Of a DNA stretch of 64,000 nt, positions 1 to 64,000 are shown piece by piece (the first letter of the stretch is position 1; each line of letters starts with the position of its first letter). Source of the DNA: Rhizobium sp. NXC24 (lineage in GTDB: Bacteria > Pseudomonadota > Alphaproteobacteria > Rhizobiales > Rhizobiaceae); assembly GCF_002944315.1 (NCBI RefSeq), contig NZ_CP024314.1, positions 2,108,001-2,172,000 on the forward strand, written 5' to 3'. A program made the translations under genes and the position numbers. The notes under the pieces were generated by a model. It had not been told where the DNA came from. It did no database searches and saw only the letters and a list, made by a program, of their open reading frames with translations.

Positions 1-1461
1 CCAGAGATTGCCGACGCCGCCGAAAACGACAACCATGAAACTGTCGATGATGTAGCTCTGGCCAAGGTTTGGCGAGACGTTGTCGATCTGCGAGAGCGCA
101 ACGCCTGCCATCCCCGCAATGCCCGACCCCAGGGCAAAGGTGAATGCATCGACCCAGGGCGTCCGAATGCCCATGGAGGACGCCATGCGCCGATTCTGCG
201 TCACCGCCCGCATCTGCAAGCCGAAGGCCGAGCGCTTCAGCAGCAACAGCAGGGCGACGAAGGCGCCAAGCGCGAAAACGATGATCCAGAGGCGGTTCCA
301 GGTGATCGAGAGATAACCGAGATCGAAGGAACCAGACATCCAGGAGGGATTGCCGACTTCCTGATTGGTCGGCCCGAAGATCGAACGCACCGCCTGTTGC
401 AGGATCAGCGAGATGCCCCAGGTGGCGAGCAGCGTTTCCAGCGGCCGGCCATAGAGGAAACGAATGACGCCGCGCTCGATGACGAGGCCGACGGCGCCGG
501 TGACCAGGAACGCGACCGGCAAGGCGATCGCCAGCGACCAGTCGAAGAGTTCCGGATAAGAGCTGCGGATAACGCTCTGCACCATGAAGGTGGAATAGGC
601 GCCCAGCATCACCATCTCGCCATGTGCCATGTTGATGATGCCCATGACGCCGAAGGTGATGGCAAGCCCGATGGCGGCAAGCAGAAGCACCGAGCCGAGC
701 GACAGGCCGTACCAGACGTTCTGCACCGCATCCCAGATCGCCAATTGGCTTTGGATGCTGGCTATAGCAGCCGCGATATCGGGCCTCAGGCTGTCGTCCA
801 CGGAAACCGAGGAGAGAACCCCGATCGCATCGCGGCCGCCTTCGTTCCTGATCGTCTCGATCGCTGCCTTCTTCTGCTCCGGCGAACGATCGGAGCTTAG
901 CACGGCAACCGCGCGCGCCCTCTCGAGCACGCCGCGGATTTCGCCATCCTTTTCGCCCTGCAACGCTGCTTCCAACGCGTCCAGCGAATCCGCGCTCGGC
1001 GATTTCAGCACAGATTGAGCCGCCTCCAATCTGACGCCGCGATCCGGGCTCATCAGCGTCAGGCCGCCGAGCGCCGCACGGACCGAGCGACGAAGATTGT
1101 TGTTGATCTTGATCTTGCTGAGATTGCCCTTGGCTTCCTGGCCGGCCGCCTGCCCGGTCAACGGATCGACCAAGGCCATGCCATCACCGAAAGATTTGGC
1201 GATGAAGACTTGATTGTCGGATTTGCGGACATAGAGATCGCCGTCCGAAAAGGCTTGCAGCGCCGGGACTACCTTGGGATCGCCGGTCTTGGCCAGGTTC
1301 TTCACGATCTCGTCGGCCTGCTGGAAGTTTGCCGGACCTAGCGCATTGATGAGGCTATGCGCATCCTCCTCGGCGCGCAGCGCGGTCGCCGCCAGCACCA
1401 GCATCAGGCAAAAGCCGGCGGCAAACGCCAAAGCCTTGCGGTAAATGAATTTGTCGAACAT
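1..1461 (-). CDS. urtB: Urea ABC transporter permease UrtB, 3' end beyond the window
   Basis: An uninterrupted reading frame of 487 codons runs from an ATG at 1461 to the left edge, so the C-terminus is missing. The first ~35 residues form a signal-like hydrophobic segment. An extracytoplasmic region of about 200 residues follows, then LivH-type membrane helices with the segments IINMAHGEMVMLGAY and LATWGISLILQQ. The long N-terminal extracytoplasmic domain separates UrtB from ordinary LivH permeases. UrtB is one of two membrane subunits that carry urea across the inner membrane. An AGGGGA ribosome site precedes the start. The gene follows urtA on the same strand, separated by two hairpins; urtC, urtD and urtE would be expected to the left. 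The family call is firm; urea as substrate is family knowledge. Confidence 0.93.
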   Translation of the reverse strand, partial: MFDKFIYRKALAFAAGFCLMLVLAATALRAEEDAHSLINALGPANFQQADEIVKNLAKTGDPKVVPALQAFSDGDLYVRKSDNQVFIAKSFGDGMALVDPLTGQAAGQEAKGNLSKIKINNNLRRSVRAALGGLTLMSPDRGVRLEAAQSVLKSPSADSLDALEAALQGEKDGEIRGVLERARAVAVLSSDRSPEQKKAAIETIRNEGGRDAIGVLSSVSVDDSLRPDIAAAIASIQSQLAIWDAVQNVWYGLSLGSVLLLAAIGLAITFGVMGIINMAHGEMVMLGAYSTFMVQSVIRSSYPELFDWSLAIALPVAFLVTGAVGLVIERGVIRFLYGRPLETLLATWGISLILQQAVRSIFGPTNQEVGNPSWMSGSFDLGYLSITWNRLWIIVFALGAFVALLLLLKRSAFGLQMRAVTQNRRMASSMGIRTPWVDAFTFALGSGIAGMAGVALSQIDNVSPNLGQSYIIDSFMVVVFGGVGNLW

Positions 1462-1479
1462 CGCACGTCCCCTCATGCT

Positions 1480-1507
1480 GTCGCGGGCAGAGGAGCCTGC
1501 CCGCGAC
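1480..1507 (-). repeat. Intercistronic hairpin between urtA and urtB
   Basis: An 11-bp perfect inverted repeat (1480-1490 and 1497-1507) encloses a 6-base loop. No T-run follows on the leftward strand, so it does not look like a complete intrinsic terminator. By analogy with other binding-protein genes it could slow 3' decay of the urtA message or reduce read-through into urtB. Confidence 0.75.
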
Positions 1508-1515
1508 GATCTGCG

Positions 1516-1558
1516 CGCATGATCCCGAAAAGTGCGAAGCGGTTTTCGGGATCATGCG
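1516..1558. repeat. Palindromic intergenic repeat unit
   Basis: A 16-bp perfect inverted repeat (1516-1531 and 1543-1558, arm CGCATGATCCCGAAAA) surrounds an 11-base loop. I recall this arm sequence as a recurrent intergenic palindrome in rhizobial genomes; that is memory, not a search. It sits between urtA and urtB next to a second hairpin and would fold in RNA from either strand. Confidence 0.7.
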
Positions 1559-1611
1559 ACGTCAAGGAATTATTCGAGGCGGCTTATCGCCGCCTCGATA
1601 TCGGGCGGAAC

Positions 1612-2901
1612 TCAGGAACCCTTGCCGCCGCACTTGCCGGTGGAAACGTTGAAGTTGCCGCAGTTCATCGGCATGCGCCAATCCGAGATCAGGTCCTTGC
1701 TGTCAGGCAGGTAATCCGACCATTCCTTGCCGACCACTGCGGGGGTTTGCGAAACGACGTCGAACTGGCCGTTTTCCTGCACTTCGCCGATCAGCACGGG
1801 CTTGGTGATGTAATGGTTCGGCATCATGGTGGCGTAGCCGCCGGTAAGGTTTGGAACGGAAACGCCGACGAGTGCGTCGATCACCTTGTCCGGATCGGTC
1901 GTACCGGCCTTTTCGACGGCCTTCACCCACATGTTGAAGCCGATATAGGCGGCTTCCATCGGGTCGTTGGTGACGCGCTTGTCGTTCTTGGTATAGGCAT
2001 GCCATTCCTTGATGAATTCGGCATTGGCGGGCGTGTCGACGGACTGGAAATAGTTCCAGGCGGCGAGATGGCCAACCAGCGGCTTGGTGTCGACGCCGGC
2101 AAGTTCCTCTTCGCCGACGGAGAAAGCGACGACCGGAATGTCTTCCGCCTTGACGCCCTGGTTGCCGAGCTCCTTGTAGAAGGGAACATTGGCGTCGCCA
2201 TTGATGGTGGAGACGACGGCGGTCTTCTTGCCGGCCGAACCGAAGGCCTTGATCTTGGAGACTTCCGTCTGCCAGTCGGAGAAGCCGAACGGCGTGTAGT
2301 TGATGATGATGTCTTCGGCGTTGACGCCCTTGGACTTCAGATAGGCTTCAAGGATTTTGTTGGTCGTGCGCGGATAGACGTAGTCGGTGCCTTCCAGAAC
2401 CCAGCGCTGCACGCCTTCATTCTGCATCAGATAATCGACAGCGGGGATCGCCTGCTGGTTCGGCGCTGCGCCGGTGTAGAACACGTTGCGCTCGGACTCT
2501 TCACCCTCGAACTGCACGGGGTAGAACAGGATCGAATCCAGTTCCTTGAAGACCGGCAGGACCGACTTGCGCGACACCGAGGTCCAGCAGCCGAACACGG
2601 CCGAGACCTTGTCCTTCTGGATCAACTCGCGTGCCTTTTCGGCAAACAGCGGCCAGTCGGATGCCGGATCGACGACGACCGGCTCCAGCTTCTTGCCGAG
2701 AACGCCGCCCTTCTTGTTCTGCTCGTCGATGAGCATCAGCATGGCATCCTTCAGCGTCGTTTCCGAAATCGCCATGGTGCCCGAAAGCGAATGGAGAACG
2801 CCGACCTTAATGGTGTCGTCGGCGGCAAAAGCTCCGTGGAATGCGGTCGTCGACATGATGGCGCCCAGAAGCGCGCCGGAGACAAGAGTCTTCAGTTTCA
2901 T
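1612..2901 (-). CDS. urtA: Urea ABC transporter substrate-binding protein UrtA
   Basis: This 429-residue protein starts with a signal peptide (MKLKTLVSGALLGAIMST, cut near FAADD). A periplasmic type-1 binding fold of the urea/amide class follows, with the segments VGVLHSLSGTMAISE, FGCWTSVSRKSVLPV and NYFQSVDTPAN, and a C-terminal cysteine-containing tail. It should capture urea in the periplasm and deliver it to the UrtBC channel. I chose the ATG at 2901 over an in-frame start 45 bases upstream because AGGGGAAC lies about five bases before it and the signal peptide begins there. It is the first gene of the leftward urt operon. Its promoter shares a 217-base region with the sensor fusion gene that points the other way. 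Confidence 0.95.
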   Translation of the reverse strand: MKLKTLVSGALLGAIMSTTAFHGAFAADDTIKVGVLHSLSGTMAISETTLKDAMLMLIDEQNKKGGVLGKKLEPVVVDPASDWPLFAEKARELIQKDKVSAVFGCWTSVSRKSVLPVFKELDSILFYPVQFEGEESERNVFYTGAAPNQQAIPAVDYLMQNEGVQRWVLEGTDYVYPRTTNKILEAYLKSKGVNAEDIIINYTPFGFSDWQTEVSKIKAFGSAGKKTAVVSTINGDANVPFYKELGNQGVKAEDIPVVAFSVGEEELAGVDTKPLVGHLAAWNYFQSVDTPANAEFIKEWHAYTKNDKRVTNDPMEAAYIGFNMWVKAVEKAGTTDPDKVIDALVGVSVPNLTGGYATMMPNHYITKPVLIGEVQENGQFDVVSQTPAVVGKEWSDYLPDSKDLISDWRMPMNCGNFNVSTGKCGGKGS

Positions 2902-3118
2902 GCGTAGTTCCCCTCTTTTTGTCTGCCCGCAACAGTTCGTAAACAAAGATTAACCGTTGCCTGCCGCGACTATCCGGCAGCGCCAGGGGATTCCACATAC
3001 GTAATATGACGTAGGAGACGGGGCGAAATGTGCAGTATATCCGCAGTCCACGCACTTAAGGGCCGCTGCATTCCGTGTTACGACGTCGGTTAGATTTGAA
3101 GACTGCTGAAGGGTGGGC
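2902..3118. promoter_or_regulatory. Divergent control region between urtA and the sensor fusion gene
   Basis: This 217-base AT-richer stretch separates two divergent start codons. It holds an inverted repeat TACGT-6-ACGTA at 2998-3013. That is a reasonable size and symmetry for a response-regulator dimer, for example the LuxR-type regulator encoded at 6501-7424. I found no convincing sigma-54 -24/-12 pair, although urea uptake is often under nitrogen control. The operator assignment is inference. Confidence 0.5.
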
Positions 3119-6100
3119 ATGGCGGCGCGGCAACGCATCATTCCGGTGAGACGCGAATATAACCGCTGGGTGGCAAACCAGACGTTGGAAGACTATGCGC
3201 TGCGCTTCACCGCCAAAAGCGCCAGGCAATTTTCCTCGCAGCGCATTTCGCAGACGGCAATCGGCGCCATCTCCTTCCTGGCGCTGGAGGCAATCGGCGG
3301 CGCCACAACACTCTCCTACGGCACGACCAACGCCTTCTATGCCATCATCGTCGCTAGTATCGTCATGCTGGCGATCGGCCTGCCGATCAGCCGCTATGCC
3401 ATCCGACACGGGGTCGATATCGATCTCCTGACCCGCGGCGCGAGCTTCGGCTATATCGGCTCGACGATCACCTCGCTGATCTATGCCGGCTTCACCTTCA
3501 TGCTGTTCGCCATCGAGGCATCCATCATGTCGGGGGCGCTGGAGCTGACACTCGGCATACCCCTGTGGGTCGGCTATATCGTCAGCGCCGTCATGGTGAT
3601 CCCGCTGGTGACGCACGGCGTCCGTCTGATCAGCCGGTTCCAGCTCCTGACCCAGCCGTTCTGGATCGTCCTCAACATCCTGCCCTTCGTCTTCATCGCC
3701 TTCTCCGATTGGGGGAAATTCGACCTCTGGCGGGCGTTCGCCGGTATACATCACGCGTCCGAGGCATCGGGAACGGCCGCTCCCTTCGATCTGGTGGAAT
3801 TCGGCGCTGCTTCCGCCGTCATCCTGGCGCTGATGTCACAGATCGGCGAACAGGCCGACTTTCTGCGCTTCCTGCCGCCGGAAGGCCGCCGCAAATGGCG
3901 GCATCATCTGGTGATCTTTCTCGCCGGTCCCGGCTGGGTACTCATCGGCGCGCTGAAGCTGCTGGCCGGCTCCTTCCTCGTCGTGCTGACGCTAAGTTCC
4001 GGCGTGCCGGCCGATCGCGCCGCCGATCCGGCGCAGATGTATCTCACCGCCTTCGGCTACATGATTCCCTGGCACAACGCCGCACTGCTGTTGATGGCCG
4101 CTTTTGTCGTGGTCTCGCAGCTCAAGATCAATGTGATGAATGCCTATGCCGGCTCGCTTGCCTGGTCGAATTTCTTTTCGCGGCTGACCCATAGCCATCC
4201 CGGCCGCGTCATCTGGTTGGTCTTCAACGTTGCCATTGCCCTGCTGCTGATGGAACTTGGGATCTACAGGCTGCTGGAGGAAACCCTCGGCATCTTCTCC
4301 ATCATCGCCATGGCGTGGCTCTGCACGATCTCCGCCGATCTCTTCATCAACAAGCCGCTCGGTCTTGCCCCTCCCGGCATCGAGTTCAAGCGCGCCCATC
4401 TCTACGACATCAATCCCGTCGGCCTGGGGGCCATGGCGCTCTCGGCGGCGATTGCCCTCATCGCCCATTTTGGCGCGCTTGGCACTATCGCCGCCTCGCT
4501 CGCCCCCTATATCACCTTGGTCATTGCCCTCATCGCCTCGCCCACACTCGCCTGGGCGACCAAGGGAAAATTCTATCTCGCCCGCAAGCCGCGCCAAAGC
4601 TGGAAGAACCTCGCCACCATCACCTGCTCGGTCTGCGAACATCCTTTCGAGCCGGAGGACATGGCCTGGTGCCCGGCCTATGCCGCGCCGATCTGCTCGC
4701 TCTGTTGCTCGCTGGACAGCCGCTGCCACGACATGTGCAAACCGAAGGCGCGGCTTAACACGCAGATCGGCACGGTCGCCAAGACCCTGTTGCCGGAGAC
4801 CGTCGTCGCCAAGCTCGCCACCCGTCTCGGCCGCTACGGCATTGCAGTCGCGGTGGCGTTGACGGCCGTGGGCGCCATCCTGGCAATGATCGCGCATCAG
4901 GTCGGCTCCGCCTCGCCCGAGACGGCGCAAGTGGTCGACCGCACCATCCTGATCGTCTTCTTCGTCTTTGCCGTCATTGCTGGCGTCGTCTGCTGGTTCT
5001 ATGTGCTCGCCCACGACAGCCGCGTCGTCGCCGAGGAGGAATCCTCGCGCCAAAATACGTTGCTGCTCAAGGAAATCGCCGCGCACAAGAAGACGGATGC
5101 GGCTTTGCAGAGCGCCAAGGAGGCGGCCGAAGCCGCCAACCGCGCCAAGAGCCGCTACGTCGTCGGCTTGAGCCACGAATTGCGCACGCCGCTCAACGCG
5201 GTACTGGGCTATGCCCAGATCCTCGAGCATGACGAGACCATTCCCGCGCCCCGGCAATCCTCGTTGAAGGTCATCCGCCGCAGCGCGGAGCATCTCTCCG
5301 GTCTGATCGACGGGCTACTCGACATTTCCAAGATCGAGGCCGGCCGGCTGCAGGTTTATTCCAACGAGATCAACATCCAGGACTTTCTCGACCAGATCGT
5401 CGACATGTTCCGCCCGCAGGCGCAGGCCAAGGGTCTTGTCTTCATCCATGAACGTTCCGCCGCCCTGCCCGATTATGTCCGCACCGACGAAAAGCGGCTG
5501 CGGCAGATTCTCGTCAACCTGCTCTCCAACGCCATCAAGTTCACCGATGCGGGCAGTGTGCGCTTCGAGGTCGGCTATCGCAGCCAGGTCGCGAGTTTCA
5601 CGATCGCCGACACCGGGCGCGGCATCGCCGAGAAGGATCTCACCCGCATTTACGAGCCCTTCCAGCGTGGCGAGGCCGACAGCGTCCGCCCCATGCCGGG
5701 CCTCGGCCTTGGACTGACCATTACCCGGCTGCTCACCAATACGCTCGGCGGCGAAATCTCCGTTTCCAGCGAAAAGGACAAGGGTTCGGCTTTCAAGGTG
5801 CGCCTGATGCTGTCGGCGGTGATCCGGCCGATGAAGCCGCCGGCGCAGGAACAGCGGATCGTCAGTTACGAAGGGCCGCGCCGTACCATCGTCGTCGTCG
5901 ACGACAATGAGGATCATCGCGAGCTGATGCGCGAAGTGTTGTCGCCGCTCGATTTCATCGTGCTGACGGCCACCGGCGGGCCGGACTGCCTGACCTTGAT
6001 CGAGGGCATCAAACCGGATCTTTTCCTGGTCGACATCTCCATGCCCGGCATGAACGGCTGGCAACTGGTCTCGCGGCTGAGGGAGAACGGCCAGATGGCG

Positions 6101-6508
6101 CCGATCCTGATGCTGTCGGCCAATATCGGCGACCGCGCCGCTGCCAAGGACAGCGACGACAGCCATAATGATGCCATCGGCAAGCCGGTCGATATCCGCC
6201 AGCTTCGCGACAAGCTGGCGCTCCATCTCGGCTTGAAATGGATTTATGCCGACGCCTCCGCCCCGGTCGCACTGAGGCCGCCAGCGCCCTTGATAAGCCC
6301 GGGGCTGGAGCATGTACGCGAACTGATGCGGCTCGGCGAAATAGGCTATATCAGGGGCATCGAGGCAAAGCTTGCCGATCTCGCCAAGCTTGATGAAAAC
6401 AAACCCTTTACCGACGCCATGCGCATTCATGTCCAGGCTTTCGATCTTGACGGCTTCCTGAATGTGCTGCGCACCTTCGACACTGAAAAGGTAGAACAGA
6501 TTGACTGA
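3119..6508 (+). CDS. NCS1-type permease fused to a hybrid sensor histidine kinase
   Basis: This 1129-residue protein joins parts usually encoded separately. Residues ~25-480 are a polytopic NCS1 (purine/cytosine permease-like) transporter domain. Residues 503-540 hold eight cysteines (503, 506, 518, 526, 529, 530, 536, 540) in a CxxC...CxxCC pattern like a zinc ribbon. Two more membrane helices follow near 565-625, then a coiled linker. The kinase has its phospho-acceptor His686 in SHELRTPLN, an N-box near 803 and G-boxes near 832 and 865. A receiver domain has Asp972, and a ~120-residue tail follows. The ATG at 3119 is preceded by GAAGGG; a GTG six bases upstream is possible. It probably senses urea or a related compound through the permease domain (inference from its divergence from urtA). 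Its stop overlaps the next gene by 8 bases. Confidence 0.9.
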   Translation: MAARQRIIPVRREYNRWVANQTLEDYALRFTAKSARQFSSQRISQTAIGAISFLALEAIGGATTLSYGTTNAFYAIIVASIVMLAIGLPISRYAIRHGVDIDLLTRGASFGYIGSTITSLIYAGFTFMLFAIEASIMSGALELTLGIPLWVGYIVSAVMVIPLVTHGVRLISRFQLLTQPFWIVLNILPFVFIAFSDWGKFDLWRAFAGIHHASEASGTAAPFDLVEFGAASAVILALMSQIGEQADFLRFLPPEGRRKWRHHLVIFLAGPGWVLIGALKLLAGSFLVVLTLSSGVPADRAADPAQMYLTAFGYMIPWHNAALLLMAAFVVVSQLKINVMNAYAGSLAWSNFFSRLTHSHPGRVIWLVFNVAIALLLMELGIYRLLEETLGIFSIIAMAWLCTISADLFINKPLGLAPPGIEFKRAHLYDINPVGLGAMALSAAIALIAHFGALGTIAASLAPYITLVIALIASPTLAWATKGKFYLARKPRQSWKNLATITCSVCEHPFEPEDMAWCPAYAAPICSLCCSLDSRCHDMCKPKARLNTQIGTVAKTLLPETVVAKLATRLGRYGIAVAVALTAVGAILAMIAHQVGSASPETAQVVDRTILIVFFVFAVIAGVVCWFYVLAHDSRVVAEEESSRQNTLLLKEIAAHKKTDAALQSAKEAAEAANRAKSRYVVGLSHELRTPLNAVLGYAQILEHDETIPAPRQSSLKVIRRSAEHLSGLIDGLLDISKIEAGRLQVYSNEINIQDFLDQIVDMFRPQAQAKGLVFIHERSAALPDYVRTDEKRLRQILVNLLSNAIKFTDAGSVRFEVGYRSQVASFTIADTGRGIAEKDLTRIYEPFQRGEADSVRPMPGLGLGLTITRLLTNTLGGEISVSSEKDKGSAFKVRLMLSAVIRPMKPPAQEQRIVSYEGPRRTIVVVDDNEDHRELMREVLSPLDFIVLTATGGPDCLTLIEGIKPDLFLVDISMPGMNGWQLVSRLRENGQMAPILMLSANIGDRAAAKDSDDSHNDAIGKPVDIRQLRDKLALHLGLKWIYADASAPVALRPPAPLISPGLEHVRELMRLGEIGYIRGIEAKLADLAKLDENKPFTDAMRIHVQAFDLDGFLNVLRTFDTEKVEQID

Positions 6509-7424
6509 GCCCGCACTTCCCCGCGACATAGTCTTGCTGGTGGACGATTCGCCGGAAGCTCTCGGTTTCCTGACAGATGCGCTCGAGCAATCCGGCTTCT
6601 CCGTGCTGATCGCCACCTCCGGATCGGCGGCGCTCAATATCGTCGAGCGCATCACACCCGATCTCATCCTTCTGGATGCCGTCATGCCGTCGATGGATGG
6701 TTTCGAGACCTGCCGCCGGCTGAAGGCCAATGCGGGCATCGCCCAGATTCCCGTCGTCTTCATGACCGGATTGACCGAAACCGAGCATGTTGTGCATGCG
6801 CTGGAATCCGGCGGTGTCGACTATCTCACCAAGCCGATCAATGTCGATGAACTGCGCGCCCGCATCCGCGTACACCTGCGCAATGCACGCTCCGCCCAGA
6901 GTTCTCGGGTGGCACTGGACGTCGCTGGAAGACATTTGATGGCGGTTCGCCGCGATGGCTCCGTTCTTTGGTCGACCCCGCAGGCAACTCGTCTTGTCAA
7001 TGCCGCGTCCGGCACCGATGAAGGCTTGAACAGCCTAGCCGCACCGATTGCCGATTTCATCGTGGCACGTGAAAATGCCGGAGCTGTTTACGACACGACA
7101 TTCGCCGTGAAAATCAAAGGAGAAGCGGCGCTGCAACTTTCGTTTTTGGGCACGATCGGAACCGACGAGTACCTATTTCGATTGACCGCTACGAAACAAG
7201 TGCCTGACAACGAGATCCTGCGGCAACGTTTCAAGCTCACGCAACGAGAATCTGAAGTGTTGCTTTGGATTGCCAAAGGAAAAGCCAACAAGGATATCGG
7301 AGAGATACTGGGTCTTTCCGCCAGAACCGTGAACAAGCATCTGGAACAAATCTATATTAAGCTCGGCGTGGAAAATCGCTCTTCAGCAGCGGTGATGGCG
7401 GCATCCGCGTTTCACGAAAATTGA
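6501..7424 (+). CDS. Receiver-LuxR (NarL/FixJ-type) response regulator
   Basis: This 307-residue protein has an N-terminal receiver domain with the acidic pair VDDSPE and phospho-acceptor Asp59 in LLDAVMPSMDG. A middle segment of about 100 residues is not recognised. The C-terminal LuxR helix-turn-helix is near residues 243-300 (LTQRESEVLLWIAKGKANK, then LSARTVNKHLEQIYIKLGV). The most likely start is a TTG that overlaps the end of the sensor gene, so translation is probably coupled. It is presumably the output partner of the sensor fusion upstream, and the divergent urt operon is the obvious target (inference). The middle segment is longer than in ordinary NarL proteins and could be a further sensory or dimerisation part. 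Confidence 0.9.
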   Translation: MTEPALPRDIVLLVDDSPEALGFLTDALEQSGFSVLIATSGSAALNIVERITPDLILLDAVMPSMDGFETCRRLKANAGIAQIPVVFMTGLTETEHVVHALESGGVDYLTKPINVDELRARIRVHLRNARSAQSSRVALDVAGRHLMAVRRDGSVLWSTPQATRLVNAASGTDEGLNSLAAPIADFIVARENAGAVYDTTFAVKIKGEAALQLSFLGTIGTDEYLFRLTATKQVPDNEILRQRFKLTQRESEVLLWIAKGKANKDIGEILGLSARTVNKHLEQIYIKLGVENRSSAAVMAASAFHEN

Positions 7425-7703
7425 AATGTCAACTTTTGAGCTGATGGAACGCTCGTGCTCCCATGTGCTCACCGCCGGGTGGGCCGGCCAGAATACCAGG
7501 TCCATCGTCCACAGTATTCGCCCGAGTTGCGCGGCTATCCGGCAAGTGGTTTCGCTCACCGCAGCAGCGACGAAATTGGAAATGCAGTGTTAACGATTGC
7601 TCAAGCACAATGGTAAGCTATTAGAACCTTTCGCCACTTTGATTCCGAAACCGCGAGCGACATCACACAGATGATCGTCTCGACGTCTCGGGGAGACACC
7701 CGC

Positions 7704-8708
7704 ATGCTCCCAAGATTTAGCATTTTCAAGCGCCTCGGCTTCGCTGCCGTGGTGGCATCGCTCTGCGGTGCGGGCCCGGCATTTGCCTCGAGCAATGCAT
7801 CGGCCATTCCAGGCTGGCTGGCGGGATATGTTGGCGAAGGGAGCGGGCAGATTGCACCAGTCGTGCTGGAACGGGCTCGGGCACTTTATCTGGAAAAGGT
7901 TGCAGAGGGACGTGTGAGAAACACATGCTATTTCGCGATGGACGCCACGCGTCCTAACGATCGTACCGGCGGAACGACAGGCGGCCGGTTCTACATGATC
8001 TGCGAAGCATCCCGGTCATTCCGCGTGATATCGTCAGGGCATGGTGGTGGCCGCAATCTGCAAGGGGTCGCCAACTTTTCCAATGGGCGGGAGTGTGCAA
8101 AAAACTTCGGCAACGCAATGGATTCCAATCTGACGGCCGGTGGCGCATATCTGACAAATGAGATCAAGACGACCTTCAAAGGCTATTATCGTGCCTCTCC
8201 CAATCAGGATGCAGTTCTGACGCGCTCGTTCGTGCAGTTCGATGGCATCGGCGACACTGCAAACGCCAGGCAGCGTGCCATCGGTGGACACGCCGCGGCG
8301 CTCGTCTCGGGGATATGCATGCAGAAAAAGCCGGAAAGCCCCTACGCAAATCGTCAGGGGTACGTCCCATTCGGCAAACTGGTCACCTATGGGGGCGGCC
8401 GCAGCGATGGCTGTACCAGTTGGTCGCCGGAAGATGCCGCGCAAGTGCTGTCGATGGTCAAGGATAACCCGACGACCCTTTATATCTATCCGGAGGCCCG
8501 TGACATCAGTGCCGTTGCGCGTGCCATAGCATCTGGCCAATCGCCGGCCAAAAACGGTTCTTACTGGAACGCCTCATGCCTCAGCGAGATCGGCGCGCCA
8601 CAGTTCTGGCCGAAGGAGAAGCTCGAGCCAATCATCGCCCAATACAAGCAAGATCATCCAGCGCCGCCACCGCGCCCCATTCCCCTTTGCGAAGCTGTGT
8701 CCAACTGA
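7704..8708 (+). CDS. Exported L,D-transpeptidase-like (YkuD_2 type) protein
   Basis: This 334-residue protein begins with a basic stretch and a signal peptide ending near PAFASSNA. The body carries the hallmarks I associate with the murein L,D-transpeptidase-like family: SSGHGGGRN near residue 113, a conserved ARQRAIGGHAAAL segment with His196, and GGRSDGCTSWS with Cys237 as likely nucleophile. Enzymes of this fold cross-link or trim peptidoglycan in the periplasm. The start at 7704 is preceded by GGGGAGA at 7690-7696; an upstream in-frame start lacks that site. It stands alone, 279 bases after the response regulator and 227 before an oxygenase gene. The family assignment is from motif memory, and the GCTSW core is not the textbook YkuD signature, so activity is uncertain. 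Confidence 0.7.
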   Translation: MLPRFSIFKRLGFAAVVASLCGAGPAFASSNASAIPGWLAGYVGEGSGQIAPVVLERARALYLEKVAEGRVRNTCYFAMDATRPNDRTGGTTGGRFYMICEASRSFRVISSGHGGGRNLQGVANFSNGRECAKNFGNAMDSNLTAGGAYLTNEIKTTFKGYYRASPNQDAVLTRSFVQFDGIGDTANARQRAIGGHAAALVSGICMQKKPESPYANRQGYVPFGKLVTYGGGRSDGCTSWSPEDAAQVLSMVKDNPTTLYIYPEARDISAVARAIASGQSPAKNGSYWNASCLSEIGAPQFWPKEKLEPIIAQYKQDHPAPPPRPIPLCEAVSN

Positions 8709-8935
8709 GAAGCCGCACGTTCCGGGCAGGACGGCTCTCCATTGATGAAGTTTGCGTTTGCCGAGGCTTGGCACGCGGACAGCAAAATCGTTCCAAGCAG
8801 TGTTCCATCTTTAAGATGATCTTGTTTGCCGCGGCTGATTGCGTCCTCTAGCGTCCCCGTTAGTGCTGGCCGCTGAGTTTGCCGCGTTTTGGCTTGCCCG
8901 CCCTGCCCTGCCTTTGAGGATAGTGAAGATAAACC

Positions 8936-9985
8936 ATGACCGTCGCACAGTTACCAAACGAGACCGCACTGCCGACACTCGATCTCTCCCGCTTCTACGG
9001 CACCTCGGAGGATCGCCAGGCTTTCGTTGCGGAGCTGCGCGGCGTCCTCCACGACCATGGCTTCTTCTACCTGCAGAACCACGGCGTCGATCCGGACTTG
9101 ATCCGCGATGTGGTGGCGACCGCGAAACGTTTTTTCGCGCTGCCGCTGGAAGAAAAGCTCAAGATCGAAATGGTGAAGTCGCCGCACTTCCGCGGCTATA
9201 ACCGTGCTGGGCAGGAACGCACTCGTGGCCAACAGGATTGGCGAGAGCAGCTCGACATCAACACTGAAAGCAGCCCCTTCGAGATCGGTCCGGACACGCC
9301 AGCCTGGCGGCGTTTGCAGGGGCCAAACCAGTGGCCGGAAGCGCTGCCGGAACTCAAACCGTTGTTGCTTGCCTACCAGGCGGAGGTCACGCGGATCGGT
9401 ATCGATATTCTCAAGGCGATTGCGGTGGCTCTCGGCCAATCTGAAAACGTCTTTGCGGAGATCTATCAACCGCAGCCTTCACAACTTTTGAAAATCATCC
9501 GCTATCCCGGTCGCGACGCTGCCGAGACGGACCAGGGCGTCGGCGCCCACAAGGACGGCGGCTTCGTGACCGTATTGCTTCAGGACACGGTTCCGGGCTT
9601 GCGCGTGCGCACGGAGGACGATCTTTGGATCGATGCTCCACCGGTTCCCGGCACCTTCGTGATCAACACCGGGGAACTGCTCGAACTGGCGACGAACGGT
9701 TTCGTGCGCGCGGATGTGCATGACGTCGTTGCGCCGCCGGCGGGCGTCGAACGCTTCTCGGTGGCATTCTTCCTCGGCTCGCGACCCGACGCGACAATTC
9801 CGGTCATCGATCTTCCAGATGATTTGAAGCTTGCCGAGCGAGGCGTCTCGGTCGATCCGCTCAACCCCATTTTTCGGGAGGTCGGTATCAATCAGTTGAA
9901 GAGCCGCTTGCGTTCACATCCCGACGTCGCCCTCGCCCAGCATGCCGATTTGCTGACGACGGAGCAGCTTGCTGCCGGCAAATAG
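8936..9985 (+). CDS. 2-Oxoglutarate/Fe(II)-dependent oxygenase, isopenicillin N synthase family
   Basis: This 349-residue protein has an N-terminal DIOX_N segment (GFFYLQNHGVDPDLI). The C-terminal double-stranded beta-helix carries the iron ligands His205 and Asp207 (GAHKDGGF) and His262 (ADVHDV), and Arg273 (ERFSVAFF) to bind 2-oxoglutarate. Length and motif order fit the family, which includes many small-molecule oxidases and ethylene-forming-like enzymes in soil bacteria. The substrate cannot be told from sequence. It has no obvious operon partner. A weak GAGGA/GTGAAG purine stretch lies upstream of the ATG. Confidence 0.88.
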   Translation: MTVAQLPNETALPTLDLSRFYGTSEDRQAFVAELRGVLHDHGFFYLQNHGVDPDLIRDVVATAKRFFALPLEEKLKIEMVKSPHFRGYNRAGQERTRGQQDWREQLDINTESSPFEIGPDTPAWRRLQGPNQWPEALPELKPLLLAYQAEVTRIGIDILKAIAVALGQSENVFAEIYQPQPSQLLKIIRYPGRDAAETDQGVGAHKDGGFVTVLLQDTVPGLRVRTEDDLWIDAPPVPGTFVINTGELLELATNGFVRADVHDVVAPPAGVERFSVAFFLGSRPDATIPVIDLPDDLKLAERGVSVDPLNPIFREVGINQLKSRLRSHPDVALAQHADLLTTEQLAAGK

Positions 9986-10133
9986 GCTGATCGTAATCTT
10001 ACAAAAGCTTCACTCGCGACGGAGCGCAGTTTGATCTATTAACGTCATTGCTCGGTTGGCGCGAAGCCGAACTGCGTCTCATGAAGGACCATGAGGCGTG
10101 ATGCGCCTTGTGTTTCTTCTGGAGGAACCGCTG

Positions 10134-10436
10134 ATGCTGACGGACGACAAGACATCATCGATCCCATTTTCACTGTTGAATGTGACCGAGCGGCTGAATT
10201 GCATCGACTTCCTGACGACGACAATTACGGATCTTATCTACACCGTCGCGGCCGATACCGATTCAAACACCGTGTTGACGCTCCTTGAGATCAACTGGAT
10301 GCTCACGGTGATGCGCGAGGAACTCGCGATGTTCGACAATCCGTCAAGCGCCGAGATTATCGACCGTGCCTTTGGCCTGATCCGCGCAATGCAAACGCTG
10401 GCAGACGATCGCCCTCTTCCTGGAACCTTTCACTAG
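10134..10436 (+). CDS. Small hypothetical protein
   Basis: This frame encodes 100 residues, mostly helical and acidic (for example SLLNVTERLNCIDFLTTTIT). There is no signal peptide and no motif I recognise. GGAGG at 10121-10125, eight bases before the ATG, supports translation from 10134 rather than from starts further upstream. The pattern suggests a small cytosolic helical protein. No function can be given. Confidence 0.5.
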   Translation: MLTDDKTSSIPFSLLNVTERLNCIDFLTTTITDLIYTVAADTDSNTVLTLLEINWMLTVMREELAMFDNPSSAEIIDRAFGLIRAMQTLADDRPLPGTFH

Positions 10437-10567
10437 CGATCCCGCCTCAGATTCCGTCGTTCTTCCAGGTCTTACCTGCGATCGTCGTGGGGTTCGGCGC
10501 TCGACACTTGCGAGCCGTCAGGACCCTTAGTACAAATGTTCAGGATGTTCTTGCGTGAGTGATGATC

Positions 10568-10816
10568 ATGGACGTCGAAAAGGCGATCGCGCTGATCTCT
10601 GCGGCCGGTATCGAACTAACGGACAGGCGCCGCATAGCCACCGATGACGGCTGGTCCCTCAGCTTCTCAAACGGAACTGAACTCCAAATAAGCGATACCG
10701 GCAAGATGGCGGTTTCTGGCAAAGGCGCCGAGACCGTCGCCCGTCTGCTCGATCTGCCCAGCAAGCGGCATCGAGCAAAACACGACCGCTCACGTCCTCA
10801 CTCCAACGGTTCGTAG
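10568..10816 (+). CDS. Small hypothetical protein, convergent with the peroxidase gene
   Basis: An 82-residue frame starts MDVEKAIALISAAGIEL, continues with an alternating polar/hydrophobic beta-like stretch (DGWSLSFSNGTELQISDTG) and ends in a basic tail. Its 3' end overlaps the 3' end of the leftward peroxidase gene by 19 bases. In-frame starts at 10559 and 10562 are also possible. The amphipathic pattern looks like a real small protein, but I recognise no family. Confidence 0.4.
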   Translation: MDVEKAIALISAAGIELTDRRRIATDDGWSLSFSNGTELQISDTGKMAVSGKGAETVARLLDLPSKRHRAKHDRSRPHSNGS

Positions 10817-12036
10817 CCGTCGGTGAGTGTTCCGAGGAAAGATACGACATCGTCGATTTCGGCGGGCGAAAGCGCGGGCTCGTCGCCTGCCTTGCGGTCG
10901 AAAGGTGGGTCGGTGTTTATGTTGGCTTTTGCCGCCTCCGGCAGATCATCGTATTTATCGACGCTCCCGTCGGGTTTGCGGGGATACCAGCGCTCCGGAT
11001 GGGTCTCACGTTCCACGTAGAAGCGTACGGCGTCCCGCAAAGAATGAACGTCGCCATTGTGGAAGAAGGTCTTGCGAAGAGCGACGTTGCGCAGCGTTGG
11101 TGTGCGAAAGAGCCCGCAATAATCCTCGCGTCCAATGAAATCGGTGCGCAAGGGACCGCATAGGCCAAGATCGTAGAACGCCGGATCCTTGTTCGCAGGA
11201 ATATCGCGATTACGGGGCACGCCGATGGCGATCAACCCATAATCGGTGAACTGCGGCGGCGTGCCATCATTTCCGCGCTGACTGACATGACAGGAAGCAC
11301 AATTGCCCTTCTCGGCTGCATTGAACAGGTCCAGCCCCCTTGCCTCCTGTGGCGTGAGCTGAGCCTTGCCGGCCAGTACTGCGTCATATTTGCTCGAATA
11401 GGGATAGAAGGTCCGATAGTCCTGCTGAAAGACTTCCAGTGCCTTAACCGAGGTGCGAAAGACGATCGCCGGATCATCGACGGCCTTTGAGCCGGCAATA
11501 TCGGTGATTGCCTTGGCGTAGCCCGCCGCGAGCACGCGGCCGGCGACCTCCGCTTCGCCTTTATTGCCCATCTCGAAATCAGAAAGCAGGGGAATCCTGG
11601 CTTGCTCCCAGCCGCGATCGACCCGGCCGTCCCAGGTCAGACCACCCGTCGGCCCGTTGTCGATGCTTTCGTCGGCTTCGTCCTCGGATTCAAAAAAATG
11701 CTCGGTGAAGGGCGGCACCACCTGCAGATATTTGAGCGAGGGCACCGCCCGCAGCCCGGCCTGATGCAAGTCGCCACCGCCAAGCTGCACCGCCAGGTCA
11801 TTATTCGGCCCAAAGGCGTGGCTTGGGTCGTGGCAGGAGGAGCAGGCCATTTTGCTTGACGCTGACAGGGAGGGATCGAAGAAGAGGGTTTTGCCGAGTG
11901 CATACAAGGCCTGTGTTTTCAGCCGCACATCGGCCCGCGACAAAGCTTGGCCTGTGTGGACCGAGGTCATCATGAGCAACAATGAAGCGGCAGCACAGAT
12001 CCCCACCCACTGTCTTGTACGCGGTTTGGATTGCAT
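10798..12036 (-). CDS. Di-haem cytochrome c peroxidase / MauG-family protein
   Basis: This 412-residue exported protein has a signal segment (VGICAAASLLLMM) and two c-type haem sites: Cys65-Cys68-His69 in CSSCHDPSHAFG and Cys246-Cys249-His250 in CASCHVSQ. Spacing and surrounding segments (FFDPSLSASSKMACSSC, GVPRNRDIPAN, RTPTLRNVALRKTFFHNG) fit the bacterial cytochrome c peroxidase/MauG superfamily. These proteins act in the periplasm and reduce peroxide or oxidise protein or small-molecule substrates. It is divergent from an acid-phosphatase-like gene, with 161 bases between the starts. Which electron donor or substrate it uses is unknown. Confidence 0.88.
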   Translation of the reverse strand: MQSKPRTRQWVGICAAASLLLMMTSVHTGQALSRADVRLKTQALYALGKTLFFDPSLSASSKMACSSCHDPSHAFGPNNDLAVQLGGGDLHQAGLRAVPSLKYLQVVPPFTEHFFESEDEADESIDNGPTGGLTWDGRVDRGWEQARIPLLSDFEMGNKGEAEVAGRVLAAGYAKAITDIAGSKAVDDPAIVFRTSVKALEVFQQDYRTFYPYSSKYDAVLAGKAQLTPQEARGLDLFNAAEKGNCASCHVSQRGNDGTPPQFTDYGLIAIGVPRNRDIPANKDPAFYDLGLCGPLRTDFIGREDYCGLFRTPTLRNVALRKTFFHNGDVHSLRDAVRFYVERETHPERWYPRKPDGSVDKYDDLPEAAKANINTDPPFDRKAGDEPALSPAEIDDVVSFLGTLTDGYEPLE

Positions 12037-12197
12037 CGCTGTGCTCGCGTCCCTTCACTGCAATCTCAGGTCTCCACCTCAAAATCGATAGCTGGGTTTT
12101 AGAATCATTTCAATTAGGACTTGCGTTAGCTTCTGCCCCGGATAAGCTGCCGCGTCAGGTGAGGCACGCCCACCCGAACCAGGGGAGATCAGTTCAA
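12037..12197. promoter_or_regulatory. Divergent promoter region, peroxidase / acid phosphatase
   Basis: These 161 bases lie between two outward-facing genes and should contain both promoters. I see no clear -35/-10 pair, palindrome or PHO box here. An AGGGGAG ribosome site for the rightward gene lies at its right end. Confidence 0.4.
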
Positions 12198-13769
12198 ATG
12201 AAATCGATCACTGCCGCGGCCGTCTGCGCGTTAAGTCTTTCTGTGACGGCTTTTGCCCCTGCCGTCGCCGGCGCCTCTGGCGCAAAGGCGGGACCTGCGC
12301 GGAATTCCGCCAGTGATCTGAAGCTGATCGACACCGTGGTCGTGATCTACGCGGAAAATCGCAGCTTCGACAATCTCTATGGCAGCTTCCCAGGGGCTAA
12401 CGGGGTTTCGAAGGCGCCGGCAAGCGCACGCATCCAGCGCGATCGCAACGGCAAGCCTTTCCGTGAGCTGCCGCCGATCTGGGAGGGTCTCACCGCCAAA
12501 GGCGTGACACCACCAGTGACCCAAGCGGAGACCGAGCATCTCCCCAATCGGCCATTCCGCGCGGACGATCCCAAGGGCTTCAACCTCACCTCGAATACGA
12601 TCACGCGCGACCTCTGGCACCGTTACTATCAGAACCAGATGCAGATCGACGGCGGACGCAACGACAAATTCGTCGCCTATGCCGATTCAGGCGCGCTGGC
12701 GATGAGCTCGTGGGACGGCTCGAAGACGGCGATGTGGAAGGTGGCCCAGAAATATGTGCTGGCCGATAATTTCTTCATGGGCGCTTTCGGCGGCTCCTTC
12801 TTCAACCATCAATGGCTGATTTGCGCTTGTGCACCCTATTATGCCAACGCCGACACCAGTACCGCCAAGCCTTCGATCGCAGTGGTCGAGCCGGACGGGG
12901 TGACGCTTAAGGCCGCCGCCAATTCGCCAAAATCGGCGATCGACGGCATTCCGAAATTCGTCGGCGACGGCAATCTCACGCCCGATTTCTACGCCGTCAA
13001 CACCATGCAGCCGCCCTATCAGCCGAGCGGTAACGGTCCCGCGCCGGATGGCGACAAAGCATTGGCAGACCCGAACAAGCCAACGACATTGCCGCCACAG
13101 ACTGAGCCAACCATCGGCGATATGCTCAGTCTCAAGCACGTGACCTGGGCTTGGTATGGCGGGGCTTGGCAGGATGTGCTCGACCACGGCAACAAGGAGC
13201 CAGTGCCGAATCTTCAATATCACCACCAACCTTTCAACTATTATGCCAATTTCGCTCCCGGCACCGCAGCCAGGACCGAGCATCTGAGGGATGGCGGCTT
13301 GGCCGGCGCTGAGTTCATCAAAGCGATCGATGCCGGCACGCTGCCGCAAGTCTCTTTCTATAAGCCGCAAGGCAACCTTAATGAGCATTCTGGCTATGCC
13401 GATATTGAGGCTGGCGACGCCCATATCGCCGATCTGATTGGGCATCTTGAAAAGAGCCCGCAATGGCCGCATATGCTGGTCGTTGTCACCTATGACGAAA
13501 ATGGCGGCCTGTGGGATCACGTGGCACCGCCTAAGGGCGACCGTTGGGGACCGGGTTCGCGCATTCCAGCAATTATCGTCTCGCCCTACGCGCGGCACGG
13601 CTATGTTGATCACACGCCCATGGACACGACCTCGATCCTGCGTTTCGTCACGCGCCGCTTCGAGCTCCCGACGCTGCACGGCATCACCGTGCGCGACGCT
13701 GCTATCGCCGCCCATAAGCAGAAGCCACTCGGCGATTTGACCAGCGCACTCATGCTCAAGAACAAGTGA
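12198..13769 (+). CDS. Exported acid phosphatase / phospholipase C-family phosphoesterase (AcpA-like)
   Basis: This 523-residue protein begins with a signal peptide (AAAVCALSLSVTAFAPAVAGA). It shows the phosphoesterase (PF04185-type) signatures: VVIYAENRSFDNLYG with the metal/nucleophile Glu-Asn pair, NFFMGAFGGSFFNHQW, NEHSGYADIEAGDAHI, and VVVTYDENGGLWDHVAPP followed by GPGSRIPAIIVSPYA. Such enzymes hydrolyse phosphomonoesters or phospholipid head groups outside the cytoplasm. The start at 12198 is preceded by AGGGGAG and begins the signal peptide; longer in-frame starts overlap the divergent peroxidase gene. A perfect PHO box lies about 290 bases beyond its stop, not upstream of it. Confidence 0.88.
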   Translation: MKSITAAAVCALSLSVTAFAPAVAGASGAKAGPARNSASDLKLIDTVVVIYAENRSFDNLYGSFPGANGVSKAPASARIQRDRNGKPFRELPPIWEGLTAKGVTPPVTQAETEHLPNRPFRADDPKGFNLTSNTITRDLWHRYYQNQMQIDGGRNDKFVAYADSGALAMSSWDGSKTAMWKVAQKYVLADNFFMGAFGGSFFNHQWLICACAPYYANADTSTAKPSIAVVEPDGVTLKAAANSPKSAIDGIPKFVGDGNLTPDFYAVNTMQPPYQPSGNGPAPDGDKALADPNKPTTLPPQTEPTIGDMLSLKHVTWAWYGGAWQDVLDHGNKEPVPNLQYHHQPFNYYANFAPGTAARTEHLRDGGLAGAEFIKAIDAGTLPQVSFYKPQGNLNEHSGYADIEAGDAHIADLIGHLEKSPQWPHMLVVVTYDENGGLWDHVAPPKGDRWGPGSRIPAIIVSPYARHGYVDHTPMDTTSILRFVTRRFELPTLHGITVRDAAIAAHKQKPLGDLTSALMLKNK

Positions 13770-14204
13770 GATGTAGCTGCAGTTTTGGTCCCATCGCTCA
13801 GTGAAATGACGGCCCGTGGCTTTCGTGCGACGTTTGTCTGTACCTCTTCGGTGAAGATCGTGGCTCAGACGTTGTATATTGAAGAGGCATTGGACGAGCT
13901 TCATGCACTGGTAAGGCCCGCTTCCCTTAAGCGAGACATCAGCCTTTGTCAGTCGCTGTTTTCTCCCGACTTGACTATCACCAGTCTGATCCGCGCAATG
14001 ACTATCCATTTTACGAAAAAGCGCCCGAATTACCTCCGATTGAAGGCACTTTTTTACCTTTATGACAGCTTCATGACAGCCTGAGCGCGACCTAAATCTC
14101 TGATATTCGCGCAATATTCGTTGACGCATTGCATGACGCTGCGCGCAATTTTCGCTTCTGCCGGTCCTATGATGGTAACTTGCAGATCATTTGAGTGATT
14201 ACAA
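13770..14204. other. 435-base intergenic stretch with a PHO box
   Basis: The only feature I can support here is the PHO box at 14062-14079. A 99-codon open frame covers 13785-14084 but has no ribosome site, no family resemblance and an erratic composition, so I do not call it a gene. Confidence 0.5.
14062..14079 (-). promoter_or_regulatory. Perfect tandem PHO box (PhoB site)
   Basis: The plus strand reads ATGACAG-CTTC-ATGACAG, which on the minus strand is CTGTCAT-GAAG-CTGTCAT. This is an exact match to the two-repeat PHO box described for rhizobia. It lies 125 bases before the chemoreceptor start. Its usual orientation points the other way, toward the 3' end of the phosphatase gene. It may serve the chemoreceptor in reverse orientation, or drive an antisense or small transcript. 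Confidence 0.7.
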
Positions 14205-16235
14205 ATGCTGTCGGCTATTTCATCCCGTATTGGCACAAAATTAGCGGTGCTTTCCGCAATCGGCATTCTCATGGTCGCGACCATGCTTCTCGTCGTCTTG
14301 TATGGTGGCCAGATGATCGGCGAACGCTCGGCGCTTCTGAAGGATCAACTTATTGTTTCCCGCAATTTGGTTGATGCGAAAGCGTCGCTGCGTGGAATGC
14401 AGATCGGCGTTCGCGATCTCCGATTGGCCTCGTCACCGGAAGACCTAGCTAAGGCCGTGGACTATTTGGCAGCGCGCCATCATTCGGTGATCAACTATCT
14501 CGATCAAGCGTCAGCCGAGGTAAAGCTACCCACTGATCGGGACCGAGTGCAGACGCTCAAATCCCTGAGTGAAAATTTCTTTGCCATGACAGCCGAACTC
14601 GTCGATGTCATGAAGACGAAATTACAGAGCCAAGATGCCTCCCCCGCCATCCAAGCCAAAACAGCGGAGATCCAGGCAAAACTTCTGCCCATCTCCGATC
14701 AGGCAGCGAAACTATTCGACGAAGGTGTTGAGGCGGCAAAAAAAGCGGCGAGCCAGGCTGACGACGACGCGAAAGCGGGTGCAACACTGATCCTGCTGCT
14801 CAATCTTGGAATCGGATTGCTGGCGATTGTCACACTGATCGTCTCCGCCCTGTACGGTTCAAAGGCGATTGCACGCCCAATCAACGTTTTGACCAACAGC
14901 ATGAGCGAGCTCGCCGCGGGAAATCTCGACGCAGGAGTTCCCTACGCCAACCGTCACGACGAAATCGGCGCGATGGCGCACGCGATCCAGGTGTTCAAGC
15001 AGAATGGGATCAAGGTTCGAGATTTGAACGCCCAGGAAGCCGCGTTGCAGGCCAAGAGCGCCGATCTGCAGACGAGTATCGCTGCAGTTGTGTCCGCCGC
15101 TGTTGCGGGCGATTTCACGCAGCGGATCACGAAGACTTATGACAATCCAGACCTCGACCATTTTGCGGCGGGCGTCAACGAACTGGTGGCCTCCGTCGAC
15201 AGTGGCATTGCCGAGACCCGCCGGGTTATTGCAGCCCTTGCAGAAGGAGATCTGACCGAAACGATGAGCGGAGATTTCCAGGGAGCATTTGGCGAACTGA
15301 AGGACAACGTCAACGCAACGATGATCAATTTGCGCTCCATACTTGGCGAGGTATCCCGCGCAATCGAAACGATCAACAGCAACGCCGGAGAGATGCGGAC
15401 CGCATCTGACAGCCTGTCCAAGCGCACCGAGCAACAGGCGGCCTCGCTCGAAGAAACATCCTCTGCACTCGAGGAAATCACCGTTGCCGTGAAGAATTCC
15501 ACCGCCCGGGCGTCGGAAGCCAGCCATATGGTCGACGAAGCACGCAAGAGCACGGAGCAATCAAGTTCCGTCGTCAAGGAAGCCGTTGCGGCGATGGGCA
15601 GGATCGAGCAAGCCTCAGGCGAGATTGGTCAAATCACCAATGTCATTGATGAGATCGCCTTCCAGACAAACCTGCTTGCACTAAATGCCGGCGTTGAGGC
15701 CGCCCGTGCCGGGGACGCTGGCAAGGGCTTCGCTGTCGTTGCTCAGGAAGTCCGCGAACTGGCACAGCGATCGGCAAATGCCGCCAAGGACATCAAGACG
15801 CTCATCAATCGCTCCGGCGAGGAGGTCAGCTCTGGCGTAAAGCTTGTCACAGCGACGGGCTCGGCGCTCGCAGCGATTGAAAGTCAGGTCGTCAAGGTGA
15901 ACGAGCATGTGTATTCCATCTCGACTGCCGCGCGGGAGCAGTCGACGGGTCTTTCCGAAGTCAGCATCGCTGTGAACCAGATGGATCAGGCCACGCAACA
16001 GAATGCGGCAATGGTGGAGGAATCGACTGCTGCCACCAACGGCCTGGCAGACCAAGTCAGAACGCTTCGCGATCTCATTGCACAGTTCAAGCTCGGAGCA
16101 GCGATGGCGCCGCGTCTGGTTGTTGGGACAGCGAAACCAGTTGCGTCGCCGGCACGGGCACTCGGCCGTAAGCTAGCCAATACCTTCTCCGGCAACACGG
16201 CGGTTGCTCGCAAGGCCGATTGGGAGGAGTTTTGA
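14205..16235 (+). CDS. Methyl-accepting chemotaxis protein
   Basis: This 676-residue receptor has a first membrane helix (~12-35), a ~160-residue helical periplasmic sensor domain and a second helix (~198-222, [21 protein letters not shown]). A HAMP domain follows, then a second HAMP-like segment ([21 protein letters not shown]). The cytoplasmic signalling hairpin has its tip at [21 protein letters not shown] (one Ala-to-Gly change from the common NAAVEAARAG). It relays a chemical stimulus to CheA/CheW. No CheB/CheR-binding pentapeptide is seen at the C-terminus (...KADWEEF). The ligand is unknown; the upstream PHO box raises a link to phosphate status, which is inference. Confidence 0.95.
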
Positions 16236-16303
16236 TGCGGGACTGGCTGCCCCCTAGTTTCGGCATCGCAGCGGGATACAGAAGTAGGTAGTCACAGACG
16301 AAA

Positions 16304-16342
16304 CACGACCCGACATAGCTCGGGTTGTGCTCGCTTTAGAGT
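16304..16342 (+). terminator. Probable intrinsic terminator after the chemoreceptor gene
   Basis: A 10-bp stem (CACGACCCGA at 16304-16313 with TCGGGTTGTG at 16320-16329, one G-U pair) has a 6-base loop and a T-rich tail containing TTTAGAGTTTTG. It sits about 70 bases after the chemoreceptor stop. Confidence 0.6.
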
Positions 16343-16397
16343 TTTGAGGTGCGGTACGGGCGTCATCATACGTGCTGCAGAGAACGGCCTTCTCGTC

Positions 16398-17765
16398 TCA
16401 ACGGTGGGTGTCTGAAGTTCGTGAATTCAACACGGTATCAGCATAAAACCCCGCCCCATGGGCTGCCCGATCCAGCTCCTCGCGGAAATCCGGGTGGGCC
16501 AGCGCAATCAGTGCCCTTGCTCGCTCGGCCACGGACTTGCCCTTGAGGTTCGTCCATCCATATTCCGTGACGACGATATGCGTGTCGTTGCGCGATGTCG
16601 TCACCGGCCCGGTCAGTGCCGGAACAATGCGCGAGAGCGTGCCCTTCGCCGCGGTGGAATGACAGGCGATGATTGACCGCCCTCCCCGCGAAGCATAGGC
16701 GCCACGCACGAAATCGACCTGACCGCCGGATGCACTGAACTGCCTGCCGTTCATGAATTCCGAATTGCATGCCCCATTCAGATCGATCTGCAGCGTCGCG
16801 TTGACTGACACAGCCCGGTCGTTCCGAGAAATGACGAAAGGATTGTTCACATAGTCGACAGGATGGGCTTCAATGTCCGGATTGTTGTGCAGGAAGTCGT
16901 AAAGCGACTGATCTCCCAGCGCAAAGGTGAAGATCGACCGCCCGACATGTGTCTGCTTGCGGCTATTGTCGACCACGCCCGCCTTGACCAGATTGGCAAG
17001 CCCCACCGTCATCATTTCCGTATGGATGCCAAGGTGGCGATGTTGCGAAAGCCGCGAACACACCGCATCCGGCAAGGCGCCGATACCCATTTGCAGGCAA
17101 TCGCCGTCTTCCACCAGGCCTGCAACGATCGCACCGATGGCATCGTCCACTTCATTGCTCGGAGCGGCCGGCAGGATCGGCAGACCGACGTCATTTTCGA
17201 CCACCGCCGTGACGGCCGATACGGGGATCATGCAATCGCCTCGCACATAGGGCATCTTGGCATTGACTTCGAGGATCAGCCGAATTCCTGGCTTTCGCGA
17301 TACTGTGAGCGCATAGTCGGTACTTGCGCCGAGGCTGAAATTGCCATCCGCATCCATCGGCGCGACTATTGCAATCAGGGTATCTACTCCGACGTGCTCC
17401 ACCAGAGAGCGCGGCACCTGGCTGAAATGGCAGGGCACCAGGTCGACAGCCGGCAATGCTTCCGCCGATCGCCTCTTGTCGAGCGCACGCTCCACGCCTC
17501 CGTGAAAGTAACTGATCGGAATGATCCGGTGGCAGAGGTCGAAATCGAAGACGCTGGTTCCCGCAACGCCAGTACAAAGAAGATAGTGGAGCCGCACATT
17601 GTCGACGGCTCCCGCCCGAGCTCGCTCGGCCAATGCCGCAAGAATGGCAGGCGGCTGACCGGCAGCTATCGGCATCGCCACCTTCGCGCCAGACGGGATC
17701 AGAGCGACGGCCTCCTTTGCGGATCTCAGCCGTTCGCGATACTGCATCTGATGGATAGTCGTCAT
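16398..17765 (-). CDS. Acetyl-CoA hydrolase / CoA-transferase family protein
   Basis: This 455-residue cytosolic enzyme has the two-domain CoA-transferase fold. Residues ~10-200 are the N-terminal domain (SGAKVAMPIAAGQPPAIL, VDTLIAIVAPMDADGNFSLG). The C-terminal domain carries the catalytic glutamate, Glu250, in LGIHTEMM, plus SGGQVDFVRGAYASRGG and TEYGWTNLKGKSVAERARALI near the end. Family members move CoA between short-chain acids such as acetate, succinate, propionate or 4-hydroxybutyrate, or hydrolyse acetyl-CoA. It has no partner subunit gene beside it, as expected for this single-chain class. A short stretch matching its 3' end recurs at 19490-19535. Confidence 0.9.
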   Translation of the reverse strand: MTTIHQMQYRERLRSAKEAVALIPSGAKVAMPIAAGQPPAILAALAERARAGAVDNVRLHYLLCTGVAGTSVFDFDLCHRIIPISYFHGGVERALDKRRSAEALPAVDLVPCHFSQVPRSLVEHVGVDTLIAIVAPMDADGNFSLGASTDYALTVSRKPGIRLILEVNAKMPYVRGDCMIPVSAVTAVVENDVGLPILPAAPSNEVDDAIGAIVAGLVEDGDCLQMGIGALPDAVCSRLSQHRHLGIHTEMMTVGLANLVKAGVVDNSRKQTHVGRSIFTFALGDQSLYDFLHNNPDIEAHPVDYVNNPFVISRNDRAVSVNATLQIDLNGACNSEFMNGRQFSASGGQVDFVRGAYASRGGRSIIACHSTAAKGTLSRIVPALTGPVTTSRNDTHIVVTEYGWTNLKGKSVAERARALIALAHPDFREELDRAAHGAGFYADTVLNSRTSDTHR

Positions 17766-18136
17766 TGGGCCCTCCTCCCGCTGCTATTTTTCAGAATAAA
17801 TCAGCATCGATTTCCATGTTCACATCCTCACCGGCATTTACGACGGTTGCGGGCGTTATCGTCTGCCGCAAAACATGCTTTATCAAAGCAGCGATCATGC
17901 CCTCATAGCAATTCCTGCACAACATCCAGCGAGGATACGGTTGAGCGCATGAAAGCGAAGAATTTCGCTCGATCCATGAGGTTTTCTTTCTTAAGAGGGA
18001 TACGGCCGCGTGAAGAGCCAGCCATACCGCGACCTGTCTTCAGTTTGGTTTCATCTGGCGGTGGTACCAAACCTCGCGCGAACCAAACGCCCACCCGGTA
18101 AATTGTACGCGCAGCATGAGCCATAACCGGTGCTCT

Positions 18137-18166
18137 GGTCCTGCCTCACTGCCACGAGGCAGGACC
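18137..18166 (+). terminator. Strong hairpin, terminator-like
   Basis: A perfect 11-bp stem (GGTCCTGCCTC at 18137-18147 with GAGGCAGGACC at 18156-18166) has an 8-base loop and is followed by TCTTCGTTCGTTTG. No rightward gene lies directly before it, so what it terminates is unclear. Confidence 0.55.
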
Positions 18167-18191
18167 TCTTCGTTCGTTTGCGTCCCTTTCG

Positions 18192-18215
18192 AGGGGACGG
18201 CTATTTCCGTCCCCT
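18192..18215. repeat. Inverted repeat
   Basis: A 9-bp perfect repeat (AGGGGACGG at 18192-18200 with CCGTCCCCT at 18207-18215) encloses a 6-base loop. It lies 26 bases after the terminator-like hairpin. Confidence 0.6.
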
Positions 18216-18568
18216 TGCCATACGTTGGGAGGCCGCTAGGTCACATTACCCAGGCCAGCACTCGGAGGGATAAGTTGGTGTATGATTGGAGCGGCGTCAG
18301 GACACGCCGGATAAAGGTACTGAAGGTGGGAATTTCACTTATGATCGCGGCCGCTGCTCTGGCAGGCCCGGCGATGGTGCTGCTTCGGTCGCATCATTGA
18401 AGCCCAAGTGCCACATGCCCATGGGCGGCCTGCACAGCCGCGATCCGAAACGGCACACGCCTCAGTGGATATTAATCTCGCATTTCTGAAGCTAGGAGGT
18501 TTGCTCTGGTTTAAGCACGCAGCCGGCGATCTACTGTACGTGCTGAAGCGGGGCTCCCATGCGACGGC

Positions 18569-18611
18569 CGGGAGTCCCGAAACAACCTTGGTCGGGAATG
18601 CGGGACTCCCG
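18569..18611. repeat. Inverted repeat
   Basis: An 11-bp perfect repeat (CGGGAGTCCCG at 18569-18579 with CGGGACTCCCG at 18601-18611) encloses 21 bases that contain part of a further copy (GTCGGGAA). It lies in gene-free DNA upstream of the phnA-like 3' end. Confidence 0.6.
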
Positions 18612-18757
18612 TCATCGAGCCTGGAGTTTCGCGGCCGCTGTCAAGAAGTCATCGATCTGCTGGGAGCGCCTAGTATTGATGCCGTTTGAAGCCACGTCCC
18701 AAGGTTAAGCTGCAATCGGCGCATCACCAGCCAATGCCTGAACGCTAATTTCTCCGA

Positions 18758-19060
18758 TCACCGCTTGCGCACGAACTCGGTGCGCAGGACCAACCCCTTG
18801 ATCGCGTCATGCCGGCAGTCGATCTCTTCCGGGTTGTCGGTGAGCCGGATCGACCTGATGACCGTCCCTTGCTTGAGCGTCTGGCCGGCGCCCTTTACCT
18901 TGAGATCCTTGATCAGAACCACGGAGTCCCCATCGGCCAGCACATTGCCGGATGCGTCGCGGACCTCCGCAGCTTTCGCGGCCTCCGCGGCGATCTCCGA
19001 AGCCGGCCGCCATTCGCCGCTCAGTTCGTCGTAGATGTATTCATCGTTCTGGTCGCTCAT
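18758..19060 (-). CDS. PhnA-like protein lacking the zinc-ribbon half
   Basis: This 100-residue protein's C-terminal two thirds match the PhnA domain: VRDASGNVLADGDSVVLIKDL, VKGAGQTLKQGTVIRSIRL and DCRHDAIKGLVLRTEFVRK. In Escherichia coli PhnA the N-terminus is a four-cysteine zinc ribbon. Here it is replaced by an acidic segment (DQNDEYIYDELSGEWRPA) with no cysteines. The name recalls alkylphosphonate use, but the protein's role is not established. The ATG at 19060 starts the acidic segment; a longer in-frame start adds 22 residues without resemblance. Confidence 0.8.
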   Translation of the reverse strand: MSDQNDEYIYDELSGEWRPASEIAAEAAKAAEVRDASGNVLADGDSVVLIKDLKVKGAGQTLKQGTVIRSIRLTDNPEEIDCRHDAIKGLVLRTEFVRKR

Positions 19061-19261
19061 GTATGCCCGCCGGGTTGCCTTGTTAACTGTGTCAGTTGCC
19101 GTCACGCTCGTAGCATGGGCGGCCAAACTTGTGTGAGCCCTCTATCTTGCAAGCGCCATAAAATCAAATCGGCTAGCGTTGTTCGAACTCGGTCGGGTGG
19201 TTGCATCAGCCGCTGGAGTGCTTCCTGTTCGGTAACTCCTGTGGAACCTGGCCCTTGTCCC

Positions 19262-19296
19262 ACACAAAAAGCCCCTATCCGGTTAGGGATAGGGGC
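19262..19296 (-). terminator. Intrinsic terminator for leftward transcription
   Basis: A perfect 10-bp stem (GCCCCTATCC at 19271-19280 with GGATAGGGGC at 19287-19296) is followed, reading leftward, by TTTTTGTGTG. It is well placed to end the transcript that starts at the LysR gene at 20422. Confidence 0.8.
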
Positions 19297-19489
19297 CAGT
19301 TGCCATGAAGTGCTTGATTTCAATCGTCGGAGGCACGTCCGACCATTGAATTAGAACATGATAATGTCGTTTGTGATATACACCCTTTGGCCTGCGGATA
19401 GGGCCTGTTCGACATAGAGGCCCTATTCTTGATGGTGCGTGTCGACCGATTTTCGTAGCATCGGTGAGAAACGCGACGACAGCACCCGT

Positions 19490-19535
19490 TAGCGAAATTC
19501 CGGATGAGCGCAATCAGCGCTCTTGCCCGCTCGGC
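19490..19535 (-). pseudogene. Fragment of a second CoA-transferase gene, 3' region
   Basis: Read leftward, this short segment encodes VAERARALIAL followed by IRNFA. It aligns base by base with the 3' part of the intact CoA-transferase gene at about 16481-16536 (SVAERARALIALAHPDFREEL), with one 3-base gap and several substitutions. It abuts the stop codon of the LysR gene, in a different frame. The likeness is too long and too well placed at a conserved family motif to be chance, but only about 45 bases survive. Confidence 0.6.
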
Positions 19536-20422
19536 TACTGCAGACCGAACTTCCGAACGGCAAAATCCAGAAAGCTTCGCAGCTTCGGCGTCATCCGCCT
19601 GTCAGGTGCATAAAGCACATGCAACGGGCGGGCAGGCGGTTCGTACTCTGGCAAGAGCCTCACCAGGCGCCCGTCCCGGATTTCTTCGACCACCAGCTCG
19701 TGCGGCTGCAGTAGTACCCCCATACCGGCAACGGCAGCGGCGCGTAGCGCTTCGCCGCTGTCGGTCGAAAACCTGCCAGCGATCGGGACGGATATGACGC
19801 CACCCGGTCCTTCGAACGCCCATTGCGTTCTAAGTGATGTGTGCGAAAACACCAGGCATTCGTGCTGTTGCAGCTCTTCGGGCTTGGTCAGTTTTTCGGC
19901 CGACTTCAGATAGGAGGGTGCGGCACACAAAACCAAACGAAGAGGCGCCAGCCCTCTCGTCAGCAGTCGGCTGTCCGGGAGCTCTCCAGTCCGGAAGACA
20001 ACATCGAAACCCTCCTCCACAAGGTCTACGGTGCGGTTGGTCAGGCTAAGGTCCAATGACACTTCCAGGTGCCGCTTCAAATATTCCGGTATTTCAGGCG
20101 CGAGCGCGTGACTGCCGAAAGTGATCGGTGCACTGACTCGAAGTCGTCCTCGCGGGATTGAGCGGGTTTCAGCAATCAGTGCCTCGGCTGCCTCCATCTC
20201 CGCCATGATGTTCTTGGCATGATCGTAGAATATGCGGCCACTGTCGGTGAGGCTTTGTCTACGCGTGGTGCGGTTCAGCAGCTTGATGCCGAAATCCTGC
20301 TCCAGCGCCCTTAGTTGCTTGCCTGCCAATTGGGATGACATACCGAGTTCAGCGGCAGCAGCCGAAATTGAACCTGCTTCGACGGCTTTCACAAAAACCT
20401 GCATGCAAGCCAGTCTGTCCAT
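19535..20422 (-). CDS. LysR-family transcriptional regulator
   Basis: This 295-residue protein has an N-terminal winged helix-turn-helix (MDRLACMQVFVKAVEAGSIS, then LGMSSQLAGKQLRALEQDFG and LLNRTTRRQSLTDSG). A periplasmic-binding-like effector domain follows (RGRLRVSAPITFGS, GFDVVFRTGEL). The wording is typical of the large group of LysR proteins that sit next to and control a single enzyme. I chose the ATG at 20422 because it begins the conserved MDRL helix; an ATG 78 bases upstream is open but adds an unconserved tail. It diverges from an exported hydrolase gene, its likely target. Confidence 0.93.
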   Translation of the reverse strand: MDRLACMQVFVKAVEAGSISAAAAELGMSSQLAGKQLRALEQDFGIKLLNRTTRRQSLTDSGRIFYDHAKNIMAEMEAAEALIAETRSIPRGRLRVSAPITFGSHALAPEIPEYLKRHLEVSLDLSLTNRTVDLVEEGFDVVFRTGELPDSRLLTRGLAPLRLVLCAAPSYLKSAEKLTKPEELQQHECLVFSHTSLRTQWAFEGPGGVISVPIAGRFSTDSGEALRAAAVAGMGVLLQPHELVVEEIRDGRLVRLLPEYEPPARPLHVLYAPDRRMTPKLRSFLDFAVRKFGLQ

Positions 20423-20557
20423 TTGAAACTCATCGTTTGTTATCATGATCCTGTTCGAAAATTTATTCCCAATATTTTCATATGTACAAGTGCCTTCCAT
20501 CTGATCGCGGTTGCCTTCCGCAAAGCCTGCGGTAGGCCCAATTCAAAGGAGCACTTG
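20423..20557. promoter_or_regulatory. Divergent control region, LysR regulator / hydrolase
   Basis: These 135 AT-rich bases lie between outward-facing start codons. LysR proteins usually bind such regions at a T-N11-A site. Several AT-rich candidates exist around 20450-20490, and none stands out. The right end carries AAAGGAG, the ribosome site of the hydrolase. Confidence 0.45.
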
Positions 20558-21337
20558 ATGTCATCATTCGCGAAAAAAGCAGTTGTAGCCGCCGTCATGG
20601 GCAGCACTGCGCTGGCCTCAAACGCAGCACCCACCAGTGCGTCCGAGGTCGAAAAGCCTGTCGTTGTGCTTGTGCACGGCGCTTTTGCCGACGGATCGGC
20701 ATGGAACAAAGTCATTCCACTCCTCCAAAAAGAAGGGCTCAAGGTTGTTTCGGTGCAGAACCCGCTTACGTCGCTGGCAGATGATGTAGCAGCCACGCGG
20801 CGCGCGCTGGATACGCAGACCGGTCCGGTCGTTCTGGTGGGTCATTCCTGGGGCGGCGTCGTCATCACGGAGGCTGGCCAGCACGAGCACGTCAAATCGC
20901 TGGTTTATGTCGCCGCGTTCGCTCCCTCGGAAGGTCAATCGGTTGCGGATTTGTCCAAGGACTATCCGGTTCCCTCGGGTTTCGCCCACATCATCGCGGA
21001 TAAAGAGGGTTTCCTGACACTCAGCCTTGAAGGGGTCGCACAGCACCTAGCCCAGGATCTTCCGGCGGATGAAACACGGCTGATGGCGGCCACGCAAGGT
21101 CCTGTCCGCGGCAAGAACTTCGAGGAGAAAGTAAGCGATGCTGCCTGGAAGACGAAGCCTTCATGGTACATCGTCAGCGAGCAGGACCGCATGATTCAGC
21201 CGGATCTCCAGAAAGCGATGGCAAAGAAAATCTCGGCCCATGTCGTGAGCTTGCCGGCAGGACACACGCCGCAACTATCGCAGCCTGCGGAAGTAGCAAA
21301 AGTGATTCTGGCGGCGACGGCCGATCTGTCGAAATAG
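20558..21337 (+). CDS. Exported alpha/beta hydrolase
   Basis: This 259-residue protein has a signal peptide (VVAAVMGSTALASNAAP) and then a complete alpha/beta-hydrolase fold. It has the oxyanion loop VLVHGAFADGSAWN, nucleophile Ser97 in GHSWGG, acid Asp210 in SEQDRMI and His236 in PAGHTPQLS. The pattern belongs to the EstC/salicylate-esterase-like group that cleaves small esters. Export suggests a role in the periplasm. AAAGGAG precedes the ATG at 20558. A divergent LysR gene probably controls it. The substrate is not known. Confidence 0.9.
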   Translation: MSSFAKKAVVAAVMGSTALASNAAPTSASEVEKPVVVLVHGAFADGSAWNKVIPLLQKEGLKVVSVQNPLTSLADDVAATRRALDTQTGPVVLVGHSWGGVVITEAGQHEHVKSLVYVAAFAPSEGQSVADLSKDYPVPSGFAHIIADKEGFLTLSLEGVAQHLAQDLPADETRLMAATQGPVRGKNFEEKVSDAAWKTKPSWYIVSEQDRMIQPDLQKAMAKKISAHVVSLPAGHTPQLSQPAEVAKVILAATADLSK

Positions 21338-21641
21338 CAACACATGATGCGCGCTGGCATCAGCGTGCCGCTGTTAATCTATGCCTTTCGTGAGCTCAGT
21401 GCAGTCTGCGCTCACAGAACGCACGCTTGGCAGCGTTGCGACGACTTTGCCCATCGCCAACCGGGCGCCTCCTGACAGCCTTCTGTTCAAGCATCCACTT
21501 AGATGCAAGCCTTGCAGGGATTTGGCTTCCGCTTCGATCATTCCGCTGCACTAACAAGCGAAAGCCATAGATGACCGCTCTTGAGGAACACGAACCGTGA
21601 TCCCAAGATCAGCGATGCTGAAACAGCTTGAAGTGCTCGAT
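21338..21641. other. 304-base gap between convergent genes
   Basis: The stretch lies between the 3' ends of the hydrolase and a GntR gene. I see no strong terminator hairpin and no convincing frame in it. Confidence 0.4.
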
Positions 21642-22361
21642 TTAAGCGGACATTCGATTGCCGAGGACAAATTTGTATCGCTCTGGCCGGATGAAAAATT
21701 CCGACCACTCAGCGCAGGCACCATGATCGAAATAAGAGGTTCGTTCGAGGACAAGCAAGACCGCATTTGCGGCAACGCCGATCAAGGACGATATTCGAGA
21801 TGGGACAGCGCGCGCGCCGATCGCTATCTCGGCGGAGCCAATATCGGCGCCCGCTTTGTCTTTGAGGAGGGCATAGGTCGGTCGTTGTTCGGCCGTTTCC
21901 AGATCCAGCTCGGCCATGACGGCGGGCATGAGACTTCGGCCTAAGGCTATGGGCTCGTCATCTACCATGTGAAGGCGCTCCAACAGCGCGCATTTTGCTC
22001 CTAACAACGAGACAAACGCCGACGGCGTTTCAATCGCGGTCAGTTCGACGATCCGCATCGTGGCATCGAAGCCCTGCACTTTCAGTGACTCGTGAAAGCT
22101 GCGCAGGGTATCGATCTGATGGCGGACCTGCTTGCCGGCGACGAACGTGCCCTTGCCTTTCCTACGCTCGATCAGCCCGTCCTTATCGAGCTGCTCAAGC
22201 GCGAGGCGGACGGTGACGCGGCTGACGTCGAAGCGCACCATGATCTGCGATTCCGATGGCAGTCGCCCCGAGGGCTCATATGCCCCTTCGGCGATCTCGC
22301 GACGAAGGCGATCGGCGATCTGGAGATACATTGCCACCGGATTGTTGCGTATCAGGCTCAT
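21642..22361 (-). CDS. GntR-family regulator with UTRA ligand domain (HutC type)
   Basis: This 239-residue protein has a winged helix at residues ~8-72 (YLQIADRLRREIAEGAYEPSG, LPSESQIMVRFDVSRVTVR, RRKGKGTFV). A UTRA domain follows (TLRSFHESLKVQGFDATMRI, PTYALLKDKAG, ERTSYFDHGACAEWSEFFIR). UTRA proteins are usually repressors released by the substrate or an intermediate of the pathway they control. The gene is divergent from the SsuABC-like/metallohydrolase operon, its evident target. The effector is presumably the transported compound. Confidence 0.92.
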   Translation of the reverse strand: MSLIRNNPVAMYLQIADRLRREIAEGAYEPSGRLPSESQIMVRFDVSRVTVRLALEQLDKDGLIERRKGKGTFVAGKQVRHQIDTLRSFHESLKVQGFDATMRIVELTAIETPSAFVSLLGAKCALLERLHMVDDEPIALGRSLMPAVMAELDLETAEQRPTYALLKDKAGADIGSAEIAIGARAVPSRISSLIGVAANAVLLVLERTSYFDHGACAEWSEFFIRPERYKFVLGNRMSA

Positions 22362-22517
22362 CTATTTTCCATCGAGGTTAAAAAGACCACGGACTCTTGC
22401 AGCTTTGGAATACCGTTCTCCTTTGCCGCCGGACAAGGGAAGGCTCCGCGTTGATAACTTGTATTATAATGTATTAAAAACTGGGGCAATTCCAACGTCG
22501 GATTATTCGAACGCGAT
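22362..22517. promoter_or_regulatory. Divergent control region of the GntR gene and the ABC/metallohydrolase operon
   Basis: An AT-rich core at 22461-22476 contains GTATTA-TAAT-GTATTA, a direct repeat of six bases, and a perfect TATAAT at 22465-22470. This could be the -10 element overlapped by the repressor site. The stretch is otherwise GC-rich, so the core stands out. Confidence 0.5.
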
Positions 22518-23333
22518 ATGGCATTTGTTTCCCCAGCACGGCAGCTTTCACGCGGCGCGACTTTTTCGGTGAATGGCATGGGTTTCTACTATCCCGAAAG
22601 CCGACGCAGCATATTCGAACGGTTTTCCCTGGAAGCCCGTCCGGGAGAATTTGTCGCAGTCCTCGGTCCCTCCGGATGCGGCAAGTCGACATTGCTCAAT
22701 CTGTTGTCCGGCTTCCTGCGCCCACAAGCGGGTCATATCACCATAGACGGGGCGTCGGTTGTGCCGGAGCATCCGGCACTCGGATATGTGTTCCAGTCAC
22801 CCAATCTTTTCCCCTGGCTGAGCGCCCTGGAAAATGTCCGCTTTGGCCTTCGTATGAATCGTAAGGGATCGCTACAGGAGCAAAAGGCCGTCGCCCTGCA
22901 TTTTCTGCGGCTTGTCGGCCTGGGAGAACATGCGGACGAACCGCCTCACCGATTGTCGGGCGGCCAGCGTCAGCGCGTCGCGCTTGCGCGCTCGCTGGCA
23001 CTTGAGCCGCGCCTTCTGCTCATGGATGAACCGTTCGCAGCACTCGACGCCATGACGCGCTCTTCCCTCAACGACGAACTGCTCCGCATCTGGTCGAGCT
23101 TGGGCCAGACCGTGCTGTTCATCACGCATGACATCGACGAAGCGATCTATCTGGCGGATCGCGTCCTGGTCCTCGGTCTGCCTCCGACCGGCATCACGGC
23201 AGAAGTGACAATCGATTTGCCGCGTCCTCGCGATCAGCGAGGCACGCGAGCCAATCCTTTGTTTGCGCAACTGCGCGAACGGCTCGCCGAACAAATCGCC
23301 GCCGTCATGATCAGCAATCAACGCGTTACCTGA
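22518..23333 (+). CDS. ABC transporter ATP-binding protein (SsuB/TauB type)
   Basis: This 271-residue ATPase has Walker A at GPSGCGKST, Q-loop YVFQSPNLFPWL, signature LSGGQRQR, Walker B LLLMDEPFAALD and the switch His in FITHDIDEA. The sequence is typical of the nitrate/sulfonate/taurine importer class. It powers uptake by the permease at 24353 with the binding protein at 23347. The ATG at 22518 has a weak ribosome site; a start at the internal Met of MGFYYPES is possible. It is the first gene of a four-gene operon. Confidence 0.92.
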   Translation: MAFVSPARQLSRGATFSVNGMGFYYPESRRSIFERFSLEARPGEFVAVLGPSGCGKSTLLNLLSGFLRPQAGHITIDGASVVPEHPALGYVFQSPNLFPWLSALENVRFGLRMNRKGSLQEQKAVALHFLRLVGLGEHADEPPHRLSGGQRQRVALARSLALEPRLLLMDEPFAALDAMTRSSLNDELLRIWSSLGQTVLFITHDIDEAIYLADRVLVLGLPPTGITAEVTIDLPRPRDQRGTRANPLFAQLRERLAEQIAAVMISNQRVT

Positions 23334-23346
23334 AGGGAACCATCCG

Positions 23347-24342
23347 ATGAAACGCATTCTACCTGCAGCTCTTCTCGCGCTTGCTGCTGCCTGGCCCGCT
23401 GGTGCGCAGGAACCTTCGCCGCTTCGCATCGGCTGGGTCCAAGCCATGGCGAATGCGCCGGCCCTCATCGCCGAGGAGAAAGGCTACTTTCGGGAAGAGG
23501 GATTGAACGTCGAGCTCAAGGGTTTTGGCGACGGCCCCGTCATTCAGCAGGCGGTGGCGGGAGGGGAAATCGACGTGGCCTATATCGGCGCCCCGCCCGT
23601 CTATCAATGGGCCGCGCGCGGGCTCGAAGCGAAGATCATCGCCAAAGTGAACTATGGTCAGGCAGCCTTGATCGCAAAAGCGGATGGCTCCATTCAATCG
23701 CTCTCAGACCTCAAAGGCAAGAAACTCGCTGGCGTCAACAGAGGAAGCGGCATGGACGTGCTGCTGCGCGGCTTCGTCCTGAAGGAGACTGCCGGCCTCA
23801 ATCCGGACACCGACCTCCAATTATCGCAGATGCCCGTGGGCAACATGAACTCTGCCCTTGATACAGGCGTGGTGGATGCAGCCTTTTCATGGGAGCCATT
23901 CATCAGTCAGTCTGTGCTTCGCGGCACTGGCCGGGTCGTATTCGACGTGAATGGCGCCCTGCCGGGCTATCCATGGTATGTCGTGGCAGCACCTGCAAAA
24001 ACGTTGAAGGAGCGGCCGGACGACCTCGTCAAATTGCTGCGGGCCAATGCCAAGGCCATCGCATTTCTCCGGGAGAACCCCGAGGAGGCCAACCGGATCA
24101 TCGCCCGGAGTTTCAAGCTGGAATCCGTGAAGGCCGCGGACGGAAGCGTGGTTCCGCCGGAAGCGATCGTTGCGGAAGCCAGGAAACGCCTTGGCTGGTC
24201 CGCTGAAATCGAGCTGTCCGACCGCGCCTTCATCCAGCGCCTCATCGATTACTCCGTTAACCTCGGCATTCTCAATAAGCCGTTGAACGTCGATGACATC
24301 ATTGACGACAGTTTTGCCGCGAAAGCGGCCGCTCAGCGGTGA
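23347..24342 (+). CDS. ABC substrate-binding protein (SsuA/NrtA-like)
   Basis: This 331-residue protein begins with a signal peptide cut after AWPAGAQ. A two-lobe binding fold of the sulfonate/nitrate class follows (LRIGWVQAMANAPALIAEEKG, GEIDVAYIGAPPVYQWAARG, VNRGSGMDVLLRGF). It should bind the operon's substrate in the periplasm. It lies 13 bases after the ATPase gene and 10 bases before the permease gene, with no intercistronic hairpin, unlike the other binding-protein genes here. The ligand cannot be read from sequence. Confidence 0.9.
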   Translation: MKRILPAALLALAAAWPAGAQEPSPLRIGWVQAMANAPALIAEEKGYFREEGLNVELKGFGDGPVIQQAVAGGEIDVAYIGAPPVYQWAARGLEAKIIAKVNYGQAALIAKADGSIQSLSDLKGKKLAGVNRGSGMDVLLRGFVLKETAGLNPDTDLQLSQMPVGNMNSALDTGVVDAAFSWEPFISQSVLRGTGRVVFDVNGALPGYPWYVVAAPAKTLKERPDDLVKLLRANAKAIAFLRENPEEANRIIARSFKLESVKAADGSVVPPEAIVAEARKRLGWSAEIELSDRAFIQRLIDYSVNLGILNKPLNVDDIIDDSFAAKAAAQR

Positions 24343-24352
24343 GATCCGATCG

Positions 24353-25123
24353 ATGAAGAAATTGACAGCGCGGCGGCGTTTTCCGCAGCCGTCCTGGCGC
24401 TGGGCAGCGCTTCCCTTCCTGCTTGCCGTGTGGTGCCTCGCCGCCAGCAGGGTTCCGTCTTACGTGCTGCCACAGCCCTGGGAGGTGGCAGCCGAGGGAT
24501 TGCGCTGGATCCAGTCCGGCGAGCTCAGCCGCCAGTTTCTGGCCAGCTTGTTGCGTGAGTTCGGCGGCTTCGGCGCGGCTGTCCTGGCGGCTCTGCTCAT
24601 AGGGGTATCCGCCGGACTTTGGCGGCCGTTCCGGGAGTTCGCTCAGCCTTTGCTCGGCCTGTTCATGGCGATCCCTCCGATTGCCTGGGCGCCGCTCTCC
24701 CTGATCTTCTTCGGCCTCGGCTATCTCTCGATCGCCGTTGTCATATTCATAGCGTCGGCTTTTCCGATGGCTTTGACGATCCAGGAGGGCGTGCTTTCCA
24801 TTGGCGGTGGGGAGGTACGCGCAGCCCGCATTCTGGGTGCCAAACGGTTTCAACTGCTGGCCCACGTGTATTTTCCTGCCTCCCTCCCCTTCCTGATCGC
24901 CGCATTGCGCATCGGCTTTGCGCAGGCATGGCGCGCGCTCGTCGCCGCCGAGATGATCGGCGCCTCCCAAGGGATCGGCTGGATGGTCGCGATGGGCGGG
25001 CAGGTCGGCAATTCGGCGCAGGTGCTTCTCGGCATCGCGCTGATCGGACTCATAGCGTGGCTCATGGAGAGCCTCGTATTTCGACGGATAGAGCGCAGCT
25101 ACGAAGGCTGGCGCGGACAATAA
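24353..25123 (+). CDS. ABC transporter permease (SsuC type)
   Basis: This 256-residue inner-membrane protein has about six helices and a BPD-transport EAA loop (GGGEVRAARILGAKRFQLLAHV). The text around it (FMAIPPIAWAPLSLIFFGLG, VAAEMIGASQGIGWMVAMGG) is characteristic of SsuC/TauC/NrtB permeases. I chose the ATG at 24353, just after the preceding stop codon; an in-frame start 60 bases upstream would overlap the binding-protein gene. Confidence 0.92.
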   Translation: MKKLTARRRFPQPSWRWAALPFLLAVWCLAASRVPSYVLPQPWEVAAEGLRWIQSGELSRQFLASLLREFGGFGAAVLAALLIGVSAGLWRPFREFAQPLLGLFMAIPPIAWAPLSLIFFGLGYLSIAVVIFIASAFPMALTIQEGVLSIGGGEVRAARILGAKRFQLLAHVYFPASLPFLIAALRIGFAQAWRALVAAEMIGASQGIGWMVAMGGQVGNSAQVLLGIALIGLIAWLMESLVFRRIERSYEGWRGQ

Positions 25124-25135
25124 CGGACTTCTCCC

Positions 25136-27508
25136 ATGACAGAGACTTTGCAGCACAAGGCATCCGAGGCCACCGCCCATTCCCCGACGGGCCTTGCCGC
25201 CTATTTCGACACCCTCCCCTTCCTCGGCCGTCTCACCTGTCAAAGACAGACGCTGACCGCGGGCGAGTGGACCGAACTGGAACTCGTCTATGAAGTCGGC
25301 GCTGTCGGTCTTGCCGATGGGGCATGGCTGAAGCTCGCCTTCAAGTTCTATTCCGATTGGGCACTGTTTCAGACAACGGACCCGACTGGCGCCAACTACG
25401 TTTCCGCCGAATATCACGCCGGGCCACTGGCTCCTGGCCAGAGTCCGGCAACTGTGCAGGCGCTGAAGGTGCGTTTCGATCAGAAGGGACACGAGCGTCC
25501 TTTCCAGAAGGCCGTTATCGTCGATGTCGTCGATGGCTACATCAATCCCGGCGACAGGATCGTCATCCGCCTTGGAGATCGACGACAGGGCGGCGCCGGC
25601 ACGCGGGTGCAGACGTTCGTGGAAAAGGCCTTCCGATTCCGGCTGTTCATAGATCCGCTGGGCAGCTCGAAATTTGCCGAAGTGCCGGGCGACTGCAAGC
25701 TCGAAATCCTGGCCGGCCAGCCCCACGCCCTTCAGGTCATTGCGCCGCGCCTTGTTGGCCTCGGCCAATCCTTCGATGCGATTGTGCGCGTCGACGACAT
25801 ATGGGGAAACACCTGCCGCGATCGCAATTTGCGGGGCACGCTCGTGATCACCGCTCCGGACGCGACCCAACGCACAGAGCCGATCGCGCTAGCCGCGGAG
25901 GACTGGACATTCGCGCGGATTTCCGGGCTTTCCTTCACCGAAGCCGGCGAGTGGAAACTGGAAGCATGGCTCGACGGCGAACCCTTTGTCGCAGCGGCCA
26001 TCGCCTATGTCCAGAGTGAAGAAGGCGCATTGCGTCCTCTCTACGCGGATCTGCACGTTCATTCCGACGACACTGTCGGAACCAACGACGCGACTTACAA
26101 TCTCACCTACGGACGAGATATCGCCGGGCTTGACGTAGTGGGCTACACCGTCAACGACTTCAACATCACCGAAGCGAATTGGAACAAGGCCGTGGAAATT
26201 ATCCATGGCCTCAACGAGCCCGGCCGCTTCGTCTGTTATCCGGGAACAGAATGGTGCGGCAACTCTGCAGCCGGCGGCGACCGCAACGTCGTCTTCCTTC
26301 GTGATGGCAAGCCGCGCTTCCCCTTTGATGAAAAAGGACAGTCCCTCCGCTCTTTCGAATGGAATGAGACGACGGCCGGAACGATCCGACCCGGCGTGTG
26401 GCCAGTAGACCGGCTCCATGCCGCCTATGAGGACGATCCGGAGGGCCATTTGCTGATCCCGCATGTGGGCGGCCGGCGCTGTATTCTGGATTGGAACCAT
26501 CCGGAGCTGGAAAGGCTCATCGAGATCGGTTCCGCCTGGGGGCAATTTCACTGGCTCTACACCGAGGCGCTCGCACGCGGATACAGGGTCGGCGCCTCGG
26601 CCGCGAGCGACGAGCACCAAGGCCGATGCGGCGGCGGCGCGCCGGCAACCGGAACTTTCGGTTCGCGCGGCGGGTTGACGGGCGTCATCGCAGACCGTTT
26701 CGACAGGGCCGGCGTCGGCAGCGCACTCAGGGCACGGCGCACCTTCGCCACGACAGGCGAGCGGAGTTTCGCTGTTCTGTCCCAGGGAAAGCATTTCATG
26801 GGCGAGGCGTTCAACGCGGAACCTGACGAGCCGCTCTCCTACCGTCTGCTCGGCCATGCCGGCTGGGAAGAGGTTCAACTCTATGATGGCGATCGCCTCG
26901 TGTGGAGCCGCGATCTGCATGCAGAGGCCGGCCTCAGCGAACGCAACGTCCGTATCCGTTTCGGTGGCGCTCGCATCAAGGATCGCTATCGGGCAGCCTA
27001 TTGGAGCGGCGATGTCGCCGTGACTGGCGCGGCGCTCCTTGATCTGTATGGGGTCGGCTTTGACCATCCTGAACAGAGCGTGTGGCGCACCGGCCTCGGC
27101 AAGCTCGGCTTTAGAACGGCAACGCACGGCGATATCGACGGAATTGAGTTCACGCTTTCGGACCTAAGCGACGCTCACATTACCATCGACGCCAAACTCC
27201 ACGGCTACAGCAAGATCGGCGACCCGCTTCAGCCACCACCACATGTGCATGCCCCCGAAGCAAGGCTGGAAGTCAGTGGGAAAAATCTGATTGCAAAGGG
27301 CTCGATCACACTCGATCTGCTGGGCGTCGAGCTGCGTCTGATCGTGGAAAGGGTTACAGACCAACCGCTACCAAGAGATCTCGCGGGCGAGATTTCGTTG
27401 CACAAACTTGAACTCGATCCGGGACGAGAACACCCGCTGTTCCTGACGGCGCGTCAGCGGGATCAATCTCGAATTTGGACGTCTCCGTTGTTCTTGAAGT
27501 CTCGGTAG
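25136..27508 (+). CDS. Large PHP-type metallohydrolase (CehA/McbA- or DUF3604-like)
   Basis: This 790-residue protein shows no signal peptide. Residues 1-300 look like beta-rich domains (IDPLGSSKFAEVPGD, VGLGQSFDAIVRVDDIWG). Residues ~303-560 hold a PHP-like metal centre: His307 and His309 in YADLHVHSDD, Glu in CYPGTEWCG, His443 in LIPHVGGRR, and Asp492-Glu-His494 in SAASDEHQGR. The usual ITDH motif is altered (YTVNDFN). A further ~230-residue beta-rich part follows. CehA/McbA enzymes of this general class hydrolyse carbamate or organic esters; DUF3604 proteins are uncharacterised. As the last gene of an importer operon it probably cleaves the imported compound. The family call rests on motif memory; the substrate is unknown. 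Confidence 0.72.
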   Translation: MTETLQHKASEATAHSPTGLAAYFDTLPFLGRLTCQRQTLTAGEWTELELVYEVGAVGLADGAWLKLAFKFYSDWALFQTTDPTGANYVSAEYHAGPLAPGQSPATVQALKVRFDQKGHERPFQKAVIVDVVDGYINPGDRIVIRLGDRRQGGAGTRVQTFVEKAFRFRLFIDPLGSSKFAEVPGDCKLEILAGQPHALQVIAPRLVGLGQSFDAIVRVDDIWGNTCRDRNLRGTLVITAPDATQRTEPIALAAEDWTFARISGLSFTEAGEWKLEAWLDGEPFVAAAIAYVQSEEGALRPLYADLHVHSDDTVGTNDATYNLTYGRDIAGLDVVGYTVNDFNITEANWNKAVEIIHGLNEPGRFVCYPGTEWCGNSAAGGDRNVVFLRDGKPRFPFDEKGQSLRSFEWNETTAGTIRPGVWPVDRLHAAYEDDPEGHLLIPHVGGRRCILDWNHPELERLIEIGSAWGQFHWLYTEALARGYRVGASAASDEHQGRCGGGAPATGTFGSRGGLTGVIADRFDRAGVGSALRARRTFATTGERSFAVLSQGKHFMGEAFNAEPDEPLSYRLLGHAGWEEVQLYDGDRLVWSRDLHAEAGLSERNVRIRFGGARIKDRYRAAYWSGDVAVTGAALLDLYGVGFDHPEQSVWRTGLGKLGFRTATHGDIDGIEFTLSDLSDAHITIDAKLHGYSKIGDPLQPPPHVHAPEARLEVSGKNLIAKGSITLDLLGVELRLIVERVTDQPLPRDLAGEISLHKLELDPGREHPLFLTARQRDQSRIWTSPLFLKSR

Positions 27509-27620
27509 TTGATGCTCCTAGTTGATGGTGCAGGTCATATTGGCATATTCGTCAGCGCCTCCGCCATGTGTTTGGCAGAGGCCGCCGTATTTGTTTCAGG
27601 CTTGCTTTGCCACGAGCCTT

Positions 27621-27655
27621 GAGGTCTCCCACACCGCTACGACGCGGGAGACCTC
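27621..27655. terminator. Bidirectional hairpin between convergent genes
   Basis: A perfect 10-bp stem (GAGGTCTCCC at 27621-27630 with GGGAGACCTC at 27646-27655) has a 15-base loop. It lies between the stop codons of the metallohydrolase (rightward) and SfnB (leftward) genes, so it probably ends both operons. Confidence 0.65.
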
Positions 27656-27664
27656 TTGGGATCG

Positions 27665-28912
27665 TCAACTCCACGCATGCAGCGGGGGCTTTTCGCCATT
27701 CAGGAAATACCTTCCGAGAATGGCGTATTTCCAGCGCACAGGGTCATGGAGCGTGTGGGTGCGCGCATTGCGCCAATGGCGATCGAGATTGTGCTCGGCA
27801 AGCGTTGAGCGGGTGCCTGCCAGTTCAAACAGCTTATTGGTCGCCGCAATTGCGATTTCGGTCGACAGGATCTTGGCCTCAGCCGTTACGATCTGCGCTT
27901 CGGCGACCGTCTCCGCATTGGGGTTCAGCACGGCGCGGTCGATTGCATAGCCGGCTTTTTCCAGAAGCGCTTGCGCGGCATGCAGGCGCAGCGTCAGGTC
28001 GCCGACGGCCTGGATTGTATAGGGATCCTCCCAGGCATGATCCTGGCCGCTATCCACCCATGCCCGGCTCTTGGTGCGCACGAAGGCGACCGTCTCGTCA
28101 ATGGCGGCCTGTGCGATACCCGTGTCGACGGCAACCTGGATGATCTGGAATATGGCGCCATCGGCGGTCGGCACTTCATAGCCCTTGTATCCGGGCACGA
28201 GATGGGTCTTCGGCACCTTGACGTTGTCGAGAAGCACCGTACCGGAGAGCGTCGTTCGCTGCCCGAACGAGGACCAGTCATCGATGACAGTCAGCCCTGG
28301 CGCATCGCGCTCGGCAATCGCATACCAGGCCCGCCCCTCGTCATCGAGCGCGACAATCGGCACCAGATGCGCGAGCAGTGCGCCGGAGGAGTAGAACTTG
28401 CGCCCGTTGACGACGACGTGGTCGCCGGCATCGGTGAAGCGCGTCTCGAAATCGACTGCCCGTTTGGAACCGAATTCCGAAAAAGCGTTGCCGAAGCGGG
28501 TGCCCTTCAGCACCTCAGCAAACAGAAGTTTCTGTTGGGCGGGATCCGATACGGTCCGGATGGCAGCAACGACGCCCAGATGGTTCTGGGCGATCTGGCC
28601 GATCGAGGAATCCGCTGCCGATATGATCTCGATGACCTTTGCGAGCGTTGCGTACGAAACCTCCGGGCCGCCGAAGGCTTTTGGCACATTGATGGACCAT
28701 AGGCCGCTTTGCGAAAAGGCATCCAGCTCGGCGACGGGCCAAATGCGTTCGCGGTCGCGCTTGGCCGAGTCCTTCACGAATTCGGTCGCAAGCCGCCGTG
28801 CAACGGCGATTGCCTCAGCATCGTCCTTGATGACATGGGCAGGCTCAGCCGGTCGAGGAACCGCCGGTACAGCCTTGACGGCATTTTCGGTGTTGACCTG
28901 TGAGAGCGTCAT
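27665..28912 (-). CDS. sfnB: SfnB-like acyl-CoA-dehydrogenase-fold flavoprotein, sulfur acquisition
   Basis: This 415-residue protein has the acyl-CoA dehydrogenase/DszC flavin fold: an N-terminal helical domain (GGPEVSYATLAKVIEIISAADS), a central FMN/FAD beta domain (FGNAFSEFGSKRAVDF, VNGRKFYSSGALLAHL) and a C-terminal helical domain (LAEHNLDRHWRNARTHTLHD). This wording is typical of SfnB, a protein tied to use of dimethyl sulfone and related organosulfur compounds under sulfate starvation. It is the last gene of an eight-gene leftward operon that also encodes SfnG, an FMN reductase and a complete ABC transporter. The exact reaction of SfnB is not settled. Confidence 0.88.
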   Translation of the reverse strand: MTLSQVNTENAVKAVPAVPRPAEPAHVIKDDAEAIAVARRLATEFVKDSAKRDRERIWPVAELDAFSQSGLWSINVPKAFGGPEVSYATLAKVIEIISAADSSIGQIAQNHLGVVAAIRTVSDPAQQKLLFAEVLKGTRFGNAFSEFGSKRAVDFETRFTDAGDHVVVNGRKFYSSGALLAHLVPIVALDDEGRAWYAIAERDAPGLTVIDDWSSFGQRTTLSGTVLLDNVKVPKTHLVPGYKGYEVPTADGAIFQIIQVAVDTGIAQAAIDETVAFVRTKSRAWVDSGQDHAWEDPYTIQAVGDLTLRLHAAQALLEKAGYAIDRAVLNPNAETVAEAQIVTAEAKILSTEIAIAATNKLFELAGTRSTLAEHNLDRHWRNARTHTLHDPVRWKYAILGRYFLNGEKPPLHAWS

Positions 28913-28944
28913 GATGGTTTCTCCTTGTTGAGGATGGCGGCCGA

Positions 28945-29739
28945 TCAGGCCGGTGGGAGGTTTGTTGCGGCGGGTGTGGGTGCGGGTGTCGATTTCTGAC
29001 CGAGATAAAATGCTTTGACGTCGTCGCGCCCGCGCAACTCGGCTGCATCTCCCGAAAGAACGGCGGTGCCGTTTTCGAGAACTGTCGCGCGGTCGGCATA
29101 ACGCAGAGCGATCGCCGAATTCTGTTCGGCAACGAGCATGGAAAGGCCGCTTTCAACATTCAGCCGCCGCAGCATCCGGAAAATGTCCTGCACGACGATC
29201 GGCGCCAGCCCCATGGACGGCTCGTCGAGCACCAGCAGCTTTGGACGTGACATCAATGCACGGCCGATCGCCGTCATTTGCTGTTCACCGCCTGAAGCAA
29301 GGCCGGCCAATGCGCGGCGCTTCTCCTTCAGCCGGGGAAAAATTGCGTAGATTCTCTCTAGATCCGCGGCGATCTCAGCGCGCGAGCTGCTCCGTCCGAG
29401 ACCGCCGGAAATGAGATTTTCCTCGATGGTCAAATTGCGGAAGCAATGCCGGCCCTCGAGGACCTGCGCGAGACCGGCGCGCACCAATTCGGCCGGCGTT
29501 GCCGTTGTAACGTCACGGCCATCGTATAAGACGCCTCCAGCGGTAATCTCGCCGCGCTCGGCCGGAAGCAGATTCGAAATCGCCTTGAGCGTCGTCGTCT
29601 TGCCGGCGCCATTGGCACCCAGCAGCGCCAGAATCTCGCCGCGGCGCAATGTGAAGCTGACACCGTGAAGCGCCGTGATTGCTCCATTGTAGGTCGCTTT
29701 GATCCCGTCCACGCTCAGCAGAACGTCTTTTCCAGCCAT
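28945..29739 (-). CDS. Branched-chain-type ABC transporter ATP-binding protein (LivF-like)
   Basis: This 264-residue ATPase has Walker A GANGAGKTT, signature ASGGEQQM, Walker B LLVLDEPSMGLAP and switch region VAEQNSAIAL, all in LivF form. Together with the LivG-like protein at 33200 it would energise the LivH/LivM-like channel. I chose the ATG at 29739; an upstream in-frame start lies across the hairpin at 29777-29817. The C-terminus carries an extra Pro/Ala-rich tail (STPAPTPAATNLPPA). Confidence 0.92.
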   Translation of the reverse strand: MAGKDVLLSVDGIKATYNGAITALHGVSFTLRRGEILALLGANGAGKTTTLKAISNLLPAERGEITAGGVLYDGRDVTTATPAELVRAGLAQVLEGRHCFRNLTIEENLISGGLGRSSSRAEIAADLERIYAIFPRLKEKRRALAGLASGGEQQMTAIGRALMSRPKLLVLDEPSMGLAPIVVQDIFRMLRRLNVESGLSMLVAEQNSAIALRYADRATVLENGTAVLSGDAAELRGRDDVKAFYLGQKSTPAPTPAATNLPPA

Positions 29740-29776
29740 GGTCCACCCAATCTCAGTGTGGTTTCGTGTGCGAGCG

Positions 29777-29817
29777 GGGCATCGGCAGAAAGCGGCATTA
29801 CCGTGCTGCCGATGCCC
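29777..29817 (-). repeat. Intercistronic hairpin after the HAAT-type binding-protein gene
   Basis: A perfect 12-bp stem (GGGCATCGGCAG at 29777-29788 with CTGCCGATGCCC at 29806-29817) has a 17-base loop. It lies 11 bases beyond the binding-protein stop and upstream of the livF-like gene, where it could protect the 3' end of the binding-protein message. Confidence 0.75.
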
Positions 29818-29828
29818 AGCCACCGGGC

Positions 29829-31163
29829 TCAGTTCGTCACGGCCTGTGCGTCTTCAGACGTGCGCAACTTGATGCCTCTTTCCTTGGCGTAGGCTTCCGA
29901 GGATTTCTCGATAATCGGCCTCAACAGGGCCCAGTCCGGCGCAATCCAATCGGAGACGACGTTCCACTTCTTGCCGTCCCACTGCTGAAAGGTCACGTAG
30001 CCGTTGCCTTCGTGATTGTCCCAGGTGACGTTGATGGAATGGAACAGGCCCTTGGCGCCGAGCGCCTCGACTCGAGCCGGATCAAGCTGCAGGTGCTCGA
30101 AGCCCCAGCGGACCTCGTCGCCCGTCAGAGTCCGATGTCCGAACTTTTCCTGGGCAATACGGATCGCCTCGACGTTCAGGATACCGTTGACGATACCGAG
30201 ATTGTGGTAGACGGAGCCGATGCGCTTCTTGTCTTCCAGATTGCCCTTGCCATTGTCATAGAGCGTCTTCACGATCTCCTGGACGATCGGATATTCCGTG
30301 CCGGAGGCTTGGGTCGTGATGGCGGTATATCCCTTCGCGGCGTCGCCTGCCGGGATCACGTCCTCTTCCGAGTTAGACCAGACGTTGCCGATGATATGGT
30401 CGGCAGGAAAGCCGGTCTTGGCCGCGGTTTTCAGGGCGACCGGGTTCATGACACCCCAGCCGCGCAGCACGACGTAATCCGGCTTGGCGCGGCGGATCGT
30501 CAGCCATTGTGCCTGTTGCTCGTTGCCCGGATGCGGCACTTCGATCTGCTGCAGTTCGAAGCCATATTTCTGCGACAAGAGTTCATAGATCGGGATCGTT
30601 TCCTTGCCGTAGGGCGAGCCGTGATAGAGCACGACGATCTTCTTGCCCTTCAGCTTGTCGAGACCGCCGAGCTTCGAGGCGATGTAGTTCACGATGCCCG
30701 AGGTCTCGCTATAGGGATTGAGCAACAGCGGAAAGACATAGGGGAAAACGCGGCCATCAGTGGAATCCGTGCGACCATGGTTGATGGTGATCAACGGCAC
30801 CTTGTCCTGCGTGATGCGGTCGATCATGGCATAGGCGATACCGACGGAAAGCGGGTTCCAGGCGGCAATATTCGGATTGCTCTTGAGACGCTCGTAGGCC
30901 TCGACGCCGCGTTCAACCTCGTATTGCGTTTCCGCTTCCGACCAGGTGAGCTTGACGCCGTTGACGCCGCCATCCCGCGTGTTGATGAGGTTCAGGTAAT
31001 CGATGAAACCGCCGAAGAAACCCGTGCCGCCGGCCGCATAGGGCCCGACGCGATAGCTTTGCAGCGGGAAATATTGTTCATCGGCATGGGCGGCCGGTAC
31101 CGCGGCCGAGACGGCCAGTCCAGCCGCAATGACAGCGGCCTTCAATTTCGCAAGCATGGTCAT
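29829..31163 (-). CDS. Branched-chain-type ABC substrate-binding protein in the sulfur operon
   Basis: This 444-residue protein has a signal peptide (AAVIAAGLAVSAAVPAAHA). A type-1 periplasmic binding fold follows (QSYRVGPYAAGGTGFFGG, TINHGRTDSTDGRVFPYVFP, VLYHGSPYGKETIPIYELL, LRGWGVMNPVALKTAAKTG). It belongs to the LivJ/amide-urea class but is linked here to sulfone-oxidising enzymes, so an organosulfur ligand is more likely than an amino acid (inference). The ATG at 31163 begins the basic n-region, with CCCGGAG about 11 bases upstream; a later Met two codons downstream is possible. Confidence 0.85.
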   Translation of the reverse strand: MTMLAKLKAAVIAAGLAVSAAVPAAHADEQYFPLQSYRVGPYAAGGTGFFGGFIDYLNLINTRDGGVNGVKLTWSEAETQYEVERGVEAYERLKSNPNIAAWNPLSVGIAYAMIDRITQDKVPLITINHGRTDSTDGRVFPYVFPLLLNPYSETSGIVNYIASKLGGLDKLKGKKIVVLYHGSPYGKETIPIYELLSQKYGFELQQIEVPHPGNEQQAQWLTIRRAKPDYVVLRGWGVMNPVALKTAAKTGFPADHIIGNVWSNSEEDVIPAGDAAKGYTAITTQASGTEYPIVQEIVKTLYDNGKGNLEDKKRIGSVYHNLGIVNGILNVEAIRIAQEKFGHRTLTGDEVRWGFEHLQLDPARVEALGAKGLFHSINVTWDNHEGNGYVTFQQWDGKKWNVVSDWIAPDWALLRPIIEKSSEAYAKERGIKLRTSEDAQAVTN

Positions 31164-31258
31164 GTTTGGATACACTCCGGGTATTGTCCGGTGTGATGGC
31201 CGGAACTGGGTTGAATGAGCGATGGGTTTGATGTTTGCGGAGCTTGTGCCCAGCTTGG

Positions 31259-32302
31259 TCAGGCCGGCCTGTCGATGGCAGAGCCCAACCGCCTTCGGAT
31301 CTTGCCCCAGAGCGAGGAAAGCCCGTCCGGTTCGAGGATCAGAAACAGAATGATCAAGGCGCCGAGCACGATGCGCTGGCTCATGTCGAGCACGCCGGAA
31401 TCGAAGACATCGCCGAGCAGGAACGAGCCCAGTCGGGATAGCACGAGCGGGAAGGCGACGATCAGAGCGGCGCCGAGAAAGGCGCCCCGCGTCGAGGCAA
31501 GGCCGCCGATGATGATGATGAAAAGGATCTGGAACGATCGGTCGAGGTTAAAGCCGGCCGGCTCGACGGTCCTCAGATAGGCAAAGGCCCAAAGCGCTCC
31601 CGCAACGGCGATGATGAAAGAGGAGATAGCAAAGGCCAGCAACTTGGTTCCCAGCACGGGCACACCGATGATGCGCGCCGCTGTCTCATTATCCCGAACG
31701 GCGATGAAGTTGCGGCCGGTTTGAGAGGTCGTCAGCCGATGCGCCAGGAAGGTCAGCACCACCACGATCGTAAGTGAAAAGAGATAGCGACCTACCGGGC
31801 CTGTAAATTCCACGCCCGCAAGCGTCAGAGGCGGCGCATCGATGACCCCGGAGGCAGAGTCGTTGGAAAACCAGCTAAATTTGGTGAGAGCCCACTGCAC
31901 GAAGAACTGCGCAGCCAGCGTCGACACAGCAAGATAAAAGCCCTTCAATCTGAGGCTAGGCAAGCCGAAGACGATACCGATCACCGCCGCCAGAAGGCCG
32001 GCCAGCAGGATGCTGATGATCAAAGGCAGGCCATCGACGCGCAGATTGAAATTGTAAGCAGCAAAGGCACCGACGGCCATGAAGGCGGCGCTTCCGAGCG
32101 AGACCTGGCCTGCATAGCCGGTAAGCAGATTCAGCCCGAGGCCGGCAAGGCTGAGCGCCAGGAACGGCAAAAGGATCGCCTCGAACAAATAGGTCGAACC
32201 GACAAAGGGAACCACGAGGTACGCGCTGGCAAGGATGGCAATCGGTGTCAGCCAGCGGCTGAAGAGCCATGTGGGATGAAGATCGACGGTGACGACAGCC
32301 AT
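31259..32302 (-). CDS. Branched-chain-type ABC permease (LivM-like)
   Basis: This 347-residue membrane protein has about ten helices and the LivM signatures GLGLNLLTGYAGQVSLGSAAF and FPLVLSRLGS. It forms half of the membrane channel with the LivH-like protein. The ATG at 32302 follows AAAGGG and lies one base beyond the stop of the livH-like gene, consistent with coupled translation. Confidence 0.92.
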   Translation of the reverse strand: MAVVTVDLHPTWLFSRWLTPIAILASAYLVVPFVGSTYLFEAILLPFLALSLAGLGLNLLTGYAGQVSLGSAAFMAVGAFAAYNFNLRVDGLPLIISILLAGLLAAVIGIVFGLPSLRLKGFYLAVSTLAAQFFVQWALTKFSWFSNDSASGVIDAPPLTLAGVEFTGPVGRYLFSLTIVVVLTFLAHRLTTSQTGRNFIAVRDNETAARIIGVPVLGTKLLAFAISSFIIAVAGALWAFAYLRTVEPAGFNLDRSFQILFIIIIGGLASTRGAFLGAALIVAFPLVLSRLGSFLLGDVFDSGVLDMSQRIVLGALIILFLILEPDGLSSLWGKIRRRLGSAIDRPA

Positions 32303-32303
32303 A

Positions 32304-33200
32304 TCAAACCCTTTCCACGAGCTTTTGCCCAAACAGGCCGGAGGGGCGGATGAGCAGGAAGGCGAGTGCTGCGACATAGGCAATCCAGCCTTCGATGCCG
32401 CCGCCGAAATATTCGCCGATATAAACTTCCGCGAGCTTCTCGGTCGCGCCGATCAGCAGACCGCCGACGATCGCACCCAAAATGGAATCAAAGCCGCCGA
32501 GAACGAGGACGGGCAGCGCTTTCAGCACCACCAGCGACAGAGAGAACTGCACGCCGAGCCGCGCGCCCCATAGCAGGCCAGCCACCAGTGCTACGACACC
32601 GGCAGCCGCCCAGACCGTTGCCCAAATCCAGGGCAGTTTCAGCCCGACAGCAAGCGCGGCGAACTGATCGTCCGCTACAGCCCGGAATGCCAGCCCAATT
32701 CGGGTGTAGCGGAAGAAGGCGGACAGCGCCGCCACCATCGCGGCAGCGACCGCCGCCGCAAAAAGATCGAACTGGCTGATGAACACGCCGCCGATGTCGA
32801 AGGGAACATCCTCGATCCCGAGCTCCAGACCGTGGACCTGCGTGCCCCAGATGAGTTGAGCCGCCCCCTCGATGATATAGGAGAGCCCGAGCGTCGCCAT
32901 GAAAAGCGTAATCGGCGGCTTGTTGGTCAATGGTCGCAGCACGGTACGCTCGATGGCAATGCCGATCAGCACCATGACAGCGAATGTAATGACGAGCGCC
33001 AAGGCAAAGGGAACGCCACGCTCAAGAAGGCTGACAAAGGTCAGCGCGGCAAACAGCAACATTGCCCCTTGAGCGAAATTGAGCACGCCCGACGTCTTGT
33101 AGATCAGCACGAAACCGATGGCGACGAGCGAATACATAACGCCCGAGAGCAAGCCGCCAACCAGCACTTCGATCAGAAACGGCCAGTCGAAATCTGCCAT
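32304..33200 (-). CDS. Branched-chain-type ABC permease (LivH-like)
   Basis: This 298-residue membrane protein has LivH signatures (LLSGVMYSLVAIGFVLIYKT, GVLNFAQGAML, VLGGFDSILGAIVGGL). Its ATG overlaps the stop codon of the livG-like gene by one base, so the two are translationally coupled. The helix count and length are usual for the family. Confidence 0.93.
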   Translation of the reverse strand: MADFDWPFLIEVLVGGLLSGVMYSLVAIGFVLIYKTSGVLNFAQGAMLLFAALTFVSLLERGVPFALALVITFAVMVLIGIAIERTVLRPLTNKPPITLFMATLGLSYIIEGAAQLIWGTQVHGLELGIEDVPFDIGGVFISQFDLFAAAVAAAMVAALSAFFRYTRIGLAFRAVADDQFAALAVGLKLPWIWATVWAAAGVVALVAGLLWGARLGVQFSLSLVVLKALPVLVLGGFDSILGAIVGGLLIGATEKLAEVYIGEYFGGGIEGWIAYVAALAFLLIRPSGLFGQKLVERV

Positions 33201-34111
33201 CAGATGCCCTCCCCATCCTCGTTTTCCGCAACGACGCCGAGATAGGCGTCGATGACGCGCTTGTCGGCACGAATTTCGCCCGGACTGCCGTCGGCGATCT
33301 TGCGGCCGTAATCGAGGACCGCGATCCGGTCGGAAAGCTGCATGACCACGCCGATATCGTGTTCGATGAGGATCACCGTCGTGTCATACCGATCTCGGGC
33401 AGACCGGATGAAGTCGGCCATGTCGTTCTTTTCGCTCGCCGTCATCCCCGCCATAGGCTCGTCTAGAAGCAGGATCTTCGGTTCCGCCACCAGGGCGCGG
33501 GCGAGCTCGACGCGTTTTTGCAGTCCGTAGGGCAGCGTGCCTACGAGACGATGACTGACCTGGCCCAGATGCAGGAACTCGAGAATACGGGCCGCCCGCT
33601 CGCGTGCATCCGCCTCTTCGCGGCGCGCGCGGCCAAGCCCGAGGATCTGTTCGGCAAAGGTCGAGCGCACGGTATAGGCTCGACCGGCGATGACGTTATC
33701 AGTGACACTCAAGCCCTTGAACAAGGCGAGGTTCTGGAACGTGCGGGCAATGCCAAGCGATGCCAGCAGTTCCGTCGGCACATGGCGATAGGTGTTGGAG
33801 CCGATACGAACATGGCCCTCGTTCGAGCGATAGACACCGCTGATGATGTTGATCAGCGAACTCTTGCCTGCGCCATTTGGACCGATAATCGCCCGGATCT
33901 CCCCCGGCTCAACAGAAAGGTCTACATCGACCAAGGCAGCGACCCCACCAAATGACAGGCTGATGCCATGCAAAGAGAGAGCATGGGTCTCTTCGTCATG
34001 CTGCGGGATGCCGCCGGTCTTGCCCGGTGGCAACGCGCGAGCAATCTGGTCGCCGGAGCCCCGCAGCGTACCAGGATCCAGCACGTCAAGGGAATAGGTC
34101 GCGGCAGGCAT
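33200..34111 (-). CDS. Branched-chain-type ABC ATP-binding protein (LivG-like)
   Basis: This 303-residue ATPase has Walker A GPNGAGKSS, a Q-loop in the ARTFQNLALF region, signature LPYGLQKRVELARAL and Walker B LLLDEPMAGM. The C-terminus has the LivG-type extension GEIRADKRVIDAYLG. The signature lacks the usual LSGGQ form, as is normal for LivG. About 45 extra N-terminal residues (TYSLDVLDPGTLRGSG) precede the ATPase core, and a start nearer the core is possible. A hairpin at 34152-34172 separates it from sfnG. Confidence 0.9.
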   Translation of the reverse strand: MPAATYSLDVLDPGTLRGSGDQIARALPPGKTGGIPQHDEETHALSLHGISLSFGGVAALVDVDLSVEPGEIRAIIGPNGAGKSSLINIISGVYRSNEGHVRIGSNTYRHVPTELLASLGIARTFQNLALFKGLSVTDNVIAGRAYTVRSTFAEQILGLGRARREEADARERAARILEFLHLGQVSHRLVGTLPYGLQKRVELARALVAEPKILLLDEPMAGMTASEKNDMADFIRSARDRYDTTVILIEHDIGVVMQLSDRIAVLDYGRKIADGSPGEIRADKRVIDAYLGVVAENEDGEGI

Positions 34112-34151
34112 TCAGTGTCCTCCATTCGGCTCGGGCGCGGCTTGAACATGG

Positions 34152-34172
34152 CACGCCAATCCCGTTGGCGTG
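34152..34172 (-). repeat. Intercistronic hairpin between sfnG and the livG-like gene
   Basis: An 8-bp perfect stem (CACGCCAA at 34152-34159 with TTGGCGTG at 34165-34172) has a 5-base loop. No T-run follows leftward, so it is more likely a processing or stability element than a full terminator. Confidence 0.6.
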
Positions 34173-34231
34173 GACCAATCGGCCCACGCACCCATCATGT
34201 TTCACTTACGAGGTATTTTGCTGCAGCGAGC

Positions 34232-35341
34232 CTATTCGGCCGCCACTGGCTGGGTACTAGCAGCCTCTTCGAGCTCACGAACCAGCGGGATCACATGCTT
34301 GCCGAAATACTCGACCTCCTCCTGGAAATGCAGGAAGCCCAGCAGGATCAGATCCGCACCCGCCTGCTTCAGCGCCACAACCCGCTCGGCAACCTGCCGT
34401 GGCGTGCCGATGAGGTTCGAGCGGAAGCCATCATTATATTGAACGAGGTCTTCGAAAGAGGATTTCGCCCAGTTTCCTTCGCCTTCCGGCGACGCCTTGC
34501 CGGCGTTCTTAACTTCATGCCCGAAAGCATTGACCGCCTCGGGATTGGCCTTCTCGATGATCTCGGCAAGCACTGCCTTGGCTTCTTCCTCCGTTTCGCG
34601 CACGATTGCGAAGGCGTTCACCCCGATCCGCAGGGAATGGCCATTCTCCTTGGCCTTCGATTGGATGTCGTCAACCTGCTTGCGGATCTCGGCCGGCGTA
34701 TTGCCGTTGGTGAAATACCAGTCAGACACCCGGGCCGCCATGTCGCGAGCGGCACGGGAGGAGCCGCCCTGGAAAATCTCCGGCTGCGGGTCGATCGGCT
34801 TCGGCTTCAGCGAATAATTGTTGAAGCGATAGAAATCGCCGCGGAAGGTGAAATTGTCCTCGGTCCAGATGCCGCGAAGTGCACGGATGAACTCCTCCGA
34901 GCGACGATAGCGCTCGTCATGATCGAGCCAATGCTCGCCAATGGCGGCGAATTCGCCGCGGAACCAGCCGCTCACGATATTGACCGCGACGCGCCCGTTG
35001 GTCAGGTGATTGATGGTCGCAATCTGCTTGGCGGCAAGGGCCGGATTCCAAGGACCGGGCAGGATCGCCGCGATCACCTTCAATGTCGTGGTCGATTCAA
35101 GCAGGGCGTGACTAAACGAGACGGACTCATGCTGAAACTCCGCTCCATAACCTGCCGTGAAACGGATCTGGCTCAAGGCATATTCGAAACCGCTCGCTTC
35201 GGCGATCTGCGCAAGCTTCCTGTTGTATTCGATCGTCCAACTCGTACGCTGTTCGATATTCGAAATCACCAGGCCTCCCGAAACATTCGGCACCCAATAG
35301 GCAAATTTGACCGGATCGTTCGCGGCATTGGAAAAAGTCAT
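34232..35341 (-). CDS. sfnG: FMNH2-dependent dimethyl sulfone monooxygenase SfnG
   Basis: This 369-residue protein belongs to the bacterial luciferase/SsuD-like flavin monooxygenase family. It has the barrel segments FAYWVPNVSGGLVISNIEQRT, LPGPWNPALAAKQIATINHL, RVAVNIVSGWFRGEFAAIG and FQGGSSRAARDMAARVSDWY. The opening and overall length fit SfnG, which oxidises dimethyl sulfone to methanesulfinate with reduced FMN and oxygen. The FMN reductase encoded 32 bases upstream should supply FMNH2. Whether an SsuD/MsuD-type methanesulfonate step follows is not visible in this window. Confidence 0.9.
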   Translation of the reverse strand: MTFSNAANDPVKFAYWVPNVSGGLVISNIEQRTSWTIEYNRKLAQIAEASGFEYALSQIRFTAGYGAEFQHESVSFSHALLESTTTLKVIAAILPGPWNPALAAKQIATINHLTNGRVAVNIVSGWFRGEFAAIGEHWLDHDERYRRSEEFIRALRGIWTEDNFTFRGDFYRFNNYSLKPKPIDPQPEIFQGGSSRAARDMAARVSDWYFTNGNTPAEIRKQVDDIQSKAKENGHSLRIGVNAFAIVRETEEEAKAVLAEIIEKANPEAVNAFGHEVKNAGKASPEGEGNWAKSSFEDLVQYNDGFRSNLIGTPRQVAERVVALKQAGADLILLGFLHFQEEVEYFGKHVIPLVRELEEAASTQPVAAE

Positions 35342-35373
35342 GTAAAGCTCCCTCTTGAATTTCGTTCTATGGG

Positions 35374-35949
35374 CTAGGCTGCCAATCCGCTGTGTTTTCC
35401 CGGGGCGGCGATCGCTCCGATGTCGAGCGCTGGCGTGATTGTCGCGACCTCTTCGACGGCTCGATCGATGCGCTCGAGGACGGCGGGATTCGTGAGTTCG
35501 TGATCGGCGAAGTCGGCCTCAAGCGCATAGATTGCGGTCGGGACGGTCAGCGCATTGAAGAAACCGAAGAGCGGCCGCAATTGGTGCTCAAGCATCAGGC
35601 CATGCAACAGTGTCCCGCCGGTTGCGGCGAGAATGACCCGTTTGCCCGCGAGTGCTCGATAATCGACGAGATCAAAGAGATGCTTCAGCGCGCCGCTGTA
35701 GGACGCGCGATAGACGGGCGATCCAACAATTATGATATCGGCGCCTTCCACCGCGGCGATGATCGCCTTGCCTTCGGTATCGAGTTGATCCGCTCTAAGC
35801 GCCCGAAAGAGCACGGGGGCCGCGTCGACAAGCTCGATGGACTGCACATCGCCACCAACGCGCTGCCGCAGCCGATTGGCGGCGACGTTCACCAAGGACG
35901 CCGTCCTGGATGGTCTTTTGACATTGCCACTCAGCGCGAGGATGTTCAT
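35374..35949 (-). CDS. msuE: NAD(P)H-dependent FMN reductase (MsuE/SsuE family)
   Basis: This 191-residue flavodoxin-like protein has the family motifs LALSGNVKRPSRTASLVN (phosphate loop) and GSPVYRASYSGALKHLFDLVD, with GTLLHGLMLEHQLRPLFGFF near the middle. Enzymes of this family reduce FMN for the two-component sulfonate/sulfone monooxygenases. Its position as first gene before sfnG matches that role. MsuE is favoured over SsuE only by linkage to sfnG. A near-palindrome sits 16 bases upstream of the start. Confidence 0.88.
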   Translation of the reverse strand: MNILALSGNVKRPSRTASLVNVAANRLRQRVGGDVQSIELVDAAPVLFRALRADQLDTEGKAIIAAVEGADIIIVGSPVYRASYSGALKHLFDLVDYRALAGKRVILAATGGTLLHGLMLEHQLRPLFGFFNALTVPTAIYALEADFADHELTNPAVLERIDRAVEEVATITPALDIGAIAAPGKHSGLAA

Positions 35950-36239
35950 GATGATGATCTGTCCGGTTAATTAGATAATTTACCCTATATATTTAGTAGA
36001 TTTTTGATAGGCGAAGATGTTCTAATCTTCGAAGCAAAGTGGATTGAATTCCTATTTTCAGTGGCGGCTTATCGGAAGAATTTTCTCAAACCCAAAGCAT
36101 CAGGGATAGCGGATGTGCTGAAGAATTGAGGCCAGAGCGCGACCAGGGAACTGAATGACATATGGAATTGGAAGCGCAATCGTCTTAAGAGGTCCGGCAA
36201 CCTCTCAAGCGCCTGCTCGCGATCTGAACGCCACGGCCC
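35950..36239 (-). promoter_or_regulatory. Promoter region of the organosulfur operon
   Basis: These 290 AT-rich bases contain a 20-base near-palindrome, GGTTAATTAGATAATTTACC (35965-35984; 8 of 10 arm positions pair), directly upstream of msuE. They also contain a 7-bp hairpin CGAAGAT-6-ATCTTCG at 36012-36031. The first is a candidate operator. No frame here looks coding. No sulfur-specific regulator gene is adjacent. Confidence 0.5.
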
Positions 36240-36953
36240 TCAGATGTCGAATGCTTCTTTCAGATTGAAGCCCTTGCGTTCACGCATGTCGAGATCGGTC
36301 TCGATATGGGCGATGTGCTGCAGCATAAGGCGGCAGGCCCTGTCCGAATCCTTCTGCTCAAGGGCATCGACGATTTCGCCGTGTTCATGATGGCCGCAGC
36401 TCGAGGCTGTCGACTGGCCGTAGAGCGCGATCACCAGCGAGGAGCGAGCGACGAGTTCCTCCATGAAGCGCTGCATGATGGCGTTGCCTGATATCACCGC
36501 GATTGCCAGATGAAAATCGCCTGAGGCCTTGATCTCCGCGCGGCGGGCGGCCGATCCGTGCTCTTCGACCAGCCTGCCTTCCAGCAATAGAAGCTGCCGC
36601 AGATGCTGGATGTCCGCCGGCGATATCCTGGCTGCCGCCTCAAGCAGGATGCCTGGCTCGACGAGCCGGCGTGCGGCGAAGATCTGCCGTGCCTCCTCCG
36701 GGGACGGATAGGCGACAAAAGCGCCGCGATTTTTCTCGACACTGACAAGCCCTTCATAGGAAAGCGCCTGCAAGGCGGCACGCGCCAGCGTGCGGCTGAC
36801 ATTGAAGAGATTGCCGACATCTGCCTCGGAAAGCTTCGCGCCAGGAGCAAGGCGTCTTTCAACGATCGCGTCGCGAATGGCGTCGCGGATCTGCTGCGTG
36901 CTTGTTTCGGCTGAATCGTCGGCGGCTTGGAGGGCGCCCGCAGTTGGCTTCAT
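36240..36953 (-). CDS. GntR-family regulator with FCD domain
   Basis: This 237-residue protein has a winged helix at ~15-80 (QIRDAIRDAIVERRLAPGAK, LSEADVGNLFNVSRTLARAA, VEKNRGAFVAYPS). An all-helical FCD domain follows with metal-site histidines (ASGDFHLAI, SSCGHHEHGEIVDAL, LMLQHIAHIE). FCD regulators typically bind acids or amino acids. It diverges from the PotABCD-like/racemase operon, with a perfect 12-bp palindrome in the shared region, so it most likely controls that operon and itself. The ATG at 36953 is chosen as the Met before the helix-turn-helix; an open frame continues 45 bases further upstream. Confidence 0.92.
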   Translation of the reverse strand: MKPTAGALQAADDSAETSTQQIRDAIRDAIVERRLAPGAKLSEADVGNLFNVSRTLARAALQALSYEGLVSVEKNRGAFVAYPSPEEARQIFAARRLVEPGILLEAAARISPADIQHLRQLLLLEGRLVEEHGSAARRAEIKASGDFHLAIAVISGNAIMQRFMEELVARSSLVIALYGQSTASSCGHHEHGEIVDALEQKDSDRACRLMLQHIAHIETDLDMRERKGFNLKEAFDI

Positions 36954-37033
36954 GAAATACGACCTGATTTTCCCTGAACATACCCAGGTTCGTCGCAAAA
37001 ATCCAATAGATTTGAGTGCAGTTACGACGCCAA

Positions 37034-37045
37034 ATTGTATACAAT
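37034..37045. promoter_or_regulatory. Palindromic GntR-type operator
   Basis: ATTGTATACAAT is a perfect 12-bp palindrome with the GTATAC core common to FCD-type GntR sites. It lies between the divergent GntR and ATPase genes. A weaker match, TTGTGTACGAA, follows at about 37058-37068. Direct binding is inference. Confidence 0.65.
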
Positions 37046-37213
37046 CATGTGATTATTTTGTGTACGAAAGCCTATTTGATGTGCACTCGTCGAATTACCG
37101 ATGATATCCATTCAATCTAAGAATTCCAAAAACTTCGATTGTTATCAATAGTTTGCTGCAATGCACCGAAATTGGCATGGCTCGTGCATTGTCTCTTTTA
37201 AACAGAGGAAGGC

Positions 37214-38305
37214 ATGATGTCGAAAGCGGCAGAGATCGATATAGTATCCGTTTCGAAGATCTATGGCAGCACGACAGCCGTGCATGCCATCAGTCTGAAG
37301 ATTCCTGCCGGTTCTTATTGCTGTTTTCTCGGTCCATCGGGCTGCGGCAAGACGTCGACCCTTCGCATGATCGCCGGGCACGAAAGCATTTCGTCGGGCG
37401 ATATCCGCCTCGGAAACACCGTCGTCACCGACTTCCCGCCAGCCAAGCGCGGCACGGCCATGATGTTCCAGTCCTATGCGCTCTTTCCGCATCTCGATCT
37501 CATCGACAATGTCGCCTTCAGCCTGAAGATGAAGGGCGTGGACAAGGACGAGCGTCGGGCCAAGGCGCTTGAGATGCTGAAGCTGATGCAGATGGAGGCC
37601 TATGCCACACGGCGTCCGGCGCAGCTTTCCGGCGGGCAGCAGCAACGCGTGGCCCTCGCCCGCGCGCTGATTACCGATCCGGAAGCCCTGCTGCTCGATG
37701 AGCCGCTCTCGGCGCTCGATCCGTTCCTGAAGATCCGCATGCGCGCCGAGTTAAAGAAGCTGCAGAAGACGCTCGGGATTACCTTCGTGCATGTGACGCA
37801 CAGCCAGGAGGAGGCCATGGCGCTCGCCGATATCATCGTCATCATGAACGATGGCCGGATCGAGCAGGCGGCCACGCCCCGTCAAGTCTTCGAGCGTCCT
37901 GCGACAGCCTTCGTCGCCCGCTTCATGGGAGACCATAACGTGCTTTCCGGCCGGGTGGCATCCAGCGAAAACGGCGTGCTGACGATGACAGTGCCCGAGG
38001 GGCAGAGTTTTTCTGTGTCAGGAACCGGTAGGGACGTGGGCGAGGCCATCGATATCGGCATCCGCACAGACCGCGTGCGCCTGCAAGTGGCTTCCGAAAA
38101 AACCCTCGGCTTCAACGGCATCGTCTCCAACATCGAATATCGCGGCGCGTCGGTGAAAATCACCGTCAACGGCGCGGGCAGCGACGACTTCACGGTCATC
38201 GCGAGCGACGGCGATTACTTCGCCAAACCCGTATCGGTCGGCGATGCGGTGTCTCTGAGCTGGGCTCCGGAGGACGTCGTCCTCCTTGGCCGGGTTTCCG
38301 CATGA
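37214..38305 (+). CDS. ABC transporter ATP-binding protein (PotA-like)
   Basis: This 363-residue protein has the ATPase domain at ~1-240 (Walker A GPSGCGKTS, Q-loop MMFQSYALFPHLD, signature LSGGQQQR, Walker B LLLDEPLSALD, switch HVTHSQEEAM). A C-terminal TOBE regulatory domain follows (FNGIVSNIEYRGASVKI). Architecture and length fit the polyamine/putrescine and related importers (PotA, PotG). The transporter is completed by the binding protein and two permeases downstream. The stop overlaps an in-frame region upstream of the next gene, with only a 29-base gap. Confidence 0.92.
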   Translation: MMSKAAEIDIVSVSKIYGSTTAVHAISLKIPAGSYCCFLGPSGCGKTSTLRMIAGHESISSGDIRLGNTVVTDFPPAKRGTAMMFQSYALFPHLDLIDNVAFSLKMKGVDKDERRAKALEMLKLMQMEAYATRRPAQLSGGQQQRVALARALITDPEALLLDEPLSALDPFLKIRMRAELKKLQKTLGITFVHVTHSQEEAMALADIIVIMNDGRIEQAATPRQVFERPATAFVARFMGDHNVLSGRVASSENGVLTMTVPEGQSFSVSGTGRDVGEAIDIGIRTDRVRLQVASEKTLGFNGIVSNIEYRGASVKITVNGAGSDDFTVIASDGDYFAKPVSVGDAVSLSWAPEDVVLLGRVSA

Positions 38306-38334
38306 ATTCCAAGCATCACAACAGGGGAACTGAC

Positions 38335-39633
38335 ATGACGACTGAAACGAAGACCACTAAGGCGGCCAAAGGAATTTCCCGCCGCTCGCTTTTGAAGACC
38401 GGCGCTGCCGCCGCCGGCGCGATCGCCGGCTCCGGCCTCATCACCGGCTTTCCGACCATCTGGGCGCAATCGAACATCACGCTTCGCCAGTTCGGCACCG
38501 GCGTTTCGAACATCAATGCCATTGCCGAAAAGTGCAAGGCCGATCTCGGCATCACACTGGAAATGACGGCAACCGACTCCGACGCCGCCGCCCAGCGCGC
38601 CGTCACCCAACCTGACAGCTATGACATTGCCGACATCGAATACTGGATCGCCAAGAAGGTCTTCCCAACCGGCGTTCTGCAGCCGATGGACGTCAAGAAG
38701 CTCAAATATTACGACAAGATCGTGCCGCTGTTCATCAACGGCAAGCTGAAGTCGGACAGCGTCATCGCCCAGGGCACGGCGCCACACACGGTCGGCTTCG
38801 TCGAAGCGCAAGGCTCCAAGAAATTCGCCAAGGAGCCGACGCAGTGGATGACGATGGTTCCGACCATCTACAACGCCGACACGCTCGGCATCCGTCCGGA
38901 CCTGACCGGTCGTCCGATCACAAGCTGGGCCGACATTCTCGATCCCGCTTTCAAGGGCAAGACCGCGATCCTCAATATCCCGTCGATCGGTATCATGGAT
39001 GCCGCGATGATCATGGAAGCCGCCGGCAAGATCAAATATGCCGACAAGGGCAACATGACGAAGGCGGAGATCGACAAGACGATCGACTTCCTGATCAAGA
39101 CCAAGGGTGACGGCCAGTTCCGCGCCTTCTGGAAGTCATTCGACGAAAGCGTCAACCTGATGGCGTCGGGCGAAGTCGTCATCCAGTCGATGTGGTCGCC
39201 GGCCGTTGCTGCTGTGCGCTCCAAGGGGATCGCCTGCACCTTCCAGCCGCTCAAGGAAGGCTATCGCGCCTGGGGCGGCGGCCTTGGCCTCGCCTCGCAT
39301 CTGAAAGGCGCGCAGCTCGACGCCGCTTACGAATACATCAACTGGTACACCTCCGGCTGGGTCGGCGGCTACCTCAATCGCCAGGGCTACTACTCGGCCT
39401 GCATGGAAACGGCCAAGCAATTCATGTCGGCCGACGAATGGGGCTACTGGATCGAAGGCAAGCCGGCGCAGGGCGATATCCTGTCTCCGGAAGGCAAGGT
39501 CATGGAGAAGGCCGGCGCCGTTCGCGACGGCGGCTCGTTCGAAGCCCGCATGGGCGCGGTCGCCTGCTGGAACTCGGTGATGGACGAAGACCGCTACATG
39601 GTCCGCCGCTGGAACGAGTTTATCGCCGCCTAA
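38335..39633 (+). CDS. Tat-exported ABC substrate-binding protein (PotD-like)
   Basis: This 432-residue protein has a twin-arginine leader (SRRSLLKTG followed by AAAAGAIAGSGLITG), so it is probably folded before export. The binding fold shows ITLRQFGTGVSNINAIAEKC, WADILDPAFKGKTAI and the late segment YINWYTSGWVGGYLNRQGYY typical of PotD/PotF relatives. The ATG at 38335 follows AGGGGAA; a start 33 bases upstream overlaps the ATPase gene. The ligand could be a polyamine or, given the racemase gene downstream, a hydantoin-, allantoin- or amino-acid-like amide. Confidence 0.88.
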   Translation: MTTETKTTKAAKGISRRSLLKTGAAAAGAIAGSGLITGFPTIWAQSNITLRQFGTGVSNINAIAEKCKADLGITLEMTATDSDAAAQRAVTQPDSYDIADIEYWIAKKVFPTGVLQPMDVKKLKYYDKIVPLFINGKLKSDSVIAQGTAPHTVGFVEAQGSKKFAKEPTQWMTMVPTIYNADTLGIRPDLTGRPITSWADILDPAFKGKTAILNIPSIGIMDAAMIMEAAGKIKYADKGNMTKAEIDKTIDFLIKTKGDGQFRAFWKSFDESVNLMASGEVVIQSMWSPAVAAVRSKGIACTFQPLKEGYRAWGGGLGLASHLKGAQLDAAYEYINWYTSGWVGGYLNRQGYYSACMETAKQFMSADEWGYWIEGKPAQGDILSPEGKVMEKAGAVRDGGSFEARMGAVACWNSVMDEDRYMVRRWNEFIAA

Positions 39634-39653
39634 GCACCACCCCCAAATCAAAT

Positions 39654-39677
39654 CCTCTCCCCGCAAGCGGGGGGAGG
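39654..39677 (+). repeat. Intercistronic hairpin after the PotD-like gene
   Basis: CCTCTCCCCGC (39654-39664) pairs with CGGGGGGAGG (39668-39677) across a 3-base loop with one mismatch. It lies 20 bases beyond the binding-protein stop and before the first permease gene. Confidence 0.65.
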
Positions 39678-39702
39678 AAGCCGCTAACGGAGAGACCGGG
39701 AC

Positions 39703-40614
39703 ATGGCGACGATCGCCTCCTCAGAAACAGATCAGGCACCACGGAAAGCAGGTGGCCATTTCGGCGTGCCGCTATGGCTCGTCTCCTATCTGCAGGCAGC
39801 GCCGCTCTTTCTGATCCTGGGTTTCTTCTTCCTGCTGCCGATCGCGATGATCGGTGTCGTCAGCTTCTGGGACTATGATTTCGCCGGTCTTTATCCCGCC
39901 TTCCTGACCACGAATTACACCGATACGCTCGGTTCTTGGGTCACCTGGAAGACCTATCTCAATACGCTGAAATTCACCGCCATCGTCTGGGTATTGACGC
40001 TGGTGATCGGCTTCTGGGTTGCCTATTTCCTCGCCTTCCACATCCGCCGCACATCGACGCAGATGGTGCTTTTCCTCGTCTGCACAGTGCCTTTCATGAC
40101 ATCGAACATCATTCGCATGATCTCCTGGATCCCGGTGCTCGGACGCAATGGCCTCGTTAATTCGACCCTGATCCAGATGGGCCTCATACCGAAGCCGATC
40201 GAATGGCTGCTCTATTCCGATTTCGCCGTCGTGCTCGCCATGGTGCATCTCTATACGCTGTTCATGGTGACGCCGATCTTCAACACGCTGATGCGCATCG
40301 ACCGCTCGCTGTTCGAAGCGGCGCGCGATGCCGGCGCCAGCGGCTGGCAAATCCTCTGGAACGTGGTGATCCCCCTTGCCAAGCCCGGCATGGCGATCGG
40401 CACGATCTTCGTCGTAACGTTGGTCATGGCCGATTTTTCGACCGTGCAGGTCATGTCCGGCGGCCAGAGCGCCTCTATCGCGCTGATGATGAAAAACCAG
40501 ATGTCGCTTCTGCAATACCCAGCCGCGGCAGCGAATGCCGTCGTACTGCTGGTCCTCGTCCTGCTGATGGTCTCCGCCATCCTGCGCGTCGTCGATATCC
40601 GCAAGGAGCTTTGA
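39703..40614 (+). CDS. ABC transporter permease (PotB-like)
   Basis: This 303-residue inner-membrane protein has about six helices, with the EAA loop at EAARDAGASGWQILWNVVIP. The first helix is preceded by a ~30-residue cytosolic segment. Family wording (PFMTSNIIRMISWIPVLGRN) fits PotB/YdcU-like permeases. It ends one base before the next permease's ATG. Confidence 0.92.
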   Translation: MATIASSETDQAPRKAGGHFGVPLWLVSYLQAAPLFLILGFFFLLPIAMIGVVSFWDYDFAGLYPAFLTTNYTDTLGSWVTWKTYLNTLKFTAIVWVLTLVIGFWVAYFLAFHIRRTSTQMVLFLVCTVPFMTSNIIRMISWIPVLGRNGLVNSTLIQMGLIPKPIEWLLYSDFAVVLAMVHLYTLFMVTPIFNTLMRIDRSLFEAARDAGASGWQILWNVVIPLAKPGMAIGTIFVVTLVMADFSTVQVMSGGQSASIALMMKNQMSLLQYPAAAANAVVLLVLVLLMVSAILRVVDIRKEL

Positions 40615-40615
40615 G

Positions 40616-41437
40616 ATGAACCGCGAAAAGCGCAGCCTGGAATTCTATGTCCTGGCGATCTTTTTCCTTGTCTTCGTGCTGTTTCTCTATGGCCCCCTCT
40701 CGGCGATCCTTATCCTTTCCTTCCAGGGACCGGATGGCGGCCTGACCTTTCCGCTGAACGGTGTCTCTCTGCATTGGTTTGCGAATCTGTTCGAGAAGCA
40801 GGCGGTCGGCGATTTCGGCGCCTCGTTCCGCCGATCCCTCATGCTCGGGCTGATGGTGATGATCGTCACCGTCGTCGTGTCGCTGCTGGCAGGCCTGGCC
40901 TTCCGCCGCCGCTTTCGTGGATCATCATTGCTGTTCTACGCGACGGTCGCCAGCCTGGTGGTTCCGTCGATCATCATCTCGCTCGGCATCGGCGTCGTTT
41001 TCCAGCAGGGCGGTCTTGCTCCGGCCTGGTATTCCTCGGGCTTCGGCGCGCATCTGACCTGGACGCTGCCCTTCGGCGTGCTGATCATGTTCGCCGTCTT
41101 CAACCGCTTTTCACCGGCTTACGAGGAGGCTGCGCGCGATCTCGGGGCGACCTCATGGCAGACCTTCCGCCATGTCGTGCTGCCGATGATCACCCCGAGC
41201 CTGATCGGCGTCGGCCTATTCGGCTTTACGCTGTCCTATGACGAGTTCGCGCGCAGCCTGATGACATCCGGCACCTACAACACGCTGCCGCTCGAAATCT
41301 ACGGCATGACCACCAACGTCACCACGCCCGTGCTTTATGCGTTGGGAACTGTGACCACCCTCTTTTCCTTCACCATCATTCTCGTGGCGCTCGGCATCAT
41401 GGCCATGCTCGGCCGCCGGCAGGCCAAGAAAAGCTGA
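40616..41437 (+). CDS. ABC transporter permease (PotC-like)
   Basis: This 273-residue inner-membrane protein has helices at ~12-35, 82-105, 118-140, 155-175, 205-225 and 245-265 and the EAA loop EEAARDLGATSWQTFRHVVLP. It pairs with the preceding permease to form the channel. The spacing of one base from the preceding stop indicates coupled expression. Confidence 0.92.
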   Translation: MNREKRSLEFYVLAIFFLVFVLFLYGPLSAILILSFQGPDGGLTFPLNGVSLHWFANLFEKQAVGDFGASFRRSLMLGLMVMIVTVVVSLLAGLAFRRRFRGSSLLFYATVASLVVPSIIISLGIGVVFQQGGLAPAWYSSGFGAHLTWTLPFGVLIMFAVFNRFSPAYEEAARDLGATSWQTFRHVVLPMITPSLIGVGLFGFTLSYDEFARSLMTSGTYNTLPLEIYGMTTNVTTPVLYALGTVTTLFSFTIILVALGIMAMLGRRQAKKS

Positions 41438-41441
41438 GATC

Positions 41442-42185
41442 ATGCGTTTATTGCTCATCAATCCGAATACCAGCGCGTCGATGACCGAAAAGGCTGCGAT
41501 TGCCGCCCGCGCCGTCGCTGCGTCTGGAACGGACATCATTGCCGCCACGTCACGGATGGGACCAGCTTCTATCGAGGGATATTATGACGGCGCGCTCGCC
41601 GTTCCCGGCCTGTTGAGCGAACTCAAGGAACGACTGACGATAGGCTATGATGCGGCAATCATCGCCTGTTTCGATGATACCGGCCTCGAGGCCGCCCGGT
41701 CGTTTTGCGATGTCCCCGTTCTGGGGCTTTGCGAGTCCGCCGTCGCGACCGCTGGCTTTCTCGCCCAGCGCTTCACGGTCGTGACAACGCTGGAGCGTTC
41801 ACGTGTCCTGATCGACAATCTCGTTCAACGCTACGGCATGGGCGGTCGGGCGAAGGTGCGTGCTTCCGATATCGCCGTGCTGGAACTCGAACATGCCGCA
41901 TCCGGGGCGATCGGCAAGTTGCGAGCGGAAATCGAACGAGCGCTGGAAGAAGACGGGGCGGAGGCGATCGTGCTCGGCTGCGCCGGCATGACTGATCTTG
42001 CGCACGAGTTGCAGGCGATCTACGGCGTCCCGGTGATCGACGGCGTCGCGGCGGCGGTGAAACAGGCGGAAGCACTGGTGTCGCTCGGCCTCTCCACCAG
42101 CAAACGCGGCTCCTATGCCTCGCCGCTGCCGAAGCCCTTTAGCGGCGCGATGAGCGATTTCGCGCCAAGGAAACTAGCTGTCTGA
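41442..42185 (+). CDS. Asp/Glu/hydantoin racemase family protein
   Basis: This 247-residue cytosolic enzyme has the two catalytic cysteines of the family, Cys76 in IIACFDDTGL and Cys180 in IVLGCAGM, and the opening LLLINPNTSASMT. Family members racemise hydantoins, allantoin or acidic amino acids without a cofactor. It follows the PotC-like gene by 4 bases, so it belongs to the importer operon. This suggests that the imported compound is a chiral hydantoin- or amide-like molecule. Which one is not known. Confidence 0.88.
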   Translation: MRLLLINPNTSASMTEKAAIAARAVAASGTDIIAATSRMGPASIEGYYDGALAVPGLLSELKERLTIGYDAAIIACFDDTGLEAARSFCDVPVLGLCESAVATAGFLAQRFTVVTTLERSRVLIDNLVQRYGMGGRAKVRASDIAVLELEHAASGAIGKLRAEIERALEEDGAEAIVLGCAGMTDLAHELQAIYGVPVIDGVAAAVKQAEALVSLGLSTSKRGSYASPLPKPFSGAMSDFAPRKLAV

Positions 42186-42264
42186 AGGCCGGCACGAAGA
42201 TCATGCCCTGCTCGCTCAATCAGTAAAGTAGAGCGGCAGTTTCTCACCAACAAAGCGCAATGCG

Positions 42265-43347
42265 TTATTTTCCGATGCAGCTCTTTGGCGGAGCCATACT
42301 CTCGCGCGGGATCAGCCTGCTGCGGATGACAACACGCCTGTCCCGCTCCTTCTTTTCCTGTCCGATGGCATCAAGCAGGCGCGCCACGGCAACCTGTCCC
42401 ATCTCCTCGAATGGCTGTTCGATCGTCGAGAGCGGCGGAAAGCAAAACTCGCATACCGGTGCGCCATCGAAAGAAACCACCGACAGATCCTCGGGAATTC
42501 GCAACCCCGTGTGCTGTATGCGACTGATGAAAGAAATCGCCATGTCATCGCTTGTCGCAATCACCGCTGTCGGCTTGTCCGTCAGCCGCGCGAAGTCGGC
42601 CGCCGCCTGAATGCCGATCTTGAAGCCTTCCTGGTAGTCGAGGTTACCGCCGGATCGCGACACCGCCTCCTCAGAAAGCTCGGCATCGCGCAAGGCTTCG
42701 ATCACGCCGCCATAACGTTCAACGTCGTGATAATTGCCCTCCGGACCGGCGATATAGAGAAACCGTTTATGGCCCAGTCTGATCAGCTCGGTTGTCACGT
42801 CCCGTACCGCCTCACGATCATTCGTCACGACACTCGGCACCCCGGCGTCGCTCATGTCGAGCAACATGGAGACGATCGGCAAGCCCGCATTGGCTAAGGA
42901 GCGTCCATCGACCTCAGGCAGTTTCGACGACAGGATGATGGCGCCGCGAATGGTGCCGCCGAAGGCCAGGTTGAGAATATGCCTTTCCGATTCCGCATCG
43001 CGGCCCAGATTGGCGATCATCAGATTGTAGCCATTCTGCAGCAAGGCCTTGTTGATGCTTTGCAGAACTTGGGGAATGACTTGGGAAACACCGTAATAGA
43101 GTGATCCGGGAAGGATGATCATGATGGTGCTGGATTTGCCGACCCTGAGGCCGCGGGCCATAGCATTCGGCGTGTAGCCCAGTTGCTTGGCGGCCGCATC
43201 GATCTTGACGCGAGTCTTCTCGTTGACGCGCCCGGGATTGGCAAGTGCGCGGCTGACCGTGGAAATTGCCACTCCAGCCAGCCGCGCGACATCCGCCATT
43301 AAAGGCCCTGATTGCTCCTCCACCGGCATATCTTTGTTTTTTTTCAA
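42265..43347 (-). CDS. LacI-family repressor of the sugar operon
   Basis: This 360-residue protein has the N-terminal LacI headpiece (MADVARLAGVAISTVSRALAN, VNEKTRVKIDAAAKQLGYTPN) and a sugar-binding-like effector domain (IAGPEGNYHDVERYGG, AVIATSDDMAISFISRIQHTG, EEMGQVAVARLLDAIG). The best start is a TTG at 43347 with AAGGAAG a few bases upstream; an ATG six codons later lacks such a site. Two 16-bp operators of LacI-type symmetry lie in the shared promoter region. It should repress the divergent operon until a sugar derivative binds. Confidence 0.93.
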   Translation of the reverse strand: MKKNKDMPVEEQSGPLMADVARLAGVAISTVSRALANPGRVNEKTRVKIDAAAKQLGYTPNAMARGLRVGKSSTIMIILPGSLYYGVSQVIPQVLQSINKALLQNGYNLMIANLGRDAESERHILNLAFGGTIRGAIILSSKLPEVDGRSLANAGLPIVSMLLDMSDAGVPSVVTNDREAVRDVTTELIRLGHKRFLYIAGPEGNYHDVERYGGVIEALRDAELSEEAVSRSGGNLDYQEGFKIGIQAAADFARLTDKPTAVIATSDDMAISFISRIQHTGLRIPEDLSVVSFDGAPVCEFCFPPLSTIEQPFEEMGQVAVARLLDAIGQEKKERDRRVVIRSRLIPRESMAPPKSCIGK

Positions 43348-43403
43348 TTTTTTCTTCCTTCCCGATGCCTGCTGCGCCGGATGCTACGGTAATCGCAGCC
43401 ATA

Positions 43404-43419
43404 TAGCAAACGATTGCCA
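43404..43419. promoter_or_regulatory. LacI-type operator 1
   Basis: TAGCAAACGATTGCCA is a near-perfect palindrome with a central CG, the hallmark of LacI/GalR-family sites. It lies just upstream of the -35 element of the sugar operon promoter and could also act on the lacI-type gene itself. Confidence 0.78.
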
Positions 43420-43427
43420 AAAACCGC

Positions 43428-43455
43428 TTGCATAAAAAAACGACTTGTCTACTAT
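43428..43455 (+). promoter_or_regulatory. Promoter of the sugar operon
   Basis: TTGCAT (43428-43433), a 16-base spacer and TACTAT (43450-43455) form a plausible housekeeping promoter. It lies exactly between the two operators. A start site near 43462 would fall at the left edge of operator 2. Confidence 0.6.
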
Positions 43456-43462
43456 CTGGGCA

Positions 43463-43478
43463 TGGCAAACGATTGCCA
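43463..43478. promoter_or_regulatory. LacI-type operator 2
   Basis: TGGCAAACGATTGCCA is a palindrome with only the central ACGA unmatched, and it differs from operator 1 by one base. The two sites are 59 bases apart centre to centre, one on each side of the promoter, a spacing that would allow looping by a tetramer or simple double blockade. Confidence 0.82.
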
Positions 43479-43566
43479 ATGACAGCGCATTGAAATCATT
43501 ATGGATTATTCGTTGTGGACCTCAACTCCACAACCGATCCCCCATGCCCGGAGAACAGATAGCGTC

Positions 43567-44520
43567 ATGACCTCAACCGAACGGCTTCGCTTTGGCGTCG
43601 ATCTCGTCACCTTTTTCCACCCCGGTTTCTGGGGCGTGAAGGATTACGACAGCATCATTGCACTCTCCCGAAGCGAACCCCGCGTTTTTTGGGACAAGAT
43701 CCTTGATGCCGTGCAGGCTTCCGGCGTTAGCGGCGTGGAGTTGACCTTTTCGCCGTTCAACTGGCAGGACGCGACGAAGACCTACGGCTCGGTGGAGGCT
43801 TTCGCCGCCGAGCTTTCCAGGCGCGGACTGACACTGGCGAGCGGCTTTTTCGCAGAGCTGGAAGCGGCGGGCGATTTTACGGAGGCGAACGCACAGGCTG
43901 CCATCATCGAAAAGGCGGAGAAATACGCTGAATTCCTCAAAGCCTGCGGCAGCGATATCATGGTCATCGGCGCGCCGCTGCGTCAGACGCTCGGCGCCCA
44001 GCCGGTGCGGTTCTTCGATTTCGAGCAGGCGCGCAAGATTGCCGATTTCCTCAATCGCCTTGGCGCAGTTCTTTATGCGAAGGGCGTGCGGCTGGCCCTT
44101 CACACCGAGGCGCACTCGATCTTCGCTGCTTCCCGCGATGTCGATCTGCTGATGCTGCTGACAGACCCGGCTTACGTGCATATGTGCCCGGACACAGCCC
44201 ATATCATCGTCGCCGGCTCGGACCCGCTGCAGGTCGTCGAGCGTCATCACGAGCGCATGATCATCGCCCACTGGAAGGATGCACTCGGACCTATGCCGGC
44301 CGATACCCCGATCGACGAGCACATCCATGATCGCCATCACCCCTATTTCTGCGGCTTCGGACTCGGCCGCGTCGATTGGCCGGGCTGGATCAGGCTGTTG
44401 CGAGACCGCGGCTATGAGGGCTGGGCCATTCTCGAGCTCGATGCCGCACCGGATCCGGTCGCCGACATCGCAAATGGGCTCAAGCTCGTGCGGCAGGCGC
44501 TTTTGCCGACCTATCGCTGA
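43567..44520 (+). CDS. Sugar phosphate isomerase/epimerase-like TIM-barrel protein
   Basis: This 317-residue protein is of the AP-endonuclease-2/xylose-isomerase-like barrel family. It has metal-ligand candidates in GVELTFSPF, ALHTEAHSI, HMCPDTAHI, IIAHWKDA and the late GWAILELD. Members include inosose/3-keto-sugar isomerases, dehydratases and hydrolases. The ATG at 43567 begins the conserved part; an earlier ATG at 43501 lies close to operator 2. It is the first gene of the LacI-controlled operon. With the GMC oxidoreductase at the operon's end, a role on an oxidised (3-keto) sugar is attractive but inferred. Confidence 0.85.
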   Translation: MTSTERLRFGVDLVTFFHPGFWGVKDYDSIIALSRSEPRVFWDKILDAVQASGVSGVELTFSPFNWQDATKTYGSVEAFAAELSRRGLTLASGFFAELEAAGDFTEANAQAAIIEKAEKYAEFLKACGSDIMVIGAPLRQTLGAQPVRFFDFEQARKIADFLNRLGAVLYAKGVRLALHTEAHSIFAASRDVDLLMLLTDPAYVHMCPDTAHIIVAGSDPLQVVERHHERMIIAHWKDALGPMPADTPIDEHIHDRHHPYFCGFGLGRVDWPGWIRLLRDRGYEGWAILELDAAPDPVADIANGLKLVRQALLPTYR

Positions 44521-44540
44521 TTTTCATGACCCGAAAACCA

Positions 44541-44562
44541 AAAGCCCCGCCAAGAGGGCTTT
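44541..44562 (+). repeat. Hairpin before the sugar-binding-protein gene
   Basis: AAAGCCC (44541-44547) and GGGCTTT (44556-44562) form a 7-bp stem with an 8-base loop, followed by CTTGAAG. It sits 17 bases before the binding-protein ATG and could act as an attenuator or set a separate, more stable downstream message. Confidence 0.55.
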
Positions 44563-44579
44563 CTTGAAGAGGTGGAACG

Positions 44580-45815
44580 ATGAAAAATACAATGAAGCTC
44601 CTACTGGTGGGAGCCGCCGTGCTCTCGGCAGCCATTTCCTCGGCCCGTGCCGAAGACAAGCCGAAAGCCGAGGTGATGACCTCCTGGACCTCCGGCGGAG
44701 AAGCGGCAGCTCTGGACGTCATTAAACAGGAGTTTGAAAAACGCGGCGGGATCTGGAAGGATTCGTCCATTGCCGGTTTCGGCGCGGCCGATGCAGCGTT
44801 TCAGAACCGCTTGGTCGCTGGCGATCCGCCGGCCGCCAAGCAGACCGTGCTCGGTCTCGCCAATGCGGACTTCGTCAGTCAGGGCCTTCTGAGCCCCATC
44901 GATGGCATCGCGAAAGCCGGAAAATGGGCGGATGTCCTGCCGAAATCGATCGCCGACCTCATTTCATACAACGGCCAGGTCTATCTTGCGCCCACCGGCG
45001 CCCATGGCGAAAGCTGGGTATTTTATTCCAAGGAGACCTTCGCCAAGGCCGGCGTGAGCGAAGAGCCCAAGAGCTGGGACGAATTCTTCGCGGCTCTCGA
45101 CAAGCTCAAGGCCGCCGGCGTACAGCCGGTCGCCTGGGGCGGCCAATCCTGGCAGGAATCCAAGGTCTTCAACATGATCCTGCTGACACAGGTCGGCATC
45201 GACGGCTTCCTGAAGATCTATGTCGGCAAGGACAAGGGCGAGGCATCGACGGAAGGCGTGAAAAAGACGCTCGATATTCTCGGCAAGCTGCGTGCCTATG
45301 TCGATGAAGGTGCCGCAGGGCGCAACTGGAATGACGCAACTGCCATGGTCATCACCGGAAAGGCCGGCGTGCAGTTCATGGGCGATTGGGCCAAGGGCGA
45401 ATTCGTTGCCGCCGGCAAAGCGCTCGGCAAGGACTATGGCTGCATGCTCGCCCCGCAATCGCCGGGGATGGTCTATGTCGCCGATTCCTTCTCATTCCCG
45501 AAGATCGCCGATGCGGCTTCACAGAAGGGTCAGACACTGCTCGCGGAGGTCGCCATGGATCCTGCCATCCAGGTCGAATTCTCGCTCAAGAAGGGTTCCG
45601 TGCCGATGCGCACCGACGTCGATAAGTCGAAGCTCGATATATGCGCGCAGAAAGGACTGGAATTGATGAGCGCGGGCAAGATCGTGCCGGACCAGGCTCT
45701 GATCCTCTCCCCGCAGCAAGCCGGCGCACTCAACGACTTTGTAGACGAGTTCTGGACCAACCCTTCGGAAGATAGCGCCTCCGGCGCCGAGAAATTCTTC
45801 GCGATCTTCGAATAG
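44580..45815 (+). CDS. Sugar ABC transporter substrate-binding protein (MalE-like)
   Basis: This 411-residue protein has a signal peptide (LLLVGAAVLSAAISSARA) and a family-1 sugar-binding fold (VMTSWTSGGEAAALDVIKQE, APTGAHGESWVFYSKETFAK, VQFMGDWAKGEF). It resembles glucose/mannose- and oligosaccharide-binding proteins of rhizobia. It feeds the MalFG-like permeases that follow. The ligand is not fixed by sequence; the operon context suggests a glycoside. Confidence 0.9.
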   Translation: MKNTMKLLLVGAAVLSAAISSARAEDKPKAEVMTSWTSGGEAAALDVIKQEFEKRGGIWKDSSIAGFGAADAAFQNRLVAGDPPAAKQTVLGLANADFVSQGLLSPIDGIAKAGKWADVLPKSIADLISYNGQVYLAPTGAHGESWVFYSKETFAKAGVSEEPKSWDEFFAALDKLKAAGVQPVAWGGQSWQESKVFNMILLTQVGIDGFLKIYVGKDKGEASTEGVKKTLDILGKLRAYVDEGAAGRNWNDATAMVITGKAGVQFMGDWAKGEFVAAGKALGKDYGCMLAPQSPGMVYVADSFSFPKIADAASQKGQTLLAEVAMDPAIQVEFSLKKGSVPMRTDVDKSKLDICAQKGLELMSAGKIVPDQALILSPQQAGALNDFVDEFWTNPSEDSASGAEKFFAIFE

Positions 45816-45828
45816 GGCCTCGTCAGGC

Positions 45829-45854
45829 GCCGACCGGCAGGGACGCCGGTCGGC
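45829..45854 (+). repeat. Intercistronic hairpin after the MalE-like gene
   Basis: A perfect 10-bp stem (GCCGACCGGC at 45829-45838 with GCCGGTCGGC at 45845-45854) has a 6-base loop and is followed by a pyrimidine-rich TCTGCCTATTCCTTTT. It lies 13 bases beyond the binding-protein stop, where partial termination or 3'-end protection would raise the binding-protein level over the permeases. Confidence 0.78.
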
Positions 45855-45897
45855 TCTGCCTATTCCTTTTGCGAGAATTTGTTGAGAGAGTTTGCCG

Positions 45898-46785
45898 ATG
45901 CAAGCCAAGCGCAGACGTTCCCTTGCTGCGACCTGTGCGCTCCTGCCGACATGGCTCGCCGCGATTTTCGTCTATATCGGCACCATGGTCTGGTCGGTGC
46001 GGCTGTCCTTCACGGATTCGACGATCTTCCCGTCGTCCAACTATGTCGGCTTTGCCCAATATACCAGGCTGTTTAAGAATTCGCGCTGGCTCGCCTCATT
46101 GGAAAATGTGCTGATCTTCGGCGCGCTCTATGTCGCAGGCTGCCTCGCCCTCGGCTTCGTGCTGGCAGCCGCCCTTGACCGCAAGGTCCGCTTCGAAAGC
46201 ATGTTCCGCACCATATTCCTCTATCCCTATGCCATGTCCTTCGTGGTCACGGGCCTCATCTGGCAGTGGATGCTGAACCCGACCCTCGGCATTCAGGCCA
46301 CCGTCCGGGCGTTTGGCTGGCAAGGCTTCGTCTTCGACTGGATCGTCAATCGCGACATGGCGATCTATACCGTCGTCTTCGCTGGCGTCTGGCAGGGGGC
46401 TGGCCTTGTCATGGTCATCGCGCTCTCCGGCATGCGCGGCATCGGCGAAGAGCAATGGAAAGCCGCCCAGATCGACGGAATACCGATCTGGCGCATCTAT
46501 CTCTCCATTATCCTGCCGCAACTTGGGCCGGCGCTTGCGGCATCGGGCATGCTGCTCTCCATGGGCGTGATCAAGACCTATGATCTGATCGTGGCGCAGA
46601 CCGGCGGCGGACCCGGCTATTCGACGGAAGTGCCTGCAAAATTCATTATGGACAATCTGTTCGAACGCCAGAACCTCGGACTGGCGAGCGCGGGAGCCAC
46701 GGTCCTGGTGCTCTCCGTCATCATCGCCGTTGCACCGTTTCGCTATGCGCTTGCCATGCGCGCCAGAAGAAGGGGAGCGCGTTGA
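45898..46785 (+). CDS. Sugar ABC transporter permease (MalF-like)
   Basis: This 295-residue inner-membrane protein has about six helices, with the EAA loop region GIGEEQWKAAQIDGIPIWRIYL. The segment TGGGPGYSTEVPAKF near the C-terminus is typical of sugar permeases. The ATG at 45898 follows GAGAGAG; a TTG two codons earlier is possible. Its stop overlaps the next start (TGATG). Confidence 0.92.
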   Translation: MQAKRRRSLAATCALLPTWLAAIFVYIGTMVWSVRLSFTDSTIFPSSNYVGFAQYTRLFKNSRWLASLENVLIFGALYVAGCLALGFVLAAALDRKVRFESMFRTIFLYPYAMSFVVTGLIWQWMLNPTLGIQATVRAFGWQGFVFDWIVNRDMAIYTVVFAGVWQGAGLVMVIALSGMRGIGEEQWKAAQIDGIPIWRIYLSIILPQLGPALAASGMLLSMGVIKTYDLIVAQTGGGPGYSTEVPAKFIMDNLFERQNLGLASAGATVLVLSVIIAVAPFRYALAMRARRRGAR

Positions 46786-47669
46786 TGGCAGCCCTTCACG
46801 CCCGCGGCCCAAAACCTTCGCGACTGACAGCCGGCCAGATCGGGCTCTATGCCTTCCTGATCCTTTCGGCGCTGTTTTTCCTGTTGCCGCTCTACACGAT
46901 GCTCGTCACCTCCTTGAAAACGATGGAGGAAATCCGTCAGGGCCGTATCTTCGCCTGGCCCAGCCCGGTCACTTTCGATGCATGGAAGACAGCGTGGTCT
47001 GGAGCCTGCATGGGCACGCAATGCCTTGGCGTGCGCATCGGGTTCTGGAATTCGGTGAAGATCACCGTACCGGCCGTGGCGATTTCCGTCTTCATCGGTG
47101 CGATCAACGGTTATGCCCTGTCCTTCTGGCGACCGAGGGGATCGGGCCTGCTCTTCGGACTTCTGATGGCCGGCGGCCTCATCCCCTATCAGATCTTCCT
47201 TTATCCGCTGGTGCGCCTGCTCGCCAATCTGAGCCTTTATAACTCGGTGGCAGGTGTCGTCCTGGTTCATGTCATTTTCGGCCTGCCGCTGGTGACGCTG
47301 CTGTTCCGCAATTATTTCGTCGCCATCCCCGAAGAGCTCTGCAAGGCCGCACGCGTCGACGGCGCCGGCTTCTGGCGGATCTTCGTCGAGATCATGCTGC
47401 CCATGTCGGTACCGATGGTCGTCGTCGCCTCCATCTTCCAGTTCACCGGGATCTGGAACGACTTCCTGATCGGCCTGGTCTTTGCCGGGAGGGACAACCT
47501 GCCGATGACCGTGCAGCTCAACAACATCGTCAACACCACAATGGGCGAGCGCGCCTACAACGTGAACATGGCGGCCACTATCCTGACAGCCGTCGTTCCA
47601 CTCGCCATCTATTTCTTCTCCGGCCGCTGGTTCCTGCGTGGTGTCGCCGCCGGCGCCGTCAAGGGATAA
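46785..47669 (+). CDS. Sugar ABC transporter permease (MalG-like)
   Basis: This 294-residue inner-membrane protein has the EAA loop EELCKAARVDGAGFWRIFVEI and helix segments typical of MalG/UgpE (FLILSALFFLLPLYTMLVTS, IWNDFLIGLVFAG). It completes the channel with the MalF-like protein. AGGGGAG lies before the ATG, inside the upstream gene. Confidence 0.93.
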   Translation: MAALHARGPKPSRLTAGQIGLYAFLILSALFFLLPLYTMLVTSLKTMEEIRQGRIFAWPSPVTFDAWKTAWSGACMGTQCLGVRIGFWNSVKITVPAVAISVFIGAINGYALSFWRPRGSGLLFGLLMAGGLIPYQIFLYPLVRLLANLSLYNSVAGVVLVHVIFGLPLVTLLFRNYFVAIPEELCKAARVDGAGFWRIFVEIMLPMSVPMVVVASIFQFTGIWNDFLIGLVFAGRDNLPMTVQLNNIVNTTMGERAYNVNMAATILTAVVPLAIYFFSGRWFLRGVAAGAVKG

Positions 47670-47673
47670 CGCC

Positions 47674-48756
47674 ATGCAGCCTGCCGTATCCGTAAAAGAC
47701 CTCAAGATTGCCTATGGCGACCATACCGTCATCGAGAAGCTGTCGATCGATATTGCGCCACGCGAATTTCTCGTCCTGCTGGGGCCGTCCGGCTGCGGAA
47801 AGTCGACCCTGCTCAACTCCATCGCGGGTCTTCAGGACATCAGCGATGGCGAGATCTGGATATCGGACAAGAACGTCACCTGGGCCGAACCGAAGGACCG
47901 CGGCATCGGCATGGTGTTCCAATCCTATGCCCTCTACCCGCGCATGTCGGTGCGCAAGAACCTGTCCTTCGGCTTGCGCGTGGCGGGCCTTCCCAAGGCC
48001 GAGATCGAGGCGCGCATTGCCCGAACCGCTTCGCTTCTCCATCTCGACACACTGCTCGATCGCCGCCCTTCGGAACTGTCTGGCGGCCAGCGCCAGCGCG
48101 TCGCAATCGGCCGCGCCCTGGTGCGCGAGGTCAACGTCTTCCTATTCGACGAGCCGCTTTCCAATCTCGATGCCAAGCTACGCAACGAATTGCGCGTCGA
48201 GATCAAAAAGCTGCATCAGAGCCTGGGCAACACGATGATCTATGTGACGCATGACCAGGTCGAAGCGCTGACCCTGGCCGACCGCATCGCCATCATGAAG
48301 GACGGTGTAATCCAGCAGCTTGCCAGCCCATCCGAGATCTACCATCGCCCCGCAAACCTTTTCGTTGCCGGTTTCATCGGCGCACCGGCGATGAACTTCA
48401 TCAAGGGCGAGATCGCCATCAAGGCAGAGACCCCGGTCTTTGAAAGCAACGGCCTGACCATCGACCTGACCGATTATCCATTTCTGGCACCCGTCACGCC
48501 AGGTCCTGCTACGCTCGGCATCCGGCCGGAACACATCGCGCCGGATGGCGCTGCAAGCGGTTGGCCCACCATTCCCGGCATCGTCTCGGTCGTCGAGCCA
48601 ATGGGAGCTGACACCGTGCTGTGGTTCGACTGGGCGGGACAAAGCCTCTCCTACCGCATCATGGGGGATGCCGCACTCCAGCCGGGCACGACGATCAACC
48701 CAGGGCTCGATGTCGCCAAAGCCTCCCTCTTCGACGCCGATGGCGCCCGCCTCTAA
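47674..48756 (+). CDS. Sugar ABC transporter ATP-binding protein (MalK/UgpC-like)
   Basis: This 360-residue protein has the ATPase domain (Walker A GPSGCGKST, Q-loop MVFQSYALYPRMS, signature LSGGQRQR, Walker B FLFDEPLSNLD, switch YVTHDQVEAL). The C-terminal MalK-type regulatory fold includes TLGIRPEHIAP and SVVEPMGADTVLWF. It powers the importer. It starts 4 bases after the MalG-like stop. Confidence 0.93.
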   Translation: MQPAVSVKDLKIAYGDHTVIEKLSIDIAPREFLVLLGPSGCGKSTLLNSIAGLQDISDGEIWISDKNVTWAEPKDRGIGMVFQSYALYPRMSVRKNLSFGLRVAGLPKAEIEARIARTASLLHLDTLLDRRPSELSGGQRQRVAIGRALVREVNVFLFDEPLSNLDAKLRNELRVEIKKLHQSLGNTMIYVTHDQVEALTLADRIAIMKDGVIQQLASPSEIYHRPANLFVAGFIGAPAMNFIKGEIAIKAETPVFESNGLTIDLTDYPFLAPVTPGPATLGIRPEHIAPDGAASGWPTIPGIVSVVEPMGADTVLWFDWAGQSLSYRIMGDAALQPGTTINPGLDVAKASLFDADGARL

Positions 48757-48786
48757 AGCCACTTTCATGTCATACGGAAGCTACCC

Positions 48787-50439
48787 ATGTCTCAGACTGT
48801 CTACGACGCGCTGGTGATCGGTTCCGGCGCCGCCGGCTCCTTCGCCGCCAAAGAATTGACCGCTCAGGGGCTTTCAGTGCTTTTGCTCGAAGCTGGTCCC
48901 GCAGTAAGCCAGAAGGATTTTGATCCGACTCGCAAGAAACTGCCGGCCAGCAGCATCAACATATGGGAGCGCGCACGCGCGACGATAAAGGGCCAGCCCA
49001 TCCAGGCGCGCGCCGCCTTCTTCACCGAGCGTTTCAGCCATTTCTTCGTCAATGACCGAAAGAACCCTTACACCACGCCAAAGGATGCGCCGTTCCTCTG
49101 GATCCGCGGCAGGCAGGGCGGCGGTCGCCTGCACAGTTTCGGTCGCGTGCTGCTGCGCTGGACGGATGACGACTTCAAGATCCAGTCGCGAACAGGTAAA
49201 GGCGTGGACTGGCCGGTCAGCTATGACGATCTCGTGCCTTATTACGAGGAGGTTGAAGCCGGCCTTGGGCTCTACGGCAATCCTGATGGTGTAGAGACCC
49301 TGCCGGACGGCATTTATGCGCGTCTGGCAAAACTCACACCCGCCGAACAAATCTTCAAGAGCGAAGTGGAAGGTCGCTGGCCGCAGCGGCATGTCGTGTC
49401 CTGGCGCTATATCGCGCCGGATGCAGAACGTACGCCAAAGCCCTTGAGGGAGGCGCTCGCGACCGGGCGGCTGACCATCCGCCACGATGCGATCGTCCGC
49501 CGCATCGCGACGGATGAGCAAGGCACCCGGGCAACCGGCGCCGAGTTCATCGATCGCGTCACCGGCAAGGTCGAGACCGCGTATGCCACCCTTGTGGTGC
49601 TGTCGGCTTCGCCGATCGAAAGCGTGCGGCTGCTTTTGAATTCGGCATCCGCCAGGCACCCAGAGGGACTGGGCAACAGCTCTGGTGCGCTCGGGCGTTA
49701 TTTCATGGATCAGTTGCCATGCCTTGCCTTCGGCTCCTTCGGCAAGGCAAAAGGATGGGCGACCGACGATTCCGCCCCGACCGATCCTTTCTACAATCCC
49801 TCGGGCGGCATCTTCGTGCCGCGCTTTGGAACCGGCGATGCCGGTCGCGGCGATTTCGACTACCAGGGCAGCATCGGCCGGACGCCGACGCCCGATGACA
49901 AGCCGTCGCGGCTGGCATTCTTTGGCTTTGGTCGCATGCTGCCCTACGCGGACAATCGCATTACCCTCAACGCGCGACGCAAAGATGCCTGGGGGATCCC
50001 CGTTCCCCATATCCGCTGCCTCATGGGCCAAGAAGAGCACGCGCTTCTCCGCCAGCAGGAAGAGGTGCTCATCGACATGGTGCGAAGCGTCGGCGGCGAT
50101 CTCGAGTTCATCGGCTCCCCCACCGGCCTCATGGAAATGGGACGCGGCGCCTTCCCCGACGCCGATCCGTTCAGCCGCTTCATGTTCCGAAAATGGTTCC
50201 GCAAGACTATGTGCATGGGAGCGGCAATCCATGAAACCGGCGGAGCGCGGATGGGGAGCGACCGGGGGAGTTCGGTGCTGAACCCTTACAACCAGCTTTG
50301 GGATGTTCCTAATGTCATCGTCACCGACGCCAGTGCCTTTCCCGGCAGTGGCATCGCGGGCACGACACTTACCGTCATGGCGTTGACGGTCCGCGCCTGC
50401 CGGAATCTTGTCAGCCGACACTCAGCAAATGATACGTGA
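48787..50439 (+). CDS. GMC-family FAD-dependent oxidoreductase, possible glycoside 3-dehydrogenase
   Basis: This 550-residue flavoprotein has an N-terminal Rossmann dinucleotide motif (VIGSGAAGSFAAKELTAQG, then LLLEAG) and the internal LWIRGRQGGGRLHSFG. The C-terminal GMC signature includes the catalytic-site histidine in AAIHETGGARMG, then VTDASAFPGSGIAGTTLTVMAL. The usual Asn/His-Pro before the final TLT motif is not seen here (Ala-Gly instead), which may matter for catalysis. Relatives include glucoside 3-dehydrogenases that make 3-keto sugars, usually with a cytochrome or small subunit that is not encoded beside it. No signal peptide is visible. The pairing with a sugar isomerase and importer supports a sugar substrate (inference). 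Confidence 0.85.
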   Translation: MSQTVYDALVIGSGAAGSFAAKELTAQGLSVLLLEAGPAVSQKDFDPTRKKLPASSINIWERARATIKGQPIQARAAFFTERFSHFFVNDRKNPYTTPKDAPFLWIRGRQGGGRLHSFGRVLLRWTDDDFKIQSRTGKGVDWPVSYDDLVPYYEEVEAGLGLYGNPDGVETLPDGIYARLAKLTPAEQIFKSEVEGRWPQRHVVSWRYIAPDAERTPKPLREALATGRLTIRHDAIVRRIATDEQGTRATGAEFIDRVTGKVETAYATLVVLSASPIESVRLLLNSASARHPEGLGNSSGALGRYFMDQLPCLAFGSFGKAKGWATDDSAPTDPFYNPSGGIFVPRFGTGDAGRGDFDYQGSIGRTPTPDDKPSRLAFFGFGRMLPYADNRITLNARRKDAWGIPVPHIRCLMGQEEHALLRQQEEVLIDMVRSVGGDLEFIGSPTGLMEMGRGAFPDADPFSRFMFRKWFRKTMCMGAAIHETGGARMGSDRGSSVLNPYNQLWDVPNVIVTDASAFPGSGIAGTTLTVMALTVRACRNLVSRHSANDT

Positions 50440-50459
50440 GCCCCGTACGTCAGATCGGG

Positions 50460-51359
50460 TCAGGTGACCGCAAGCGTCTCGAATATCATCGAGCGGATCC
50501 ACCGATGGCGCGGATCGCTATGCGTTCGTTCATGCCAAACCGCGATCTTCGAGAATCCAGGAATGCTGACTGGCGACTCCTTCACCAAAATGCCCTCGAC
50601 GCCTTCAACAAGACGTCGAGGAACAACGGCGATCAGGTCAGTACTGCGTAAGATTTCGGCAAGGATAAGGAAGCTGGTTACGGAAAGCGCGACCCGCCGT
50701 CGGCGGCCAAGGGAGGCCAAAGCGTCGTCGGTGACGCCCCAGAAGCGCTCGCCGGAATAAGATACGAGCGCGTGGTCCAGTGCGCAAAACCGGTCGAGAT
50801 CGATCGGCCCACAAGCGTCTGGATGTCCCTCGCGCATGGCGCACACGTAGGTCTCGTCGAAGAGATGGCGCGCATGCAGGTCCGGCGGCGCAGTTTCCGG
50901 CGTCACGAGCGCCAGATCGAGATCGCCACGCTCGAACTGCATCTGTGCCCTATCGTGCTCCAAGGGCCGCACGGCCACGCGTACACCTGAGGAGACTGCC
51001 CTTAGCTTCGGCAGGAAAGGGAGGACAACAGCATGCAGCGCGTAGTCTGTCGCCGCGATAGACATTGTGAACTCCGCCGTAGCAGGATCGAATGTCGGCG
51101 GCTGAAGCAATGCTTCTACGTCGCCCAGGACTTGTTTAACCGGCCCAGCGAGTTCCATCGCTCTCAGCGTCGGCACAACCCCGCGCTGGGTTCGGACAAA
51201 GAGCGGATCATCGAAGCTCACTCGCATTCTCGTGAGCATACCGCTGACCGCAGGCTGAGTAAGGCCGAGCCGTTCGGCGGCGCGAGTAACACTGCGTTCG
51301 TCCAATAGGGCGTCAAGCGCCTTGAGGAGATTGAGGTCCAGGGATCTGATATCTCGCAT
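50460..51359 (-). CDS. LysR-family transcriptional regulator (NodD/SyrM-like branch)
   Basis: This 299-residue protein has the LysR helix-turn-helix (LDLNLLKALDALLDERSVTRA, LGLTQPAVSGMLTRMRVSF, VRTQRGVVPTLRA) and an effector-binding domain (FTMSIAATDYALHAV, ALVTPETAPPDLHA). The LDLNLL opening places it near the NodD/SyrM/LinR branch. I chose the Met of MRDIRSLDL; another ATG four codons upstream and a TTG beyond it are open. It diverges from the SRPBCC gene, its likely target, and converges with the GMC gene. Confidence 0.92.
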   Translation of the reverse strand: MRDIRSLDLNLLKALDALLDERSVTRAAERLGLTQPAVSGMLTRMRVSFDDPLFVRTQRGVVPTLRAMELAGPVKQVLGDVEALLQPPTFDPATAEFTMSIAATDYALHAVVLPFLPKLRAVSSGVRVAVRPLEHDRAQMQFERGDLDLALVTPETAPPDLHARHLFDETYVCAMREGHPDACGPIDLDRFCALDHALVSYSGERFWGVTDDALASLGRRRRVALSVTSFLILAEILRSTDLIAVVPRRLVEGVEGILVKESPVSIPGFSKIAVWHERTHSDPRHRWIRSMIFETLAVT

Positions 51360-51472
51360 TCTTATATCCATCATCATGAATGCCAATTTCCCTTATGTCT
51401 GCATATTTGGCATTACGGAGCAATACGAAACGAGCACGACCTCCAGCAGGCTGCAGTATGAGGAATTTCCGA

Positions 51473-51985
51473 ATGATGAATGCAATTCAATGGCCGGAAG
51501 GCTACCTTCCAGGCTTCACCGAAAACTTCTCCTCCAACGAGGTCATCGCCGCCGATCTTCAGGTTGCTGATGTCTGGCCACAGCTCAGTCAAGCCACGCT
51601 CTGGCCAAGCTACTATCCCAATTCCGCGAATGTCCGCTTCTACGACAGCAAAGGGCCGGAACTGGAAGAAGGCGTGCGCTTTTATTTTGAGACCTTTGGA
51701 TTTCCCGTCGAAGCTGAGGTCGTCGAATACGTGCCTCCAACGAAAGGAAAGCCGGGTCGTGTCGCCTGGCATGGCTGGGCTGGTGAAGGCGAGACCCGTC
51801 TTGACGTTCATCACGCATGGCTGATCGAGGAACTGCCGGGCGGGCGGGTTCGCGTTCTCACCCAGGAGACACAAAAGGGCAAGCCTGCCGAAGATCTGGC
51901 AAAGACCAAGCCCAACCCCATGATCAACGGCCACCAAGACTGGCTGGATGGTTTGATTGCTGCCGCTCGCACGGCCACGAGATAG
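51473..51985 (+). CDS. SRPBCC-fold (START/polyketide-cyclase-like) protein
   Basis: This 170-residue protein has a typical SRPBCC helix-grip layout: an N-terminal strand and helix (SNEVIAADLQVADVWPQLSQ), central strands (GVRFYFETFGFPVEAEVVEY, GRVAWHGWAGEGETRLDV, HHAWLIEEL, GRVRVLTQETQ) and a long C-terminal helix (NGHQDWLDGLIAAA). Proteins of this fold bind hydrophobic ligands; some act as cyclases or hydrolases. The ATG at 51473 follows AGGAA at the right distance. The divergent LysR gene probably controls it. The ligand is unknown. Confidence 0.82.
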   Translation: MMNAIQWPEGYLPGFTENFSSNEVIAADLQVADVWPQLSQATLWPSYYPNSANVRFYDSKGPELEEGVRFYFETFGFPVEAEVVEYVPPTKGKPGRVAWHGWAGEGETRLDVHHAWLIEELPGGRVRVLTQETQKGKPAEDLAKTKPNPMINGHQDWLDGLIAAARTATR

Positions 51986-52330
51986 TGGCAAGACGCGCCT
52001 ATAAGAAGCGAATGCCAAGATCCACCCCCCGCTCGATGGCGCGGATCGATTCATCGTCATCGCTGACGGCCGCCGAGCAACAGGCGGCCGACGTCGACGA
52101 TGCGCTCAAGACCAATCCAAAGTCGCAGCCGCTGACCCAGTAGCCCATCCCGATTTACGTCTTCTGTTACGTCCGCAACGTCCGCGTTTACCGTAACGTA
52201 CTTCCACGGGAACCTTATCGGGAGAAGTGTGGCGTGGTCGAATACGACATCCAGTTTCGGCAGCGCCAGACACTGCCCGACCAAAGGAGACCGTAATGTT
52301 GAACGACCACGACATGGCGAGGAGGACGTG
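51986..52330. promoter_or_regulatory. Upstream region of the sulfatase operon
   Basis: These 345 bases hold a run of TTACGT-like hexamers at 52155, 52167, 52176 (CAACGT) and 52194 (TAACGT). The last lies inside a 19-base motif repeated upstream of the FGE gene. They also hold a short leader frame. A 44-codon frame at 52012-52143 has no ribosome site and no resemblance, so I do not call it. Confidence 0.6.
52187..52205 (+). promoter_or_regulatory. Shared 19-base motif, copy 1 (upstream of the sulfatase)
   Basis: TTTACCGTAACGTACTTCC is identical to the sequence at 60368-60386 upstream of the FGE gene. It contains the small palindrome TTAC-C-GTAA, as expected for a regulator half-site pair or a specialised promoter element. 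It lies 125 bases before the sulfatase ATG and 90 before the leader frame. Confidence 0.7.
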
Positions 52331-52331
52331 A
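52296..52331 (+). CDS. Possible 11-residue leader peptide coupled to the sulfatase
   Basis: The frame MLNDHDMARRT has a strong ribosome site (AAAGGAGA at 52283-52290) and its TGA overlaps the sulfatase ATG by one base. Its two tandem AGG arginine codons are also the AGGAGG ribosome site of the sulfatase, so passage of a ribosome through the leader would directly affect sulfatase initiation. Translation is not proven. Confidence 0.45.
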   Translation: MLNDHDMARRT

Positions 52332-53965
52332 TGAACACGGCCTTCTCTCGACGCCTCCTCGGTGCCACCGCGGCTCTCGCTATAACGCTCGGCGCAATTT
52401 CGCTTGCGTCATTCCCGGTCCATGCACAGCAGGCTGCACCGTCTGCAACAACGCCGGCGACGGACAATGCCGGCTCGAAGCCCAACATTCTCGTCATCTT
52501 CGGCGACGATATCGGCCAGACGAACATCAGCGCCTATTCCTTTGGCGTCATGGGCTACCGGACGCCGAACATCGACCGCCTCGCCAAGGAAGGGACGATG
52601 TTTACGGACTACTACGCCGAAAACAGTTGCACGGCAGGGCGCTCGACCTTCATCACCGGTCAGGTCTGCCTGCGCACCGGCCTTTGCAAGGTTGGTATCC
52701 CGGGCGCAACGGTCGGCCTCCAGCCCCGCGATATCACGATCGCACAAGCCCTGAAGCCGCTCGGCTATGCAACGGGCCAGTTCGGCAAGAACCATCTCGG
52801 CGATCGGGACGAATTCCTACCGACCAACCACGGGTTCGACGAGTTCTATGGCAATCTTTACCATCTCAATGCCGAGGAGGAGCCGGAACGGCCCTACTAT
52901 CCGAAAGATGACCAGGAATTCGTCCGCACGAACTCTCCGCGCGGCGTTCTCAAGGCGTCATCGGACGGCAAGATCGAAGACACTGGCGCTTTGAACCGGA
53001 AACGCATGGAGACGGTCGATGACGAAACGACGGCCGCCGCCATCGATTTCATGCAAAGGAAGGCAAAGGAGGGTAAGCCCTTCTTCACCTGGATGAACAC
53101 GACCCGAATGCATGCTTTCACCCACGTCCGGCAATCCATGCAGGGCCAAAGCGGCATGCCCGGCAACGACTATGCCGACGGTATGATCGAGCACGACGGC
53201 GACGTCGGCAAACTGCTGAAAGCACTGGACGATCTCAACATCGCCGACAATACGATCGTGCTATACACGACCGACAACGGCCCGAACCAATGGTCATGGC
53301 CGGATGCCGCAACGACGCCGTTCCGAAGTGAAAAGGATACAAACTGGGAAGGCGCTTTCCGGGTACCCGCGATCATCCGTTGGCCCGGCCATGTAAAGGC
53401 GGGTGAAACATCCAATGAGATGGTATCCGGACTTGACTGGTTCCCGACGTTGCTCGCGGCTGCCGGCGACCCCGACATCAAGGACCGCCTTCTCAAGGGA
53501 ACGGCGATTAGCGGCAACCAGTTCAAGGTCCATCTCGACGGCTATAATCAGCTTCCATATCTGACAGGGCAACAGCCGAAATCGGCCCGTACCGAATTCT
53601 TCTACTTCGATGACGACGGCCAGCTTGTCGCCTATCGCTTCGGCGACTGGAAGCTCGTCTTCTGCGAACAGCGTCAGCCGGGCGGTTTTCAGGTTTGGGC
53701 CAATCCGTTCACATGCCTTCGCGCTCCGAAGACCTTCAATCTTCGAATGGACCCTTATGAGCGGGCGGATATCGTTTCCGACCAGTATTATGACTGGTAC
53801 GCAAAGAACGCCTATCTCGTGCAGTATGGCGTCTGGCGGGTGGCTCCATTCCTGCAAACTTTCCGCGAGTATCCGCCCAGCCAGCGGCCGGCCAGCTTCA
53901 GCGTGGACCAGATGATCGACGCACTGATGAAATCGCTGGAACAAAGTCCGGCGACAGCCAAGTAG
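52331..53965 (+). CDS. Exported type I sulfatase (arylsulfatase)
   Basis: This 544-residue protein has a twin-arginine-like leader (FSRRLLGATAALAITLGA, cut near VHAQQA) and the alkaline-phosphatase-type sulfatase fold. Metal ligands lie in LVIFGDDIGQTN. Cys100 in SCTAGRSTFITG is the residue converted to formylglycine in this C-x-x-x-R motif. Other active-site parts are GQFGKNHLGD, TRMHAF and YTTDNGPN. It should hydrolyse sulfate esters in the periplasm, releasing sulfate. Tat export would fit modification of Cys100 in the cytosol by the FGE encoded at 60436. Its substrate is unknown. AGGAGG precedes the ATG. Confidence 0.93.
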   Translation: MNTAFSRRLLGATAALAITLGAISLASFPVHAQQAAPSATTPATDNAGSKPNILVIFGDDIGQTNISAYSFGVMGYRTPNIDRLAKEGTMFTDYYAENSCTAGRSTFITGQVCLRTGLCKVGIPGATVGLQPRDITIAQALKPLGYATGQFGKNHLGDRDEFLPTNHGFDEFYGNLYHLNAEEEPERPYYPKDDQEFVRTNSPRGVLKASSDGKIEDTGALNRKRMETVDDETTAAAIDFMQRKAKEGKPFFTWMNTTRMHAFTHVRQSMQGQSGMPGNDYADGMIEHDGDVGKLLKALDDLNIADNTIVLYTTDNGPNQWSWPDAATTPFRSEKDTNWEGAFRVPAIIRWPGHVKAGETSNEMVSGLDWFPTLLAAAGDPDIKDRLLKGTAISGNQFKVHLDGYNQLPYLTGQQPKSARTEFFYFDDDGQLVAYRFGDWKLVFCEQRQPGGFQVWANPFTCLRAPKTFNLRMDPYERADIVSDQYYDWYAKNAYLVQYGVWRVAPFLQTFREYPPSQRPASFSVDQMIDALMKSLEQSPATAK

Positions 53966-54032
53966 TTCGGCGAACCCCATCGACGGGCGTGGCCTGAAGG
54001 CCTCGCCCGCTTCCAATATGGACGGGACGAGC

Positions 54033-55010
54033 ATGACCGCACGTGACGACATTATCGCGCTGAGCGCACGGATTGGCCGTTCGATCATCGGCCAGGAGGC
54101 GATGGTCGAGCGGCTTCTCCTTGGGCTGCTCGCCAATGGCCATCTTCTGGTCGAGGGCCTGCCGGGGTTGGCGAAGACGCGCGCCATCAAGAGCCTGGCG
54201 AGGAATCTCGACGCCGAGCTCTCGCGCATCCAGTTCACACCGGACCTGCTGCCGGCCGATATCACCGGCTCGGAGATCTATTTCAGCGAGGGCGGCAGGG
54301 GCGAGTTCAAGTTTCAGCAGGGACCGATTTTCGCCAGCCTGATCCTCGCCGACGAGATTAATCGCGCGCCCGCAAAGGTGCAGTCGGCCTTGCTGGAAGC
54401 GATGGAGGAGCGGCAGGTAACCGTCGGGGGCAAGAGCTATCCTCTGCCCGCGCTTTTCATGGTGATGGCGACGCAGAATCCGATCGAGCAGGAGGGTACC
54501 TATCCCCTCCCCGAAGCGCAGCTCGACCGCTTCCTGATGCATGTGGAGGTCGGCTATCCCAACGAAACATCCGAAGGAGCAATCATGCGGCTCAATCGCG
54601 ATGAGGAAAAAGAAGCACATGGAGAGGGCAAGGCCACGCCGCAGCAAAGGCTTGATCCGCAAGCAATATTCGAGGCACGCAAGGAGATAGGAGCGGTTGC
54701 CGTCTCCGATCCCATAGAGAAATACATCGTCGCTTTGGTCTTCGCCACGCGATACCCCGACAGATATGACAAGGACCTCGCCAAATTGCTGCAGGTCGGT
54801 GTCAGCCCGCGCGGCGTCATCGGTCTCGACAAAGTTTCCCGCTCCTATGCCTGGCTGAGGGGTCGCGACTATGTCATCCCCGACGACGTCAAGGCTGTTG
54901 TCAGCGACGTTTTCCGCCATCGCCTGATCCTCTCCTACGAGGCTCATGCCTCCAACACCGCGCCAGATCAGGTCATCGACCGCATCGTCGAACTCGTGGC
55001 GGTTTCATGA
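54033..55010 (+). CDS. MoxR-family AAA+ ATPase
   Basis: This 325-residue protein has Walker A GLPGLAKT (residues 42-49), Walker B LILADEINRAP, sensor-1 region MVMATQNPIEQEG and the C-terminal lid (GVSPRGVIGLDKVSRSYAWL). MoxR proteins are chaperone-like ATPases that work with VWA-domain partners, here encoded just downstream. I chose the ATG at 54033, with a GGACGGG stretch upstream; an ATG five codons earlier is equally open. It follows the sulfatase stop by 67 bases, so it is probably in the same operon. Confidence 0.94.
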   Translation: MTARDDIIALSARIGRSIIGQEAMVERLLLGLLANGHLLVEGLPGLAKTRAIKSLARNLDAELSRIQFTPDLLPADITGSEIYFSEGGRGEFKFQQGPIFASLILADEINRAPAKVQSALLEAMEERQVTVGGKSYPLPALFMVMATQNPIEQEGTYPLPEAQLDRFLMHVEVGYPNETSEGAIMRLNRDEEKEAHGEGKATPQQRLDPQAIFEARKEIGAVAVSDPIEKYIVALVFATRYPDRYDKDLAKLLQVGVSPRGVIGLDKVSRSYAWLRGRDYVIPDDVKAVVSDVFRHRLILSYEAHASNTAPDQVIDRIVELVAVS

Positions 55011-55019
55011 GGAACGGCC

Positions 55020-55970
55020 ATGGCTCGCAACGAAGGCAGCACAGGCGTCCATGTCAGCACCGAGCAGCTCGTCGCTCTCGAGCGCCAGGCTCGCGACCTG
55101 ACCTTCGTCCAAAAGGCGCGGAGCCATCGTCAACTTTCCGGCCGGATGCGCTCGTCGATGCGTGGCCGGGGCCTGAGTTTTGAGGAACTGCGCGACTATC
55201 TGCCGGGGGACGACATCCGCACAATCGACTGGCGGGTCACGGCACGCACCAGCAGGCCGGCAGTCCGCGTCTACACGGAAGAGAAGGAACGGCCAGCGCT
55301 GATCGTCGTCGACCAGCGCATCAACATGTTCTTCGGCAGCCGACGGTCGATGAAATCGGTGACCGCAGCGGAGGCGGCCATGCTCTGCGCCTGGCGGATT
55401 CTCGGCTCCGGCGACCGGGTCGGCGGCTTCGTGTTCAACGACAGCGAGATTGTCGAGCTCAGGCCGCACCGCAGCCGGGAAGCCGTCATGGGCCTTGCCG
55501 ACAGGATTGCCCGCCAGAATACAGGGTTGAGCGCTGCCTATGCCGGAACGCCCGGTCTCGCCGCGCTCGACGCCGTTGCTGCCCGCGTCGCGAACATCGC
55601 TCATCATGATCATCTCGTCGTCTTCATCAGCGACTTCGATGGTCATACGGCGGCGACACGCAACACGCTGCTGCGCCTCTCGGCACATAACGACGTGATC
55701 TGCCTCCTCGTTTACGATCCCTTCCTTCTGCAGTTGCCGCAATCGGGCAACATCGTGATCAGCGGGGGCAGTCTTCAGGCAGAACTGATGCTCAGACAAG
55801 GCGACGTCCGGCAAGCGATCGATCGCTTCGCACGTGAGCGCGGCCGGGAACTACGGTCCTGGCAACGAGAGCTTGGCCTTCCAATGCTGCCGATTTCAAC
55901 CGCGGAAGAAACCGCGCCGCAGCTCCGCCGCCTGCTGGAGCAATCCGCCTGGCGGCAACGGAGGCGATGA
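55020..55970 (+). CDS. DUF58 protein of the MoxR/VWA module
   Basis: This 316-residue protein has the DUF58 signature LRDYLPGDDIRTIDWRVTAR followed by VRVYTEEKERPALIVVDQRI, and a VWA-like remainder (DRVGGFVFNDSEIVEL, HDHLVVFISDFDG). DUF58 proteins usually follow moxR and form part of the membrane-associated complex. GAGGA precedes the ATG; the stop overlaps the next gene by 4 bases. Confidence 0.93.
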   Translation: MARNEGSTGVHVSTEQLVALERQARDLTFVQKARSHRQLSGRMRSSMRGRGLSFEELRDYLPGDDIRTIDWRVTARTSRPAVRVYTEEKERPALIVVDQRINMFFGSRRSMKSVTAAEAAMLCAWRILGSGDRVGGFVFNDSEIVELRPHRSREAVMGLADRIARQNTGLSAAYAGTPGLAALDAVAARVANIAHHDHLVVFISDFDGHTAATRNTLLRLSAHNDVICLLVYDPFLLQLPQSGNIVISGGSLQAELMLRQGDVRQAIDRFARERGRELRSWQRELGLPMLPISTAEETAPQLRRLLEQSAWRQRRR

Positions 55971-56488
55971 CCATGGGACCAGCCACTCCGACGACCGATC
56001 CGATGACCGAGATCGCCCTGCGATCCCTCAGGGACATCGCCGTGCCACCGCCGGTCTCGTGGATGCCGCAGACCTGGGGATGGGCCGTATTGGCGGCAAT
56101 TCTCCTTGTCGTTCTCTTGGTCGTCTTTCTGCGCTGGCTGAAGGCCTATCGCGCAAACGCCTATCGACGCGAGGCGCTCGCCCAACTCGCCGAGATTGAA
56201 GAGAAAATCCGCGATCCGGTCGCGCGAGGAGACGGGCTGCGCGAACTCGCCGCCCTTCTGAAGCGCGTCATGCTGGCCGGCTGGGGCCGGCCGGCCGTGG
56301 CAGAGATCGCCGGCGCGGCCTGGGTTCGCTTCCTGAGCGAACATGGCGACGAGAAAGCGAGTACCGCCCTGGAAAGACTGCTCGACGATCTTGAATACCA
56401 CGGCAATGCAGAGCCGCCGCCGGATGTCGTCGACCAAGCGGTCCCGGCCGCACGAAGCTGGATCGGACACCATCATGTATCAGCTTGA
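55967..56488 (+). CDS. DUF4381 single-pass membrane protein
   Basis: This 173-residue protein begins with a short proline-rich segment (LRDIAVPPPVSWMPQT). One membrane helix follows (WAVLAAILLVVLLVVFLRWL), then a cytosolic helical domain (YRREALAQLAEIEEKI, LAALLKRVMLAGWGRPAV). Length and layout are typical of DUF4381 in MoxR/Bat operons, where it is thought to be a structural partner. It overlaps both neighbours (4 and 14 bases), consistent with tight coupling. Confidence 0.9.
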   Translation: MTMGPATPTTDPMTEIALRSLRDIAVPPPVSWMPQTWGWAVLAAILLVVLLVVFLRWLKAYRANAYRREALAQLAEIEEKIRDPVARGDGLRELAALLKRVMLAGWGRPAVAEIAGAAWVRFLSEHGDEKASTALERLLDDLEYHGNAEPPPDVVDQAVPAARSWIGHHHVSA

Positions 56489-57464
56489 CCATCCATGGCT
56501 GCTGTTTCTTCTTCCCGTGCCGCTGTTCGTCTGGTGGCTTCTTCCAGCGCATCGGCAAACGTCGGAGGCCGTTCGCATCCCCTTCTTCGAGCAGGTTGCA
56601 GACGCCGCCGGCATCCGTCCGACGGAAGGTTCGGTCATCCCGCGCCGGACTTGGCTACAGTTGATCGTCGAGACGCTCGCTTGGTGCCTGATGCTGCTCG
56701 CCCTCGCGCGTCCGCAATTCGTCGAGCCGCCGATCGAGAAGGTCGAGCCGCAGCGAGACATCATGCTCGCACTCGACCTATCGCAGTCGATGGATACGAA
56801 GGATTTCCACGCCGCGGACGGAAGCACTGAGGCACGCGTCGATGCCGTTAAGAAGGTCGTCTCCGATTTCGTATCGAAGCGACCCGGCGACAGGATCGGC
56901 CTCGTCGCCTTCGGCGATGCGCCATATCCGCTGGTCCCCTTTACCATGGACCATGCCACCTTGCAGAAGATGATCGCCGAGATCGTGCCTGGCATCGCAG
57001 GTCCCCGCACGTCGCTCGGCGACGCAATAGGGCTGGCGATCAAGATGTTCGAAAAGACGACCGTTCCGGAGAAGGAATTGATACTGCTGACCGACGGCAA
57101 CGACACCGCCAGCAAGATGCCGCCTGCCAAGGCTGCCGGAATCGCCAAGACCAAGGGGATCGTTGTTCATACCGTCGGAATCGGTGATCCGGCGGCGACC
57201 GGCGAGGACAAGCTCGATACGGAAATGCTTCGAAAGATCGCCACAGGCACCGGTGGGCGCTACTTCTTTGGCGAAGATCAAACTGCGCTCGCCGCCATCT
57301 ACGACGTGCTCGATCGGATCACGCCGGTGAACCAGAAGACGCTCTCCTGGCAACCGCGCATAGAACTCTTCTATTGGCCTCTTGGTGCATCGATCGCGCT
57401 CATCGTGGTCTATTACGGACTGTGCGGCATCCGCAGCCTCCTGCATAGAGAGGTGGCGGCATGA
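56475..57464 (+). CDS. VWA-domain membrane protein (BatA-like)
   Basis: This 329-residue protein has two N-terminal membrane helices (PWLLFLLPVPLFVWWLLP and LIVETLAWCLMLLAL). A von Willebrand A domain with a complete metal-ion site follows (ALDLSQSMDTKDF, RTSLGDAIGLAI, ILLTDGND), then a C-terminal helix (YWPLGASIALIVVYYGLCG). This is the layout of BatA from the Bacteroides aerotolerance operon. The start at 56475 lies inside the previous gene; a longer upstream frame is in the wrong context. Confidence 0.93.
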   Translation: MYQLDHPWLLFLLPVPLFVWWLLPAHRQTSEAVRIPFFEQVADAAGIRPTEGSVIPRRTWLQLIVETLAWCLMLLALARPQFVEPPIEKVEPQRDIMLALDLSQSMDTKDFHAADGSTEARVDAVKKVVSDFVSKRPGDRIGLVAFGDAPYPLVPFTMDHATLQKMIAEIVPGIAGPRTSLGDAIGLAIKMFEKTTVPEKELILLTDGNDTASKMPPAKAAGIAKTKGIVVHTVGIGDPAATGEDKLDTEMLRKIATGTGGRYFFGEDQTALAAIYDVLDRITPVNQKTLSWQPRIELFYWPLGASIALIVVYYGLCGIRSLLHREVAA

Positions 57465-59017
57465 TAGAGGACTTCCATTTCCTGCGTCCATGGTGGCTGC
57501 TGGCGCTTGCGCTTCCGGTCGCGTTGCTCTGGCTGTCCTCCCGCTCCGGCGATGCCCGCAACCGATGGAAAGGGATCATCGCGCCGCACCTGCTCGACAG
57601 CCTCGTCGTCAGGGGAAGCGGCGGCTCCCGGTTCCGACCTTCCTGGCTCCTTGCCGCCGCGATGGCGGCGGCAGCGATCGCGACATCAGGACCAACCTGG
57701 GAGCGGGAGGTTCCACCGTTCGTCGAAAATACGGCGCCACTCGTCATCGCCGTCGATCTGTCGGTGACGATGAATGCGATCGACGTTACGCCTTCGCGGC
57801 TTGAGCGCACCAAGCTGAAAATCAGGGATGTCATCGCGGAGCGGCAAGGTGCGAGGACGGCTGTCGTCGCTTATGCGGGAACGGCGCATCTCGTCCTTCC
57901 TTTCACAGAGGACGCCTCTCTCACCGAAACCTACACGGATGCCCTGGCGACGCGCATCATGCCCGTCCCCGGCAAGGATTCGACCAGGCCGCTCCAGCTT
58001 GCCGAAGAGCTCCTCTCGAAGGAGGAGACGACCGGCACGATCCTGTTCATGACAGACGGTATCGAGGAGAGAGCATTTGAAGCTTTCAAGCGCGGAGCGG
58101 GCAGCAGCATTGTCGTACTCGGCGTCGGCACGGCAGCAGGCGGTCCCGTCAAGACACCGGACGGTGGCTTCGAGACGGATGCGGGCGGCGGACGCATCTT
58201 CGCCAAGCTCGATATCGAGGGTCTGAAGCGCCTGCATACGCAGACGGGCACGGAGGTCGCGACGATCACCGACGACGACACGGACGTGCGCTGGATAATG
58301 CAGCGCATCCGGACGAATTTCGAACAGAAGCAGGCTAAGGAAGGCGATCGCTGGCGCGATATGGGATGGTGGGCGGTCATCCCCCTCGTCATTCTCTACG
58401 CGGCGTCGTTCCGGCGCGGCTGGGTCGTACGCCTTGCCGGCATCGTTCTTGCTGCGAGAATGGTGATGCCCACCGAGGTCGATGCCGGCAGCCTTGCGGA
58501 CATGTGGTTGACATCAGACCAGCAGGGTCGGCTTGCCTACGAGCACAGCGATTATGCAGCGGCATCGGCGCATTTTCTCGATCCGATGTGGGAGGGCGCC
58601 GCGCTCTATCGCGCCGGCAAATACGCGGAAGCCGTCGACGCCTTCGCCGCCGTCGACACTGCGGAGAGCTGGTATGATCAGGGAAACGCGCTGCTTCACC
58701 TGGAAAGGTTCGACGAGGCGGTCGCTGCTTACAAGAGGGCGCTGGATGGGCGAAAGGGCTGGCCGGACGCGCAGGCGAATCTCGCAATCGCCGAAGCGCT
58801 GCTAAAGGCGAAACAGGAGAAGGAACAGGACGAGCAAGGGGAACCGAACGAGAAACCCGATCAGGTGCAATTCGACGACAAGGGCAAACAGGGCAAGCAA
58901 GGAAGGATCGACATCGCCGAACAAACGTCGGAGATGTGGATGAAGAATATCCAGGTGAGCCCGGCGGATCTCATGGCACGGAAGTTCTCCCTCGAAACGC
59001 GGGAGAAGACGCCATGA
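57461..59017 (+). CDS. VWA-TPR membrane protein (BatB-BatC fusion type)
   Basis: This 518-residue protein has N-terminal helices (WWLLALALPVALLWLS), a VWA domain whose metal site reads DLSVT rather than the canonical DxSxS, with FMTDGIEE later, and a membrane helix near 305-330. TPR repeats follow (residues ~355-450; AGKYAEAVDAFAAVDTAESW, LHLERFDEAVAAYKRALDG), then a highly charged tail (KQEKEQDEQGEPNEK). It combines BatB- and BatC-like parts in one chain. Four-base overlaps link it to both neighbours. Confidence 0.9.
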   Translation: MIEDFHFLRPWWLLALALPVALLWLSSRSGDARNRWKGIIAPHLLDSLVVRGSGGSRFRPSWLLAAAMAAAAIATSGPTWEREVPPFVENTAPLVIAVDLSVTMNAIDVTPSRLERTKLKIRDVIAERQGARTAVVAYAGTAHLVLPFTEDASLTETYTDALATRIMPVPGKDSTRPLQLAEELLSKEETTGTILFMTDGIEERAFEAFKRGAGSSIVVLGVGTAAGGPVKTPDGGFETDAGGGRIFAKLDIEGLKRLHTQTGTEVATITDDDTDVRWIMQRIRTNFEQKQAKEGDRWRDMGWWAVIPLVILYAASFRRGWVVRLAGIVLAARMVMPTEVDAGSLADMWLTSDQQGRLAYEHSDYAAASAHFLDPMWEGAALYRAGKYAEAVDAFAAVDTAESWYDQGNALLHLERFDEAVAAYKRALDGRKGWPDAQANLAIAEALLKAKQEKEQDEQGEPNEKPDQVQFDDKGKQGKQGRIDIAEQTSEMWMKNIQVSPADLMARKFSLETREKTP

Positions 59018-60351
59018 GATCGGCAGCCATGGGCCTTGCCCTCTCTCTGTTGGCCGCCACTTCCTGCTTGGCGGCGGAACCTTTCGCCCGTGCAAGCGTC
59101 GATGACGACGGTCAGATCGTGCCTGGCCAGCAGGTGCACGTCATCGTCGACGTCTTCGTTCCGGATTTCTTTACCTCGCCTCCTCAGTTCCCGCTGTTCG
59201 ACCTTCCCAACGCCGTCGTCACGCTCGCGAACGAGCGCCCGCAAAATCTGCTGCAGACCATCGATGGCGTTCAATATTCCGGAATTCGCAGGACCTATGC
59301 CGTCGTTCCGGAGGTATCGGGAACGTTCACCCTGCCGTCGGTGCCGATCGAGCTCGGCTATTCGGAAGACGGGAGACGGGTCAAGGGAACGGTGCAACTT
59401 CCATCCATCGGCTTCAATGTCATCGGTTCGGCATCCGGACAACGGACACCGGTCTTCGCCGCCCGCCAGATCGCGCTCACCCAGTCCTTCGACCGGAATC
59501 CCTCACAGCTCAAGGTCGGCGATGCGGTCGTGCGGACCGTGACCGTCTTCGGCGAGGATACACAGGCCATGATGATACCGCAGGTCGTCATCGGCGAGGC
59601 TGCCGGTCTCAGGCAATATCAAAAGCCACCGCAGATCGCGGATAACATCGTGAGCGGAAATACGACGGGAAGCAGGCGTATAGAGACCATCGTCTACACG
59701 GCGGACAAGGCCGGCACCTTCCGCATCCCCGCGATTTCCTATCCATGGTTCGATGTCGACGCGCATCAGGCCAGGACCGCCACGTTACCGACTGTGGCCG
59801 TCACCGTCATCGATGCTCCGGCATCGTCCGACATCATCGCGCCCGAGCTTCGGCAGGAGACGGCGCCGAGCCGTTCCCGAACCCTGACGGCCGCAGCGCT
59901 GGCCTCGGGCTGCGCTCTTTGCGTTGCCGTCCTATGGGCGGGTCGGCGCTTCCTGCCACGGTTTTCAAACGGAATGCGAGCCTGGCGTCGCCCGCGCCCA
60001 AACTCGGAACACGTGGAATTCAAGCGGCTGATGAACTCAATCGCCGGTGATGAAGAGAGTGCCGTCTATCAGGCTTTGATGCGCTGGACACGAGTGGTCG
60101 GCTATTCCTCGATTTCGACATGGATGACCGCCTCGTCCGATCCCGACTTGGGATCGCAGATAGAGGCCATAGAAAAAGCCCTCTTCGGTTCCGGAACCGA
60201 TGGCGCTCCATTCGACCGGCAGGCGTTGGCGGATGCTGTTCGCAGGTCGCACATCGCAAAACCTGCTCCAGGCAGCTTGCGGGGCGGTGCCCTGCCACCG
60301 CTCAATCCAGGCGCGGCTTCGCCCACTTCCGTAAATTTACGCCGGTGGTAA
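59014..60351 (+). CDS. BatD-like protein
   Basis: This 445-residue protein has a signal peptide (GLALSLLAATSCLAAEPFA). A long extracytoplasmic part made of beta-sandwich repeats follows (IVPGQQVHVIVDVFVPD, GTFTLPSVPIELGYSEDGR, VGDAVVRTVTVFGEDTQAM). A single membrane helix near residue 300 (LTAAALASGCALCVAVLWAG) and a cytosolic tail complete it. This matches the oxygen-tolerance BatD family. The ATG at 59014 overlaps the upstream stop (ATGA). Confidence 0.87.
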   Translation: MRSAAMGLALSLLAATSCLAAEPFARASVDDDGQIVPGQQVHVIVDVFVPDFFTSPPQFPLFDLPNAVVTLANERPQNLLQTIDGVQYSGIRRTYAVVPEVSGTFTLPSVPIELGYSEDGRRVKGTVQLPSIGFNVIGSASGQRTPVFAARQIALTQSFDRNPSQLKVGDAVVRTVTVFGEDTQAMMIPQVVIGEAAGLRQYQKPPQIADNIVSGNTTGSRRIETIVYTADKAGTFRIPAISYPWFDVDAHQARTATLPTVAVTVIDAPASSDIIAPELRQETAPSRSRTLTAAALASGCALCVAVLWAGRRFLPRFSNGMRAWRRPRPNSEHVEFKRLMNSIAGDEESAVYQALMRWTRVVGYSSISTWMTASSDPDLGSQIEAIEKALFGSGTDGAPFDRQALADAVRRSHIAKPAPGSLRGGALPPLNPGAASPTSVNLRRW

Positions 60352-60367
60352 CATTTGCCGCCGGGCA

Positions 60368-60386
60368 TTTACCGTAACGTACTTCC
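60368..60386 (+). promoter_or_regulatory. Shared 19-base motif, copy 2 (upstream of the FGE gene)
   Basis: This copy of TTTACCGTAACGTACTTCC starts 17 bases after the BatD-like stop and ends 49 bases before the FGE ATG. It marks a likely internal promoter or operator, so that FGE and the HAD phosphatase could be expressed together with the sulfatase independently of the Bat genes. Confidence 0.7.
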
Positions 60387-60435
60387 GAACAGCCGCATCG
60401 AAGGCAAAGCTGTTCTTTCAATTTCGGAGGCAAGG

Positions 60436-61401
60436 ATGGCTTTGGCATTCGAAAACGAGCGGACAGCGGACGGCGGCCCCGAGGGCATGGTCTGGATCCC
60501 CGGCAGGACCTTCACGATGGGATCGGACAACCACTATCCGGAGGAGGCCCCTACCCATCCGGTAAGGGTCGACGGCTTCTGGATCGAGGAAACGCCGGTG
60601 ACGAACCGGAAGTTCGTGGCATTCGTCGACGCCACCGGCTACGTGACTTTCGCCGAGAAGGCTCCCGATCCCAAAGACTATCCGGGCGCACGCCCCGAAA
60701 TGCTGAAGGCAGGATCGCTCGTCTTCTTCCAGCCGAAGAATGTTGCTGGCCCGGACATAACGCAGTGGTGGAAATTCAAGTTCGGCGCGAACTGGCGCCG
60801 TCCGCTCGGCGGACTGAGTGACCTGCGTGGAAAGCTGGACCATCCTGTTGTCCATATCGCCTGGTGCGATGCCAAGGCCTATGCGGACTGGGCGGGCCTC
60901 AATTTGCCGACCGAGGCGGAGTGGGAACTTGCCGCCCGCGGTGGCCTGGACGACGCCGAATTCGCCTGGGGGGATGAACTCATGCCCGACGGTCGCCCGA
61001 TGGCCAATACGTGGCAGGGAACATTTCCGACGCTCAGCACCAAGCCTGCGGGAAAAGAACGGACCTCGCCCGTGCGCTCTTTCCCACCGAACGGCTACGG
61101 CCTTTACGACATGATCGGCAATGTGTGGGAGTGGACCTCCGATTATTGGTCAGCACGGCACACCGAACCTGCCGCCAAATCCTGCTGCATCCCGAGCAAT
61201 CCCCACGGCGGACCGGCAGATGCGAGCTACGACCCCATGCAACCACAAATCCGCATCCCGCGGAGGGTGCTGAAGGGCGGCTCGCATCTCTGCGCCCCGA
61301 ACTATTGCCGTCGTTATCGCCCGGCCGCCCGCCATGCCGAGCCGGAGGATACGTCCACAAGCCATGTCGGCTTCCGCTGCGTGAAAAGAACGACCGCGTG
61401 A
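60436..61401 (+). CDS. Formylglycine-generating enzyme (sulfatase-modifying factor)
   Basis: This 321-residue protein matches the FGE/SUMF1 family: EGMVWIPGRTFTMGSDNHYPEEAP at the start (read in two parts, EGMVWIPGRTF and MGSDNHYPEEAP), then GFWIEETPVTNRKF, LPTEAEWELAARGG and NVWEWTSDYW. The late LCAPNYCRRYR carries the catalytic Cys286 and Cys291 in C-x4-C spacing. FGE oxidises the sulfatase-motif cysteine to formylglycine with copper and oxygen. It has no signal peptide, so modification should take place in the cytosol before Tat export of the sulfatase at 52331. GGAGG lies just before the ATG at 60436. Confidence 0.94.
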   Translation: MALAFENERTADGGPEGMVWIPGRTFTMGSDNHYPEEAPTHPVRVDGFWIEETPVTNRKFVAFVDATGYVTFAEKAPDPKDYPGARPEMLKAGSLVFFQPKNVAGPDITQWWKFKFGANWRRPLGGLSDLRGKLDHPVVHIAWCDAKAYADWAGLNLPTEAEWELAARGGLDDAEFAWGDELMPDGRPMANTWQGTFPTLSTKPAGKERTSPVRSFPPNGYGLYDMIGNVWEWTSDYWSARHTEPAAKSCCIPSNPHGGPADASYDPMQPQIRIPRRVLKGGSHLCAPNYCRRYRPAARHAEPEDTSTSHVGFRCVKRTTA

Positions 61402-61414
61402 CAGGAGATATCCG

Positions 61415-62425
61415 ATGAGACCGATCCGGAACACCGAAACGATCCTCGCCTCGCTGATTGTTGCCGTGTTTACGCTGGCGGCGGGCTTCGTCAGTCCCGC
61501 CTTCTCGCAGGAGCCGCTGCCGTCATGGAACGACACGGCCGCGAAGAGCCACATCATGGCCTTTGTCAAGGCAACGGTGACGGATGGCGGCGAAGGCTAC
61601 GTCGCGCCTGAAGATCGCATCGCAGTCTTCGACAATGACGGCACGCTCTGGTCCGAACAGCCCTATTACGTCCAACTCGGCTTCATGCTGGACCGGGTGA
61701 AGACATTGGCGCCGCAACACCCGGAATGGAAGGAGAAGGAACCGTTCAAATCCATCCTTGCCGGCGATCTGAAAGGGATCGCAAAGAGCGGCGAGAAGGG
61801 CATCGTCGAACTCGGCATGGCAACGCATGCCGGAATGACGACTGACCAGTTCGCCTCGATCGTCACGGACTGGTTCGCAACGGCAAAACATCCGAAGACG
61901 GGCAAGCCGTATACGGAGATGACGTATCTGCCGATGCGCGAACTGCTCGACTATCTGCGCGCCAACGGCTTCAAGACCTACATCGTCTCCGGCGGCGGCG
62001 TGGAGTTCATGCGGCCGATTACGGAAAAGGCCTATGGCATCCCGCCGGAACAGGTGGTGGGAAGCACAATCACCACCGAATTTGCGATCGTCGACGACGT
62101 ACCTGTCCTGAACCGTCTACCGGAAATCGACTTCATCGACGATGGCCCTGGCAAGCCTGCCGGTATCAACAAGTTCATCGGGCGCAAGCCGATCTTCGTT
62201 GCAGGCAATTCCGACGGCGATTACGAGATGATGCGGTGGACGACCGCGGCGAAGAGCCCGGGCTTTGCGATGCTGATCCACCATACGGACGGCGATCGCG
62301 AATATGCCTACGACCGCCAGTCCGCGTTTGGGAAGCTGGACAAGGCGCTCGACGAAGCCGGACGCCGCAACTGGCTGGTCGTTGACATGAAGAATGACTG
62401 GAAGAAGATCTTCGCTTTCGAATAG
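61415..62425 (+). CDS. Exported HAD-family phosphatase
   Basis: This 336-residue protein has a signal peptide (LIVAVFTLAAGFVSPAFSQ) and the HAD motifs: FDNDGTLW (nucleophile and acid aspartates), VSGGG, a lysine in the following region, and AGNSDGDYEM. The cap region lies between residues ~70 and 170. It looks like a periplasmic phosphoserine-phosphatase-type enzyme and starts 13 bases after the FGE gene. Its link with the sulfatase is by context only; it may dephosphorylate the same compound or serve a separate scavenging step. Confidence 0.88.
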   Translation: MRPIRNTETILASLIVAVFTLAAGFVSPAFSQEPLPSWNDTAAKSHIMAFVKATVTDGGEGYVAPEDRIAVFDNDGTLWSEQPYYVQLGFMLDRVKTLAPQHPEWKEKEPFKSILAGDLKGIAKSGEKGIVELGMATHAGMTTDQFASIVTDWFATAKHPKTGKPYTEMTYLPMRELLDYLRANGFKTYIVSGGGVEFMRPITEKAYGIPPEQVVGSTITTEFAIVDDVPVLNRLPEIDFIDDGPGKPAGINKFIGRKPIFVAGNSDGDYEMMRWTTAAKSPGFAMLIHHTDGDREYAYDRQSAFGKLDKALDEAGRRNWLVVDMKNDWKKIFAFE

Positions 62426-62477
62426 TCAGGGCTGATGGCGGCAAGCCGGGGGCCGGGCCTGCCTGCCCTCCCCCGGT

Positions 62478-62660
62478 CAGAAGTGGAATACCGCACCCAC
62501 CATCGGGCCGTGCTCCACGATATCCTCGGTGAGGCTGCCATTGCTGTAGTTGACGCCAAGCGCTCTGTAACCGGCAATCGCGGAGCCATGGCTGGCGCCA
62601 GGTCGGCGGCGTGAGAAGCCACCGGAGCGGCAAGAGCCACTGCCGACAGGCGGCCTTCTC
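62478..62660 (-). pseudogene. Outer-membrane beta-barrel protein remnant
   Basis: Reading leftward, a signal-peptide-like segment (RLSAVALAAPVASHAADLA) is followed, after a frame change, by HGSAIAGYRALGVNYSNG and the ending EHGPMVGAVFHF before a stop at 62478-62480. The ending has the alternating pattern and terminal phenylalanine of an outer-membrane barrel, and the HGPM.G...F ending recurs in rhizobial outer-membrane proteins. The middle of the protein is missing and there is no start codon, so this looks like a gene with a large internal deletion. Confidence 0.6.
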
Positions 62661-62674
62661 CGACATCCCCGCCT

Positions 62675-64000
62675 CTAGGATGCGCTGGCAAGCCGGTCGG
62701 CGGCTTTGAAGTCCGCACCGGCCTTCGTCAGGCCGTCCTTGAGCTTTGCAGTAATGGACGGGTGATAATGTCTCTGCTCCATTCTTTGATGAAACAGGCG
62801 AATGAAATCCGGATCCTGATTCTGCATGGCTGCGAGCCGCGGGGCAGCCTGGCTCGATCCGAGCTGAGCCAGTGCGGCGATCCTCAGCACCTTCAGCACA
62901 TAGTCGCCGCGATGCACCTGCTCGGCCAGCAACGAGGCCTCGGACCAGTCGGACCTGCGATAGGCGTCGAGAGCGAGAACGATAACCGCATCGCCTGGCA
63001 CGGCGTCGACATTGCGCCCGGCATCCCGTGCCAGCGAGACGCCTGCGTCGAAATAGCCGGAGGCAAAAAGAACCGTGGCGAGCGTTGCGCCAACATCCGG
63101 ATTGTTCGGATTGAGGGACATGGCCCTGTTGCCTGTGTCTATTGCTGCCGTGTTCCAGCCCGCGGCAAACTGCGTCATCATCAGGGCGACTTGCGCCCGG
63201 TCGGAACGCGGCGCAAGCGATACGGAGCGGCTTGCGAGTTTATAGGATCTGGCGAGCGTCGCCTGGTCGATCACACCCTCTTCTCCTGTCAGCAGCGCCC
63301 TTGCGAGCGTTGCGCCGGCGTCTGCATCGTCCGGACTTTTCGCTATTGTCCGCTCCAGACAGTTCATCGATCTCGCAATCACCGCTGAGTCTCGGTCCTC
63401 GAGCGCGCGCTCTGCGCGGAGCACGCAAGCGTTTCCAAGCGAACCTGCAGCGCTTCCATAGGTCTCCGCGTTATTGATCACGCTATCGCTCGAGGCAAAC
63501 CTTCGGGCTAGAGACGCCGCGAGATTCATGCTAACGGCCGCGGGGCTCTTGCCTGCCGTATCCTCCCTTTCGACCCCGGACCGAAGCACTTCGCCGGTCG
63601 CGAGGTTCGCTATCTGCCACCAGATGCTTCTATCGTTCCCATCGCCATAATACTTCATCTCGATCCGATAGGTGTTTGCGTCGGAAGAACGGTGGGCCGC
63701 AAACTGCAGTCTGTCCGGGGGCAAAGCCTCGGTGACAGTCAGCGTCCGAAACTGGGTCAGGGCGGTCAGCAGCATCTCACGCGTCGCGTTTGCCTCTCCG
63801 CTCCATGCGGCGTCGGCAGCCACCATCTCGACCGAGACCGCCGGGCGGACAGTGATTGCCGGAGCAATCTCAGACATTCCCCACATGAGCGCCGTCCCCA
63901 TGCCAAGGACTGCCGCAATCGCTGCCCATGCCTGCCACCCTGCAACCGGAGAACGTTTCGAACGCGAAGTTTGGAGGGGGCCGATGTATTCCTCCAGCTC
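62675..64000 (-). CDS. Membrane-anchored protein with TPR-like repeats, 5' end beyond the window
   Basis: The frame is open from the right edge to a stop at 62675 (442 codons visible). The first visible residues (ELEEYIGPLQTSRSKRSPVAG) precede a membrane helix (WAAIAAVLGMGTALMWG). A ~150-residue beta/alpha domain follows (YRIEMKYYGDGNDRSIWWQIANL), then TPR-like helices (TIAKSPDDADAGATLARALL, LASRSVSLAPRSDRAQVALM, NRAMSLNPNNPDVGATLATV). This layout, cytosolic N-terminus, one helix, repeats outside, is typical of CadC-like winged-helix regulators or membrane cyclases. The N-terminal domain that would decide lies outside the window. An internal Met at 63901 is unlikely to be the true start. Confidence 0.7.
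   Translation of the reverse strand, partial: ELEEYIGPLQTSRSKRSPVAGWQAWAAIAAVLGMGTALMWGMSEIAPAITVRPAVSVEMVAADAAWSGEANATREMLLTALTQFRTLTVTEALPPDRLQFAAHRSSDANTYRIEMKYYGDGNDRSIWWQIANLATGEVLRSGVEREDTAGKSPAAVSMNLAASLARRFASSDSVINNAETYGSAAGSLGNACVLRAERALEDRDSAVIARSMNCLERTIAKSPDDADAGATLARALLTGEEGVIDQATLARSYKLASRSVSLAPRSDRAQVALMMTQFAAGWNTAAIDTGNRAMSLNPNNPDVGATLATVLFASGYFDAGVSLARDAGRNVDAVPGDAVIVLALDAYRRSDWSEASLLAEQVHRGDYVLKVLRIAALAQLGSSQAAPRLAAMQNQDPDFIRLFHQRMEQRHYHPSITAKLKDGLTKAGADFKAADRLASAS

Follow-up and report, generated by a model that had tools for sequence, protein, structure and literature searches.

The 64,000-nucleotide stretch of Rhizobium sp. NXC24 analysed here (contig NZ_CP024314.1, positions 2,108,001 to 2,172,000), which we call the window, raises the question of why six genes of the MoxR/VWA type lie between a sulfatase and its activating enzyme. 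The nine genes, encoding the sulfatase, MoxR, DUF58, DUF4381, VWA, VWA/TPR and BatD proteins, the formylglycine-generating enzyme (FGE) and a HAD phosphatase, are all open frames on the + strand, in the order and at the positions that the original prediction had assigned to them. The overlaps between the Bat genes, given there as 4-14 bases, amount to 4, 14, 4 and 4 bases, and the other gaps, given as 9-84 bases, to 52, 9, 84 and 13 bases. MoxR/VWA/Bat modules are widespread and few have a known client. We propose, with a probability of about 0.58, that the six genes here encode a maturation machine of the MoxR/VWA type, powered by ATP and dedicated to sulfatases that are exported and activated by FGE, and that its action includes a Ca2+ loading step. 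The window stretch is 100% identical to a replicon (2.26-Mb) of Rhizobium sp. CB3060.

The first gene (52331..53965; PF00884 4.4e-48) encodes an exported formylglycine sulfatase with a CTAGR motif, a form of C-x-[P/A]-x-R, at the active site (Cys100). Alignment to arylsulfatase A and 7aj0 shows that the Ca-ligand segments FGDD and TTDNG are present; the ligand positions are those given in the accessible part of PMC5066984, according to which FGly sulfatases are calcium-dependent. The FGE (60436..61401 from the ATG) is typical of its family, with PF03781 at 3.1e-79 on the longer version that begins at an alternative TTG (60355). Its Cys286 and Cys291, which become 313 and 318 when counted from the TTG, lie within a C....C stretch that can be aligned with FGE chains of solved structure, including 1y1e. 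PF00884 gives 12 match rows in the genome, and a Cys-type motif occurs in five of the other sulfatases among those inspected; since the window FGE is the only PF03781 match of the genome, it is probably common to several sulfatases rather than dedicated to the adjoining one. The last gene (61415..62425; PF12710) encodes a HAD-family phosphatase with an N-terminal signal-like segment, for which 4ovy (1.4e-120) is the only solved relative found.

Between them, the module begins with a MoxR AAA+ ATPase (54018..55010; PF07726 5.6e-63) that carries Walker A (GLPGLAKT) and Walker B (LILADE) motifs. It is followed by a DUF58 protein (55020..55970; PF01882 1.5e-33), a DUF4381 membrane protein with one hydrophobic segment at residues 40-58 (55967..56488; PF14316 8.2e-34), a BatA/MxaC-like VWA protein with three hydrophobic segments (56475..57464; PF00092 2.8e-21), a VWA/TPR protein resembling BatB plus BatC (57461..59017; PF13519 and TPR), and a BatD protein with N-terminal signal-like and internal hydrophobic segments (59014..60351; PF13584 8.6e-12). 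Both VWA proteins have the MIDAS motif of a VWA partner, DLSQS in the first and DLSVT in the second, and we infer that their VWA domains may be periplasmic. An anti-phage system was also considered and rejected, as PADLOC returned no match for the six proteins given to it (MoxR, DUF58, both VWA proteins, BatD and FGE).

Our comparison is based on 98 loci chosen via DUF4381 matches, blind to their neighbours; among the matches listed, they comprise 18 of the 19 non-window rows of one DUF4381 list and parts of others, mostly strong matches. Nine loci lacking the MoxR, DUF58 and VWA set were dropped before the tree was built, leaving 89. The window MoxR falls into a clade, termed clade A, of 37 of these 89 modules from 16 families and more than one class, which a single branch separates from the other modules in each of two trees (SH-aLRT 100 in one). 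A sulfatase is found near 35/37 clade-A modules and near none of the 52 others. The same contrast holds for HAD proteins (22/37 vs 0/52) and, less sharply, for FGE (14/37 vs 1/52). The generic Bat (Bacteroides aerotolerance) or MoxR-BatABD modules have the same gene content, DUF4381 being present in the sampled ones as well, but split from clade A with full support and have no sulfatase nearby. Relative to the module, the nearest sulfatase can be upstream or downstream and on either strand, with a distribution of 26/4/3/2 over the 35 loci. Exceptions are a locus whose nearest sulfatase is about 82 kb away (L182) and one with FGE and HAD only (L095); L190 and L193 are modules that likewise have no adjacent sulfatase.

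Sequence motifs are retained to different degrees across clade A. The active-site motif could be read in 34/35 of the nearest sulfatases, and all 34 are C-x-A-x-R. The MIDAS pattern occurs in 36/36 of the first VWA proteins and in just 10/40 of the second (D.S.[ST]). The two Walker patterns were matched in 32/38 and 34/38, and the FGE cysteine pattern in 9/14 loci with FGE, all of these counts including cut or split frames; one FGE-like match (L175) has no phmmer similarity to the window FGE. The signal types of the module-linked sulfatases, as far as they can be predicted, are mixed: a loose twin-arginine pattern is matched by 13/35, and most of the remainder appear Sec-like or lipoprotein-like by eye. 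Tat export, which had been suggested as the common setting, is therefore rejected as a common denominator.

The distribution over 151 genomes of the family agrees with the tree. All 14 genomes with a clade-A module also have this type of sulfatase, and the module occurs in none of the 130 genomes other than the 21 with this sulfatase type, one of them (G115) having an unclassified match below the cut-off. This limit of 545 bits was set after the list had been viewed; if E <= 1e-60 is used instead, which takes in 26 genomes, the module is present in 14/26. Because both the tree and the presence/absence profile point the same way, the association between clade-A modules and sulfatases is real and wide, beyond chance. 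It is not obligatory, however. The module is missing from 7/21 genomes with this sulfatase type, one of them (G128) in the window's own genus, and no VWA match above 115 bits was found genome-wide in 18/26 genomes that have an FGE locus with a module-free examined stretch; the genome of L014 likewise gave no match. Therefore, this type of sulfatase does not always need the module.

A putative regulatory element of 19 nt, TTTACCGTAACGTACTTCC, is located 126 bp ahead of the start of the sulfatase gene (52187..52205, + strand), and a second copy lies 50 bp before the ATG of FGE (60368..60386, + strand). Two matches in the window compare with none in 100 shuffles, and the 7.3-Mb genome as a whole contains three exact copies of the 13-nt core. 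Variants of the element are conserved in relatives: in the 32 loci with sites, it precedes 17/26 sulfatase, 19/26 FGE and 5/19 MoxR genes, and 0/95 internal module genes. The spacing to FGE is 50-53 bp in 13/19 sites, and shuffled cores yield 0-5 sites compared with 68 for the real core. Since one copy is located inside the 84-base gap between BatD and FGE, FGE and HAD probably form a second transcription unit, separate from the module. Among the DUF4381-selected loci, just 3/98 contain the element, which speaks against the proposed maturation machine. The element had not been part of the original prediction. Counts of sigma-70 promoters and terminators were no different from those in shuffles.

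These data bear on whether the genes are neighbours through shared inheritance alone, functionally unconnected. Related genomes do share neighbourhoods by descent, but gene orders and strands in clade A are rearranged, none of the 52 sampled modules outside it has a sulfatase nearby, and the element is common even to the detached modules, 73 and 68 bp before MoxR in L190 and L193. We consider this the least probable of the explanations, close to negligible. A sulfatase or FGE accompanies the clade-A modules in 15/16 of the families that have them, with altered order and strand; the association is thus conserved across genera and not confined to close relatives, favouring a functional link.

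The identity of the client is a separate matter. The original prediction had left open whether the module matures, inserts or protects the sulfatase or its FGE. It is conceivable that the module loads copper into FGE, or stabilises it, as FGE is described as needing copper in the accessible part of PMC4505483 and shares the element. FGE is nonetheless near 14/37 modules compared with 35/37 for the sulfatase, has no signal-like segment in contrast to the hydrophobic segments of the VWA and BatD proteins, and stands in 63/80 FGE-selected loci with no module in the examined stretch, some stretches being short. FGE is thus disfavoured as the main client, and we regard this option as very improbable. 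The module could also serve several adjoining exported metallo- or cofactor enzymes of which the sulfatase is just one, since HAD proteins, a multiheme cytochrome c/TPR protein (10/37 clade-A loci vs 0/52 others) and a PF01663 phosphodiesterase (5/37) recur in clade A. Each of these is found in fewer loci than the sulfatase, however, and this reading seems unlikely to us. The sulfatase part of the original prediction is supported by the neighbourhoods, the element and the genome profile, while the FGE part is weak.

It is also to be considered that the module is an envelope-stress system, co-induced with the sulfatase, which guards the surface during sulfate ester processing with no contact with the sulfatase. 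Copies of the element are also found ahead of genes for an MscS channel and an outer-membrane barrel, and generic Bat modules are discussed as stress systems in the accessible part of PMC3557215. In that same part, however, the Leptospira work gave no support to a protective role of Bat proteins; moreover, the link observed here tracks one clade and one enzyme class, and the Mxa kit has a client enzyme as its target. We assign this explanation a small probability.

A role in maturation would fit the resemblance of the module to the Mxa kit. Mxa maturation proteins are thought to load Ca2+ into methanol dehydrogenase and close its active site. As the reference we used the MxaR-MxaS-MxaA-MxaC-MxaK-MxaL cluster of one locus (L226), with gene names assigned in this analysis, and compared it by hhalign with two profile sets, one from all modules (clade A and others mixed) and one from clade A alone, the latter being weaker. 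MoxR matches MxaR at 99.9% in both sets, and the first VWA protein matches MxaC at 98.9% and 98.6%, respectively. The VWA/TPR protein matches MxaC (96.8% and 96.0%), MxaL (78.7% and 52.7%) and MxaK (59.3% and 35.8%). The best Mxa matches of DUF58 and BatD are MxaS (95.2% and 47.4%; 38.7% in another run) and MxaA (76.6% and 32.3%; 14.6% in another run). With clade A alone no unexpected pair exceeds 16%, and the VWA proteins match both MxaC and MxaL. At the level of profiles, therefore, the resemblance is clear for MxaR and MxaC and weak for MxaS, MxaL, MxaA and MxaK. Both kits stand next to an exported Ca-binding enzyme. The window module differs in having a sulfatase and FGE instead of MxaF as neighbours, in the fusion of TPR to the second VWA protein, and in DUF4381, which has no Mxa counterpart; MxaD had no match in the profile comparison.

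For PQQ dehydrogenases, a profile derived in part from antisense frames, and used for location only, gave no match in the 89 tree loci. Generic modules beside such dehydrogenases were seen in L215, L220 and, by coordinates, one more of seven g112 genomes (G774); with 0/89 in the tree, they were set aside as support for the metal idea.

The name CoxD belongs to the Cox MoxR-VWA metal-insertion pair. This pair and NorQ/NorD likewise combine a MoxR ATPase with a VWA partner on one metalloenzyme (accessible parts of PMC13036017, PMC9976466 and PMC4240915), and differ by description in that DUF58, DUF4381 and BatD are not named in the accessible parts of PMC13036017 and PMC9976466. Neither an ATPase partner for sulfatase maturation nor a link between a MoxR/VWA module and a sulfatase was found in the open literature searched.

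For the proposed sulfatase maturation machine, we envisage that the active-site Cys is converted by FGE while the sulfatase is still unfolded and in the cytoplasm, and that export follows. A membrane complex of the VWA, VWA/TPR, BatD and DUF4381 proteins, with MoxR and DUF58 providing the drive from the cytoplasmic side, would contact and remodel the exported enzyme; by analogy with Mxa, this would lead to loading of the catalytic Ca2+ and closure of the active site. In the window's relatives the shared element would turn on the module, sulfatase and FGE together. Ca2+ loading or folding of exported formylglycine sulfatases is probably the task of the module. More tentatively, and with more doubt than confidence, we suggest that FGly formation is not the last step for some bacterial sulfatases, and that a dedicated MoxR/VWA insertase, co-regulated with FGE via a cluster-specific operator, loads their Ca2+; in that case, sulfatases would join the clients of the MoxR/VWA family as a new class. 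The maturation machine would represent a second, energy-dependent stage of sulfatase maturation after FGE, and knowing it would help both in engineering sulfatases and in understanding how organic sulfur is used in soil and in symbiosis. Clade A points to a specific client that can be measured, an enzyme class for which simple colorimetric assays exist, and does so in tractable organisms; in Sinorhizobium meliloti, for example, the module lies next to an arylsulfatase on pSymA.

Next to the run, on the - strand, the window contains the C-terminal part of a candidate membrane regulator with TM and TPR regions (62675..64000), whose gene extends past the window end (L234 1676-3601). The element is present in 20/26 loci holding this candidate. 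In the AlphaFold model of its L009 relative (mean pLDDT 77.8), the N-terminal part has mixed confidence and is barely covered by the fold search; for an N-terminal DNA-binding winged helix there was no Pfam match. The model predicts a helix at 161-185 and helical repeats after 290, and the Foldseek matches, mostly TPR, include the periplasmic domain of CadC (E 2e-5). The candidate would thus share with CadC a TM helix followed by a TPR-type domain.

All nine frames of the run at 52331-62425 on the plus strand (sulfatase, the six module genes from MoxR to BatD, FGE and HAD) are open and lie where the original prediction placed them. The best start of BatD is ATG 59014, overlapping the VWA/TPR gene (VWA2) by 4 bases, and that of FGE is ATG 60436. 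In the sulfatase, CTAGR stands at Cys100, and alignment to arylsulfatase A gives the matching segments FGDD and TTDNG; both cysteines assigned to the FGE are covered when it is aligned to solved FGE chains. Rhizobium sp. CB3060 carries the window stretch at 100% identity on a 2.26-Mb replicon. A search with MoxR gave one further copy in the window's genome, a paralogue of 44% identity. Since this genome yields a single FGE-family match, and five other sulfatases among those examined have a Cys-type motif (12 sulfatase-family match rows), the FGE is probably common to several sulfatases.

The conservation of the neighbourhood was sampled in two directions. Among 80 genome loci selected for their resemblance to the window FGE, a set biased towards FGE, the module lies in the examined stretch of 17, with carriers in Rhizobium, Aureimonas, Brucella, Neorhizobium, Bradyrhizobium, Bosea, Reyranella, Camelimonas and further Rhizobiales. 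In the opposite direction, 98 loci were chosen by DUF4381 alone, and the 89 with MoxR, DUF58 and VWA were placed with the window in a module tree by FastTree, repeated with IQ-TREE. The window and 37 loci form one branch, clade A (SH-aLRT 100 in IQ-TREE). Clade A spans 16 families by the search tables: 13 loci come from the window's family, 15 from the order's other families, 2 from the same class but other orders, and 7 from further classes of the phylum. Flanking sequence includes a sulfatase in 35/37 clade-A loci versus 0/52 other modules, so that the sulfatase-module association is conserved across genera. The corresponding counts are 22/37 versus 0/52 for HAD and 14/37 versus 1/52 for FGE, with mean flanks of similar total length (10.7 kb for clade A, 9.7 kb for the others). 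The two exceptions are L182, the sole clade-A locus of its family, with no sulfatase, HAD or FGE in its flanks, and L095, where only FGE and HAD are present. The nearest sulfatase (n = 35) is on the module's strand in 26 loci upstream and 4 downstream, and on the opposite strand in 3 upstream and 2 downstream.

The active-site motif is readable in 34 of these 35 sulfatases: CTAGR in 32, CTAAR in one and CDAGR in one. Their N-termini suggest export by signals of mixed type. They fall into several subfamilies of the sulfatase tree, intermixed with sulfatases having no module nearby, and the closely related modules of L092, L094 and L097 yet accompany sulfatases of different subfamilies. Therefore, module specificity seems to lie with the CTAGR class and not with one orthologue.

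Among 151 genomes of the window's family, a clade-A module occurs in 14, all of which (14/14) hold a window-like sulfatase (at least 545 bits). Seven more genomes, including G128 of the window's genus, have such a sulfatase without the module; the remaining 130 have no clade-A module, G115 showing one sub-threshold, unclassified DUF4381 match. Among 26 genomes whose FGE locus has no module in the examined stretch, 8 hold a VWA gene of at least 320 bits elsewhere and 18 give no VWA match above 115 bits anywhere; the search recovered all four control genomes with an adjacent module. A sulfatase adjoins 6/8 such detached modules examined, those of L190 and L193 having none adjoining. Thus the module follows the sulfatase, but the sulfatase can do without the module in some genomes.

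The closest system of known job is the Mxa kit for methanol dehydrogenase maturation, whose cluster in L226 was found by gene content and order, with gene names assigned here. Profile pairs were scored with hhalign, using profiles from all modules and then clade-A sequences only. The respective scores are 99.9% and 99.9% for MoxR-MxaR, 98.9% and 98.6% for VWA1-MxaC, 97.4% and 92.6% for VWA1-MxaL, 96.8% and 96.0% for VWA2-MxaC, 78.7% and 52.7% for VWA2-MxaL, 59.3% and 35.8% for the VWA2 TPR tail with MxaK, 95.2% and 47.4% for DUF58-MxaS (38.7% with a smaller alignment), and 76.6% and 32.3% for BatD-MxaA (14.6% with a smaller alignment). No unexpected pair exceeds 16% with clade-A-only profiles, and DUF4381 has no counterpart in the kit. 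From both profile sets and the two smaller alignments, the likeness to MxaR and MxaC is clear and that to the other Mxa proteins suggestive. Because the clade-A-only profiles are weaker, we grade the two readings resting on this comparison slightly lower and two rivals slightly higher. A weakly SRPBCC-like gene lies just before the sulfatase at 51380-51985 (PF10604, E 0.0023, below the cut-off); PF10604 is also the family of the MxaD-like gene of L226, and the parallel is probably coincidence.

Calcium insertion is ascribed to MoxR-MoxC/L in PMC12657314, and calcium dependence to FGly sulfatases in PMC5066984. Judging from hydropathy and charge, the VWA domain of VWA1 would face the periplasm, with MoxR and DUF58 on the cytoplasm side. 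The most economical reading is that the module would serve a Ca2+ loading or folding step after sulfatase export.

A 19-nt putative regulatory element, TTTACCGTAACGTACTTCC, precedes the sulfatase (52187-52205) and FGE (60368-60386), and the window has no further copies at up to 3 mismatches. Its exact 13-nt core occurs three times in the 7.3-Mb genome, the third copy lying 965 bp beyond the window end before an MscS-type channel gene (L234:4033-5991, on the stretch past that end); past the window end a fourth site, differing at 2 positions, stands before a small gene. Among the 80 FGE-selected loci, 21 hold 68 sites of the real core, versus 0-5 sites for 12 shuffled cores. At up to 3 mismatches, 32/190 examined loci contain 90 sites. 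Within these 32 loci, relative to predicted gene starts, the element is upstream of 17/26 sulfatase, 19/26 FGE (spacing 50-53 bp in 13/19), 7/11 DUF481-like outer-membrane protein, 3/4 MscS, 1/19 HAD and 5/19 MoxR genes. The last are in L026, L096, L190, L191 and L193; in the standalone modules L190 and L193 it stands 73 and 68 bp before MoxR. It precedes 0/95 DUF58, DUF4381, VWA1, VWA2 and BatD genes, and directly precedes 0/22 candidate regulator genes. Since only 3/98 DUF4381-selected loci have the element, most clade-A modules beyond the window's relatives must be under other control.

The candidate regulator, whose C-terminal part occupies 62675-64000 on the minus strand, combines a conserved N-terminal region with a TM helix and a TPR domain; fold matches of its L009 relative include the CadC periplasmic domain, mostly via the TPR part. 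In the 190 loci, element and candidate regulator occur together in 20 and both are absent from 152, the element occurring alone in 12 and the regulator in 6. That this protein binds the element is a guess. Of the 90 sites, 38 precede none of the tallied genes, and several of these lie before the gene of a conserved ~99-residue protein, with the candidate regulator coming next. Immediately beyond the window, this small gene (L234:3549-3902, minus strand) lies between the element and the candidate regulator, and the protein also occurs in 14 genome-contig loci and L095.

Among the open-licence papers listed, a collection with few subscription journals, none recognisably links the module to sulfatase. 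MoxR and FGE are named together in PMC7159879 and PMC8195603, both on conflict systems. Sinorhizobium arylsulfatases are treated in PMC4053727, in whose text the terms 'von Willebrand' and 'ATPase' are both absent. On Sinorhizobium meliloti ABS7 pSymA and on S. medicae WSM419 pSMED01, a CTAGR sulfatase lies downstream of the module on the opposite strand, and Rhizobium rhizogenes pC5.7b has the window's gene order. Cupriavidus metallidurans CH34 (L228) has a VWA gene and other module pieces with FGE and HAD, and no sulfatase or DUF58 match in the stretch; a MoxR match follows the first VWA gene at a distance of ~7.5 kb downstream.

Other genes also recur beside modules. A multiheme cytochrome c with TPR repeats adjoins the module in 10/37 clade-A loci versus 0/52 others, as at L098:3258-5645 with eight CxxCH. 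In L102, L104, L118, L121 and L138, a PF01663 phosphodiesterase/nucleotide pyrophosphatase (scanned in L118) lies within the module or close to it, sitting between MoxR and DUF58 in L102 and L104. A fusion of MFS-like and spermidine-synthase-like parts is found in L090, L169, L174, L183, L184, L186, L048 and L068, which are clade-A modules plus two FGE-selected loci. Outside the tree, the generic MoxR/VWA modules of L215 and L220 are divergent from adjoining PQQ alcohol dehydrogenases.
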